Below, one piece after another: positions 1-42,877 of a DNA stretch of 42,877 bases. The notes beneath the pieces were generated by a model. It searched no databases. It was not told where the DNA came from and worked only from the letters and a program-made list of their open reading frames with translations. The translations under genes and the position numbers were made by a program. The stretch covers positions 1 through 42,877 of the forward strand of contig NZ_JAAAMK010000016.1 of the NCBI RefSeq assembly GCF_024105665.1. Reading direction: 5' to 3'. The DNA comes from Aliihoeflea aestuarii. Lineage in GTDB: Bacteria; Pseudomonadota; Alphaproteobacteria; Rhizobiales; Rhizobiaceae. Every line of letters starts with the position of its first letter. Position 1 is the first letter of the stretch.

Positions 1-95
1 GAAGGGACCCGGCCAAGCCTCGGTCTCGCCAGCAGGCGGATCAGGATTCCGACGGTATCCTTCCCGCATTCACTCTACACCACCCCGAACACACA

Positions 96-125
96 GGATT
101 CCTGTGACCAGCACAGGAATGACGG
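96..125 (+). repeat. REP-like palindromic repeat, copy 1
   Basis: The core ATTCCTGTG (98-106), a five-base loop, and CACAGGAAT (112-120) form a perfect 9-bp hairpin, followed by GACGG. The same unit occurs inverted at 181-209 and as a second inverted pair at 6621-6749, which marks it as a dispersed intergenic repeat rather than a gene-specific terminator. Confidence 0.8.
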
Positions 126-180
126 CAGATAAGTTTTCGCAAATCGCCACGGTTATGGTTGGCAATTGTCTTCCTGCCAT

Positions 181-209
181 CGTCATTCCTGTGCTCGTCA
201 CAGGAATCC
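181..209 (-). repeat. REP-like palindromic repeat, copy 2 (inverted)
   Basis: ATTCCTGTG (185-193), loop CTCGT, and CACAGGAAT (199-207) form the hairpin. In reverse complement it matches copy 1 with one difference over 29 bases. Copies 1 and 2 could pair with each other across about 55 bases, a BIME-like arrangement downstream of the MBL-fold gene. Confidence 0.8.
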
Positions 210-253
210 ATGCCTTGCGATATCCACCGCGCAAACGTTGCCGATCCACATGA

Positions 254-1153
254 TCACTCGATCCTGTAAACCGCATCGATCGATGGCTCCGGCTCGGCCG
301 TGACCAGACCACGCGCGACCAGATCTTCCAGATGTGCGAGAACCGACAGCGCCGCCGCGCCGTGAAGACGCGGGTCGGTGTCGCGGTAGATCGCGGCGAC
401 AATGTCAGAAATCAGCCGGTCGCCGGCCTTCAGGCGCTCGAGAATCGCGCGCTCGCGCATCCTGCGGTGCGTCCGCAGGCCACGCACGAAGGCGCGGGGA
501 TTGCGCACGGGACCGCCATGTCCGGTATGATAGATCGCGTCGTCGCGTGCGGCGAGGCGGTCGAGCGAGGCCATATAGTCGGACATGGCGCCGTCGGGTG
601 GCGCGACGATGGATGTGGCCCATGCCATGACGTGATCGGCCGAGAGCAAAATCCCCGTATTCTCGATGGCGAAGGCGACGTGGTTGGCGCAATGTCCGGG
701 CGTGTGGATCGCGCGGATCGTCCAGCCGTCGCCCTCGACCTCTTCATCGTCCGCCAGCGCATGGTCGGGCTGGAAATCCGTATCGGCACTGGCGTCGAGC
801 GGATTGATCTCGCCGATGCGCAAGGGCCGGGCCGGCCGGTGCGGACCTTCGGCCATGACGAGCGCGCCGGTCTCCGCCTTCAGGCGCGCGGCGAGCGGCG
901 AGTGGTCGCGATGCGTATGGCTGACGAAGATATGGCTGACGGGACGGCCGGCGATCGCCTTCAGCAACGCGGCATAATGCGCCTCGTCCTCCGGGCCGGG
1001 GTCGATCACGGCAAGCGTATCGGCGCCCAGAATGTAGCTGTTGGTGCCGTGGAAGGTGAAAGGCCCGGGATTGTTGACCGTCAGGCGCAGAAGTTCGGCG
1101 GCGACCGGAACCGCCTCGCCGTAGTGCGGTTCGAACTTGGTATCGAATTCCAT
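254..1153 (-). CDS. MBL-fold metallo-hydrolase with C-terminal winged helix
   Basis: This is a 299-residue metallo-beta-lactamase-fold hydrolase of the LACTB2/RNase Z-like branch. The zinc motif HTHRDH lies at residues 79-84. A further conserved block, HTPGHCANH, and a downstream SADHVM aspartate supply the remaining metal ligands. The C-terminal 80 residues resemble the winged-helix domain (BLACT_WH) found in such proteins. I chose the ATG at 1153 because AAGGGAG sits 5 bases upstream; a GTG 36 bases earlier is possible. It follows the CcdA-like gene on the same strand after 45 bases, so the two may be co-transcribed. The family includes hydrolases and nucleases, and the substrate cannot be read from the sequence. 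Confidence 0.9.
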   Translation of the reverse strand: MEFDTKFEPHYGEAVPVAAELLRLTVNNPGPFTFHGTNSYILGADTLAVIDPGPEDEAHYAALLKAIAGRPVSHIFVSHTHRDHSPLAARLKAETGALVMAEGPHRPARPLRIGEINPLDASADTDFQPDHALADDEEVEGDGWTIRAIHTPGHCANHVAFAIENTGILLSADHVMAWATSIVAPPDGAMSDYMASLDRLAARDDAIYHTGHGGPVRNPRAFVRGLRTHRRMRERAILERLKAGDRLISDIVAAIYRDTDPRLHGAAALSVLAHLEDLVARGLVTAEPEPSIDAVYRIE

Positions 1154-1198
1154 GACGGCTCCCTTCGCATGTGCGAAGGCGTGTAACACGGCTGTTCG

Positions 1199-1936
1199 TC
1201 AGCCGAGAAGCCCGAGCGCCGGGAAAGTTTCGAGCAGCCAGAAGGCCGCCGTCTGGATGCCACCGGTCAGGAACAGGACGCCCGCGACCACGAGCATTCC
1301 GCCCATTACCTTTTCGACGCGCCCCAGATGCACGCGAAAGCGTTGCAGGAAGCGCATGAACGCGCCCGAGAACAGTGCCGCGATCACGAAGGGTATGCCG
1401 AGGCCGAGCGAATAGGCGGCAAGGAGCACCGCGCCTTCGCCGACCGTCTCGCGCCCGCCCGCCAGCGTCAGGATGGGGCCGAGGATCGGGCCGATGCAGG
1501 GCGTCCAGCCGAAGGCGAAGGCAAGGCCCATCACATAGGCGGCGGCCGCGTTCGCGGGCGTCACATTCGCCTGGAACCGCGCCTCGCGCGACAGGAACGG
1601 AATACGGATGATGCCGAGGAAATTCAGCCCCATGAAGATGATGAGGATGCCCGAGACGATTGCGAGCTCCTGCTGCCAGGCCCGCATCAGGCCGCCGACG
1701 GTGGAGGCTCCCGCACCCAGCGCCACGAAGACGGTCGAAAATCCGAGCACGAAGGCGAGTGCGGAGCCGACGAGCGCGGTTCGCGTTCGCGTCGCCGCCG
1801 CACCGTCGCGGAAATCATCCACCGAAACGCCTGCCATGTAGCACAGATAGGGCGGCACCAGCGGCAGCACGCAAGGCGACAGGAACGAGATGGCGCCGGC
1901 GGCGACCGCGCTGACATATCCGACGTCGAGAGCCAT
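1199..1936 (-). CDS. ccdA: cytochrome c biogenesis protein CcdA-like, thiol:disulfide transporter
   Basis: This 245-residue integral membrane protein has about six hydrophobic segments and belongs to the CcdA/DsbD-beta family. These proteins carry reducing equivalents from cytoplasmic thioredoxin to periplasmic acceptors, for example in cytochrome c maturation. The two family cysteines are visible in the paired motifs: C22 in SPCVLPLVPPYL and C147 in GWTPCIGPIL. Another cysteine is C32. I chose the ATG at 1936, preceded by AGGAG 12 bases upstream, because it places the first membrane helix at the N terminus; a longer version lacks support. No cytochrome c maturation genes are nearby, so the acceptor is unknown. 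Confidence 0.9.
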   Translation of the reverse strand: MALDVGYVSAVAAGAISFLSPCVLPLVPPYLCYMAGVSVDDFRDGAAATRTRTALVGSALAFVLGFSTVFVALGAGASTVGGLMRAWQQELAIVSGILIIFMGLNFLGIIRIPFLSREARFQANVTPANAAAAYVMGLAFAFGWTPCIGPILGPILTLAGGRETVGEGAVLLAAYSLGLGIPFVIAALFSGAFMRFLQRFRVHLGRVEKVMGGMLVVAGVLFLTGGIQTAAFWLLETFPALGLLG

Positions 1937-2094
1937 GCGTAGACGAAACTCCTGTGATGGTGGCGTGATAGCGCGAACGCGCGTCGTCTCGCCAATCATA
2001 ATCGCGTGGCAGAGTGTCGCTGTGCCCGAAAGCGTGCCTGGACGCATCCAACTGCGCGCGCCCGCGTTATGCAGGAAACCCTAAGGAGATGGAA

Positions 2095-2352
2095 ATGGTC
2101 GACAAATCTGAGATCAGGGAACATGCCGAGATCATCGGCGCGGACGGCGTGCACGTGGGAACGGTCGACCGCGTCGAAGGCGACCGGATCAAGCTGACCA
2201 AGAAGGACAGCGGCGAAGGCTCGCATCGCGGCCACCACCATTTCGTGCCGATGGCGCTTGTGGCAGAGATCGAAGGCGGCACGGTGCGGCTTTCGGCCAA
2301 CGCGAATGTCGCCGTCGGTTTCGAGGAAGAGGAAGACCACCGCCCGATGTGA
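2095..2352 (+). CDS. DUF2171 domain protein
   Basis: This is an 85-residue soluble protein made almost entirely of a DUF2171 domain, a PRC-barrel-like beta fold. The signature is VGTVDRVEGDRIKLTKKD followed by a histidine cluster GSHRGHHHF. AAGGAG at 2083-2088 is the ribosome binding site; the ATG at 2095 has better spacing than the in-frame ATG at 2089, which directly abuts it. The C terminus is acidic. No enzymatic role is known for the family. The gene faces a DUF3597 gene across a strong bidirectional terminator. Confidence 0.85.
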   Translation: MVDKSEIREHAEIIGADGVHVGTVDRVEGDRIKLTKKDSGEGSHRGHHHFVPMALVAEIEGGTVRLSANANVAVGFEEEEDHRPM

Positions 2353-2380
2353 GGTGAACGTATGGCGGCCACGCGCAGAC

Positions 2381-2420
2381 CACGCAAAGACCCGCCTCCG
2401 ACAAGGCGGGTCTTTGCGTG
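2381..2420. terminator. bidirectional intrinsic terminator
   Basis: A perfect 17-bp inverted repeat (2381-2397 and 2404-2420) surrounds a six-base loop. It includes AAAGACCCGCC and its complement, so both strands carry a GC-rich stem with an A/T-rich flank. It lies between the convergent DUF2171 and DUF3597 genes and probably ends transcription from both sides. Confidence 0.9.
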
Positions 2421-2427
2421 ATTGCCG

Positions 2428-2886
2428 TCAAGCGGTGAGTTCGGAAGGAACTTTTCCGCCGTTCTGCGCCAATTTCTGCATCACTGCCTTGTGCAGCCAG
2501 ATATTCATCGACGCGCTGTCGTTCGTATCGCCGGAGTAGTTCAACTCCCCTGCAAGCTCCTTTCGGGCAGACAGGCTGCTGTCGAGGTTGAGAGCTTTCA
2601 TCAGGTCCACGATCGAATTGCGCCAGTCGAGCTTCTGGCCATTTGCCTTCACGGCGGCATCGAGAATCGCTGCGACATCCACCGGGGCGCTCGCTGCCGC
2701 TTTTGGAGCGGCGGTCGATCCCGAGGGTTGAACTGGCGCAGCATTCGAAGGCGCGCTCTTCGGCGCGCTGGCCGTCGTGGAAGCGGCGATCGGCGGTGAT
2801 GCGGGGTTTACCGTCGCCGTATCCTTCGGACTGGCGGCTTCTTCCTTGCCCCAGATCGCATTCTTGATCTTGTCGAAAATTCCCAT
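2428..2886 (-). CDS. DUF3597 domain protein
   Basis: This is a 152-residue protein. It opens with MGIFDKIKNAIWG, a short amphipathic helix typical of the family. An Ala/Pro/Ser-rich linker follows (about residues 20-70), and then the conserved DUF3597 domain with LDWRNSIVDLMKAL, LSARKELAGEL and NDSASMNIWLHKAVM. GGGAGG lies 5-10 bases before the ATG at 2886. The function of the family is not known. The linker suggests that the N-terminal helix and the C-terminal domain act as separate modules. Confidence 0.9.
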   Translation of the reverse strand: MGIFDKIKNAIWGKEEAASPKDTATVNPASPPIAASTTASAPKSAPSNAAPVQPSGSTAAPKAAASAPVDVAAILDAAVKANGQKLDWRNSIVDLMKALNLDSSLSARKELAGELNYSGDTNDSASMNIWLHKAVMQKLAQNGGKVPSELTA

Positions 2887-3005
2887 TTCTACCTCCCGTT
2901 TATGACAGCCGCGGATCAACAGGTCCGATGCAACTTAAAGCTAGCGCATCGTGGGGAAATGAACAGCGGTGAGCAGAAAACGGCTCGGCAGTCAGGCGTT
3001 GGCGA

Positions 3006-3081
<76 letters not shown>

Positions 3082-3191
3082 CAAAGGCCGCGAGCGACCC
3101 TGATTTCGCGGCGGAACATAGGCAGGAGGCCGGGAGAGGTCAACTGCCAATCGGCCTCCCTTACGGCAGCAGCGAAGACGGCGGCAGGGCT

Positions 3192-4559
3192 TCAGGTTTT
3201 GCCGCTTTTCCGGGCGTCTTTTTCGGCTTTCAGCCGTGCGCGCAATTCCGCGCCGAGCCCGTCCTTGTTCGTCTGCCGCGCGCGTCCGAATGCAAGGCCG
3301 TCGGCAGGAACGTCCTGTGTGATCACGCTGCCGGACGCAACATAGCCGCCGTCGCCGATCGTGATCGGCGCGACGAGCGATGAGTTCGACCCGATGAACG
3401 CGCCCGCGCCGATAGTCGTGCGATGCTTGAGGAAACCGTCGTAATTGCAGGTGATCGTTCCGGCACCGATATTCGCGCCCGCGCCGATCGACGCATCGCC
3501 GATATAGGACAGATGGTTTATCTTGGCGCCTGCCGCGACATCGGCGTTCTTCACCTCGCAGAAATTTCCGACCTTGGCATTTTCAGAAAGACGCGCGCCG
3601 GGGCGCAGGCGGGCGAACGGCCCGACCTGCACGCCTTGTGCGATTTGCGCGCCTTCAAGATGGGAAAAGGCGTGGATGACGGCGTTTTCAGCGATGCTGA
3701 CGCCCGGACCGAAAACGACGTTCGGTTCGACGACGGTGTCGGCCCCGATTTCGGTGTCGTGGGAAAAGTGAACGGTCTGGGGCGCGATCAGCGTGACGCC
3801 CGCAAGCATCATCTCGCGGCGCTTGCGCGCCTGCCATGCGGCTTCGGCCTCGGCGAGCTGGACGCGATTGTTGACGCCGAGGACGTTCTGCTCGTCGGCG
3901 ACGGTGGCGACGACCTTGAGGCCGCGCGCGACGGCGATCTCGACGATGTCGGTCAGATAATATTCGCCTTTGGCATTGGCGTTCCCGACGGCCTCGATCA
4001 AAGCGAGGGCGTGCTCGCCCGCGATCGCCATCAGCCCGCCATTGCAGAAGGTGATTTTTCGCTCGGCGTCGGTGCAGTCCTTGTCCTCGCGGACTGCGAG
4101 AAGGCGATCGCCGTCGGTCAGGAGGCGGCCGTAACCGCTTGGATCGGCGGCTTCGAAGCCCATGACGACAATTGCCGCTCCTTCGGCAAGCCCCTTGCGC
4201 AAGGCGGTGATGTCGTCGCTTTCGACGAGTGGCGTATCGGCGAAGAGCACAAGGATGTCGTCATGGCCTTCGGCGATCGCCTCGCGGGCGGCGAGGACGG
4301 CGTGTGCGGTTCCAAGGCGCTCCTGCTGAAGATAGAGCCGTGCGGTCGGCGCGACGGCACTTGCAGCCTTCAACACTTCGTCGGACTGACGGCCGGCGAC
4401 GATCGCGAGTTCGGCATGGCCTGCGGCCTGCGCCGCGCGCGCTGCATGGCACACGAGCGGCAAGCCGGCGACTTCATGCAGCACTTTCGGCCGGGCGCTT
4501 TTCATGCGCGTGCCTTCGCCGGCGGCAAGCACGATCGCCAGACAGCTTCTTTCGCTCAT
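3192..4559 (-). CDS. glmU: bifunctional N-acetylglucosamine-1-phosphate uridyltransferase / glucosamine-1-phosphate acetyltransferase
   Basis: GlmU makes UDP-GlcNAc, the precursor of peptidoglycan and lipopolysaccharide, in two cytoplasmic steps. The N-terminal pyrophosphorylase half carries [15 protein letters not shown] (residues 9-23). The C-terminal half is a left-handed beta-helix acetyltransferase, with repeated hexapeptides such as [15 protein letters not shown], then CNYDGFLKH and [12 protein letters not shown]. The length of 455 residues matches the usual 450-460. The ATG at 4559 gives the expected N terminus [10 protein letters not shown]; the ribosome site there is weak (GAGAGA). 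The gene is divergent from galE across 137 bases, which must hold both promoters. Confidence 0.97.
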
Positions 4560-4696
4560 TTCAATCTCTCGAATTCGAACATCTGCACGAAGCCTGTAGC
4601 ATCGCGCTGATCGTTTCGCCAAGATTGGCCACCTTTTCAACCGATGGTAACCTGAATGGGCTAGTATGGCCGCAAAGGTAAGCGAGAGAGGGCGCT

Positions 4697-5692
4697 ATGG
4701 CGGTTCTTGTGACGGGTGGGGCCGGTTATATCGGCTCGCACATGGTCTGGCGCATGCTCGATCAGGGCGAGGACGTGGTGGTTCTCGACCGATTGAGTAC
4801 GGGTTTCGACTGGGCGGTGCCGGCGGAAGCCGAACTCATCCTCGGCGACATCGCCGATCAGGCACTGGTCGAGGAGACGATCGCACGACGCGGGATCGAC
4901 GCGATCATCCATTTCGCAGGTTCGATCGTCGTTCCAGATTCCGTCGCCGATCCGCTCGGCTACTACCTGAACAACACGGTCAAGTCGCGTGCCCTGATCG
5001 AGAGCGCGGTGCGATGCGGCGTGCCGCACTTCATCTTCTCCTCCACCGCGGCCGTCTATGGAACGCCCGAGACGTCGCCGGTGGCGGAAGGCGCGGCTCT
5101 GCAGCCCGAATCGCCCTACGGCACGTCGAAGCTGATGACGGAGATCATGCTGCGCGACGCCGCCGCCGCGCACGATCTTGCCTATACGGTGCTGCGCTAT
5201 TTCAACGTCGCGGGTGCCGATCCTGGTTTGCGCACGGGACAGTCGACGAAAGGCGCGACGCATCTCATCAAGGTCGCGGCAGAAGCTGCGACAGGCAAGC
5301 GCGCTGGAATGGACGTGTTCGGCACCGACTATCCGACGCCGGACGGCACCTGCATCCGCGACTATATCCACGTCAGCGACCTTGCTGATGCCCATGCTGC
5401 CGCGCTCGCGCGGCTGCGTGCGGGAGGCGCAAGCATCACCGCCAATTGCGGCTACGGAAAAGGCTATTCGGTACTGGAAGTGATCGACGCGGTGAAACGG
5501 GTGACTGGACGCGATTTTGAGATCCGCCTTGGCGAGCGCCGGGCCGGCGATGCCGTCTCGATCGTCGCCGATCCCGCGCTTGCCAAGGCGGAGTTCGGCT
5601 GGCGTCCGAGGTTCGACGATCTCGATACCATCGTTTCCCACGCTGTCCGGTGGGAAGAGCATCTGCGCGTAGCCAATTCCGGCAAGGCGTAA
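4697..5692 (+). CDS. galE: UDP-glucose 4-epimerase
   Basis: This 331-residue short-chain dehydrogenase/reductase-type epimerase interconverts UDP-glucose and UDP-galactose. The Rossmann NAD motif GGAGYIGSH is at residues 7-15. The catalytic serine/threonine lies in FSSTAAVYG (around 115-117), and the YxxxK pair is Y141 and K145 in SPYGTSK. The block DGTCIRDYIHVSDLADAH is typical of GalE/ExoB. GAGAGAGGG upstream serves as the ribosome site for the ATG at 4697. In rhizobia this enzyme (exoB) feeds exopolysaccharide and lipopolysaccharide synthesis, which fits with glmU and pgm nearby. A specificity for other UDP-sugars cannot be excluded. Confidence 0.93.
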   Translation: MAVLVTGGAGYIGSHMVWRMLDQGEDVVVLDRLSTGFDWAVPAEAELILGDIADQALVEETIARRGIDAIIHFAGSIVVPDSVADPLGYYLNNTVKSRALIESAVRCGVPHFIFSSTAAVYGTPETSPVAEGAALQPESPYGTSKLMTEIMLRDAAAAHDLAYTVLRYFNVAGADPGLRTGQSTKGATHLIKVAAEAATGKRAGMDVFGTDYPTPDGTCIRDYIHVSDLADAHAAALARLRAGGASITANCGYGKGYSVLEVIDAVKRVTGRDFEIRLGERRAGDAVSIVADPALAKAEFGWRPRFDDLDTIVSHAVRWEEHLRVANSGKA

Positions 5693-5771
5693 AGGCATGG
5701 AAGTTTGCCTTTTTCCCATCTTCGGTTAGGACGGTCCTTGAGGGACGCTCCACTGGAGCATGGGATTTTAG

Positions 5772-6590
5772 ATGGGCGATACACTTGATTATGCCGAGGC
5801 GCTGGCGCGGCTCGAACCGATGGCGCTGGAGGCTGGCCGCGTCGTGCTCGATGCTTATCGCGACGGTTGCGCGGTCGAGACGAAAGCGGATGAAAGCCCG
5901 GTGACCTGGGCTGATCGCGAGGCCGAGCGCATCATTCTCGCCGGTTTGAGACACGAGTTTCCGCAAATCCCCATCGTCGCCGAGGAGGAGGTCAGTGCGG
6001 GGCTGATGCCGCAAGCGCTCGACAATGCTTTTTTTCTGGTCGATCCGCTCGACGGCACGCGCGAATTCGTCAACCGCTCCGAGGATTTCACGGTCAACAT
6101 CGCGCTGATCGTCGGCGGCGATCCCGTGTTAGGCGCCGTCTACGCGCCGGCGCGTCACAAGCTCTATCTGGGGCGGCCGGGCCATTGCGAGGCGATCCGC
6201 ACGAGCGAGACTCATACGGTCGAGGGCCGGCGCGAGCTGAAAACGCAGCCGCCGGGGCCGACGCCGATCGTCGTGGCGAGCCGCTCGCATCGGACCATCG
6301 AGACAAACGATTATCTGGCTCGCCTGCCGCAAGCCGAAATCTTCTCGGTCGGATCCTCGCTGAAATTCTGCATGATTGCGGCGGGCACCGCCGATTTCTA
6401 CCCACGCTTCGGTCCGACCATGCAGTGGGATACGGCTGCCGGCGACGCCGTGCTGCGGGCGGCGGGCGGGCGAACCCGCACCCTCGACGGCGAACCCTTG
6501 CGCTATGGCTGCGCGGGTCGCCCGCGAGCCGAGGCGTTCGCCAACCCCTGGTTCATCTCCGACTGCGGCGTTGACGTGCCGGTCGGCTGA
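5772..6590 (+). CDS. cysQ: 3'(2'),5'-bisphosphate nucleotidase CysQ
   Basis: This 272-residue inositol-monophosphatase-superfamily enzyme is expected to hydrolyse adenosine 3',5'-bisphosphate (PAP) to AMP and to limit PAPS toxicity in sulfate assimilation. The metal-binding signatures are VAEEE (69-73), DPLDGTREF (91-99) and WDTAAGDAVL near residue 218. The phrase DGTREF is the CysQ variant of the superfamily motif. The ribosome site is weak, so the start rests on the conserved N terminus. Sulfation or sulfate-assimilation partners are not in the window. An inositol monophosphatase role is less likely. Confidence 0.92.
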   Translation: MGDTLDYAEALARLEPMALEAGRVVLDAYRDGCAVETKADESPVTWADREAERIILAGLRHEFPQIPIVAEEEVSAGLMPQALDNAFFLVDPLDGTREFVNRSEDFTVNIALIVGGDPVLGAVYAPARHKLYLGRPGHCEAIRTSETHTVEGRRELKTQPPGPTPIVVASRSHRTIETNDYLARLPQAEIFSVGSSLKFCMIAAGTADFYPRFGPTMQWDTAAGDAVLRAAGGRTRTLDGEPLRYGCAGRPRAEAFANPWFISDCGVDVPVG

Positions 6591-6620
6591 AAGTCTGGAA
6601 CGCTTCGGGTGTGTTGACGG

Positions 6621-6658
6621 CGAGGCCTGGATTCCTGTGACAAGCACAGTAATGACGG
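6621..6658 (+). repeat. REP-like palindromic repeat, copy 3
   Basis: This copy starts CGAGGCCTGGATTCCTGTG and contains the same internal hairpin as copies 1 and 2, with one substitution in the right arm (CACAGTAAT). Its 38 bases match the inverted copy at 6712-6749 with two mismatches. The pair lies between the convergent ends of cysQ and the aminotransferase gene. Confidence 0.8.
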
Positions 6659-6711
6659 TGGTGAGGTTTGACGCCAATCTCCAGCGTCGACGACTGGCAT
6701 ACCCCTTGATG

Positions 6712-6749
6712 CCGTCATTCCTGTGCTCGTCACAGGAATCCAGGCCTCG
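6712..6749 (-). repeat. REP-like palindromic repeat, copy 4 (inverted)
   Basis: The hairpin is ATTCCTGTG (6717-6725), loop CTCGT, CACAGGAAT (6731-6739). The unit ends in CCAGGCCTCG, the complement of the start of copy 3. Transcripts from either side could fold a 38-bp stem, so the pair may act as a transcript-stabilising or terminating structure. Confidence 0.8.
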
Positions 6750-6778
6750 AACTTTCCGTCACACCAACGCTGCAACCC

Positions 6779-7903
6779 TCACGCGTTGCGTTTCACGAAG
6801 TTGCGGATCGACTGAATGATCTTGTCCTGATCGTCCTGCGACAGATAGGGGTGCATCGGAAGGCAGAGGATGCGGCCAGACAGGCCCTCGGACACCGGCA
6901 GGCCGGTCGGCGTGCGCGGGAAATCCTTGTAGGCGGTCTGCAGGTGAAGCGGTTTGACGTAATAGATCACCGACGGGATGCTCTCGCCCTGCAGATGCGT
7001 CTTGAGAGCGTCGCGATCCTTGTACTCGATGGCGAACTGCGCCCAAGCCGAGCGGTTGCCTTCCGGCAGAACCGGCGCCTTCACGACATCGCCGAGGCCA
7101 TCGCAATAGCGTTTCGCGATCCGGTCACGCGCTTCCATCTCGTCTTCGAGGATGGCGAGCTTCTCGATCAGGATCGCGGCCTGGATCGTGTCGAGCCGCG
7201 AATTGATGCCGATATGGATGTTGTCGTACTGGGTCTCGCCCTTGCCGTGGAAGGCGAAGGAGCGAAGCTTGTCGGCAAGCGCGGCATCGTTGGTGAACAT
7301 CGCGCCGCCATCGCCGTAGCAGCCGAGCGGCTTTGCCGGATAGAAGCTGGTCGAGCCCACATGGCCGAACGCGCCGCATTTGATGCCGTCCCGAATGCCG
7401 CCGATCGATTGCGCGGCGTCCTCGATGACGAGCAGGTTTTCGCGCTTCGCGATGATGTCGAGCGCGTCGTAATCGGCGGCGAGGCCGAAGAGATCGACCG
7501 GGATGATCGCCTTCGGCGTCAGCCGGCCTTCGGACTTCACCATGGCGATGGCGGCTTCGAGGCTTTCGATATCGATATTGTAGGTGTCGGGATCGACATC
7601 GACGAAGACGGGCTCGGCCTTGGCGAGCGCCACCACCTCGGCGGTCGCGGCGAAGGTGAAACTCGGCACGAAGACGGCGTCGCCCGGCCCGATCCCCGAT
7701 GCGTAGAGCGGTAGGAGCAGCGCATCCGTGCCGTTGGCGCAGGTGACGACGTGGTCGACGCCGACATAATCGGCCAACCGCTTTTCGAACTCGGCCACTT
7801 CAGGGCCGAGGATGTAGCGGCCCTCGGCGACGACTTTGTCGATGGCCGTCTTCAGGCGGTCGGCTATGCGGTCGCGCTGGGCGCTAAGATCGATGAACTG
7901 CAT
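6779..7903 (-). CDS. DegT/DnrJ/EryC1 family PLP-dependent aminotransferase
   Basis: This is a 374-residue fold-type I aminotransferase of the kind that transaminates nucleotide-linked keto-sugars. MQFIDLSAQ opens the protein. EDAAQS (residues 161-166) supplies the aspartate that contacts the PLP ring nitrogen, and K191 in FYPAKPLGCYGDGG is the Schiff-base lysine. CANGTDALLLPL is the phosphate-binding region. The ATG at 7903 matches the family N terminus; an in-frame ATG at 7918 is an alternative and neither has a strong ribosome site. Products of such enzymes go into lipopolysaccharide, capsule or glycosylated flagellin. No dedicated sugar-modifying neighbours are present, so the exact sugar is unknown. 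Confidence 0.9.
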   Translation of the reverse strand: MQFIDLSAQRDRIADRLKTAIDKVVAEGRYILGPEVAEFEKRLADYVGVDHVVTCANGTDALLLPLYASGIGPGDAVFVPSFTFAATAEVVALAKAEPVFVDVDPDTYNIDIESLEAAIAMVKSEGRLTPKAIIPVDLFGLAADYDALDIIAKRENLLVIEDAAQSIGGIRDGIKCGAFGHVGSTSFYPAKPLGCYGDGGAMFTNDAALADKLRSFAFHGKGETQYDNIHIGINSRLDTIQAAILIEKLAILEDEMEARDRIAKRYCDGLGDVVKAPVLPEGNRSAWAQFAIEYKDRDALKTHLQGESIPSVIYYVKPLHLQTAYKDFPRTPTGLPVSEGLSGRILCLPMHPYLSQDDQDKIIQSIRNFVKRNA

Positions 7904-7971
7904 GGGACGATGATCCATCCGAGCTTGCCGGATGGCGGTGATTCGCCGGTTTCAGCGATGCATCCGGGAGG

Positions 7972-8046
7972 TGGCTGGGGCGCCTGGATTCGAACCAGGG
8001 AATGGCGGTACCAAAAACCGCTGCCTTACCACTTGGCTACGCCCCA
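7972..8046 (-). tRNA. tRNA-Gln (anticodon TTG)
   Basis: The minus strand gives a 75-nt cloverleaf with encoded CCA. The acceptor TGGGGCG pairs with CGCCCCA, the anticodon loop is TTTTGGT with anticodon TTG, and the T arm is CCTGG TTCGAAT CCAGG. Confidence 0.96.
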
Positions 8047-8052
8047 ATGTGA

Positions 8053-9840
<1,788 letters not shown>

Positions 9841-9843
9841 TTC

Positions 9844-11526
9844 CTACTGCACCAGCGCAGGGCGTCCGCAATCGACCTTGTGAACACGAACATCCGCCTC
9901 GCCAAGCGAAACGCCGGCGATTGCGAGGACCGTGTTGAGGATACGGTCAAGCGCAGGGGCGACCGGATCGAGAAGCGGCCGCACGATTCCGAGCGATCCC
10001 GATGGAATGCTGATCAGTGGGATACCGAGCGGGTCGACGCGAAGGTCAAGATTGTACAATAGCGAACTCGTCAGCGTCGAGACGGCATCGCGCGTGGCAG
10101 CCGTCTTGACCTTGCCGTGTTCGATGTCCGGCCAGGCGAAGGAAAGCGGAGTATCCCGGAGATTGGTGGCGCTGGCCTCAGCGCGGGCCGATATGTTGGC
10201 GACGGTGATACCCAACACACGTAACCCTACGAGCCGAGCGCGCTCGAGTTTCGGCTGATGGGAGAAATCGTCGATGTTGCGAGCGTCGAAATCGGCGATG
10301 TGCGCGGCGGCGATGCCGGGGCGCGTTGCGATGACGACCCGTGCGCTTTCCTTCATGCCCGTGGCGCAGGATATCGAACTGATCGTTCCCGTTCCATATG
10401 CGACATCGATATAGACCGGCACATGGATCAGCGCGGTGAGCAGCGCATTGGATGTGCCTATCTGGAGATCGACGCGAAGGCGCGTCTGGGCCGTGCGCAT
10501 GGACGTGCCGACCGGCCCGTGGGCGCTGAATCTGGGACGTTCGCCGATGGCGAGGGTAATTGTGGCGTTGGCGATGCCGGGGATGCCCGCGCCCAGATCG
10601 ACTGCGACCTGGTTCTGGTCGTTGGCAAGGGCAGCCATTGCGCGAAGCATCGCCATGGCGTTCACTTCGGCTTCCAGCCCGGCCGTGATGCCGCCGATGC
10701 TCGCATTCGCATCCGTGCCGAGATCGATGATGTCTCCCAGTTGCAGCTTCTTCGCTGCCGGAACGGCGTTCGCTACGGTCTGGAGAGCGGTTCGCGCGGC
10801 GAGCCCAACGCCAGGTGTCGCGGCCAATGCCTGTACGGCTTGCCGGACGCCGATCTGGGCGTCCAGCACGTCGCGATAAGTGCCCGCCCTCAAATCCGCG
10901 TGGATACCAGCTTGCGACGTGAAGGCGAGGAGGTCGATGTCGGTTGACAGGAGGGCGTTGTAATCCATGACGCTGAGATTGATCGACGTGCCGAGCAAAC
11001 TCGACAAAATCTGGTTCGCGATGCCGCCGTCGAGGGCGGCCAGGCGCGAACCGATGGAAAAGGTGGCGCGCGGCTCCATCGAGGCGATGGCAGCGGTCCG
11101 GATGGTGGGAGCCTCGATCAGCGAGCCGGAAAAGAACCGCGTCGCCTTGCGCTCGAACTCGACCCGCACAGCGTTCGCGGGTTCCTGGCCGGCCACGAAA
11201 CGCTGGCCGGCGGCGACGGAAGGGTCGGGCGTATAGACGCCTCTCGTCGTGCGCACATTGGTCGGGACGGCGCCGTCCGACGACAGACCGGCCCATCCAT
11301 TGTCGGCGAATACGGCCAGCGCGATCCGTTCGGCGTCCTGCGGCGATCTGGCTGCCGACATGGCGGCCAGATCCGTCAGACCCTGCGCCTCGCGGCGCTC
11401 CAGAAAGAACGATCCGGTATCGACGCCGAGCGCGGCGACGACGATCAGGACCGGACTGACAAGCGCTGTGATGATAGCGAAATTGCCACCGCGATCGCGC
11501 GGAAGAGAACGCCAGCACAGTCCCAT
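9844..11526 (-). CDS. TadG-like protein with N-terminal TadE/G-like helix
   Basis: This 560-residue protein starts with a short basic segment and RGGNFAIITALVSPVLIVVAA. The latter is the pilin-like membrane helix of the Flp-pilus TadG family (PF13400). GVDTGSFFLERREAQGLTDLAAMSAA follows and is typical of that domain. The remaining 500 residues form a large Ala/Ile/Thr-rich periplasmic region with no von Willebrand A motif that I can recognise. The C terminus KVDCGRPALVQ contains one of two cysteines, and the other is in SCATGMKES. The ATG overlaps the stop of the upstream TadE-like gene, so translation is coupled. A GTG one codon earlier is possible. No other tad or cpa genes are present. Confidence 0.8.
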   Translation of the reverse strand: MGLCWRSLPRDRGGNFAIITALVSPVLIVVAALGVDTGSFFLERREAQGLTDLAAMSAARSPQDAERIALAVFADNGWAGLSSDGAVPTNVRTTRGVYTPDPSVAAGQRFVAGQEPANAVRVEFERKATRFFSGSLIEAPTIRTAAIASMEPRATFSIGSRLAALDGGIANQILSSLLGTSINLSVMDYNALLSTDIDLLAFTSQAGIHADLRAGTYRDVLDAQIGVRQAVQALAATPGVGLAARTALQTVANAVPAAKKLQLGDIIDLGTDANASIGGITAGLEAEVNAMAMLRAMAALANDQNQVAVDLGAGIPGIANATITLAIGERPRFSAHGPVGTSMRTAQTRLRVDLQIGTSNALLTALIHVPVYIDVAYGTGTISSISCATGMKESARVVIATRPGIAAAHIADFDARNIDDFSHQPKLERARLVGLRVLGITVANISARAEASATNLRDTPLSFAWPDIEHGKVKTAATRDAVSTLTSSLLYNLDLRVDPLGIPLISIPSGSLGIVRPLLDPVAPALDRILNTVLAIAGVSLGEADVRVHKVDCGRPALVQ

Positions 11527-11939
11527 CACAGACCTCCGACCCGAACCGTGGACCGGCGCTCGATCGTGGTGCTCGGCATGACCAGGCCGTCGAAGATGCC
11601 CCAGATCGGCAGATGACGGGCATCATACCGCAGATCGACGACAAATCGGGTGGCATCGACTTCGCTGTCTGCAACCTGGACTTGAAGCTTGGCCGGATCG
11701 ACGAAGGCATACCCTTGCGAATGATTTGCGATGTAGTCGATTGCCATTGCGCGGCGCTCGACCTCCGTCAGGCCGCCGACCGAAAGGCGCGCGGCCTCCG
11801 ATGCCAGTTGCTGAACGGAGTGGGAAGCGCCGAGATAAATCCCGTATGCGATCATCCCGAGGAGAAACAGGAAATAGACGGGTGCAAGGATCGCGAACTC
11901 GATCGCGGTCGACCCATTCTTGCAAGAGAATGCGCGCAT
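11526..11939 (-). CDS. TadE-like pseudopilin protein
   Basis: This 137-residue protein begins MRAFSCKNGSTAIEFAILAP, the TadE signature in which a Gly/Ser-Thr-Ala-Ile-Glu-Phe motif precedes a single hydrophobic helix, as in prepilin-peptidase substrates. The rest is a short extracytoplasmic domain. It is the first gene of a two-gene unit with the TadG-like gene, overlapping by one base. TadE and TadG normally help build Flp pili together with a secretin and the TadA ATPase. Those may be elsewhere on the genome, or this pair may work on its own. Confidence 0.82.
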   Translation of the reverse strand: MRAFSCKNGSTAIEFAILAPVYFLFLLGMIAYGIYLGASHSVQQLASEAARLSVGGLTEVERRAMAIDYIANHSQGYAFVDPAKLQVQVADSEVDATRFVVDLRYDARHLPIWGIFDGLVMPSTTIERRSTVRVGGL

Positions 11940-12184
11940 AGGTGGCGTTCCCCGTTTTACACAATCAGCGCATGCTTGCGCTTGATTTATGAACAAGACC
12001 TTAAATTGCACGCATTAAGTGTATTTCCGTGCGTATTCGCCTCTCTTCTAATTTGTGTCGTTCAGGACACGCTGTTGCCAACTCAGCGCTCTTGCTCACA
12101 TAATGTGTCGCGCGGTAACCATAAATCGGTCTAATTGTGAGGGCTGATGCGAATCGCTGGTAGCGACAAGTTTGGAGGGGCCGA

Positions 12185-13084
12185 ATGATCCTGCGATCGG
12201 GAAAGCGCAAACGCCAGGCGAGTGTGTTCGCCACGCTGCTGATGCTTCTGGTCGCCGCCTGGGCCACCGCCGCCCACACCGTTCCCGAATATGTCCTGTT
12301 CCGCGACCGGTTGCGTCTCGACATTCTCGAATTCGACAGCAAGCTCGACCTGAAGCCGATAGACCTTGCGACCAGTGACGGGCTTCGGTTGCGCTCCTAT
12401 TATTTCGCACCCGAAGAAGGCAAGCCGGTCATCGTCTATTTCCCGGACCGGCTGGGCGACATCATTCACAAGCCGCGTCACCTGACGGCGATCGCCGAGC
12501 AGGGCTACGGACTTCTTTTAACCGGCTACAGAGGCTATGGCGGCAATCCGGGCCTGCCCAGCGAGGCCGCGCTCTACGCAGATGCAGCGGCCCTGATGCA
12601 GCGCATCGAGATCGACCATCTCGCGCCCGACGGGATCATCATCTACGGCTATTCGATGGGCACGGGCGTGGCGAGCTATGTCGCCGCTCTGGCCAAGCCG
12701 CTCGGGCTGGTGCTGGAAGCGCCGTTCACGACATTCGGCGACGCGGTGCGCCAGCAATTCGCGCAGGTGCCCGACTGGCTGGTCAAGACCAAGTTCGACA
12801 CCCGCTCACGGCTGAGCAAGGTGACCGCGCCGATCCTCATTGTCGCCGGCGCAAAGGATCAGATCACACCCGCCCGTTTCGCCCAGCGCCTGGCGGATAT
12901 GAACGAGGATCGCACGTCGCTCGTCGTGGTCCCCGACGGCAATCACTTGAACCTCATCCGCAAGGGCGGCGGCGCGGCGGTTCAGGGATTTCTGGCGCGG
13001 TTGAAGGGCGTACCGGCAGGCGAGGCCGAAAATGTCGCTTTCGAGGGCGGGCCGTTGGTCAAGCCCTCGATGCGTGCCTACTGA
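12185..13084 (+). CDS. alpha/beta hydrolase with N-terminal membrane anchor (ABHD13/Bem46-like)
   Basis: This is a 299-residue serine hydrolase. A hydrophobic helix at residues 13-30 (VFATLLMLLVAAWATAA) acts as a signal anchor, so the catalytic domain is probably periplasmic. The nucleophile is S157 in GYSMG. The acid is likely the aspartate in AGAKDQITP, and the histidine lies in DGNHLNL. The layout matches ABHD13/Bem46-type proteins. GGAGGGG is 5 bases before the ATG. The upstream 245 bases (11940-12184) are more AT-rich than the surroundings and should hold promoters for this gene and the divergent TadE gene. The substrate is unknown. Confidence 0.88.
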   Translation: MILRSGKRKRQASVFATLLMLLVAAWATAAHTVPEYVLFRDRLRLDILEFDSKLDLKPIDLATSDGLRLRSYYFAPEEGKPVIVYFPDRLGDIIHKPRHLTAIAEQGYGLLLTGYRGYGGNPGLPSEAALYADAAALMQRIEIDHLAPDGIIIYGYSMGTGVASYVAALAKPLGLVLEAPFTTFGDAVRQQFAQVPDWLVKTKFDTRSRLSKVTAPILIVAGAKDQITPARFAQRLADMNEDRTSLVVVPDGNHLNLIRKGGGAAVQGFLARLKGVPAGEAENVAFEGGPLVKPSMRAY

Positions 13085-13129
13085 TCCGGAACGTATCGAC
13101 AGGGCCAAAGCAGGCGCCTTTTCAACGTG

Positions 13130-14476
13130 TCACAGAAGATCGGCAATTCGATTTCCGGCCTTCAGGAAGCGAACCGGGTCGGTCGCCTTGCCGTTTTTAC
13201 GGATTTCATAATGCAGATGCGGCCCGGTCGAGCGCCCCGTGCTGCCGATCGCACCGATCAGGTCGCCGGTCGAAACGGTCTCGCCGATCTTGACGTCGAT
13301 CCGGCTCATATGGGCGTAGCGCGTGGTCCAGCCGTTTCCATGATTGATTTCGACGAGGCGTCCATAGCCGCCGGCCCATCCTGCCCGCACGACCTTTCCG
13401 GCACCGGTCGCCTGAATCGGCGTTCCCGTGCGGCCGCGGAAATCGATGCCCGAATGCATGGCCGGGCGGCGCAGGAACGGATCGCGGCGCACGCCGAACG
13501 AGCTTGAAACGGACTGGCCCGGTGCGGGGTTGAAGATCGGATAGTCGCGCGCGGATTGCTTGAGCGTTTCGAGCTGGCCGAGTGCCTCTTCCAGTTCGCG
13601 CACCCTTTCGTCGAAGACCGCTTCCGGATCGAGCCCGACCAACGGCCCGCCGATGCCTTCTTCCTTGCCGAAATCGACATCCACAGGCAGGCCGGCCTCG
13701 ACGAGAACTTCTCTGATCGCGTCGGCGGTCTCGTAGGTTTCCGAAGCCAGCGTTTGCAGGCTGGTCATCTGCTCAGCCTCGATCGCAGCAAGGGAGGCAC
13801 CAAGCGAATCGAAAAGGCTTGCCTTCCTGTCGTCCGTCGGCTCCGCCGTGACGGGGACGATCTGAGCCTTCGGCTCGGTCCCGATGAGTGCGCCGTCCCC
13901 CGTTGCGGAAGCCTGCGTGCGATCCTGCGGCCAGAAGGCGCTCTCGACGCGCAGCCCGCCGGCGTCGGACGGGTCTTCCTCACGCGTCAGCTTCGCGAAC
14001 ACCGAGGCTGCCTTGCGCGAGCCGGAATCGGCGCGAAGGGCAGGGCGCGCCTCGGGCACGGGCGCCGTTTCCGGAAGGGCGCTCGCAACGCCGGTCGCGC
14101 GTTCGAGAATCGGGCTGATCTGACCATGGCGCTGCGTGATCTCGCTCTGGCGTGCGAGAAGCTCGGCGACCTTGCCCTGCACGAGCTGCTGGTCGAGCAA
14201 CTGGCGGCTTGTGATCCGGTCGACCTGCGTGCGCAGGATCGAGATGCGGTCCTCATAGGCCTGCTGCATGCGCGCCTGCCGAGCAGCCGTCGCGCCGATC
14301 AGGTCGTCGCGCAAAACCAGATAACTGGTGGCGAGCAGATATCCGATCGCCAGCGCGGCGAGCGCTGATCCGAAAAAACCGACCAGCCAGGGCCTGATCG
14401 TGAAGTGCCGGATTCGGTCGCCGCGGGCGATGATGACAGTGTGCGGCTCTCGTCGATTGCCAGGATGTGTCGGCAC
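13130..14476 (-). CDS. M23 family murein metalloendopeptidase, membrane-anchored
   Basis: This 448-residue cell-wall hydrolase has a short cytoplasmic N terminus and one transmembrane helix (LVGFFGSALAALAIGYLLA). A long helical, coiled-coil-prone periplasmic region rich in Gln/Arg/Leu follows, and then a C-terminal LytM/M23 domain. The zinc ligands are visible in MHSGIDF and GPHLHYE, so the enzyme is likely active and not a degenerate activator. The N-terminal region resembles the DUF5930-type extension of alphaproteobacterial M23 proteins. I prefer the GTG at 14476 because GGAG lies 9 bases upstream; a TTG at 14491 has no such site. It probably cuts peptidoglycan cross-links during growth or division. 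Confidence 0.9.
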   Translation of the reverse strand: MPTHPGNRREPHTVIIARGDRIRHFTIRPWLVGFFGSALAALAIGYLLATSYLVLRDDLIGATAARQARMQQAYEDRISILRTQVDRITSRQLLDQQLVQGKVAELLARQSEITQRHGQISPILERATGVASALPETAPVPEARPALRADSGSRKAASVFAKLTREEDPSDAGGLRVESAFWPQDRTQASATGDGALIGTEPKAQIVPVTAEPTDDRKASLFDSLGASLAAIEAEQMTSLQTLASETYETADAIREVLVEAGLPVDVDFGKEEGIGGPLVGLDPEAVFDERVRELEEALGQLETLKQSARDYPIFNPAPGQSVSSSFGVRRDPFLRRPAMHSGIDFRGRTGTPIQATGAGKVVRAGWAGGYGRLVEINHGNGWTTRYAHMSRIDVKIGETVSTGDLIGAIGSTGRSTGPHLHYEIRKNGKATDPVRFLKAGNRIADLL

Positions 14477-14556
14477 GATCCGGAACTCCAAAACTTGTGG
14501 CTAAGCGTTCGGATCATTACGCCTCATTAGGGTTAATGCAGGGTTCACGCCGACAC

Positions 14557-14583
14557 GAAAACGGCCCCGCCGAAGCGGAGCCG
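14557..14583 (-). terminator. intrinsic terminator after the small hydrophobic peptide
   Basis: Read on the minus strand, CGGCTCCGC, a TTCG tetraloop and GCGGGGCCG form a 9-bp stem with one G-U pair, followed by TTTTC. It lies 42 bases past the stop of the 24-residue peptide gene. Confidence 0.75.
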
Positions 14584-14624
14584 TGTGTTTGTGCGGATTA
14601 GTGGAAAATCGTCTATTCGTGCGA

Positions 14625-14699
14625 TCAGAAGATCAGAAGCAGAAGGATGATGATCGGGATCGGAATGCCGATCATCCACAAAAGCAAACCCTTGAACAT
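14625..14699 (-). CDS. 24-residue hydrophobic membrane peptide
   Basis: A 75-base frame encodes MFKGLLLWMIG followed by IPIPIIILLLLIF, a single transmembrane helix with a proline pair in its middle. GGAG lies 8 bases before the ATG, and a terminator follows 42 bases after the stop, so the short unit has all the signals of a gene. A chance frame of this size would rarely combine a good ribosome site, an all-hydrophobic sequence and its own terminator. The role is unknown. Tiny membrane peptides often regulate a larger membrane protein. Confidence 0.65.
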   Translation of the reverse strand: MFKGLLLWMIGIPIPIIILLLLIF

Positions 14700-14763
14700 T
14701 TCCGTCTCCATTATCGCTGGGTGTTGGTGCGATAATCCGGCAAGGGCGAAAACGTTCCTGTCG

Positions 14764-15231
14764 TCAAAGCGCTTTCACTGCAGCCAGGACTTCTTCGGCG
14801 TGGCCGGGCACCTTGACCTTTCGCCAGATGCGCGCGATCCGGCCGTCCTTGCCGATCAGGAAGGTCGAGCGATCCACGCCCATATATTTTCGGCCGTACA
14901 TGCTCTTTTCGACCCAAACGCCATAGGCCTGAATGGCCGTCTTTTCCTCGTCCGAGGCGAGGGGAACGCCCAGCTCATGCTTGGCCTTGAACCTGTCGTG
15001 CTTCTTCACGCTGTCGGGAGATAGTCCGACGAGTTCGACGCCTGCCTTGTCGAAGTCCGGCTTCAGTCCGGTAAACGCGATGGCCTCGGTCGTGCAGCCG
15101 CTGGTATCGTCCTTCGGATAAAAGAAAAGAACCACCGGCTTTCCGGCCATCTGCGACAATGTGATGGTCGATCCGCCATCGCCCGGAAGCGAGAAATCGG
15201 GCGCGACGTCGCCGACTGAAAGCTCGGACAT
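14764..15231 (-). CDS. bcp: thioredoxin-dependent peroxiredoxin, Bcp/PrxQ type
   Basis: This 155-residue thiol peroxidase reduces hydrogen peroxide and organic hydroperoxides. The peroxidatic cysteine is C46 in KDDTSGCTTEAIAF. The Bcp resolving cysteine usually found five residues later is absent (an alanine lies there) and no other cysteine exists in the protein. It therefore looks like a one-Cys form that must be recycled by an external thiol. GGAG lies 9 bases upstream of the ATG. The divergent AsmA-like gene starts 96 bases away. Confidence 0.93.
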   Translation of the reverse strand: MSELSVGDVAPDFSLPGDGGSTITLSQMAGKPVVLFFYPKDDTSGCTTEAIAFTGLKPDFDKAGVELVGLSPDSVKKHDRFKAKHELGVPLASDEEKTAIQAYGVWVEKSMYGRKYMGVDRSTFLIGKDGRIARIWRKVKVPGHAEEVLAAVKAL

Positions 15232-15327
15232 GATTTGATCTCCATTTTGTTATTACGAGAACGGTGGGGGTGGTTATAGTCGACGGACACGATTCGTCCA
15301 CGATCGCGCAATTTGACGGAATGACGC

Positions 15328-18300
15328 TTGACCGACCATCCTGATCGGCCACAGACGAATGCGACGGCGCATGCTCTGCTGCGCTCCGCGAAGCCGCGTC
15401 GTCGCGTGCGCTCGCGCATGTCGCGCGCTGTGAGAGCGCTGGCCGTCGTAGCGGTTCTGCTCGTCCTTTCACCCCTCGTTCTGGCCGGTGCGGTAATGGG
15501 GGGGCTGGGCGGTGAGCGGCTGCGTGTCGAAGCACAGAGCGCGCTGACGGAACTCGTGGGCGGCGACATCGTCACGACCATCGGTTCTGTCCGCCTGCGC
15601 ATCGATTCCGACCGTTTCCTCGCACTGGAGATTTCCGGAGCGGGTCTATCGGGCGATCAGGCCAGCGAAGCCTTCGCCGATGTCGGCCTGTTGCGCTTCG
15701 GAATTCGGTTCCTGCCACTTCTGGAAGGTCGCATCCAGCTTGCGAATGCCCGTCTGAGCGATGCACGGCTGGTCGCCGATCAATTGCCCGACCGGGGCGG
15801 GCCGGGGCCGCTGGCCGGATTGCGCAATGCCGAGGGATTGCTCGATCCCGACCTCGTGACGCCGTCTGTTTTCCAGACGATCCATCGCGCCTTCGATCTC
15901 GTCGAGACCAATGCCGCGCGCGATCTGAAACTCGACAATGTCGTCATCGTCCTCGACAGCCAGCGAGGAACGTCGCTGCGGATCGTTGAGGCGCAGCTTG
16001 CCCGCACGGTGGATGGCAGCCTTGAGATGGAAGGCATCGCCGAGATCGCCGATCGCACGCTCATGTTCGACGGTCGCGCCCAGCGCGACAGCGAAGGCAC
16101 GCGCATTACCATGCTCGATCTCGACATGAGCTTTGCACCTGTCGAGGAGGGCGTCGAGCGCATCGGCTTGGCGCACCGCGTCGGCGGCCTGTCCGTCAGC
16201 CTTTCAGGCGCGCAAAGCCTGTCGTCCGCCGCTGACCGTCTGGATATCGAGGCCAGTTTCGAGCGCGCCTCCGTGGATATAGGCCGCGAGACGGTGACCT
16301 TGTCAGGCGCCTTGCGCGCCTATGCCGCGACGGGCGCCAACAAGATCGAGATCGAGAATCTGGAGCTTCGTTCGGAAGGGACGCAGTGGGCGTTTAATGG
16401 TGCGGTCGGACCGGAACCGCGACGGGATGGCATCGAGCCGCGCTATCGGTTCGAACTCGTCTCCGACCAGTCTCGTCTGAGTGTACCGGGTTCCGATGAG
16501 GATCTCACGATTCGCGCGCGACTTGGCGGAACGTTCGATCCGATCGCCAGTGTGCTCGATCTGGCCGATCTGGGCGTGCGGACGCAGACCGGAACCGCGA
16601 CGGGGCGTGCAAGGCTCGATTTCGTGCCGGGCATGACGCCGGGCGTCCGCCTTGCGCTCGATGCGCGCGACATCGAAATCGATCACGCCAAAGCGCTTTG
16701 GCCCGTATTCGCGGCGGCGGGAGCGCGGCGCTGGGCCGTCGAACGTGTCGATGGCGGCAAGGTCACTCAGGGCGAGATATTTCTCGCGACGGAACCGGGG
16801 CAGTTCGGCAACGGCATTCCGTTCACCGACGAGATCACCGGCCGGTTCGCCATTGAAGGCGCGTCGCTCGATGTCGGCGGAGAGCTGCCGCTGATCCAGG
16901 ATGCGACGGGCGAACTTCGCTTTCGCGGCGATAATCTGGATGCTTCCGTGCAGACGGCGCGCGCGCAGCTAGCCAGCGGCAAATGGGTGTCGGGAAAGAA
17001 CGCGATTTTCGCAATGGACCTGCCGCGAAACGCCCCGCTGATCGGCAATCTCGATGTCGAGATCGACGCCGACGCCGATGCGGCGCTTGAATTCGCATCG
17101 CTGGAGCCCATCGATGCCGGCAAGCATCTCGATTTCGCGCCGTCCGGTATTTCCGGACATGTCGCCGGCCGGGTTCGGGCGCAGTTTCCGGTCAATGCGC
17201 GAGGGCAGAAGCTACCGGTCGGTTTCGATGTGGAACTCGACATTGCCGATATCTCTCTGGCCGAACCTTTGCAGGGACAGACCGTCGAAGAAGCGTACGG
17301 AACGGTGCGCATCGCTCCCAGCCATGCCGAAATCAAGGCGGACGCGAAACTGAACGGCATTCCCGCGAGCATCGAGATGACGGAGCCGTTCGTCGATACG
17401 GTCGACCGGTCGCGCAAGGTGGACCTCCAGCTCGACGATGCGGCGCGGGATCAATTGTTGCCGGCTCTGTCGATGCTCCTGTCGGGCAGCGCCGATGTCG
17501 GGATCGATCTGTCGAGTGGTGAACGCCAGTCGGTGACCGCCGATTTGTCCGGCTCGGTCCTGAGCCTGCCCTGGATCGGCTGGTCGAAAGGCGCCGGGAT
17601 CGCCGCCACCACGGCCTTCCAAATGGAGCGGAACGGCGGGCAGACATTCCTCCACGGTTTCGGCATCCAGGGCGAAAGCTTTGCGGTCGGCGGTGAGGTG
17701 TCGCTGGACGAGGCCGGGCTGACCAAGGCCAGCTTTCCGCGCGTTCGGCTCAACCGTGGGGACGATTTCAGCCTTGATATTCAACGTCGTGGGCGCGGTT
17801 ATTCCATCACGGTCAAAGGGCAGGCGCTTGACGCGCGGTCGCTGATCAGGGCGCTGCGCGCGACCAGCGAAGCAGCCGGCGGGACGGCCGGCAATTCGGT
17901 GCCGATCCAGCTCGATGTGAACGTCGGGGCGATCACCGGTTTCGGGAACGAAACGCTGCGCGATGTCGTCATCGCCTATTCGGGCACGGGCTCGACCATC
18001 GAGAATTTGACGGCGTCGGCGCTCACGGGATCCGGCGCGCGCCTGGAGGTGAGCCTTGGCATTGGGCAGGCGGGGCGCTTCTTGCGCGCCGATACGGGCG
18101 ATGCCGGTGCCGTGCTGCGCTTCCTCGACCTTTACAGCCGCATGGAAGGCGGAAGCATGAGGGTCGACCTGCGTGGCGCGGAAGGCGGCGCGCTGGTCGG
18201 CCGCGTGGCGGCTCGCGACTTCTGGCTGGTCGACGAGCCACGGCTCGCCTCGCTCGTCTCTTCGCCGTCCGATGACAGGGGCCGCTCGCTCAACGATGTC

Positions 18301-18675
18301 GTGCGCGGTCAGCTCAACGTCCAGCGCGTGTTCTTCGACCGTGCAGTGTCCGGCATCAAGCAGGGCAGGGGCTATCTCGTGCTCGAAAACGGCGTGATCC
18401 GTGGGCCGAATATCGGCTCGACCTTCCAGGGCACGGTCTATGACGAGGCTGGAAACATGTCGATGACCGGCACGTTCATGCCGGCCTACGGCATCAACCG
18501 CCTGTTCGCGGAAATCCCGCTGATCGGGCAGATATTGGGCAATGGCCGGGACCGGGGCCTGATCGGCATCACGTTCAAGCTGGCCGGAAGCCTTGAAGCG
18601 CCGCAGTTGCAGATCAATCCGCTGTCCGCGATCGCGCCGGGCATCTTCCGCTCGGTTTTCGAGTTTGCGGAGTAG
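15328..18675 (+). CDS. AsmA-like protein (YhdP/DUF3971 type), envelope lipid-transfer family
   Basis: This 1115-residue protein has a basic N terminus and one membrane helix (about residues 35-58, LAVVAVLLVLSPLVLAGAVMGG). About 1000 residues of periplasmic beta-rich repeats follow, as in YhdP, TamB and AsmA. These form long grooves that carry phospholipids towards the outer membrane. The C-terminal block NRLFAEIPLIGQILG with ITFKLAGSLEAPQLQINPLS is the conserved end of the family. The TTG at 15328 has GGA 9 bases upstream; an in-frame ATG at 15418 (residue 31) would still keep the membrane helix, so the start is uncertain. A strong terminator follows, shared with tyrS. Confidence 0.88.
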   Translation: MTDHPDRPQTNATAHALLRSAKPRRRVRSRMSRAVRALAVVAVLLVLSPLVLAGAVMGGLGGERLRVEAQSALTELVGGDIVTTIGSVRLRIDSDRFLALEISGAGLSGDQASEAFADVGLLRFGIRFLPLLEGRIQLANARLSDARLVADQLPDRGGPGPLAGLRNAEGLLDPDLVTPSVFQTIHRAFDLVETNAARDLKLDNVVIVLDSQRGTSLRIVEAQLARTVDGSLEMEGIAEIADRTLMFDGRAQRDSEGTRITMLDLDMSFAPVEEGVERIGLAHRVGGLSVSLSGAQSLSSAADRLDIEASFERASVDIGRETVTLSGALRAYAATGANKIEIENLELRSEGTQWAFNGAVGPEPRRDGIEPRYRFELVSDQSRLSVPGSDEDLTIRARLGGTFDPIASVLDLADLGVRTQTGTATGRARLDFVPGMTPGVRLALDARDIEIDHAKALWPVFAAAGARRWAVERVDGGKVTQGEIFLATEPGQFGNGIPFTDEITGRFAIEGASLDVGGELPLIQDATGELRFRGDNLDASVQTARAQLASGKWVSGKNAIFAMDLPRNAPLIGNLDVEIDADADAALEFASLEPIDAGKHLDFAPSGISGHVAGRVRAQFPVNARGQKLPVGFDVELDIADISLAEPLQGQTVEEAYGTVRIAPSHAEIKADAKLNGIPASIEMTEPFVDTVDRSRKVDLQLDDAARDQLLPALSMLLSGSADVGIDLSSGERQSVTADLSGSVLSLPWIGWSKGAGIAATTAFQMERNGGQTFLHGFGIQGESFAVGGEVSLDEAGLTKASFPRVRLNRGDDFSLDIQRRGRGYSITVKGQALDARSLIRALRATSEAAGGTAGNSVPIQLDVNVGAITGFGNETLRDVVIAYSGTGSTIENLTASALTGSGARLEVSLGIGQAGRFLRADTGDAGAVLRFLDLYSRMEGGSMRVDLRGAEGGALVGRVAARDFWLVDEPRLASLVSSPSDDRGRSLNDVVRGQLNVQRVFFDRAVSGIKQGRGYLVLENGVIRGPNIGSTFQGTVYDEAGNMSMTGTFMPAYGINRLFAEIPLIGQILGNGRDRGLIGITFKLAGSLEAPQLQINPLSAIAPGIFRSVFEFAE

Positions 18676-18684
18676 ATATGGAAA

Positions 18685-18709
18685 AAGGACCGGAAGCTAT
18701 CCGGTCCTT
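18685..18709. terminator. bidirectional intrinsic terminator
   Basis: AAGGACCGGA (18685-18694), loop AGCTA and TCCGGTCCTT (18700-18709) make a perfect 10-bp stem. A run of A on the left gives U on the minus strand. It separates the convergent AsmA-like and tyrS genes. Confidence 0.88.
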
Positions 18710-18733
18710 CTGTTCTCCGCTCGTGTAGTGTCG

Positions 18734-19987
18734 TCAGACCGGACGCACCAGAACGTGCTTCTTCTTGCCGAGCGAGAGCTTGACGATGCCGTCCGCGGTC
18801 ACGTCGGCATCGCCGATCACCTGACGGTCGTCCGATACCGGCGCGTCGTTGATGCGCACCGCGCCGCCCTGTACATGCCGGCGCGCTTCGCCGTTCGAGC
18901 CGGCGAGACCGGCCTTGACGAAGAGGGCCAGAACGCCGACGCCGGCGCCAAGCTCGGCTTTCGCGATCTCGACGGTGGGCAGGCTTTCGGCCAAGGCGCC
19001 TTCCTCGAAGGTCTTGCGGGCCGTGTCGGCTGCCTCTTCGGCCGCCGCGCGGCCGTGCAGCATGGCCGTGACCTCGGTTGCGAGCACCTTCTTGGCGTCG
19101 TTGATTTCGGAGCCGCCAAGCGCGCCGAGCCGTGCGATCTCGTCTAACGGCATGGTCGTGTAGAGCTTCAGGAAGCGCTCGACATCGGCGTCCTCGGTGT
19201 TGCGCCAGTACTGCCAGAAATCATAGGCCGACAGCATATCCGGATTGAGCCAGATAGCGCCGTTGAGCGACTTGCCCATCTTCGCGCCGGAAGCGGTCGT
19301 CAAAAGCGGCGAGGTCAGCGCGTAGAGTTGCGGCGTGCCCATGCGATGGCCAAGATCGATACCGTTGACGATATTGCCCCACTGGTCCGAACCGCCCATC
19401 TGGAGGCGGGTGCCGTAGCGCTTGTTGAGTTCGACGAAATCGTAAGCCTGCAGCACCATGTAGTTGAATTCAAGGAAGGAAAGCGATTGCTGGCGGTCGA
19501 GCCGCAGCTTCACGCTATCGAAGGACAACATGCGGTTGACCGAGAAATGCGCACCGACGTCACGCAGGAATTCGAGGTAGTTCAGCTTGCGCAGCCAGTC
19601 GCCATTGTCGACCATCAGTGCGTCCTGCGGACCCTCGCCGAAGGACAGGTAATTGGTGAAGACGCGCTTGATCGAGGCGATGTTGTCGGCGATCGTATCC
19701 AGCGTCATCAGCTTGCGCGCTTCGTCCTTGAAGGACGGATCGCCCACCATGCCGGTGCCGCCGCCCATCAGCGCGATGGGGCGATGGCCGGTCTTCTGCA
19801 TCCAGTGCAGCATCATGATCTGGATCAGCCCGCCCGCGTGGAGGCTCGGCGCTGTCGGATCGAAGCCGATATAGGCCGTCACGGTTTCCTTCGCGAACAG
19901 ATCGTCGAGGCCGGTTTCATCCGAAATCTGGTGGATGAAGCCGCGCTCGGACAGCGTGCGCAGGAAATCGGACTTGAAGGCGGACAT
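18734..19987 (-). CDS. tyrS: tyrosyl-tRNA synthetase
   Basis: This 417-residue class I synthetase charges tRNA-Tyr. The HIGH-like motif is in [13 protein letters not shown] (about residues 42-54), the KMSKS-type loop is [10 protein letters not shown], and an S4 RNA-binding domain forms the C terminus ([19 protein letters not shown]). The length matches the bacterial TyrS type. The start [17 protein letters not shown] is the conserved one. tyrS is divergent from anmK across 101 bases, an arrangement common in alphaproteobacteria. Confidence 0.96.
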
Positions 19988-20088
19988 CTTTCTTATCTTT
20001 CATGTCGAGTTTGACGGCCATCGAACTGACGGCGTGACGCGCGGGCTTTAGCATCCCGGGACGACGAATCACAAGAACGGACCTTGGC

Positions 20089-21192
20089 ATGGCTCTTACG
20101 CGCGCGCTTGGCTTGATGAGCGGAACGTCGATGGACGGCATCGATCTCGCTCTCGTGGATACCGATGGCGACACGGCTGTCAGCCGGGGACCGGCCATGT
20201 TCGTTGCATATGACGCCGTTTTTCGCCGACGCATCGAGGCCGGGCTCGAAGAAGCAAAGTCGATCGACAGTCGCGACGAGCGGCCGGGCGATCTGGCAGG
20301 TCTGGAACATGAACTCACGATGCGTCATGTTTCGGCGGTCGCCGCGTTTGTCGAAAAGCACGGCGCGGTCGATCTGATCGGCTTCCACGGCCAGACCGTT
20401 TTGCACCGGCCGGAACGCGCGCTGACGGTTCAACTTGGCGACGGCGCGCTGCTGGCGCGCGAGACGGGCATTCCGGTCGTCTACGACATGCGCGCAGCCG
20501 ACATGGAGGCGGGCGGGCAGGGCGCGCCGCTGGTCCCCGCCTATCACGCCGCGCTGGCGGCGTTGCTCAACGGCGTGGAACGTCCGGTCTGCTTCGTCAA
20601 TGTCGGCGGCATTTCCAACATCACCTTCGTCGCGGCGGATGGTCCGCCAGTCGCTTTCGACAGCGGCCCTGGAAACGCGCTGATCGACCAGTGGGTATCG
20701 CGCGAAGGCGGCGTGCCCTTCGACCAGAACGGCATGATCGCGAGCGAGGGTGGCATCGTGACAGGCGTCGTCAAGCGCTATCTCAAGAACCCGTTCTTCG
20801 AACGCACAGGGCCGAAATCGCTCGACCGCAACGATTTCACGCTCGAACTGGCGGCAGGGCTGGAACTGGCCGATGGCGCGCGCACATTGGCAACCGTGTC
20901 GGCTGCGGCGATTGTGAAGGCGGCGCAACATCTGCCGTCGGAGCCGAAAGTGTGGATCCTGTGCGGGGGCGGGCGCAAGAACCCGCATATCGTGGCGGAC
21001 ATGCGCATAGAAGCGGAAAAGCGCGGCGCGCAGGTTCTGCTTGCCGAGGACGTCGGCCTCGACGGCGATTCGATGGAGGCGGAAGCCTGGGCCTATCTCG
21101 CCGTTCGCGCGAAAAAGCGCCTGCCGTTCACATGGCCGACCACGACGGGGTGCCGGGTGCCAGTCACGGGCGGCGTATTGGTGTCGCCATGA
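20089..21192 (+). CDS. anmK: anhydro-N-acetylmuramic acid kinase
   Basis: This 367-residue ASKHA-fold kinase opens and phosphorylates 1,6-anhydro-MurNAc to MurNAc 6-phosphate, recycling peptidoglycan. The N-terminal phosphate loop is [14 protein letters not shown] (about residues 9-22). [23 protein letters not shown] and [11 protein letters not shown] are further family blocks, and [14 protein letters not shown] binds the nucleotide. The gene overlaps the GNAT gene by four bases (ATGA), so the two are translationally coupled. MurQ and other recycling genes are not in the window. Confidence 0.95.
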
Positions 21193-21719
21193 CGGGACGC
21201 GATTTTCCGAATGCCGTTCTGGTCACGGAGCGTCTGGTGCTTTTGCCGTGGGACGCCGCCGACATCGATCTGGTGGCCGAATTGCACGGTTCGAAAGAGG
21301 TTAATCGATATCTGTCGGGTGCGGGAAAGGCGTGGGCTCGGGAAGATGCCGTTCGAGCGATGGAGAAGTGGATGGGCGAGCACGAGGCTCTGGGTATAGG
21401 CAAGCTGAAGCTTGTCGAGCGCAGTTCGGGGCGCTTCGTCGGACGTGCAGGATTTTCGCCCTATGGCGCGCCTGCGACATTCGAACTGGGCTTTACGATC
21501 GCGCCGTCGTTCTGGGGCCAGGGGTACGCCACCGAGATTGCGAAAGGTCTGGCCAACTGGTTCTTTGATACCGGCAAGGGCGCAAGATTCATCGCGTTCG
21601 CGCATCCGGACAATGCGGCCTCGCTCGGTGTCATCGCCAAACTTGGCATGCGCCGATCAGGCACCGTCAAAGTCGGTGCGGTCGATTTCCTGAATTTCGA
21701 ACGATCCGCCGATACTTAA
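21189..21719 (+). CDS. GNAT family N-acetyltransferase (RimJ/RimL-like)
   Basis: This 176-residue acetyltransferase of the RimJ/RimL type has an N-terminal block [19 protein letters not shown]. The acetyl-CoA loop region is [21 protein letters not shown], and [18 protein letters not shown] is the usual C-terminal motif. It starts at the ATG in the ATGA that overlaps the anmK stop. It probably acetylates an amino group on a protein or small molecule; the substrate is unknown, though coupling to anmK hints at cell-wall recycling. Its stop overlaps the stop of the opposite-strand YegP-like gene. Confidence 0.9.
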
Positions 21720-22036
21720 GCCGGCGCGGCAGCCGCCTTGGTCTTGGAAGCGGTCTTCGCCTTGACGGGCGACTTCGACTTCGCGGCGGTTTTGGCTTTC
21801 GGTGCCGCCTTCGGCTTGGCGCTTGCCTTGGCCTTGGGTGCGGCCGCTGCCTTCGGAGTGGCGCTCATATCGTCGACGGCGGCCTCGGGCGCGTTCTTCT
21901 TGATCGAATCGATCGCCTTTACGGCCGAAGCCTTCGACTTGTAACCTTCCGACGAGAACATGATCTCGCCATTGCCTGCGCGAAAGCGGAAGCGGCTTTC
22001 GCCCTTCTTGTCCTTGTAGATTTCGAACTTGTGCAT
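21716..22036 (-). CDS. YegP-like DUF1508 protein with Lys/Ala/Pro-rich tail
   Basis: This 106-residue protein has one DUF1508 repeat at residues 1-45 (FEIYKDKKGESRFRFRAGNG, then SSEGYKSKASAVKAIDSIKK). The low-complexity tail from about residue 60 is built from Lys, Ala and Pro and resembles eukaryotic histone H1 or bacterial AlgP/HU tails. Such tails bind DNA or RNA non-specifically. The N-terminal domain is a small alpha/beta fold of unknown function. GAGGGG upstream fits the ATG at 22036. The stop TAA shares the palindrome TTAA with the stop of the convergent GNAT gene. Confidence 0.88.
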   Translation of the reverse strand: MHKFEIYKDKKGESRFRFRAGNGEIMFSSEGYKSKASAVKAIDSIKKNAPEAAVDDMSATPKAAAAPKAKASAKPKAAPKAKTAAKSKSPVKAKTASKTKAAAAPA

Positions 22037-22116
22037 GCCCGATCCCCTCGAACGTCTGGTTGACGTTCGAAAGGTGCCATGAGTCCGGCGTTCAGTCGAG
22101 AAAAATTGACGCTACG

Positions 22117-22791
22117 TCAGCGAAGGCGTTTCGGCTTGGGGTCGGCGAGTTCGCCGTTGAGCCTGCGGTCGAGATAGTCCGAGCATTCCTCGATTAAGGT
22201 GTCGCCATGATTGGCGAAGAAATGGTTCGCGCCTTCGAGCGTCTTCTGCGTGATCGTGATGCCCTTTTGCGTGTGCAACTTGTCGACCAGAACCTGCACG
22301 TCCTTGGGCGGCGCAACCCGGTCGGAATCGCCGTGGATGATGAGCCCGGATGACGGGCAGGGCGCCAGGAACGAGAAATCGTAGGTGTTGGGCTGGGGCG
22401 CGATGGACATGAAGCCCTCGATCTCCGGGCGGCGCATCAAAAGCTGCATGCCGATCCACGCGCCGAACGAGTAGCCCGCAACCCAGCAGCTTTTCGAATC
22501 GGGATGAAGCGACTGCACCCAGTCGAGCGCGGCGGCGGCGTCGGACAATTCGCCCGAACCGTGGTCGAATTCGCCCTGGCTGCGGCCGATGCTGCGGAAG
22601 TTGAAGCGCAGGACGGTGAAGTCGCGCTTCTGGAACATGTAGAAGAGGTCATAGACGATCTTGTTGTTCATCGTCCCGCCGAACTGCGGATGCGGATGCA
22701 GAACGATCGCGATCGGCGCATTCTTCTCCTTGGAAGGCTGATAGCGACCTTCAAGGCGTCCGGCCGGACCTGCGAAAATGACCTCGGGCAT
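22117..22791 (-). CDS. alpha/beta hydrolase (dienelactone hydrolase-like)
   Basis: This is a 224-residue cytoplasmic serine hydrolase. VLHPHPQFGGTMNNK supplies the oxyanion region, S108 in GYSFGAW is the nucleophile, and IHGDSDRVAPP and EGANHFF carry the aspartate and histidine. This family is widespread in proteobacteria and its substrates are unknown. The ATG at 22791 is supported by TGGAG 7 bases upstream; extending the frame further gives an Arg/Ala-rich sequence of non-coding character. It is divergent from the SUF operon and shares the intergenic region that holds the iron control element. Confidence 0.9.
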   Translation of the reverse strand: MPEVIFAGPAGRLEGRYQPSKEKNAPIAIVLHPHPQFGGTMNNKIVYDLFYMFQKRDFTVLRFNFRSIGRSQGEFDHGSGELSDAAAALDWVQSLHPDSKSCWVAGYSFGAWIGMQLLMRRPEIEGFMSIAPQPNTYDFSFLAPCPSSGLIIHGDSDRVAPPKDVQVLVDKLHTQKGITITQKTLEGANHFFANHGDTLIEECSDYLDRRLNGELADPKPKRLR

Positions 22792-22887
22792 GGGATACTC
22801 CAGTTGAACCGCTTGTCGCGAGCCGCGGAAGCCTCGTGAGGGAGAGTTCGGGGCTTGACGCGGAGCGGGCGTCTCCATAGAAACTAG

Positions 22888-22904
22888 TTTAGAATTATTC
22901 AAAA
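22888..22904. promoter_or_regulatory. candidate Irr box (iron control element)
   Basis: TTTAGAATTATTCAAAA fits the alphaproteobacterial ICE pattern TTTAGAA-N3-TTCTAAA with one mismatch. It ends 12 bases upstream of the candidate -35 box of the SUF operon. Irr, a Fur-family haem-responsive regulator, is known to control suf genes in Rhizobiales. The box lies 96 bases from the divergent hydrolase start and could act on both genes. Confidence 0.7.
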
Positions 22905-22916
22905 GTAGCGTGCAGG

Positions 22917-22946
22917 TTGCCGCTCTTTTCGCAAAGCGCGTAGATA
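22917..22946 (+). promoter_or_regulatory. candidate promoter of the SUF operon
   Basis: TTGCCG (22917-22922) and TAGATA (22941-22946) are separated by 18 bases and resemble a sigma-70 promoter. The iron control element lies just upstream. The predicted leader to the first start at 23024 is about 70 bases. Confidence 0.45.
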
Positions 22947-23023
22947 GGACGGCTCGCCTTGCGAATTCAAGGAAATAACGCCGCCCTCCGTCTGCCTGGA
23001 ACGAATCGGACCCGAACGCAATC

Positions 23024-24178
23024 ATGGCTCGCCCCCGCGCCTATCTCGACTGGAACGCCAGCGCCCCTCTGTTATCGGAGGCGCGGGACGCGATCGTTGC
23101 GGGCCTCGACCTGACGGCAAATCCGTCTTCGGTCCATGCGGAAGGGCGTTCGGCGCGGCAGATGGTGGAGGCCGCCCGGCGCGACGTGGCCGCGTTGTGC
23201 AATGCCAAGCCGGATCATGTCGTCTTTACGTCCGGGGCGAGCGAGGCCGTCGCACTCGTCCTTACGCCGAACTGGCGCATGGGCCGCGCGGCCCTGACCT
23301 ATTCGAAGCTTTATACCTCGACCACTGACCATTCGATCGTCATCGGCGGCGGGCGATTCGCCAAGGGCGATGTTGTCGAACTGCCGGTCGATGGAAACGG
23401 CATTCTCGATCTCGGCGTTCTTGCCGACGCCTTGGCCGCCCATGACAAGTCGGCCGGTTTGCCGCTGGTCGCGATCCATCTTGCCAATAACGAGACAGGT
23501 GTCGTTCAGCCGGGGGCGAAGATCGCGAAAATCGTGCACGATGCCGGTGGTGTGCTGGTTCTCGATGCCGTTCAGGCGGGTGGTCGCGTTTCTCTCGATA
23601 TTGCAGAGCTTTGCGCGGATTTCCTGATTCTCGCTGCGCACAAGATCGGCGGGCCGAAAGGGGCCGGGGCGCTGGTCGGCAAGAGCGATGTCCTCATGCC
23701 CGAACCGATTGCGACAGGTGGCGGGCAGGAGCGCGGGCATCGGGCCGGAACGGAGAACTATGCAGCTTTGGCAGGGTTCGGAGCGGCGGCGCGGGTCGCG
23801 CTGGAAAATTTGCCGCGTGCCGACGAGCTTCGCCGCAGGCGCGATGATTTGCAGGTGGCGATCCTCGAGATCGTGCCGGACGCCATCGTGTTCGGCTCGG
23901 GCGCGGATCGGTTGTGCAACACGATCTTCTTTGCGATTCCCGGCGTGAAGGCCGAGACCGCGCAGATCGTCTTCGATCTTGCCGGTGTCGCCGTTTCTTC
24001 CGGCTCGGCCTGTTCGTCCGGCAAGGTCGGCGCGAGCCGCGTCTTGAAAGCCATGGGCTTTGGTGAGGACGTCAGCGGCATTCGTGTCTCGATTGGCCAT
24101 GCGACGAGCGATATGGAGATCGCCGCTTTCACGGACGCGCTGCGGCAGTTCGTAAGCCGGCGGCAAACGGCCGCCTGA
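23024..24178 (+). CDS. NifS/IscS-like cysteine desulfurase, first gene of the SUF operon
   Basis: This 384-residue class V aminotransferase-fold enzyme removes sulfur from cysteine to form a persulfide for cluster assembly. The PLP lysine is K207 in LAAHKIGGPKG, and the catalytic cysteine is C330 in the loop SSGSACSSGKVG, the group I (NifS/IscS) pattern. This differs from the SufS at 27905, which has the group II cysteine loop. In Rhizobiales this gene is sometimes called sufS2. The ribosome site is weak, but ATG at 23024 gives MARPRAYLDWNASAP, the expected start. A 144-base gap separates it from sufB. Confidence 0.93.
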   Translation: MARPRAYLDWNASAPLLSEARDAIVAGLDLTANPSSVHAEGRSARQMVEAARRDVAALCNAKPDHVVFTSGASEAVALVLTPNWRMGRAALTYSKLYTSTTDHSIVIGGGRFAKGDVVELPVDGNGILDLGVLADALAAHDKSAGLPLVAIHLANNETGVVQPGAKIAKIVHDAGGVLVLDAVQAGGRVSLDIAELCADFLILAAHKIGGPKGAGALVGKSDVLMPEPIATGGGQERGHRAGTENYAALAGFGAAARVALENLPRADELRRRRDDLQVAILEIVPDAIVFGSGADRLCNTIFFAIPGVKAETAQIVFDLAGVAVSSGSACSSGKVGASRVLKAMGFGEDVSGIRVSIGHATSDMEIAAFTDALRQFVSRRQTAA

Positions 24179-24322
24179 GCGCGGAAAAATTGATGTTTTC
24201 GGCGCATATGCGCGTGCATTTGCCGGAAGCCGACACTATGTAGGGCGCATTCAGCCACATTGGCCGCGAATGCGAAATCGACAACTGCCGGGCCTTGACC
24301 CCGGCCTGGATGGAGAGCGCTG

Positions 24323-25834
24323 ATGCCTGCCGTGCAGGAGACCATCGACCAGGTCCGCAAGATTGACGTGGACCAGTATAAATACGGATTCGAGTCCGAC
24401 ATCGAGATGGACAAGGCCCCCAAGGGCCTGAACGAGGATATCATCCGGTTCATCTCGGCCAAGAAGGACGAGCCGCAGTGGATGCTGGACTGGCGTCTGG
24501 CCGCCTACCGACGTTGGCTCACGCTGGATGAGCCGACCTGGGCGCGCGTCGACTATCCGAAGATCGACTTCCAGGACATCCACTATTACGCCGCGCCGAA
24601 GAACCAGACCGGGCCGAAGTCGCTCGACGAGGTCGATCCCGAGCTGCTGCGCGTTTACGAGAAGCTGGGCATTCCGTTGCGCGAGCAGGAAATTCTCGCC
24701 GGCGTCCAGATGGACGAAGATGAGGATGTCGCGAACGACAACGTCTACAAGTCGGGCCGCGTGGCTGTCGACGCCGTGTTCGATTCGATTTCGGTCGTCA
24801 CCACCTTCAAGAAGGAACTAGCGGCTGCCGGCGTGATCTTCTGCTCGATCTCGGAAGCGATCCGCGAGCATCCCGAACTGGTGCAGAAATATCTCGGCTC
24901 GGTCGTTCCGACGTCGGACAATTATTACGCCACGCTGAATTCTGCGGTCTTCACGGACGGCTCGTTCGTCTTCGTGCCCAAGGGCGTTCGCTGCCCGATG
25001 GAGCTGTCGACCTATTTCCGCATCAACGAGAAGAACACCGGCCAGTTTGAGCGCACGCTGATCATCTGCGAGGATGGTGCGTACGTTTCTTACCTCGAAG
25101 GCTGCACCGCGCCGCAGCGCGACGAAAACCAGCTTCACGCAGCCGTCGTCGAACTCGTTGCGCTCGACGATGCCGAGATCAAATACTCCACCGTCCAGAA
25201 CTGGTATCCGGGCGACAAGGACGGCAAGGGCGGCATCTACAATTTCGTCACCAAGCGCGGCGACTGCCGCGGCGACCGCTCGAAGATTTCTTGGACGCAG
25301 GTCGAGACCGGCTCGGCAATCACCTGGAAATACCCGTCCTGTATCCTGCGCGGCGACGACAGCCGCGGCGAGTTCTATTCGATCGCGGTGTCGAACGGCC
25401 ACCAGCAGATCGATAGCGGCACCAAGATGATCCATCTGGGCAAGAACACGTCGAGCCGCATCATCTCCAAGGGTATCTCGGCCGGACAGTCGAACAATAC
25501 ATATCGCGGTCAGGTCTCGGCGCATCGCAAGGCGACCAACGCGCGCAACTTCACCCAGTGCGATTCGCTGCTGATCGGCAACGATTGCGGCGCGCACACC
25601 GTGCCTTACATCGAGGCGAAAAACGCGACGGCCCAGTTCGAGCACGAGGCGACGACGTCGAAGATTTCGGAAGACCAGCTCTTCTACGTCATGCAGCGTG
25701 GCATTCCCGAAGAGGAAGCCATCGCGCTCATCGTCAACGGCTTCGTCAAGGACGTGATCCAGGAACTGCCGATGGAGTTCGCCGTCGAGGCGCAAAAGCT
25801 CATCGGTATCTCTCTCGAAGGCTCGGTCGGCTGA
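24323..25834 (+). CDS. sufB: Fe-S cluster scaffold protein SufB
   Basis: SufB forms the SufBC2D scaffold on which Fe-S clusters are built and receives sulfur from SufS. At 503 residues it has the usual length. Conserved blocks include [18 protein letters not shown] near the N terminus, [39 protein letters not shown], and the C-terminal beta-helix region [18 protein letters not shown] with [22 protein letters not shown] lies 6 bases before the ATG. A 42-base gap leads to sufC. Confidence 0.97.
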
Positions 25835-25876
25835 TCCTCCATCGCCGCCGCACGCAAGATACGCAGGAATTCGAAT

Positions 25877-26632
25877 ATGCTTGAAATCAAGAACCTTCAC
25901 GCCCGCATCGCCGAGGACGGCACCGAGATCATTCGTGGTCTGAACCTGACCGTGAACAAGGGCGAAGTCGCCGCCATCATGGGGCCGAATGGCTCGGGCA
26001 AGTCGACGCTGTCCTACATCCTTGCCGGGCGCGAGGATTACGAAGTGACCGAGGGCGACATTCTCTACAACGGCGAGTCGATCCTCGAGATGGACCCCGC
26101 CGAGCGCGCTGCGTCCGGGATCTTCCTCGCGTTCCAGTATCCGATGGAAATACCGGGCGTCGCCACGATGGAGTTCCTGAAGGTGGCGATGAACTCGCAG
26201 CGCAAGGCGCGCGGTGAGGACGAGTTGAAGATTCCCGAATTCATCAAGCGCGTGAAGGAAAATGCGGCTGATCTCAACATCGACATGGCGATGCTCAAGC
26301 GCCCGTTGAATGTCGGCTTTTCGGGCGGCGAGAAGAAGCGCGCCGAAATCCTCCAGATGAAGCTTCTGGAGCCAAAATTGTGCGTGCTCGACGAGACCGA
26401 TTCCGGCCTCGACATCGACGCTTTGAAGATCGTGGCGGACGGCGTCAATTCGCTGCGCTCGCCGGATCGCGCATTTGTCGTCATCACGCACTATCAGCGC
26501 CTGCTCGATTATATCGTGCCGGACACGGTGCATGTGCTGTCGCGCGGGCAGGTCGTGAAGTCGGGCGACAAGAGCCTGGCGCTCGAGCTTGAGAAGAACG
26601 GCTATGCCGGCATCATCGGCGAAGCTGCCTGA
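25877..26632 (+). CDS. sufC: Fe-S cluster assembly ATPase SufC
   Basis: SufC is the ABC-type ATPase of the SufBC2D complex and drives conformational change during cluster assembly. Walker A is GPNGSGKST (residues 36-44), the Q-loop is FLAFQYPMEIPGV, the signature is FSGGEKKRAEILQM, and Walker B is LCVLDETDSGLDID. The 251-residue length is typical. There is no membrane-spanning segment, as expected for this soluble ABC protein. AGGAATTC is the likely ribosome site. Confidence 0.97.
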   Translation: MLEIKNLHARIAEDGTEIIRGLNLTVNKGEVAAIMGPNGSGKSTLSYILAGREDYEVTEGDILYNGESILEMDPAERAASGIFLAFQYPMEIPGVATMEFLKVAMNSQRKARGEDELKIPEFIKRVKENAADLNIDMAMLKRPLNVGFSGGEKKRAEILQMKLLEPKLCVLDETDSGLDIDALKIVADGVNSLRSPDRAFVVITHYQRLLDYIVPDTVHVLSRGQVVKSGDKSLALELEKNGYAGIIGEAA

Positions 26633-26646
26633 GGCGAGGTGTAGAG

Positions 26647-27912
26647 ATGAACGTTCATGCAACACCGAAGCTGACCAGCGCCGAAGAGGCGCTGATCGAA
26701 GGCTTCCAGACCCGTAAGGGCGCGCTGGTCGGCTCGCCTGACGTGGCGGCACGGCGCGATGAGGCGGCAGGCGTTCTGAAGGCCGGCCTGCCGACGCGGC
26801 GCGTCGAGGCGTGGCACTACACGGACCTTCGCCGTCTGCTCGCGACCGTGCCGGCTGATGGCGGCAAGGGCGATGCGGCCGCTGTCGAACCCTTGATCGA
26901 GGGATCGACCGTGCTGGCCGTTCTCGACGGCAAAGCGAATGGAACGCAAGTGCCGCAAGGCGTTCGGCTAGAAAAGGTCGCCGACCGACTGATGAGCGGC
27001 GCGCTTGCGGCCGATCTCGCCCCGGTTCATGCCGATGACACCGTCGGCGCGATCAACACGGCCTTCGTGACCGATGGGTATGTGCTGGAAATCGAGGAGG
27101 GTGCGGACATCGCCGCGCCGATCGAATTGCAGAACATTCATTCCGGCGGACAGGTTCATAGCCGCTTTGCCGTCAAGGTCGGCAAGGGGGCGAAGGTGAC
27201 GATCGTCGAACGCCAGACCGGCTCGGTCGATGCGCTGGTTTCATCCATTTCGGATCTCGATGTCGCCGACGGCGCAACCGTAAACTGGCTGATCGTTCAA
27301 GATCAGCCGAAGGACGCCACGCATTTCGGTCAGATTCGTGGGCGCTTCGGCGCGCATTCCGACGTGACGATTTTCCTCATGAACACCGGCGCGAAGCTGG
27401 TGCGTCAGGAAGTGCATGTCGTGGCAGCGGGCGAGGAATCGCAGTTCCGCCTGCGCGGCGTCAATCTTCTCGGCGGCGAGACGCATTGCGACGTGACCAT
27501 GGTGCTCGACCATGCCGCCCCGCACACGACCTCGACGGAAATCATCCGCAACGTCATCACCGACAAGGCGCATGGCGTGTTCCAGGGTCAGATTCGCGTC
27601 GACCGCCTTGCGCAGAAGACCGACGCCAAGATGGCCTGCAACACGCTGCTCTTGTCCGACGATGGCGAATTCTCGACCAAGCCGGAATTGGAAATCTTCG
27701 CCGACGACGTGGCCTGCGGTCATGGCGCGACCGTGACGGAGATCGACCACGACCATCTTTTCTACCTGATGGCGCGGGGCGTCGAGGAAAAGCTGGCGCG
27801 GGGTCTTCTGGTTAAGGCGTTCCTGCGCGAGGTTATCGAGGAACTGGACGACGAGGCGATTGTCGAAGCGCTGGAGGCGCGTCTGGAAGCCTGGTTCGCC
27901 GCACATGGCTAG
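26647..27912 (+). CDS. sufD: Fe-S cluster assembly protein SufD
   Basis: SufD is a paralogue of SufB and the third part of the scaffold complex; it is required for iron entry. The 421-residue protein shows the conserved RRVEAWHYTDLR near the N terminus. In the C-terminal region it carries LRGVNLLGGETHCDVTMVLDH, KTDAKMACNTLLLSDDGE and ADDVACGHGATVTEID, which correspond to SufB sequences. GAGGTGTAGAG precedes the ATG. Its stop overlaps the sufS start by 8 bases, so sufS is probably translated by reinitiation. Confidence 0.96.
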   Translation: MNVHATPKLTSAEEALIEGFQTRKGALVGSPDVAARRDEAAGVLKAGLPTRRVEAWHYTDLRRLLATVPADGGKGDAAAVEPLIEGSTVLAVLDGKANGTQVPQGVRLEKVADRLMSGALAADLAPVHADDTVGAINTAFVTDGYVLEIEEGADIAAPIELQNIHSGGQVHSRFAVKVGKGAKVTIVERQTGSVDALVSSISDLDVADGATVNWLIVQDQPKDATHFGQIRGRFGAHSDVTIFLMNTGAKLVRQEVHVVAAGEESQFRLRGVNLLGGETHCDVTMVLDHAAPHTTSTEIIRNVITDKAHGVFQGQIRVDRLAQKTDAKMACNTLLLSDDGEFSTKPELEIFADDVACGHGATVTEIDHDHLFYLMARGVEEKLARGLLVKAFLREVIEELDDEAIVEALEARLEAWFAAHG

Positions 27913-29152
27913 CATCGGCCGGGATACCGTCACGCGCTATGACGTCGACGCGATCCGCCGCGACTTCCCGATCCTGTCGCGTGAAGTCTATGGCAAGCCG
28001 CTCGTCTATCTGGACAACGGGGCGTCCTCGCAAAAGCCACAGCAGGTGATCGACCGGATCGCGAAGGCGTATTCCAGCGAATATGCCAACGTCCATCGCG
28101 GACTGCACTTCCTGTCGAATGAGGCGACCGACGCCTATGAGGCGGCGCGTGAGAGCGTGCGCTCCTATATCAATGCATCCAGCGTCGACGAGATCGTCTT
28201 CACGAAATCGGCGACCGAGGCAATCAACACGGTCGCCTATGGCTATGGCATGCCGAATATCGGCGAGGGCGACGAGATCGTCCTGTCGATCATGGAGCAC
28301 CACTCCAACATCGTGCCGTGGCATTTCATCCGCGAGCGGCAGGGCGCCAAACTCGTCTGGGTGCCGGTCGACGAGGAGGGCGTATTTCATATCGAGGAAT
28401 TCGAAAAGCGCCTGACGGACCGTACCAAGCTGGTCGCGATCACGCATATGTCGAACGTGCTCGGCACTATCACGCCGATCCGCGAAATCTGCCGCATCGC
28501 ACATGAGCGCGGCATTCCCGTGCTGGTCGATGGCAGCCAAGGTGCGGTGCACATGCCGGTCGACGTACAGGAATTGGGCTGCGACTGGTATGTCTTCACC
28601 GGTCACAAGGTTTATGGGCCGTCGGGCATCGGCGTCCTTTACGGGCGCGCGGAGATGCTGGAGAAGATGCGCCCGTTCCAGGGCGGCGGCGAAATGATCG
28701 AGGAAGTGACGGAAGACAACGTCACCTATAACGAGCCGCCGCATCGCTTCGAGGCCGGCACGCCGCCCATCGTCCAGGCGATCGGGCTCGGCGCGGCGCT
28801 GGAATATGTGAAGGGCATCGGACGGGAGGCAATTGCCGCCCATGAGGCGGAGCTTGCGGCCTATGCCCATGAACGCCTGTCGCGGATCAACTCGATGCGC
28901 ATCATCGGCAATGCGCCGGGCAAGGGCGCGATCGTTTCGTTCGAGTTGCAGGGCATTCACGCGCATGACGTCTCGATGGTGATCGACCGCGAGGGCGTTG
29001 CCGTGCGTGCGGGAACGCATTGCGCGCAGCCGCTCCTGAAGCGTTTCGGCGTGACCTCGACATGCCGTGCCTCATTCGCCATGTATAATACGAAGGCCGA
29101 GGTCGATGCCCTCGCCGACGCGCTGGAAAAGGCGCGCACATTCTTCAGGTGA
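27905..29152 (+). CDS. sufS: SufS cysteine desulfurase
   Basis: SufS is the group II cysteine desulfurase that supplies sulfur to SufB through SufE or SufU. The 415-residue protein has MEHHSN (130-135), PLP lysine K235 in FTGHKVYGPSG and the catalytic cysteine C373 in RAGTHCAQPLLKRF. The ATG at 27905 lies inside the last codons of sufD. No sufE or sufU is in the window, so the transfer partner is encoded elsewhere or sulfur passes directly. A second desulfurase at the head of the operon is typical of Rhizobiales. Confidence 0.96.
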   Translation: MASIGRDTVTRYDVDAIRRDFPILSREVYGKPLVYLDNGASSQKPQQVIDRIAKAYSSEYANVHRGLHFLSNEATDAYEAARESVRSYINASSVDEIVFTKSATEAINTVAYGYGMPNIGEGDEIVLSIMEHHSNIVPWHFIRERQGAKLVWVPVDEEGVFHIEEFEKRLTDRTKLVAITHMSNVLGTITPIREICRIAHERGIPVLVDGSQGAVHMPVDVQELGCDWYVFTGHKVYGPSGIGVLYGRAEMLEKMRPFQGGGEMIEEVTEDNVTYNEPPHRFEAGTPPIVQAIGLGAALEYVKGIGREAIAAHEAELAAYAHERLSRINSMRIIGNAPGKGAIVSFELQGIHAHDVSMVIDREGVAVRAGTHCAQPLLKRFGVTSTCRASFAMYNTKAEVDALADALEKARTFFR

Positions 29153-29156
29153 TGAC

Positions 29157-29522
29157 ATGAGCGACGAAACCGCAATCGAGAGCACCGCACCGATATCCGC
29201 GATCCCGCCGGATGAGTTGGCGCGGCTGACGGACGACATCGTCTCGGCCTTGAAAACCGTTTACGACCCGGAAATTCCAGCCGACATCTACGAACTCGGG
29301 CTGATCTACAAGATCGACATCGAGGACGACCGCTCGGTCAAGATCGACATGACGCTGACCGCGCCCGGATGCCCCGTCGCCGGCGAAATGCCGGGCTGGG
29401 TGGCGAATGCGGTCGGCACCGTCGAGGGAATTTCCGACGTAGATGTGCAGATGGTGTTCGATCCGCCCTGGACGCCGGATCGCATGTCGGAAGAGGCGCA
29501 GGTCGCCGTCGGCTGGTATTAG
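29157..29522 (+). CDS. sufT: SUF system protein SufT (DUF59/MIP18 family)
   Basis: This 121-residue DUF59 protein has the family core VYDPEIPADIYELGLIY and the cysteine motif TLTAPGCPVAGEMP. Its relatives help in Fe-S cluster maturation and delivery. The C terminus FDPPWTPDRMSEEAQV is the conserved tail. It starts four bases after the sufS stop with AGGTGA as ribosome site. Older names in rhizobia are sufX or paaD-like. The start at 29157 excludes an Arg-rich upstream extension that overlaps sufS. Confidence 0.93.
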   Translation: MSDETAIESTAPISAIPPDELARLTDDIVSALKTVYDPEIPADIYELGLIYKIDIEDDRSVKIDMTLTAPGCPVAGEMPGWVANAVGTVEGISDVDVQMVFDPPWTPDRMSEEAQVAVGWY

Positions 29523-29547
29523 AACCATGTCCATTCGACTGAAACCG

Positions 29548-29640
29548 GCCTGCAAACGGGAGATTTCTGCGCTTCCGGTCCTCACGTACTCTAAGTGCGC
29601 TCCGGTCCGGTTCTCGAACTCTCCCATTTTCGGCGCGGTT
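29548..29640. repeat. palindromic intergenic mosaic element (RIME-like)
   Basis: The sufT-sufA gap (230 bases) contains CACGTACT-CTA-AGTGCG, a small hairpin. CCGGTCC occurs on either side and the block is flanked by GGGAGA and TCTCCC. The layout resembles mosaic repeats of rhizobial genomes. The only copy in this window is this one, so the family assignment is from memory of similar elements. Confidence 0.35.
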
Positions 29641-29752
29641 TGAGCCGAATGCTGCATGGCCGCCCGTTCCCGGTTGCGCCGGGCGCGAAACTTCCCCATC
29701 TTGAACGCATGGACATTCCACGGGCCTTGAACCCGCCGGCATGGAGAATTAG

Positions 29753-30142
29753 ATGGCACGATTTTCGGTAATGACCCTGACGGACGAGGCGGCAGGCCGC
29801 GTGCGCGACATAGTGTCGGCGCGCGACGGTGCTGCCGGCATCCGCATCGGGATCAAGAAGGGCGGCTGCGCCGGCATGGAATATACGGTCGATCTCGTTT
29901 CCGAGCCCGATCCGAAGGATGACCATGTCGAGCGCGACGGGGCGCATGTCTACGTCGCGCCGGAAGCGGCGCTGTTCCTGCTCGGCACCGAAATGGGTTT
30001 CGAGACAACCACGCTGCGCTCCGGCTTCACTTTCAAGAACCCGAACCAGTCGTCGGCCTGCGGTTGCGGCGAATCGATCGAGTTGAAGCCGGCGGACCTG
30101 AAGGCGCTGGCCGAAGCGCGCGGGCAGGGCGCGGTCGTCTAA
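29753..30142 (+). CDS. sufA: Fe-S cluster carrier SufA (A-type)
   Basis: SufA takes clusters from the SufBCD scaffold and delivers them to target proteins. The 129-residue protein carries the three A-type cysteines: C39 in KKGGCAGMEY, then C103 and C105 in SSACGCGES. GGAGAATTAG precedes the ATG. It is the last gene of the SUF operon and is set apart from sufT by 230 bases with a repeat element, so its expression may be partly separate. Confidence 0.95.
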   Translation: MARFSVMTLTDEAAGRVRDIVSARDGAAGIRIGIKKGGCAGMEYTVDLVSEPDPKDDHVERDGAHVYVAPEAALFLLGTEMGFETTTLRSGFTFKNPNQSSACGCGESIELKPADLKALAEARGQGAVV

Positions 30143-30147
30143 GCAGC

Positions 30148-30163
30148 GGGGCGCAATGGCCCC
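30148..30163. terminator. weak hairpin between sufA and the convergent TRAP gene
   Basis: GGGGC (30148-30152) and GCCCC (30159-30163) can form a 5-bp stem with a six-base loop, followed by ACCTCCTTTC. It sits in the 29-base gap between two convergent stops, the right place for a terminator, but the stem is short. Confidence 0.3.
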
Positions 30164-30171
30164 ACCTCCTT

Positions 30172-31257
30172 TCACGATGTCTGGAAGAACCGCTCCCGCG
30201 CCAGAAGATAGGGAATTTCCGTCTGTTCCTTGCGTGCCCGCTGAAGTGCCAGCGCCTGCATGAAGGACTCCGCGACACGTTGGGTGAGCGGATCGGACGA
30301 CCCGCGCAGTCCGTCGAGAATCTCCCGAGACGCTTCAGCGCCCGCTTCGAGAATATCGTCGGGGAACGTTCGCACGATGACGCCGTGATCATCGACCAAA
30401 GTGCGCAGGGCGCGTGGATTGTTGGCCGCGAAATCCGCAGTCATCTGATCATGCGCCGCTTGAGTCGCGAGCCTGACGATCATTTGCAGATCCGGGGCCA
30501 GTGCGTCGAATTTCACGCGGTCGACGACCAGTTCGGCACCGGCGCACGGTTCGATGAAACTGGGCAGGTAGTAGTTCTTCGTGACCTGATGGAAACCGAG
30601 TGCGAGATCGTTGTATGGCCCGACGAATTCGGCCGCGTCGAGCGTTCCCGATTGCAGCGCCTGGAAGATTTCGCCCGCCGCGATGTTGGTCACCGATGCG
30701 CCCAGCCTCTGCCAGACCTGTCCGCCAAGCCCGGGCGTGCGGAACCGCAAACCCTGAATATCGGCCAGACTAGTCAATTCGCTGCGGAACCACCCGCCGG
30801 CCTGCGTGCCCGAATCTCCGGCGAGAAATCCGCGCACGCCGAACTGTTCATAGACCTCGTCCCATAGCTCCTGTCCGCCGAGATAACGCACCCATGCCGT
30901 CAGTTCGCGCGAGGTCATGCCGTAAGGAACGCCGGAAAAGAAGTTCAGTGCCAGACTCTTGTTCTGCCAGTAATAGGGCGTTCCGTGGCTCATCTCGGCA
31001 TTGCCGTCGATGACGGCGTCGAGGGACTGGAGCGGCGGAACGAGTTCGCCGGCTGCATAGACCTCGATGCTCAGGCGTCCGTCCGACGCGGCGGTAATGT
31101 CGTCCGCGATTTTCTGGGCACCTACGCCCTGGCCTGGAAAGTTGCGCGGCCATGTCGTGACCATGCGCCATACATGGCGCTCCTGCGCGATTGCCGGGGC
31201 GGCGAGGGCCGTTGCGGCTCCGGCAGCACCCAAACCCAGAAACGAGCGTCTTTCCAT
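30172..31257 (-). CDS. TRAP transporter substrate-binding protein, TakP-like
   Basis: This 361-residue periplasmic binding protein begins MERRSFLGLG, a Tat-like twin-arginine signal, with cleavage likely after APAIAQ. The blocks MSHGTPYYWQNK, QAGGWFRSEL and AEFVGPYNDLALGFHQV resemble TakP-type proteins that bind 2-oxo acids. GGGAGGA lies upstream of the ATG. No DctQ or DctM gene is adjacent, so it must use a membrane partner encoded elsewhere. It is unlike the DctP at 36641 in sequence. Substrate is inferred only. Confidence 0.88.
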   Translation of the reverse strand: MERRSFLGLGAAGAATALAAPAIAQERHVWRMVTTWPRNFPGQGVGAQKIADDITAASDGRLSIEVYAAGELVPPLQSLDAVIDGNAEMSHGTPYYWQNKSLALNFFSGVPYGMTSRELTAWVRYLGGQELWDEVYEQFGVRGFLAGDSGTQAGGWFRSELTSLADIQGLRFRTPGLGGQVWQRLGASVTNIAAGEIFQALQSGTLDAAEFVGPYNDLALGFHQVTKNYYLPSFIEPCAGAELVVDRVKFDALAPDLQMIVRLATQAAHDQMTADFAANNPRALRTLVDDHGVIVRTFPDDILEAGAEASREILDGLRGSSDPLTQRVAESFMQALALQRARKEQTEIPYLLARERFFQTS

Positions 31258-31411
31258 CGAGCATCCTCCCTCGTCGATGTGACCGGGTCGCTGATGTCCA
31301 ATGCGGCCCGAATGCGGATTGTCCCTTTCATGCGATCGGCGTTGCGTTTCGGCAGCGCCGCCAAAGAGTAAGCCATCGAAGGAAGTTGACCTAACGGAAA
31401 TCGGCGAAAGT

Positions 31412-31909
31412 CTAATCTACCCACATGCCATGCTGCCGGTGCCAGTCGGCGATGGAGAGTTCGGGATACAGGTCATAAGCCGTTTCACCTGCGCGAATGT
31501 CCGGCTCGACCCAGGACGCCTTGTATTTCAGCATGAGATGCACGCGCGATGGCGGTTTCGGCAGGTCGGAATCGATGGCGGACGCGAATGGATGGACGAG
31601 ATCTGCCCATGTGGGGTCGAAGAGCCAAAGAGCGGTTCCGCATTTTGTGCAGAAATTCCGTTCTCCCGACGAGGTTGTCGCCTTCGAATGCTCGTCGTCG
31701 TGTATCCGCGCGCGAAAGATGCCGATAGCGTCCTTGCCCTTTATCTCCAGTGTTCGCGCATCAGCACCCAGATTGATGGCATAGCCGCCACCGCCCGCCT
31801 GCTTGCGGCATATCGAGCAATAGCAAAGCTGGTAAGGCGCGGGCGTGTGGCTTTGGACGCTGAAGGCGACCGCGCCGCAACGGCACGATCCTGCAAGCTG
31901 CATCGGCAT
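31412..31909 (-). CDS. GFA family protein (glutathione-dependent formaldehyde-activating / CENP-V-like)
   Basis: This 165-residue zinc protein has the family cysteines C9 and C11 (SCRCG), C29, C31 and C34 (LCYCSICRK), and C87 and C90 (NFCTKCG), which bind two zinc ions. Family members include Gfa, which may speed formation of S-hydroxymethylglutathione, but most members have no known reaction. AACGGGAGA precedes the ATG at 31909. It is divergent from the TfoX-domain gene, 63 bases away. Confidence 0.9.
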   Translation of the reverse strand: MPMQLAGSCRCGAVAFSVQSHTPAPYQLCYCSICRKQAGGGGYAINLGADARTLEIKGKDAIGIFRARIHDDEHSKATTSSGERNFCTKCGTALWLFDPTWADLVHPFASAIDSDLPKPPSRVHLMLKYKASWVEPDIRAGETAYDLYPELSIADWHRQHGMWVD

Positions 31910-31972
31910 GACGGCTCTCCCGTTGATGATACCTGTGCGCTAAGGTAGGGCGCAGGGATACGGGAGCCAGCC

Positions 31973-32323
31973 ATGGACGAGCGCGATCTGGTCGATCTGT
32001 TTGCCGCGTTCGGCCCGGTTTCGGTCAGGCGCATGTTCGGCGGCCACGGCATCTATCACGATGGCCGTATCATTGCGCTACACGCATTCGGGGAGGTGTG
32101 GCTGAAGGCAGATGAGCTATCCGCACCCGATTTCGAGGCGGCCGGCTCGCGCCAGTGGCTCTACGAGATGAAGGGCAAGCCCACGCGCATGCCCTACTGG
32201 TCGGTTCCCGACGAAGCGCTGGACGATCCGCACGAACTTGCAGAATGGGCGCGTAAGGCCGACGCGGCCTCGCGCCGCGCCGAAACCATGAAAAAGGTCA
32301 GACCTTCGCGACGACCTTCATGA
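31973..32323 (+). CDS. TfoX N-terminal domain protein
   Basis: This 116-residue protein consists of a TfoX N-terminal domain: DLFAAFGPVSVRRMFGGHGIYHDGRIIAL, then LYEMKGKPTRMPYWSVPDEALDD. TfoX (Sxy) activates competence genes in gammaproteobacteria, but here the C-terminal DNA-binding half is missing, as in many alphaproteobacterial versions. The role is unknown. Its last 26 bases overlap the 3' end of the opposite-strand helicase gene. Confidence 0.88.
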   Translation: MDERDLVDLFAAFGPVSVRRMFGGHGIYHDGRIIALHAFGEVWLKADELSAPDFEAAGSRQWLYEMKGKPTRMPYWSVPDEALDDPHELAEWARKADAASRRAETMKKVRPSRRPS

Positions 32324-33869
32324 AAGCGGGAATGTCGTCGCCGAAACCGATGGGCGCGGCGCCCAGATCGTCGCGGCGATGCCTGTTGCGATCGTGGTCG
32401 CGATCGCGGCCGGGGCGCTGGTCCGAATTACGTGCCGCGCGCTGCCGGTCTGCATTGTCGGAGCGGATCGCCTCACGCCGCTCGCTCCGCGCCTCGACAG
32501 GCGCAGCCTGATCAGCGGGAGCTTCGGATACCGCGACCGGAACGGAGGTGGGTGTTTCCGCCGAAACGGGCGCGTCGTCCGACTTCGTTCCACGGCGAGG
32601 CTTGCGCGCCTCGTCCTTGCGGCCACCACGCCCGCGCACAGTCTTCGAGCTGCGACGCGGTGTCTCGTCCTCGCTGTCGTCCTGCACGATCGTCGACAGA
32701 TCGCCGTCCAGCCATTCGATGTTCTGACCGATCAGTTTCTCGATGGCGTCGACATATTTGCCGTCCGCTTTCGTGGCCAGCGTAAACGCCTTGCCGGAGC
32801 GTCCGGCGCGACCCGTGCGGCCGATCCGGTGAACGTAGTCCTCAGCATGGATCGGCACGTCGAAGTTGAAGACATGGCTGACATCGGGAATATCGAGCCC
32901 GCGTGCTGCGACGTCCGAGGCGACGAGCAGCTTGAGCTTGCCGTCACGGAAGCCGGCGAGCATCGCCATACGGGCGCGCTGGTCCATGTCGCCATGCAGC
33001 GCGCCGGCATCGAAATCATGCTTGACCAGCGAGCGGAACAGTTCCGACACGGCCGTCTTGCGATTGCAGAAGATGATCGCGTTCTTGAGTTCGCTTTCCT
33101 CGGCGCGGATCAGGTCGCGCAGCACGGCCCGCTTGTCCCAGGCCTTCGCCTTCGACTTGACGAGGCGCTGCGTGACGGTCGTCGCCGTCGAGGCTGCCTT
33201 CGAGACTTCGATGCGCACCGGTGCCTGAAGGAATTTTTCCGTAAGCTTGGTGATCTCCGGCGGCATCGTCGCCGAGAAGAACAGCGTCTGGCGCGTGAAC
33301 GGGATCATTTCGCAAATGCGCTCGATATCGGGAATGAAGCCCATGTCGAGCATGCGGTCGGCTTCGTCGATGACGAGAATGTCGACAGCGTTCAGCAAAA
33401 GCTTGCCGCGCTCGCGGTGATCGAGCAGGCGGCCGGGCGTCGCGATAAGAACGTCGGCCCCGCGCTCCAGCTTCTTTTCCTGCTCGTCGAACGAAACGCC
33501 GCCGATCAGCAGCGCAATGTTGAGCTTGTGGTTCTTGCCGTATTTGATGAAGTTTTCTTCGACCTGGGCGGCAAGCTCGCGCGTCGGTTCGAGGATCAGG
33601 GTGCGGGGCATGCGTGCGCGGGCGCGGCCCTTTTCGAGGCGCGTGATCATCGGCAAGGTGAAAGCGGCGGTCTTGCCGGTGCCCGTCTGCGCGATGCCCA
33701 GAACATCCTTGCCGGCAAGGGCATGGGGAATGGCGCCTGCCTGGATTGGCGTCGGTACCGTATAGCCGGCATCGGTCACGGCGGCGAGGACTTTGGGCGA
33801 GAGTCCGAGATCGGCAAAGGTAATAGGCTGATCGGCAGCCTGATCTTCAATCTTGCTTTGAGCTGACAC
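32298..33869 (-). CDS. DEAD-box ATP-dependent RNA helicase (RhlE-like)
   Basis: This roughly 523-residue helicase unwinds RNA, for instance during ribosome assembly or RNA decay. The motifs run in order: Q motif ending TPIQ, AQTGTGKT, PTRELA, TPGRLLD, DEAD, SAT, ARGLDIP and HRIGRTGRAG. The last 120 residues are Arg/Asp/Ser-rich and low-complexity and probably bind RNA loosely. The GTG at 33869 gives the N terminus VSAQSKIEDQ; the ribosome site is weak and longer starts exist. It may be cold-induced, as are many RhlE proteins, but the sequence alone does not show this. Confidence 0.93.
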   Translation of the reverse strand: MSAQSKIEDQAADQPITFADLGLSPKVLAAVTDAGYTVPTPIQAGAIPHALAGKDVLGIAQTGTGKTAAFTLPMITRLEKGRARARMPRTLILEPTRELAAQVEENFIKYGKNHKLNIALLIGGVSFDEQEKKLERGADVLIATPGRLLDHRERGKLLLNAVDILVIDEADRMLDMGFIPDIERICEMIPFTRQTLFFSATMPPEITKLTEKFLQAPVRIEVSKAASTATTVTQRLVKSKAKAWDKRAVLRDLIRAEESELKNAIIFCNRKTAVSELFRSLVKHDFDAGALHGDMDQRARMAMLAGFRDGKLKLLVASDVAARGLDIPDVSHVFNFDVPIHAEDYVHRIGRTGRAGRSGKAFTLATKADGKYVDAIEKLIGQNIEWLDGDLSTIVQDDSEDETPRRSSKTVRGRGGRKDEARKPRRGTKSDDAPVSAETPTSVPVAVSEAPADQAAPVEARSERREAIRSDNADRQRAARNSDQRPGRDRDHDRNRHRRDDLGAAPIGFGDDIPAFMKVVAKV

Positions 33870-34036
33870 GTTTTGGCTGTCTCTGCTTGTTTGGCGTGGC
33901 GCTAACGGCGCGCATACGACAGGGGTTCCAAGCCGGTGGCATGGAAGTGCTGCCGTGGCGTTAAGGCCCCGGCCAGCCGATGTCAACCGAATCGGCCGTT
34001 TTCCAAGGCGGAATCGTTAATATGTGATCCCGGCGC

Positions 34037-34816
34037 TTAGTATCGAAACTGTTCGGCCAGAACCCGTTCGTCCCAGGAGTGGCTCGGATCGAACAGCACC
34101 GTCGCGGTCATGTCGCCGACTTCGCGCACCGTCACGCTCAGGATCGAGCGGATTTCGGTGTGGTCGGCCACCACGTTCACCGGCCGCTTGTCGGCTTCCA
34201 GAACGTCGAAGTGAACGGTCGAGCGATTGGGCAAAAGCGCGCCGCGCCAGCGGCGTGGGCGAAAGGGGCTGACCGGGGTGAGGGCCAGCAAGGGAGCGTC
34301 GAGCGGCAGGATCGGGCCGTGCGCGGAAAGATTGTAGGCTGTCGAACCTGCCGGCGTCGCGACCATCACGCCGTCGCAGACCAGTTCGTCGAGCCGCATT
34401 TTTCCGTCGATGGTGATGCGCAGTTTGGCCGCCTGCGCCGACTGGCGGAACAGGGCGATTTCGTTGATCGCGAGAATTCGCGGCTCTTGTCCGTCGTGGG
34501 TCGTGGCCACCATTTCGAGCGGGCGGATCGTCTCGGGCAGGGCGGCGGCGATGCGCTCGGGCAGGCGGTGCTCGCGGTATTCGTTCATCAGGAAACCGAC
34601 GGTTCCCTTGTTCATGCCGTAGATTTTCTTCGAGGATCCCATTTGTGCGCGCAGGGTTTCGAGCATGAAGCCGTCGCCGCCCAGTGCGACGACGATGGTG
34701 GCTTCGTCGAGGCTCGACTGCCCGTAAAGCGCGGCAAGGCGGCGCGCTGCCGATTGGGCTTCGTCCGTCGCCGCGGCGACGAAGGCGATCGACTGCGGCT
34801 TTTGAGGGGAGACCAT
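34037..34816 (-). CDS. nadK: NAD kinase
   Basis: NAD kinase makes NADP from NAD. The 259-residue protein has the GGDG motif at residues 46-49 (ALGGDGFML), NEIALFR, CDGVMVATPAGSTAYNLSAHGPI and the C-terminal substrate region. It fits the short alphaproteobacterial form. The ATG at 34816 gives MVSPQKPQSIAF; upstream in-frame starts would add unrelated sequence. The ribosome site is weak (GGGCAG). The gene stands alone between the helicase and tRNA-Thr. Confidence 0.95.
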   Translation of the reverse strand: MVSPQKPQSIAFVAAATDEAQSAARRLAALYGQSSLDEATIVVALGGDGFMLETLRAQMGSSKKIYGMNKGTVGFLMNEYREHRLPERIAAALPETIRPLEMVATTHDGQEPRILAINEIALFRQSAQAAKLRITIDGKMRLDELVCDGVMVATPAGSTAYNLSAHGPILPLDAPLLALTPVSPFRPRRWRGALLPNRSTVHFDVLEADKRPVNVVADHTEIRSILSVTVREVGDMTATVLFDPSHSWDERVLAEQFRY

Positions 34817-34960
34817 GAAGCGCTGCCCGAATGTGTGAACGACCGGAAAAGCGCGTAGCATGCCACGCCACGCCCTGCAAAGGCGCGACGGAGCTCCCGA
34901 AGACGGAACCTCGCCGTTTGCGAGTTGCAAGAGAAACAGCCAAGCGTGAAATCGGAAAGT

Positions 34961-35036
<76 letters not shown>

Positions 35037-35133
35037 GCCGCGCAACCCGTTACCACAATCTGCGGCCCAGTAAAGAGTATTGGCGCGGGAGGCCGCTTTC
35101 GCAGCCTCCCTTATCGGATGACGCAGCGATCGT

Positions 35134-35379
35134 TCAGCGCCGGATTGCCCGACCGAGCGCGATCAGGATGCAGGCGCCGATGAAGCCGGCGACCAGGTTG
35201 CCGAGCCACCCGGCAAACGTGACACCCACCAGTCCCAGCAGGATGTTCGCGACGATCGCTCCCACGATGCCCAGAACGATGTTGGCGATAATGCCCGTAT
35301 TGCTGTTCATGAAGTTCGAAGCGATCCAGCCCGCGAGGCCGCCGATGATGATCGCCGCGATCCAGCCTACACCTTCCAT
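35134..35379 (-). CDS. GlsB/YeaQ/YmgE family small membrane protein
   Basis: This 81-residue protein has three hydrophobic segments rich in Gly, Ile and Val, opening with GWIAAIIIGGLAGWIAS, as in the transglycosylase-associated/YeaQ family. AGGGG precedes the ATG at 35379. Such proteins are often induced by envelope or stationary-phase stress, but their mechanism is unknown. The gene lies 97 bases past tRNA-Thr. Confidence 0.88.
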   Translation of the reverse strand: MEGVGWIAAIIIGGLAGWIASNFMNSNTGIIANIVLGIVGAIVANILLGLVGVTFAGWLGNLVAGFIGACILIALGRAIRR

Positions 35380-35520
35380 GGAATTTCCCCTTCTCCGATA
35401 TGAGCGTTCGAAAACTGCCCACGACTCATCTAACGTTGCGGAATATAGCGCGATAAGATGACGCAGGAAGAGGGTCACTTCTCACCTTTCTCAAAAGGTT
35501 CGCGATCATCCAATACATTG

Positions 35521-36531
35521 TCAAATATTCGGAACGTTCGTCGGAAAGATGATCTGCATGGGCAGATGTCCGGGCAGCACCGACGAATGCACGGTATCGA
35601 CCAGCATCTCGAGCAGGGTCTGTGTCCGGTGCGTGAGCACGGCAAGCATTGTATCTTCCTCGAGCATCGCAAGCGTATCCCGGCTCAGCCCATGTCCGAC
35701 GAGCGCGACCTGCGTTGCGCGTCCGGCCTGCCGCACCGCCGTCCCGATACCGGCCGATGATCCTCCGACATTATAGATTCCACATAGATCGGGATGCCGA
35801 TCAAGAAGATCGAGCGTGAGCTTCGCATTGACCTGCGGATCGTCTCGCCCCTCGATCGTTTCAGCAAAGGCCACGCCTGGATAGTCCCTCAGAATCAGCT
35901 CCTGAAAACCGAGCTCGCGTTCGACATGCGCGCGATACTGACGCGTTGCGGCGACAATGGCGACCTTGCCTTTCCGGTGAGGATTAAGCCGCGCCAGAAG
36001 AAAGGCGGCCGTTCGGCCAGCCGCGACATTGTCGATCCCTATATAGGCGTGCCGTCGGCTATCAGTAATGTCGCTGATGATGGTGATCACGCGCTTGCCG
36101 GCGGTGACCAGCCTGTCGACCTCGTCGCGCACTTCCGGGTGATCGACGCCGAAAAACGCGATGGCGTCCGAGCGCTTGCCAAGCCGGCGAAGCGCGCCGG
36201 CGAGCGCTGCCGCATCGAGGCTCTCCACCATGAAACTGTGGAGACGCGCACCGCGATCACGCGCTTGCGCCCATATGCGCAGTTCGTTGTTGAAGGTGCG
36301 GATATAGGGGTTGGCGGTTCCGGGCAGCACGACTGTCAGGCGCAGCCGCTCCGGCCGCATGAGACGCGCGATTTGCTCTTCGGCGAGATAGCCGCATTCT
36401 CCGGCGGCTCTCAGCACGCGTTCGGCTGTCTGCTGGCGAACATTGGGCCTCCCGTGAAGCACCCGGTCGACCGTGGCCTCCGACACCCCGGCCAGATTGG
36501 CGATGTCGCGCAAGGCGGGACGCGATCCCAT
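35521..36531 (-). CDS. LacI family transcriptional regulator
   Basis: This 336-residue repressor has an N-terminal LacI helix-turn-helix (LRDIANLAGVSEATVDRVLHGRPNV), a hinge, and a periplasmic-binding-protein-like effector domain (Peripla_BP type, LRLTVVLPGTANPYI onwards). It is divergent from the TRAP-RLP operon and most likely controls it in response to the sugar acid that is imported. I chose the ATG at 36531 with GAGGTG upstream; a TTG one codon before is possible. The ligand is unknown. Its promoter spacer carries the direct repeat described at 36555-36591. Confidence 0.92.
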   Translation of the reverse strand: MGSRPALRDIANLAGVSEATVDRVLHGRPNVRQQTAERVLRAAGECGYLAEEQIARLMRPERLRLTVVLPGTANPYIRTFNNELRIWAQARDRGARLHSFMVESLDAAALAGALRRLGKRSDAIAFFGVDHPEVRDEVDRLVTAGKRVITIISDITDSRRHAYIGIDNVAAGRTAAFLLARLNPHRKGKVAIVAATRQYRAHVERELGFQELILRDYPGVAFAETIEGRDDPQVNAKLTLDLLDRHPDLCGIYNVGGSSAGIGTAVRQAGRATQVALVGHGLSRDTLAMLEEDTMLAVLTHRTQTLLEMLVDTVHSSVLPGHLPMQIIFPTNVPNI

Positions 36532-36554
36532 CAAAACACCTCAAACTTTTGGCG

Positions 36555-36591
36555 TTGCCCTGTCTATCGAGCTTCCATAGCTTCCAGTCAA
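36555..36591. promoter_or_regulatory. overlapping divergent promoters with tandem 9-bp repeat (candidate LacI-type operator)
   Basis: For the regulator, TTGACT (36591-36586) and GATAGA (36568-36563) have a 17-base spacer. For the operon, TTGCCC (36555-36560) and TAGCTT (36578-36583) are also 17 bases apart. The common spacer holds a tandem repeat, GAGCTTCCA then TAGCTTCCA (36569-36586). A protein bound there would block both promoters. LacI operators are usually palindromes, so binding by this regulator is inferred. Confidence 0.5.
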
Positions 36592-36640
36592 TGTGCCGGG
36601 TAGAGGAATGCCGGGACACCTATCGATCTGGGAGGACATC

Positions 36641-37654
36641 ATGACGAATTTGACGCGCATGTCGCGGCGCGGCGTGCTTGCCATCGGCTCGGGCGCGCTC
36701 GCGGCCGCCTTCATCGGAAAAGGCGCGCAGGCTGCCACGACCTTGCGCTACGGCCACATGCATACGCCAAGCTCGATCGCAGGCGCGCAGGCGCAATGGT
36801 TTGCCGATGCGGTCGCGGAAAAGACCGGCGGCGAAATCAACATCCAGATATTTCCCAATTCGCAGCTCGGCCGCTTGCAGGAACTCGCCGAATCCGTGTC
36901 GACGGGGTCGATCGCCTTTTCCCACAATACGGCGGGCGCGATCGGATCGCTCTACACGCCCTTCGCCGCTTTCGACACGCCTTACCTCTACCGCGACGTC
37001 GATCATTTGATGAAGGTCGTCGCGGCCGACAGCCCGGTCATGCAGGAACTCAACGACGGCCTGATCGCAGCCTCGGGAACGCGCGCTCTCTACGCTTTCT
37101 ATTTCGGCACCCGCCAATTGACGGTCAACCAGACGGCCTTGACGCCGGCCGACCTTGCCGGCGTCAAGATCCGCTCCATTCCATTCCCGATCTATATGGC
37201 GACGGTCGAAGGGCTCGGCGGAGTTCCCGTCCCGGTCGACTGGGCCGAGGTGCCGACGGCCCTCGCGACTGGCGTCGTTTCAGGTCAGGAAAACCCCCTC
37301 AATGTGCTGGTGACGGCCAATCTCTCGGATGTCCAAAGTCACCTTATCCTGACTGGGCACACGGCGGCCGCGCAGGTTGTCATGATGAACGACGATGTCT
37401 GGAACGGTCTGTCCGACGCCCACAAGGAAGCCGTCGCGACGGCGGCGGAAGAAACCCGCGAGCGCGCCACACAGGAGATGCTCGCATCCGAGGACGATGA
37501 TCTTGAGACGTTGCGCAGCCGAGGCATGACGATCATCGGCGAAGCGGACGGTCTCGACCTCGACGCCTTCCGCGAAAGCGTCCGCGCACGCATTTCGTCC
37601 GAGTTCGACAGCCAGTTCGGCGATCTCTACACCCAGATCGACGCAATCTCCTGA
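36641..37654 (+). CDS. dctP: TRAP transporter substrate-binding protein DctP
   Basis: This 337-residue periplasmic protein captures an organic acid for the DctQM permease. Residues 1-31 form a Tat-like signal (MSRRGVLAIG, cleavage after GKGAQA). YGHMHTPSSIAGAQAQWFADAV and FPNSQLGRLQELAESVSTGSI are DctP family blocks, and GQENPLNVLV is the region that usually contacts the carboxylate. GGAGGA sits 4 bases before the ATG at 36641; an earlier ATG in frame has no such site. It is the first gene of the six-gene operon, two bases from dctQ. An acidic ligand such as a sugar acid is likely. Confidence 0.95.
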   Translation: MTNLTRMSRRGVLAIGSGALAAAFIGKGAQAATTLRYGHMHTPSSIAGAQAQWFADAVAEKTGGEINIQIFPNSQLGRLQELAESVSTGSIAFSHNTAGAIGSLYTPFAAFDTPYLYRDVDHLMKVVAADSPVMQELNDGLIAASGTRALYAFYFGTRQLTVNQTALTPADLAGVKIRSIPFPIYMATVEGLGGVPVPVDWAEVPTALATGVVSGQENPLNVLVTANLSDVQSHLILTGHTAAAQVVMMNDDVWNGLSDAHKEAVATAAEETRERATQEMLASEDDDLETLRSRGMTIIGEADGLDLDAFRESVRARISSEFDSQFGDLYTQIDAIS

Positions 37655-37656
37655 CC

Positions 37657-38169
37657 ATGGCCGAGACGATTTCCATCGAGGAGCCGGCGCCCGCACCACG
37701 GGCGCTGGAAGTCCTGTGCCGCGTGCTTCTGGCAGTCGCGACAGCACTGATCATATTGGTCGCGGTATTGCTTGTGGCACAGGTCGCAGCACGCAATCTC
37801 TGGAACATCGGTCTGCCGCGGGCTGAAGAACTGATGCGTCTGGCAGGTGTGCTCGCGGTCTATACGACGGCGCCGGTGCTGGCACTGCGCGGCCAGCATG
37901 TGGCCGTCGATGTCTTCATCAACCTCTTGCCGCGATTGCCCAGAGCGGCCTGCCTCGTCATCGCCGAGCTGTCCATGATGCTCTTTTGCGTACTGACGGT
38001 CTATGGCGGCTGGCTCTATTTGCAGCGAGCCTGGAAGTTCAAGACGGCGGCGCTCGGCCTGCCGAACATATACCTCTACGCGCCCATCATGGCGTGTTTC
38101 GTCCTTCTCTTCATCATCTCGGCCTGGCGCATCGCGACGATCGTGCGCACCGAAAGGGCAACGCAGTGA
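37657..38169 (+). CDS. dctQ: TRAP transporter small permease DctQ
   Basis: This 170-residue protein has four hydrophobic segments, as usual for the small TRAP membrane subunit. The block NLWNIGLPRAEELMRLAGVLAVY and the following ALRGQHVAVDVFINLLP are typical of DctQ. It pairs with DctM for sodium-driven uptake. The ATG lies two bases after the dctP stop, and its own stop overlaps the dctM start by four bases. Confidence 0.94.
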   Translation: MAETISIEEPAPAPRALEVLCRVLLAVATALIILVAVLLVAQVAARNLWNIGLPRAEELMRLAGVLAVYTTAPVLALRGQHVAVDVFINLLPRLPRAACLVIAELSMMLFCVLTVYGGWLYLQRAWKFKTAALGLPNIYLYAPIMACFVLLFIISAWRIATIVRTERATQ

Positions 38170-39443
38170 CCTTCACGCTTCTGATCCTTTTTGCGCTGCT
38201 CCTGGTTCTGGGCGCACCGATCTCGGTTAGCCTTGGTCTCTCGTCGGCCGCGACCATTTTCTTTTACGATCTGCCGCTGTCGGTCGTCCTGCAAAGGGCG
38301 GTGAATTCGATCGACAGTTCGCCCCTTCTGGCCGTGCCGATGTTCATCATGGCCGCCAATCTGCTGACCACCACGGGTGTCACGCGCTACATGTTCGATG
38401 TGGTGCGGATGATCGTCGGGCGGCTGCGCGGCGGCATGGCGCATGTGAACGTGCTTCTGTCTCTCATCTTCTCCGGAATGTCCGGTGCGGCGCTCGCCGA
38501 TATCGGAGCGCTCGGCGGCATGCAGGTGCGCGAGATGGTCAACCAGGGCTACACCAGGCGCTTTGCCGCCGGTGTCTCGATTGCTGCCGCGACCATCGGC
38601 CCGATCTTTCCGCCGTCCATCCCCATCATCATCTTCGCGACTGCGGCGGAGGTTTCAGCGGTCAAACTGTTGCTGGCGGGCATCGTCCCCGCATTGCTGA
38701 TTACGGCCATGCTGATGGGTTATATCGCGCTCATCGCACGTTCGCAGAATCTCCCGCGCGATACGGTCCGGCCAAAGCTGCGTGAGTTCCTGCGTCTTGT
38801 CACGATCTCGTTTCCGGCGATGCTGACGCCCGTTTTGCTCATCGGTGGTCTGCTTTCGGGCACGTTCGGTCCGACCGAGGCGGCGGGATTGACGGTTGCC
38901 TATGCGGTTCTCATCGGCTTCCTTGTCTATCGGAAGCTAACCATATCGTCGCTGATCGAGACGGCGCGCGATACGGTTCTGGCAACGGGGAACATTCTGT
39001 TCGTCGTCGCGGCTGCGGCCCTGTTCGCGTGGGTTCTGACCATGGATCAGGTTCCCGCGCGCGCCAGCGATTGGCTGCTCGGCATCTCGGAAAATCCGCT
39101 CGTCCTGCTCCTCATCCTGAATCTCGTCCTTCTGGTTGCGGGCATGTTTCTGGAAGGCATCGCGGCGATTTTGATCATCGCGCCGATCGTGACGCCCGCG
39201 CTCGTCGCTGCCGGTGCGCCGCCGGAGCAAATCGGCATCGTCATGGTGCTCAACCTCATGATCGGGCTTTTGACGCCGCCGGTCGGGATGAGCCTCTACA
39301 TGATGTCCATCGCGGCGAAGATGCCATTCGCCGAAGTACTTCGCGGTGTCGTTCCCTTCTTCATTCCGCTGTTTACCGCGCTGGCTCTGGTGACGCTGTT
39401 CCCAAGCCTTTCCGCGTGGCTGCCCAATCTCTTGATGGAGTAA
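38166..39443 (+). CDS. dctM: TRAP transporter large permease DctM
   Basis: This 425-residue protein has about 12 hydrophobic segments and forms the transport channel. SGAALADIGALGGMQVREM and IGPIFPPSIPIIIFA are DctM signatures. It probably uses the GTG at 38166, overlapping the dctQ stop (GTGA), which indicates translational coupling. The C terminus is followed by the VOC gene after three bases. Confidence 0.94.
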   Translation: MTFTLLILFALLLVLGAPISVSLGLSSAATIFFYDLPLSVVLQRAVNSIDSSPLLAVPMFIMAANLLTTTGVTRYMFDVVRMIVGRLRGGMAHVNVLLSLIFSGMSGAALADIGALGGMQVREMVNQGYTRRFAAGVSIAAATIGPIFPPSIPIIIFATAAEVSAVKLLLAGIVPALLITAMLMGYIALIARSQNLPRDTVRPKLREFLRLVTISFPAMLTPVLLIGGLLSGTFGPTEAAGLTVAYAVLIGFLVYRKLTISSLIETARDTVLATGNILFVVAAAALFAWVLTMDQVPARASDWLLGISENPLVLLLILNLVLLVAGMFLEGIAAILIIAPIVTPALVAAGAPPEQIGIVMVLNLMIGLLTPPVGMSLYMMSIAAKMPFAEVLRGVVPFFIPLFTALALVTLFPSLSAWLPNLLME

Positions 39444-39446
39444 TCT

Positions 39447-39986
39447 ATGAGTCGCTTTCTTGGCCCCATCCGCCAGCTCGGATTTGTCGTTCCCGACATC
39501 GAGCAGGCGATGGATCACTGGACGCGCGTGATGGGCGTCGGCCCCTTCTACTACAATCCGCGCGTCCCGATCGAAGACTACACCTATGCAGGACAGCGTT
39601 ACGAGCCGCACAATTCGGTCGCGCTGGGCAATGCCGGCTATATCCAGGTCGAGTTGATCCAGTGCCGCAACGACGTTCCGTCCATGTACAAGGACTTTAC
39701 CGATGCGGGGAACTGGGGGCTCCAGCATACCGCTTACTGGACGCAGGACTACGACCGCGATTTGGCGACGATGGAAGCCGAAGGCTATGCGGTGAAGATG
39801 TCGGGCAAGGTCGGTGCTGCTGGCCGTTTCGCTTATTTCGACAAGGAAACGCATCCCGGTTCGGTGATCGAACTTTCTGAGGTGAAAGGACCGAAAGGTC
39901 GCCTGTTCGACCTCATCCGCACCGCCTCGGAAGGCTGGGAGGGCAGCGATCCCGTACGTCCATTTCCTGACCTGTCGAAGGTCTGA
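39447..39986 (+). CDS. VOC family (glyoxalase-like) protein of the RLP operon
   Basis: This 179-residue protein has the paired beta-alpha-beta-beta-beta layout of the vicinal oxygen chelate fold, close to methylmalonyl-CoA epimerase and 4-hydroxyphenylpyruvate dioxygenase-like subgroups. Candidate metal ligands are E69 (YIQVELIQ), H94 (LQHTAYW) and E142 (SVIELSE). The position that is usually His in the first strand is Q10 (IRQLGFVV). The gene is three bases from dctM and five from the RLP, so its product almost certainly acts on the same substrate. An epimerase or isomerase that presents a keto acid to the kinase or RLP is my preferred guess. Dioxygenase or lyase roles are alternatives. Confidence 0.88.
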   Translation: MSRFLGPIRQLGFVVPDIEQAMDHWTRVMGVGPFYYNPRVPIEDYTYAGQRYEPHNSVALGNAGYIQVELIQCRNDVPSMYKDFTDAGNWGLQHTAYWTQDYDRDLATMEAEGYAVKMSGKVGAAGRFAYFDKETHPGSVIELSEVKGPKGRLFDLIRTASEGWEGSDPVRPFPDLSKV

Positions 39987-39991
39987 CGGGG

Positions 39992-41248
39992 ATGATACGT
40001 GCAACCTACGTCGTCGAGACGCCAGTACCTATAGCCGATGTCGCGGCGATGATGGCCGGGGAACAAAGCGCCGGCACGTTCGTCCGCGTCGCCGGCGAGA
40101 CTGACGCTTTGCGCCGGCGCTTCGGCGCGCAGGTGATTTCGACCGAGGAAATCGGGCGATCGGATTCGCCGACGCTGCGCAGTGCCTGGGCCGAACGAAA
40201 GGGATTGAACGGGCCGCGCGGAATTTACCGCGTCGTCATCGATTATCCCGAAGACAATGTCGGCGTAAATCTGCCGACGCTCGCATCGGTCGTTGCCGGC
40301 AATCTCTACGATCTCGGCGAAGTCACCGGGCTGAAGCTCGTCGATGTCGAGGTCACGCGGGATTATCGCGAGCGCTACGATTTGCCGACTATGGGCATCG
40401 CCGGCACCAGAGCGTCCGCCGGTGTCGAAGGCCGTCCCCTGTTCGGAACGATCATCAAGCCGAATATCGGTTTGTCGCCGGACCAGATCGCCGATCTGGT
40501 CGAAACGCTTTGCGAGGCCGGCGTCGATTTCGTCAAGGACGACGAGATCGCCGGCACGCACCCTCACGCGCCGGTCGACGCGCGCATCCGGGCCGTGATG
40601 GACCGCGTGCGCCGTCATCGGGACCGGACCGGCCGCCTGGTGATGGTGGCGTTCAACATCACCGATGAAACCGATATCATGCGCCGCCATGCCGACCTTC
40701 TGGCGCACGAGGAAGGCACTTGCGCAATGGTATCGCTCAACTGGTGCGGCCTGTCGGCCGTACAGACGCTGCGCCGCCACACGCCGCTTGCCGTCCATGG
40801 TCATCGCAACGGCTATGGCGGCATGGGGCGTCATCCGTTGCTCGGCATCGGGGTGCGTGCCTATCAGGTGCTTTACCGGCTTGCCGGCATCGACCACATG
40901 CACGTCCACGGCATGCGCGGCAAGTTCTCGGATCTCGAAGAAGATGTGACCGCCGCTGCCCGGCACTGTCTCGAAAAGATAAGCGAGGGCGATGACCGCG
41001 TGATGCCCGTCTTCTCGTCCGGCCAATGGGCCGGCACGCTACCCTTCACGCTTGAGCAGGTCGGTTCCGACGACCTGATGTTTCTGTGCGGCGGCGGCAT
41101 CATCGCTCACCCGGACGGCCCGGCCGCCGGCGTTATCAGCCTTCGGCAGGCATATGACGCCTGCAAGGAGGGCGTTCCGCTGGACGTCCACGCGCGGTCG
41201 CATACCGAGCTTGCTTCGGCCCTCGCCAAGTTCGGCGGAAAGACCTGA
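39992..41248 (+). CDS. RuBisCO-like protein (form IV RLP), candidate sugar-acid phosphate decarboxylase or transcarboxylase
   Basis: This 418-residue protein aligns to the RuBisCO large subunit along its whole length. Positions matching spinach residues are E24 (E60), N104 (N123), K156 (K175), K182-D183-D184-E185 (carbamylated K201, D203, E204), H271-R272 (H294, R295), H304 (H327), K311 (K334) and S342 (S379). The loop CGGGIIAHP matches the phosphate-binding Gly-Gly. N158 replaces K177, so CO2 fixation is unlikely. Known RLPs of this kind (OiaX, OiaT) act on 3-oxo-isoapionate 4-phosphate. It starts five bases after the VOC stop and ends two bases before the kinase. Carboxylation of RuBP cannot be its job. 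Confidence 0.9.
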   Translation: MIRATYVVETPVPIADVAAMMAGEQSAGTFVRVAGETDALRRRFGAQVISTEEIGRSDSPTLRSAWAERKGLNGPRGIYRVVIDYPEDNVGVNLPTLASVVAGNLYDLGEVTGLKLVDVEVTRDYRERYDLPTMGIAGTRASAGVEGRPLFGTIIKPNIGLSPDQIADLVETLCEAGVDFVKDDEIAGTHPHAPVDARIRAVMDRVRRHRDRTGRLVMVAFNITDETDIMRRHADLLAHEEGTCAMVSLNWCGLSAVQTLRRHTPLAVHGHRNGYGGMGRHPLLGIGVRAYQVLYRLAGIDHMHVHGMRGKFSDLEEDVTAAARHCLEKISEGDDRVMPVFSSGQWAGTLPFTLEQVGSDDLMFLCGGGIIAHPDGPAAGVISLRQAYDACKEGVPLDVHARSHTELASALAKFGGKT

Positions 41249-41250
41249 CA

Positions 41251-42465
41251 TTGGCCTACATATTCGTCGCGGATGATTTTACAGGCGCCTCCGACACGCT
41301 TGCGACCCTGGCTCGATGTGGGCTGCGGGCGCGCTTGTTTCTCGACGTGCCGCAAGCCGACGAGGTCGACGGCCTCGACGCGTGGGGCATCGCCACCCAT
41401 GCGCGCTCGCTCGACAGCCGGAGCCTGAAGGCTCTCGCGGTCGATCTCGGGCGCAAGCTTGCGCCTTTCCGGCCACCTTTCCTGCACGTTAAAGTATGTT
41501 CGACATTCGACTCGTCCGCAGAGACGGGAAACATCGCGATCCTTGCCGAAGCGTTGTGCCAGGCCATCGGAGCCAGGAAACTGGCCGTCATCGGCGGACA
41601 GCCGTCGCTCGGCCGCTTTTGTGTGTTCGGCAATCTGTTCGCTCGGGCGCCCGACAACGGCGTCTACCGGATCGACCGGCACCCGATCATGGCCTCTCAT
41701 CCGGTGACGCCGATGAGGGAAGCCGATCTATCCCTGCACTTTGCTGCGCTCGGCCTGACCGGCCTCAGCCGCGTGGACCGACGAACGAGCGGAAGCGGCA
41801 CAGCGTTTCCCCGTCTTTACGATGTGCTTGAACAGGCCGACATCGCAATGATCGGTCGCGAACTTGTGGAGGAGGCAGCGCCACTCGTCGTTGTCGGCGC
41901 GTCGTCGGTGGCCGAAGCGTGGCTTGCGGGGCAGGGCATCGGGCGGGCAGTACCGCAACCGGGATTGAGCGTCGATCGCCCGATACTTGCCTTTGCCGGC
42001 AGCCGTTCATCCCTGACCGCCAGTCAGGTCGCAGCGGCAGACGGGCTGGCGCGACACCCCGTTTCGCCTTCGGATCTGGATCCGAACAGCCGAGCCCGCG
42101 AAACTATCTTCCACTGGGCAAGCGAACGATTGGCGGGCGGCCAGGATTGTCTGTTGTTTCTCACGGCTGACAGCGCCCAAGATACGACGCCCGCTATCCT
42201 TGCAAGATGGAGCGCCCATCTGATTTCGCAAATATTGCAGCAAGCCAGGGTGGGCGCGTTGATCGTCGCCGGCGGCGACACGTCGAGCGCCGTCGTACAG
42301 GAACTGAAACCTCGCTACCTTGAATTCGCTGGAACAGTTTGCCCGGGCGTCTCAACGCTCGTTGCGAACCTGGCTGGCCACCCGATGCCGCTTATTTTGA
42401 AGGGAGGGCAGATGGGTGATGTCCATTTTTTCCGAGATTCGATGCGGTTCCTCGGCCAAAACTGA
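41251..42465 (+). CDS. four-carbon acid sugar kinase family protein (DUF1537), OiaK-like
   Basis: This 404-residue kinase begins AYIFVADDFTGASDTLA, the DUF1537 N-terminal substrate motif. HVKVCSTFDSSAETGNI (79-95) and IDRHPIMASHPVTPM (141-155) point to the branch that includes 3-oxo-isoapionate kinase (OiaK) rather than the threonate kinases. The ATP-binding C-terminal half has VAGGDTSSAVVQEL (339-352) and ILKGGQMGDVHFF. The start is a TTG at 41251, two bases after the RLP stop, with GGAAAG 7 bases upstream. It should phosphorylate the terminal hydroxyl of a keto sugar acid to make the RLP substrate. It is the last gene of the operon. Confidence 0.88.
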   Translation: MAYIFVADDFTGASDTLATLARCGLRARLFLDVPQADEVDGLDAWGIATHARSLDSRSLKALAVDLGRKLAPFRPPFLHVKVCSTFDSSAETGNIAILAEALCQAIGARKLAVIGGQPSLGRFCVFGNLFARAPDNGVYRIDRHPIMASHPVTPMREADLSLHFAALGLTGLSRVDRRTSGSGTAFPRLYDVLEQADIAMIGRELVEEAAPLVVVGASSVAEAWLAGQGIGRAVPQPGLSVDRPILAFAGSRSSLTASQVAAADGLARHPVSPSDLDPNSRARETIFHWASERLAGGQDCLLFLTADSAQDTTPAILARWSAHLISQILQQARVGALIVAGGDTSSAVVQELKPRYLEFAGTVCPGVSTLVANLAGHPMPLILKGGQMGDVHFFRDSMRFLGQN

Positions 42466-42764
42466 ATAGGCTGGGCGACTACCGCATCATAGGTGAGTTT
42501 GCAGCGATCAAGGGCATGGACGAGACCGCTGTGTTTCACCGAACTCTCAGCGATCATCCGTGGCCAGGTCCAAAGTCTTCCACCGATTGCGATGTAAATG
42601 TCACTCGCAAGGGCTTCGATTGCGCCGCCAACCGCCAGATTTATCGGATCGGCCCAGGCGAATGAGGAGAAGGCGGCATTTGCAGGCGGTATGAACCAGG
42701 CAAAATAGGGGGTAGCTAACATCACGCCGCGAATCTGCAGCATTCCGCTCAAGAACGACCCGAG
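42466..42764. other. intergenic region, possible gene remnant
   Basis: I see no complete gene. A frame on the minus strand (42791 to 42315) has a hydrophobic, protein-like middle containing MLATPYFAWFIPPANAAFSS and SDIYIAIGGRLWTW, and then runs antisense into the kinase gene. It has no convincing ribosome site and I do not recognise the family. It may be the leftover of a gene broken by the adjoining insertion sequence. Confidence 0.35.
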
Positions 42765-42877
42765 ACATAGGTGACGTTTTGTACCGGACACATGGGTAAC
42801 ACTTTTCGGCTTTGCCGGGAGGTGTTGATGCCGTGGATGGAGTGTTCGGTGATGGAAGAACGTCTACGCTTCGTGGC
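42765..42877 (+). mobile_element. left end of an IS481-family insertion sequence
   Basis: Two imperfect direct repeats of about 20 bases, starting ACATAGGTGACG (42765) and ACATGGGTAACA (42790), precede the transposase start at 42828. They probably include the terminal inverted repeat and transposase-binding sites. The element continues beyond the window, so the right end and target duplication cannot be seen. Confidence 0.75.
42828..42877 (+). CDS. IS481-family transposase, N-terminal fragment (runs off the window)
   Basis: The visible 16 complete codons read MPWMECSVMEERLRFV. This matches the conserved start of IS481-family transposases, where a helix-turn-helix and a DDE integrase core follow. 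GGGAGG (42817-42822) is 5 bases before the ATG. The rest of the gene lies outside the window. Confidence 0.8.
   Translation, partial: MPWMECSVMEERLRFV

Follow-up and report, generated by a model that had tools for sequence, protein, structure and literature searches.

RuBisCO-like proteins (RLPs) have few known functions, namely those of the enolase MtnW, an isomerase of Rhodospirillum, OiaX and OiaT. Here we ask what an RLP does when it is encoded between a VOC protein and a DUF1537 kinase in an operon with its own importer, as it is in the window (the whole 42,877-nucleotide stretch of Aliihoeflea aestuarii DNA that was analysed). Carter 2018 reportedly described a D-apionate pathway whose enzymes are ApnL, ApnO, OiaK and an RLP, either OiaX or OiaT, and a sequence-only reading of the window had proposed that the present operon may serve a different, new sugar-acid pathway. 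We found no description of a VOC-RLP-kinase operon in the open-licence PMC literature; Carter 2018, Vetting 2015 and Zhang 2016 might hold one.

Organization of the operon and its importer

The whole gene set, from the LacI-family regulator through the kinase, occupies positions 35521-42465. As the sequence-only reading had it, six genes (dctP, dctQ, dctM, VOC, RLP and DUF1537 kinase) follow one another closely with the regulator divergent from them, and coordinates and Pfam domains agree with this layout; the six stand on the forward strand. The VOC gene (39447-39986) lies after dctM and before the RLP gene, where it had been placed, and the operon itself contains no dehydrogenase, lactonase or ApnO-like gene, in agreement with the earlier remark that an apionate oxidoisomerase, a lactonase and a dehydrogenase are missing. 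The gaps from dctP to the kinase are 2, -1, 3, 5 and 2 bases in order; for dctM we chose the GTG at 38169 as the start, where the open reading frame list has 37986, and the kinase starts with TTG.

The TRAP importer consists of the solute-binding protein DctP (36641-37654; PF03480, 196 bits), the small permease DctQ (37657-38169; PF04290, 70 bits) and the large permease DctM (38169-39443; PF06808, 355 bits). The nearest solved chains to DctP are 4nq8, 4p9k and 4pdh. In three related loci (L088, L097 and L108) an SBP_bac_3-type ABC importer is found instead of TRAP and the three enzymes are retained, and L110 has part of such an importer; the importer domains were checked for L097 and L088.

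The VOC, RLP and kinase genes form a conserved module

To place the operon among its relatives we collected 116 RLP loci, 90 with a VOC gene and 26 without. The genome-contig part of this set is the best 80 of 305 confirmed relatives; 14 of 60 listed plasmid records and 20 further genome matches were also taken in. VOC, RLP and kinase genes were adjacent, in the same order and on the same strand, in 90/90 VOC-bearing loci (a sample including the best 80 of 305), and because this adjacency recurs so consistently the grouping is not due to chance. The sequence-only reading had made much depend on whether the VOC gene is mostly absent from homologous operons, and it is present throughout the clade. 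In L088 the RLP and the kinase form a single open frame, a natural fusion. The module is distributed over many proteobacterial families, but sparsely. Among the other neighbours of the best 80 of 305 loci there was one larger cluster, an ABC ATPase with 30 members, and the next had 8.

A regulator and a putative operator accompany the module

The regulator (35521-36534, reverse strand) has a LacI helix-turn-helix domain (48 bits) and a Peripla_BP_4 sensor domain (108 bits). A LacI regulator is present in 89 of the 90 VOC-bearing loci (again including the best 80 of 305), and the sole locus lacking one, L081, begins just 2.4 kb before its RLP. A palindromic operator was rejected, since no 16-base palindrome (7 of 8 pairs) recurred across lineages in the 89 upstream regions; one was common to three of them (L066, L071 and L077). 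A direct repeat was spotted by eye in 17 upstream regions and then counted over all 89. Its consensus, CATCAAAANCCATCA, occurred with at most two mismatches in 73 of the 89, a count that is not independent of the choice because the repeat was first picked from 17 of these regions. In A. aestuarii the putative operator is the direct repeat CATCAAAACACCTCA at 36529-36543 on the forward strand, overlapping the start of the LacI open reading frame, and CMTCAAAANNCMTCA has a single exact match in the genome, at this operon. Further scans took in module-bearing genomes from a set of 20 that had been hand-picked from the best 80 of 305 to span lineages, genome G394 of that set excepted; they used the exact pattern, so that weaker sites near a distant gene would be missed, and 5 of 20 genomes gave no exact match at all. 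Again, sites found next to the modules carry no independent weight; only the scarcity of sites elsewhere does.

The RLP and the kinase stand apart from their apionate counterparts

The RLP (39992-41248, forward strand) has a RuBisCO_large domain (PF00016, 224 bits) and a RuBisCO_large_N domain (30.5 bits). It scored 225 bits against the RuBisCO form III model, whose cut-off is 497, and by sequence it is classed as form IV, with a RuBisCO_large domain but belonging to none of the carboxylase forms. OiaX (NF042437) for the RLP and OiaK (NF042436) for the kinase were the best NCBIfam models, although both scores, 380 and 166 bits, lie far below the cut-off of 700. OiaX matches over the cut-off do occur in 34 of 198 genomes of G403's family, at 731-797 bits; for the OiaK model, the other kinases tested reached 298-472 bits and none exceeded 700. 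RLP trees were built from 34 of the 90 VOC loci, or 28 in the tree with OiaX, plus all 26 VOC-less loci. The 28 VOC-linked rows formed one clade and 8 OiaX rows another, each with support of 100/100, and all 14 ApnO-linked RLP loci fell outside the VOC clade in a tree built without the characterised Xanthobacter OiaT. We therefore rejected the identification of this RLP as OiaX on score and on clade.

The KDDE motif and further residues typical of RuBisCO are retained in the RLP. At ten positions the VOC clade has a fixed residue that most of the other kinase-linked RLPs lack; such residues, for example N158, W251, H306 and T349, set the clade apart from the D-apionate RLPs, and some lie at active-site motifs. 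For the OiaX set of this comparison, 6 of 14 OiaX loci were taken in together with L187 and L188, the latter counted as OiaX from its tree position and not from its own score. The protein is 57% identical to the solved structure 3nwr, which groups within the VOC clade, next to an RLP from a VOC-bearing Paraburkholderia locus. We know of no function assigned to 3nwr.

The kinase (41251-42465, forward strand) has both domains of the DUF1537 family, SBD_N (PF07005, 124 bits) and NBD_C (PF17042, 77.5 bits). In a tree of 34 of the 90 VOC loci and the 23 VOC-less loci having a kinase, the kinases of VOC-linked loci split off with an SH-aLRT of 99. It shares the two-domain family with the 3-oxo-tetronate and threonate kinases OtnK and DtnK, but scored 140 bits against the OtnK model (cut-off 350) and a weak 81 bits against the D-threonate kinase model (cut-off 450); moreover, the partner of OtnK is the decarboxylase OtnC, whereas here the partner is an RLP.

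The VOC protein is predicted to be a metal enzyme

The VOC protein (PF13669, Glyoxalase_4, 80 bits), presumably an isomerase or epimerase, was modelled with a pLDDT of 93. Its nearest solved folds are 3gm5 and the methylmalonyl-CoA epimerases; for the epimerases the TM-score, normalised to the query length, is 0.52-0.66, a moderate likeness. The presumed metal ligands Q10, Q67, H94 and E142 show 97% conservation or more across 90 loci; together with the predicted structure they mark the protein as having a VOC fold with conserved candidate ligands. Going by an alignment with the epimerase, we take three of the four to be the same in both; the first would be Gln here and His there, in a weak alignment (E 0.7). 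The substrate of methylmalonyl-CoA epimerase has a 1,3-dicarbonyl geometry like that of a 3-oxo acid. The epimerase acts in a CoA context, whereas the VOC operon has none, and a methylmalonyl-CoA epimerase proper was rejected at 20.9 bits against a cut-off of 115 (TIGR03081). A relative subfamily, 46-58% identical (20 loci), sits outside sugar operons and thus lends no support to sugar chemistry; its 20 stretches had no kinase and no RLP among the neighbours. The sole recurring neighbour there was a protein of about 200 residues, encoded directly before the VOC gene in 4 of the 20.

A second cluster in the same genome and alternative explanations

The D-apionate pathway is given as ApnL, ApnO and OiaK plus the RLP OiaX or OiaT (PMC6302742). 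Operon and pathway share the pairing of a DUF1537 kinase with a neighbouring RLP, an importer of the TRAP or ABC type, and RLPs of one branch; they differ in that the operon has a VOC gene and lacks ApnO and ApnL, and in that RLP and kinase fall in separate clades. The sequence-only reading had counted apionate genes elsewhere in the genome against its proposal, and such genes do exist: contig C21 carries a separate apionate-type cluster with ApnL-like and ApnO-like genes. Since an RLP, a kinase (432 bits against the OiaK model) and an importer of its own belong to that cluster, our reading is that the VOC operon serves another substrate. The idea of a kinase-RLP operon apart from the known apionate one was supported in part, by VOC conservation and by the trees, where RLP and kinase separate from OiaX and from the ApnO-linked proteins (OiaT not being included).

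A further D-apionate or D-apiose branch, in which the kinase is OiaK, the RLP is OiaX or OiaT, genes outside the operon supply the upstream enzymes and the VOC protein is accessory, would fit the two shared enzyme families, the best-scoring models and the genes on C21, and OiaT is not placed by name in our trees. We consider it unlikely. With OiaT outside the comparison, apionate membership was rejected on the profile scores, the separate clades and the missing ApnO and ApnL: neither gene occurs in any of the 90 VOC-bearing loci (best 80 of 305 included), whereas VOC-less loci have ApnO in 14/26 and ApnL in 9/26. In 16 of the 20 hand-picked module-bearing genomes there was no ApnO (E 1e-10), and in 16 of the 20 no second RLP (E 1e-40). 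The separate RLP, kinase and importer on C21 and the clade-specific residues at RLP active-site motifs also argue against it.

It is somewhat doubtful that a dehydrogenase encoded elsewhere oxidises an imported aldonate, leaving the VOC protein only to correct stereochemistry at the carbon between carboxylate and ketone before the kinase and RLP act. Methylmalonyl-CoA epimerases as nearest solved folds agree with such a role, several VOC-less RLP-kinase operons have SDRs beside them, and the related Neorhizobium operon L117 contains an SDR dehydrogenase, so that there may be an oxidation step whose gene, in other genomes, lies outside the operon. However, no dehydrogenase family recurred near the best 80 of 305 loci, and the A. 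aestuarii genome has no second exact operator site. Finally, glyoxalases belong to the VOC proteins and glyoxalase I structures turn up in the fold search, as would suit a VOC protein that catalyses no pathway step but guards against a reactive by-product, leaving the conversion to the kinase and the RLP; this is quite improbable given that the nearest folds are epimerases, that VOC is fixed next to the RLP in all 90 VOC-bearing loci and that it is present in 18/18 plasmid records whose RLP is at least 53.6% identical.

A proposed route for a sugar acid

The module probably degrades a sugar acid, along a route distinct from the one known for apiose. We give about even chances to a model in which the genes, under local regulation, break down an oxidised sugar acid that is small (about C4-C6) and not apionate, along a TRAP-VOC-kinase-RLP route; the substrate class, the order of steps and each reaction are what we infer. 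The TRAP importer would bring in a small keto-sugar acid. The VOC protein, as a metal enzyme akin to methylmalonyl-CoA epimerase, would isomerise or epimerise this acid via an enediolate into the 3-oxo acid that is needed, and would so take the part of ApnO in apionate breakdown with no redox step. Phosphorylation of the terminal hydroxyl by the DUF1537 kinase would follow, and the RLP would then decarboxylate the 3-oxo acid phosphate, or move its carboxyl group (transcarboxylation) and hydrolyse, to yield sugar phosphates for central metabolism. More tentatively, and at somewhat less than even chances, the RLP may have a new substrate, and possibly a new reaction, in a redox-free sugar-acid pathway in which a VOC metal isomerase replaces ApnO and by which bacteria of many families would consume a so far overlooked keto-sugar acid.

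What makes the case tractable is a whole RLP clade with a fixed partner gene, a natural kinase fusion, its own regulator and recognisable operator, and the solved structure 3nwr. The module could be tested with no more than three soluble enzymes and a binding protein, and the answer would assign a subgroup of the RuBisCO superfamily and name a sugar acid eaten by soil and marine bacteria.

Layout and identity of the operon

The six-gene run and its divergent LacI regulator lie where the sequence-only reading had placed them. LacI (35521-36534, -) is followed on the forward strand by dctP (36641-37654), dctQ (37657-38169), dctM (38169-39443), the VOC-fold protein (VOC, 39447-39986), the RuBisCO-like protein (RLP, 39992-41248) and the DUF1537 kinase (41251-42465), with spacings from dctP to the kinase of 2, -1, 3, 5 and 2 bases. 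The genome (4.11 Mb, 25 contigs, 98.94% complete) carries the operon on a contig that is the whole window; because the end of that contig (42770-42877) looks like the beginning of a transposase of the IS481 type, an insertion sequence directly past the operon may have interrupted the assembly. Apart from the operon, at 30172-31257 (-), the window encodes another DctP-type binding protein (PF03480, 156 bits).

The top solved relative of the RLP was 3nwr (526 bits, 57% identity), titled 'a rubisco-like protein'. Both DUF1537 domains are present in the kinase, which scored 166 bits on the model of the apionate-pathway kinase OiaK (cut-off 700). The VOC matched Glyoxalase_4 (80 bits) and reached 20.9 bits on the methylmalonyl-CoA epimerase model against a cut-off of 115; no paralogue of it was found in the genome at E 0.001.

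Conservation and distribution of the module

Genome contigs were scanned by RLP, and the best 80 of 305 relatives (58-83% identity) were taken together with 14 plasmid loci, 20 further genome loci, the window and a second locus of the same genome, giving 116 loci. Since loci were fetched via RLP, most by likeness to the window RLP, their counts describe only this RLP group. We found a VOC of the window type in 90 of the 116, and in every one of the 90 the order VOC-RLP-kinase was kept on one strand with matched domains no more than 181 bases apart. The VOC linkage that the sequence-only reading had singled out is thus conserved in operons of this RLP group. LacI accompanied it in 89 of the 90, dctP in 86, dctM in 85 and dctQ in 84, and neither the D-apionate oxidoisomerase ApnO nor the lactonase ApnL was found in any; loci without this VOC had ApnO in 14/26 and ApnL in 9/26.

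On plasmids, the 18 RLP matches listed at 53.6% identity or more all fell among the 19 records in which the VOC was matched in full at 64.8% or more, the extra record being Azospirillum thermophilum, and none of the 11 fetched plasmid loci with an RLP at or below 51% had a window-type VOC. The boundary case, a Neorhizobium locus (RLP 53.6%), had the VOC and an SDR too. Two of the 11 loci at or below 51%, L123 and L129, do have other genes annotated as VOC family a few kilobases off.

An ABC importer takes the place of TRAP in L088, L097 and L108, with part of one in L110; domain checks gave ABC_tran, BPD_transp_1 and SBP_bac_3 in L097 and SBP_bac_3 in L088. In L088 (Paenalcaligenes niemegkensis), RLP and kinase share a single open frame (9935-12571), a natural fusion: of the 878 residues that follow the preceding stop, the RLP spans 23-438 and the kinase 447-877.

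The distribution of the module is wide yet sparse. Among 385 evenly drawn genomes of the class to which the window belongs, the sole RLP above 49% identity was the window's own; among 385 from the class that contains G403, a genome chosen for having the VOC, the sole VOC above 58% was G403's own. In the family of another genome, G385, an RLP of at least 58% occurred in 7/100 genomes, G385 included, and the six newly found ones all had the VOC.

Other arrangements were met alongside. Alphaproteobacterial genomes hold a related VOC subfamily (L244-L263; 46-58% identity to the window VOC), with neither an RLP nor a DUF1537 kinase near it in the fetched stretches. Plasmid loci L118, L121, L122 and L128 hold RLP-kinase pairs with SDR, LysR, TRAP or MFS transporters, and pyruvate kinase in two; window-type VOC and ApnO were absent from their fetched stretches, and they are possibly a further RLP-kinase type. 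The haloarchaeal RLP of L123 (Natronococcus plasmid) adjoins NAD(P)-dependent oxidoreductases, an FGGY kinase and a class II aldolase.

Relation to the apionate pathway

Sixty RLPs were placed in a careful tree, which carries warnings of long branches and of a long join to the outgroup. In it, 28 VOC-linked rows formed a single clade (100/100) and 8 rows of the apionate-pathway RLP OiaX a separate one (100/100), with 22 other rows outside both. These clades, and a score of 380 bits for the window RLP on the OiaX model against a cut-off of 700, support the proposal of an operon whose RLP stands apart from OiaX. A quick tree of 61 rows placed 3nwr within the VOC clade (35 rows, SH-aLRT 100) beside the RLP of a VOC-bearing Paraburkholderia locus, and in an unrooted kinase tree 34 VOC-locus kinases lay on one side of a branch (SH-aLRT 99). 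Over 198 genomes of G403's family, the OiaX model exceeded its cut-off in 34 genomes (731-797 bits), with lower groups at 418-454 and 383-403 bits and one fragment at 228 bits; the two identifiable VOC-type loci scored 402.5 (G403:C23) and 397.6 bits (G389:C2).

The same genome has a separate apionate-type cluster (L003, C21:80000-98000) encoding a second RLP 47% identical to that of the window, a kinase (432 bits on the OiaK model, cut-off 700), a protein at 733 bits on the ApnL model (cut-off 750), a GntR regulator, its own dctPQM and a PGDH_C dehydrogenase, which we take to be ApnO; no ApnO model matched. A second ApnO-like gene, 51% identical, lies at C21:96977-97792. Apionate genes elsewhere in the genome, which the sequence-only reading had counted against itself, are therefore present, but with an RLP, kinase and importer of their own, and this second kinase-RLP pair suggests that the window operon handles another substrate. 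Of 20 genomes chosen among the best 80 of 305 relatives, 16 had no second RLP at E 1e-40 (a threshold that would miss more distant RLPs) and 16 no ApnO homologue at E 1e-10, so that in most of them the module is independent of the apionate enzymes; in three of the four with ApnO, that gene lay within ~10 kb of the second RLP.

A putative operator

Of 89 regions upstream of LacI, 73 contained the direct repeat CATCAAAANCCATCA with at most two mismatches, each time oriented with the operon; among random windows drawn from those loci, some of which may overlap the site, 8 of 445 did. Exact CMTCAAAANNCMTCA was found in 15 of 20 genomes scanned for it, each of which has it 3-5 kb upstream of the module RLP, and was absent from the other five; there were 22 sites in total, 16 at the module, and the reversed control pattern occurred once. 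The likely operator of this LacI-family regulator is a direct repeat and not a palindrome. As exact sites lie mostly at the module, the regulator seems to serve mainly the window-type operon, with weaker sites possible elsewhere.

Active sites and a proposed pathway

The window RLP retains K156, the KDDE motif (182-185), N104, H304 and K311, which, aligned by eye, presumably correspond to RuBisCO K175, K201-D203-E204, N123, H327 and K334. Ten positions (D107, R126, N158, D225, H233, A234, W251, H306, G310, T349) were at least 95% fixed in 90 VOC-clade rows and held another residue in most of 22 other rows. In the VOC, Q10, Q67, H94 and E142 were at least 97% conserved over the 90 loci. Its predicted model (pLDDT 93) was nearest to 3gm5, a putative methylmalonyl-CoA epimerase, and then to true ones (TM 0.52-0.66 by query length). 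These epimerases hold a malonyl-type 1,3-dicarbonyl by a metal and move a proton on its middle carbon, and the substrate geometry is that of a 3-oxo sugar acid.

The DUF1537 kinase family phosphorylates sugar acids, 3-oxo sugar acids among them. No redox enzyme is present in the window operon or recurs around the best 80 of 305 loci, and the only exact CMTCAAAANNCMTCA site in the genome is the one at 36529-36543, overlapping the LacI ORF at its start; a redox-free reading is therefore the simplest. The importer would bring in an already oxidised sugar acid, which the VOC would isomerise or epimerise to the 3-oxo form; the kinase would then phosphorylate it, and the RLP would remove its carboxyl group or transfer it. 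The nearest solved relatives of the window DctP (4nq8, 4p9k, 4pdh), which we take to be pantoate and D-erythronate complexes, would fit a C4-C6 hydroxy acid as ligand.

OiaX and the other apionate-pathway RLP, OiaT, share the substrate 3-oxo-isoapionate 4-phosphate, according to PMC6302742. OiaX rows have G in place of N104 and Q in place of H304, whereas the window RLP keeps both residues, as do ApnO-linked RLPs other than OiaX; on this residue pattern, a transcarboxylase/hydrolase reaction would be as open as decarboxylation. The main risk to this reading is that the RLP subgroup is already covered by Carter 2018, or by OiaT, which is unplaced in our trees. The module is real and discrete, a variant of known kinase-RLP sugar-acid pathways rather than a new kind of system.
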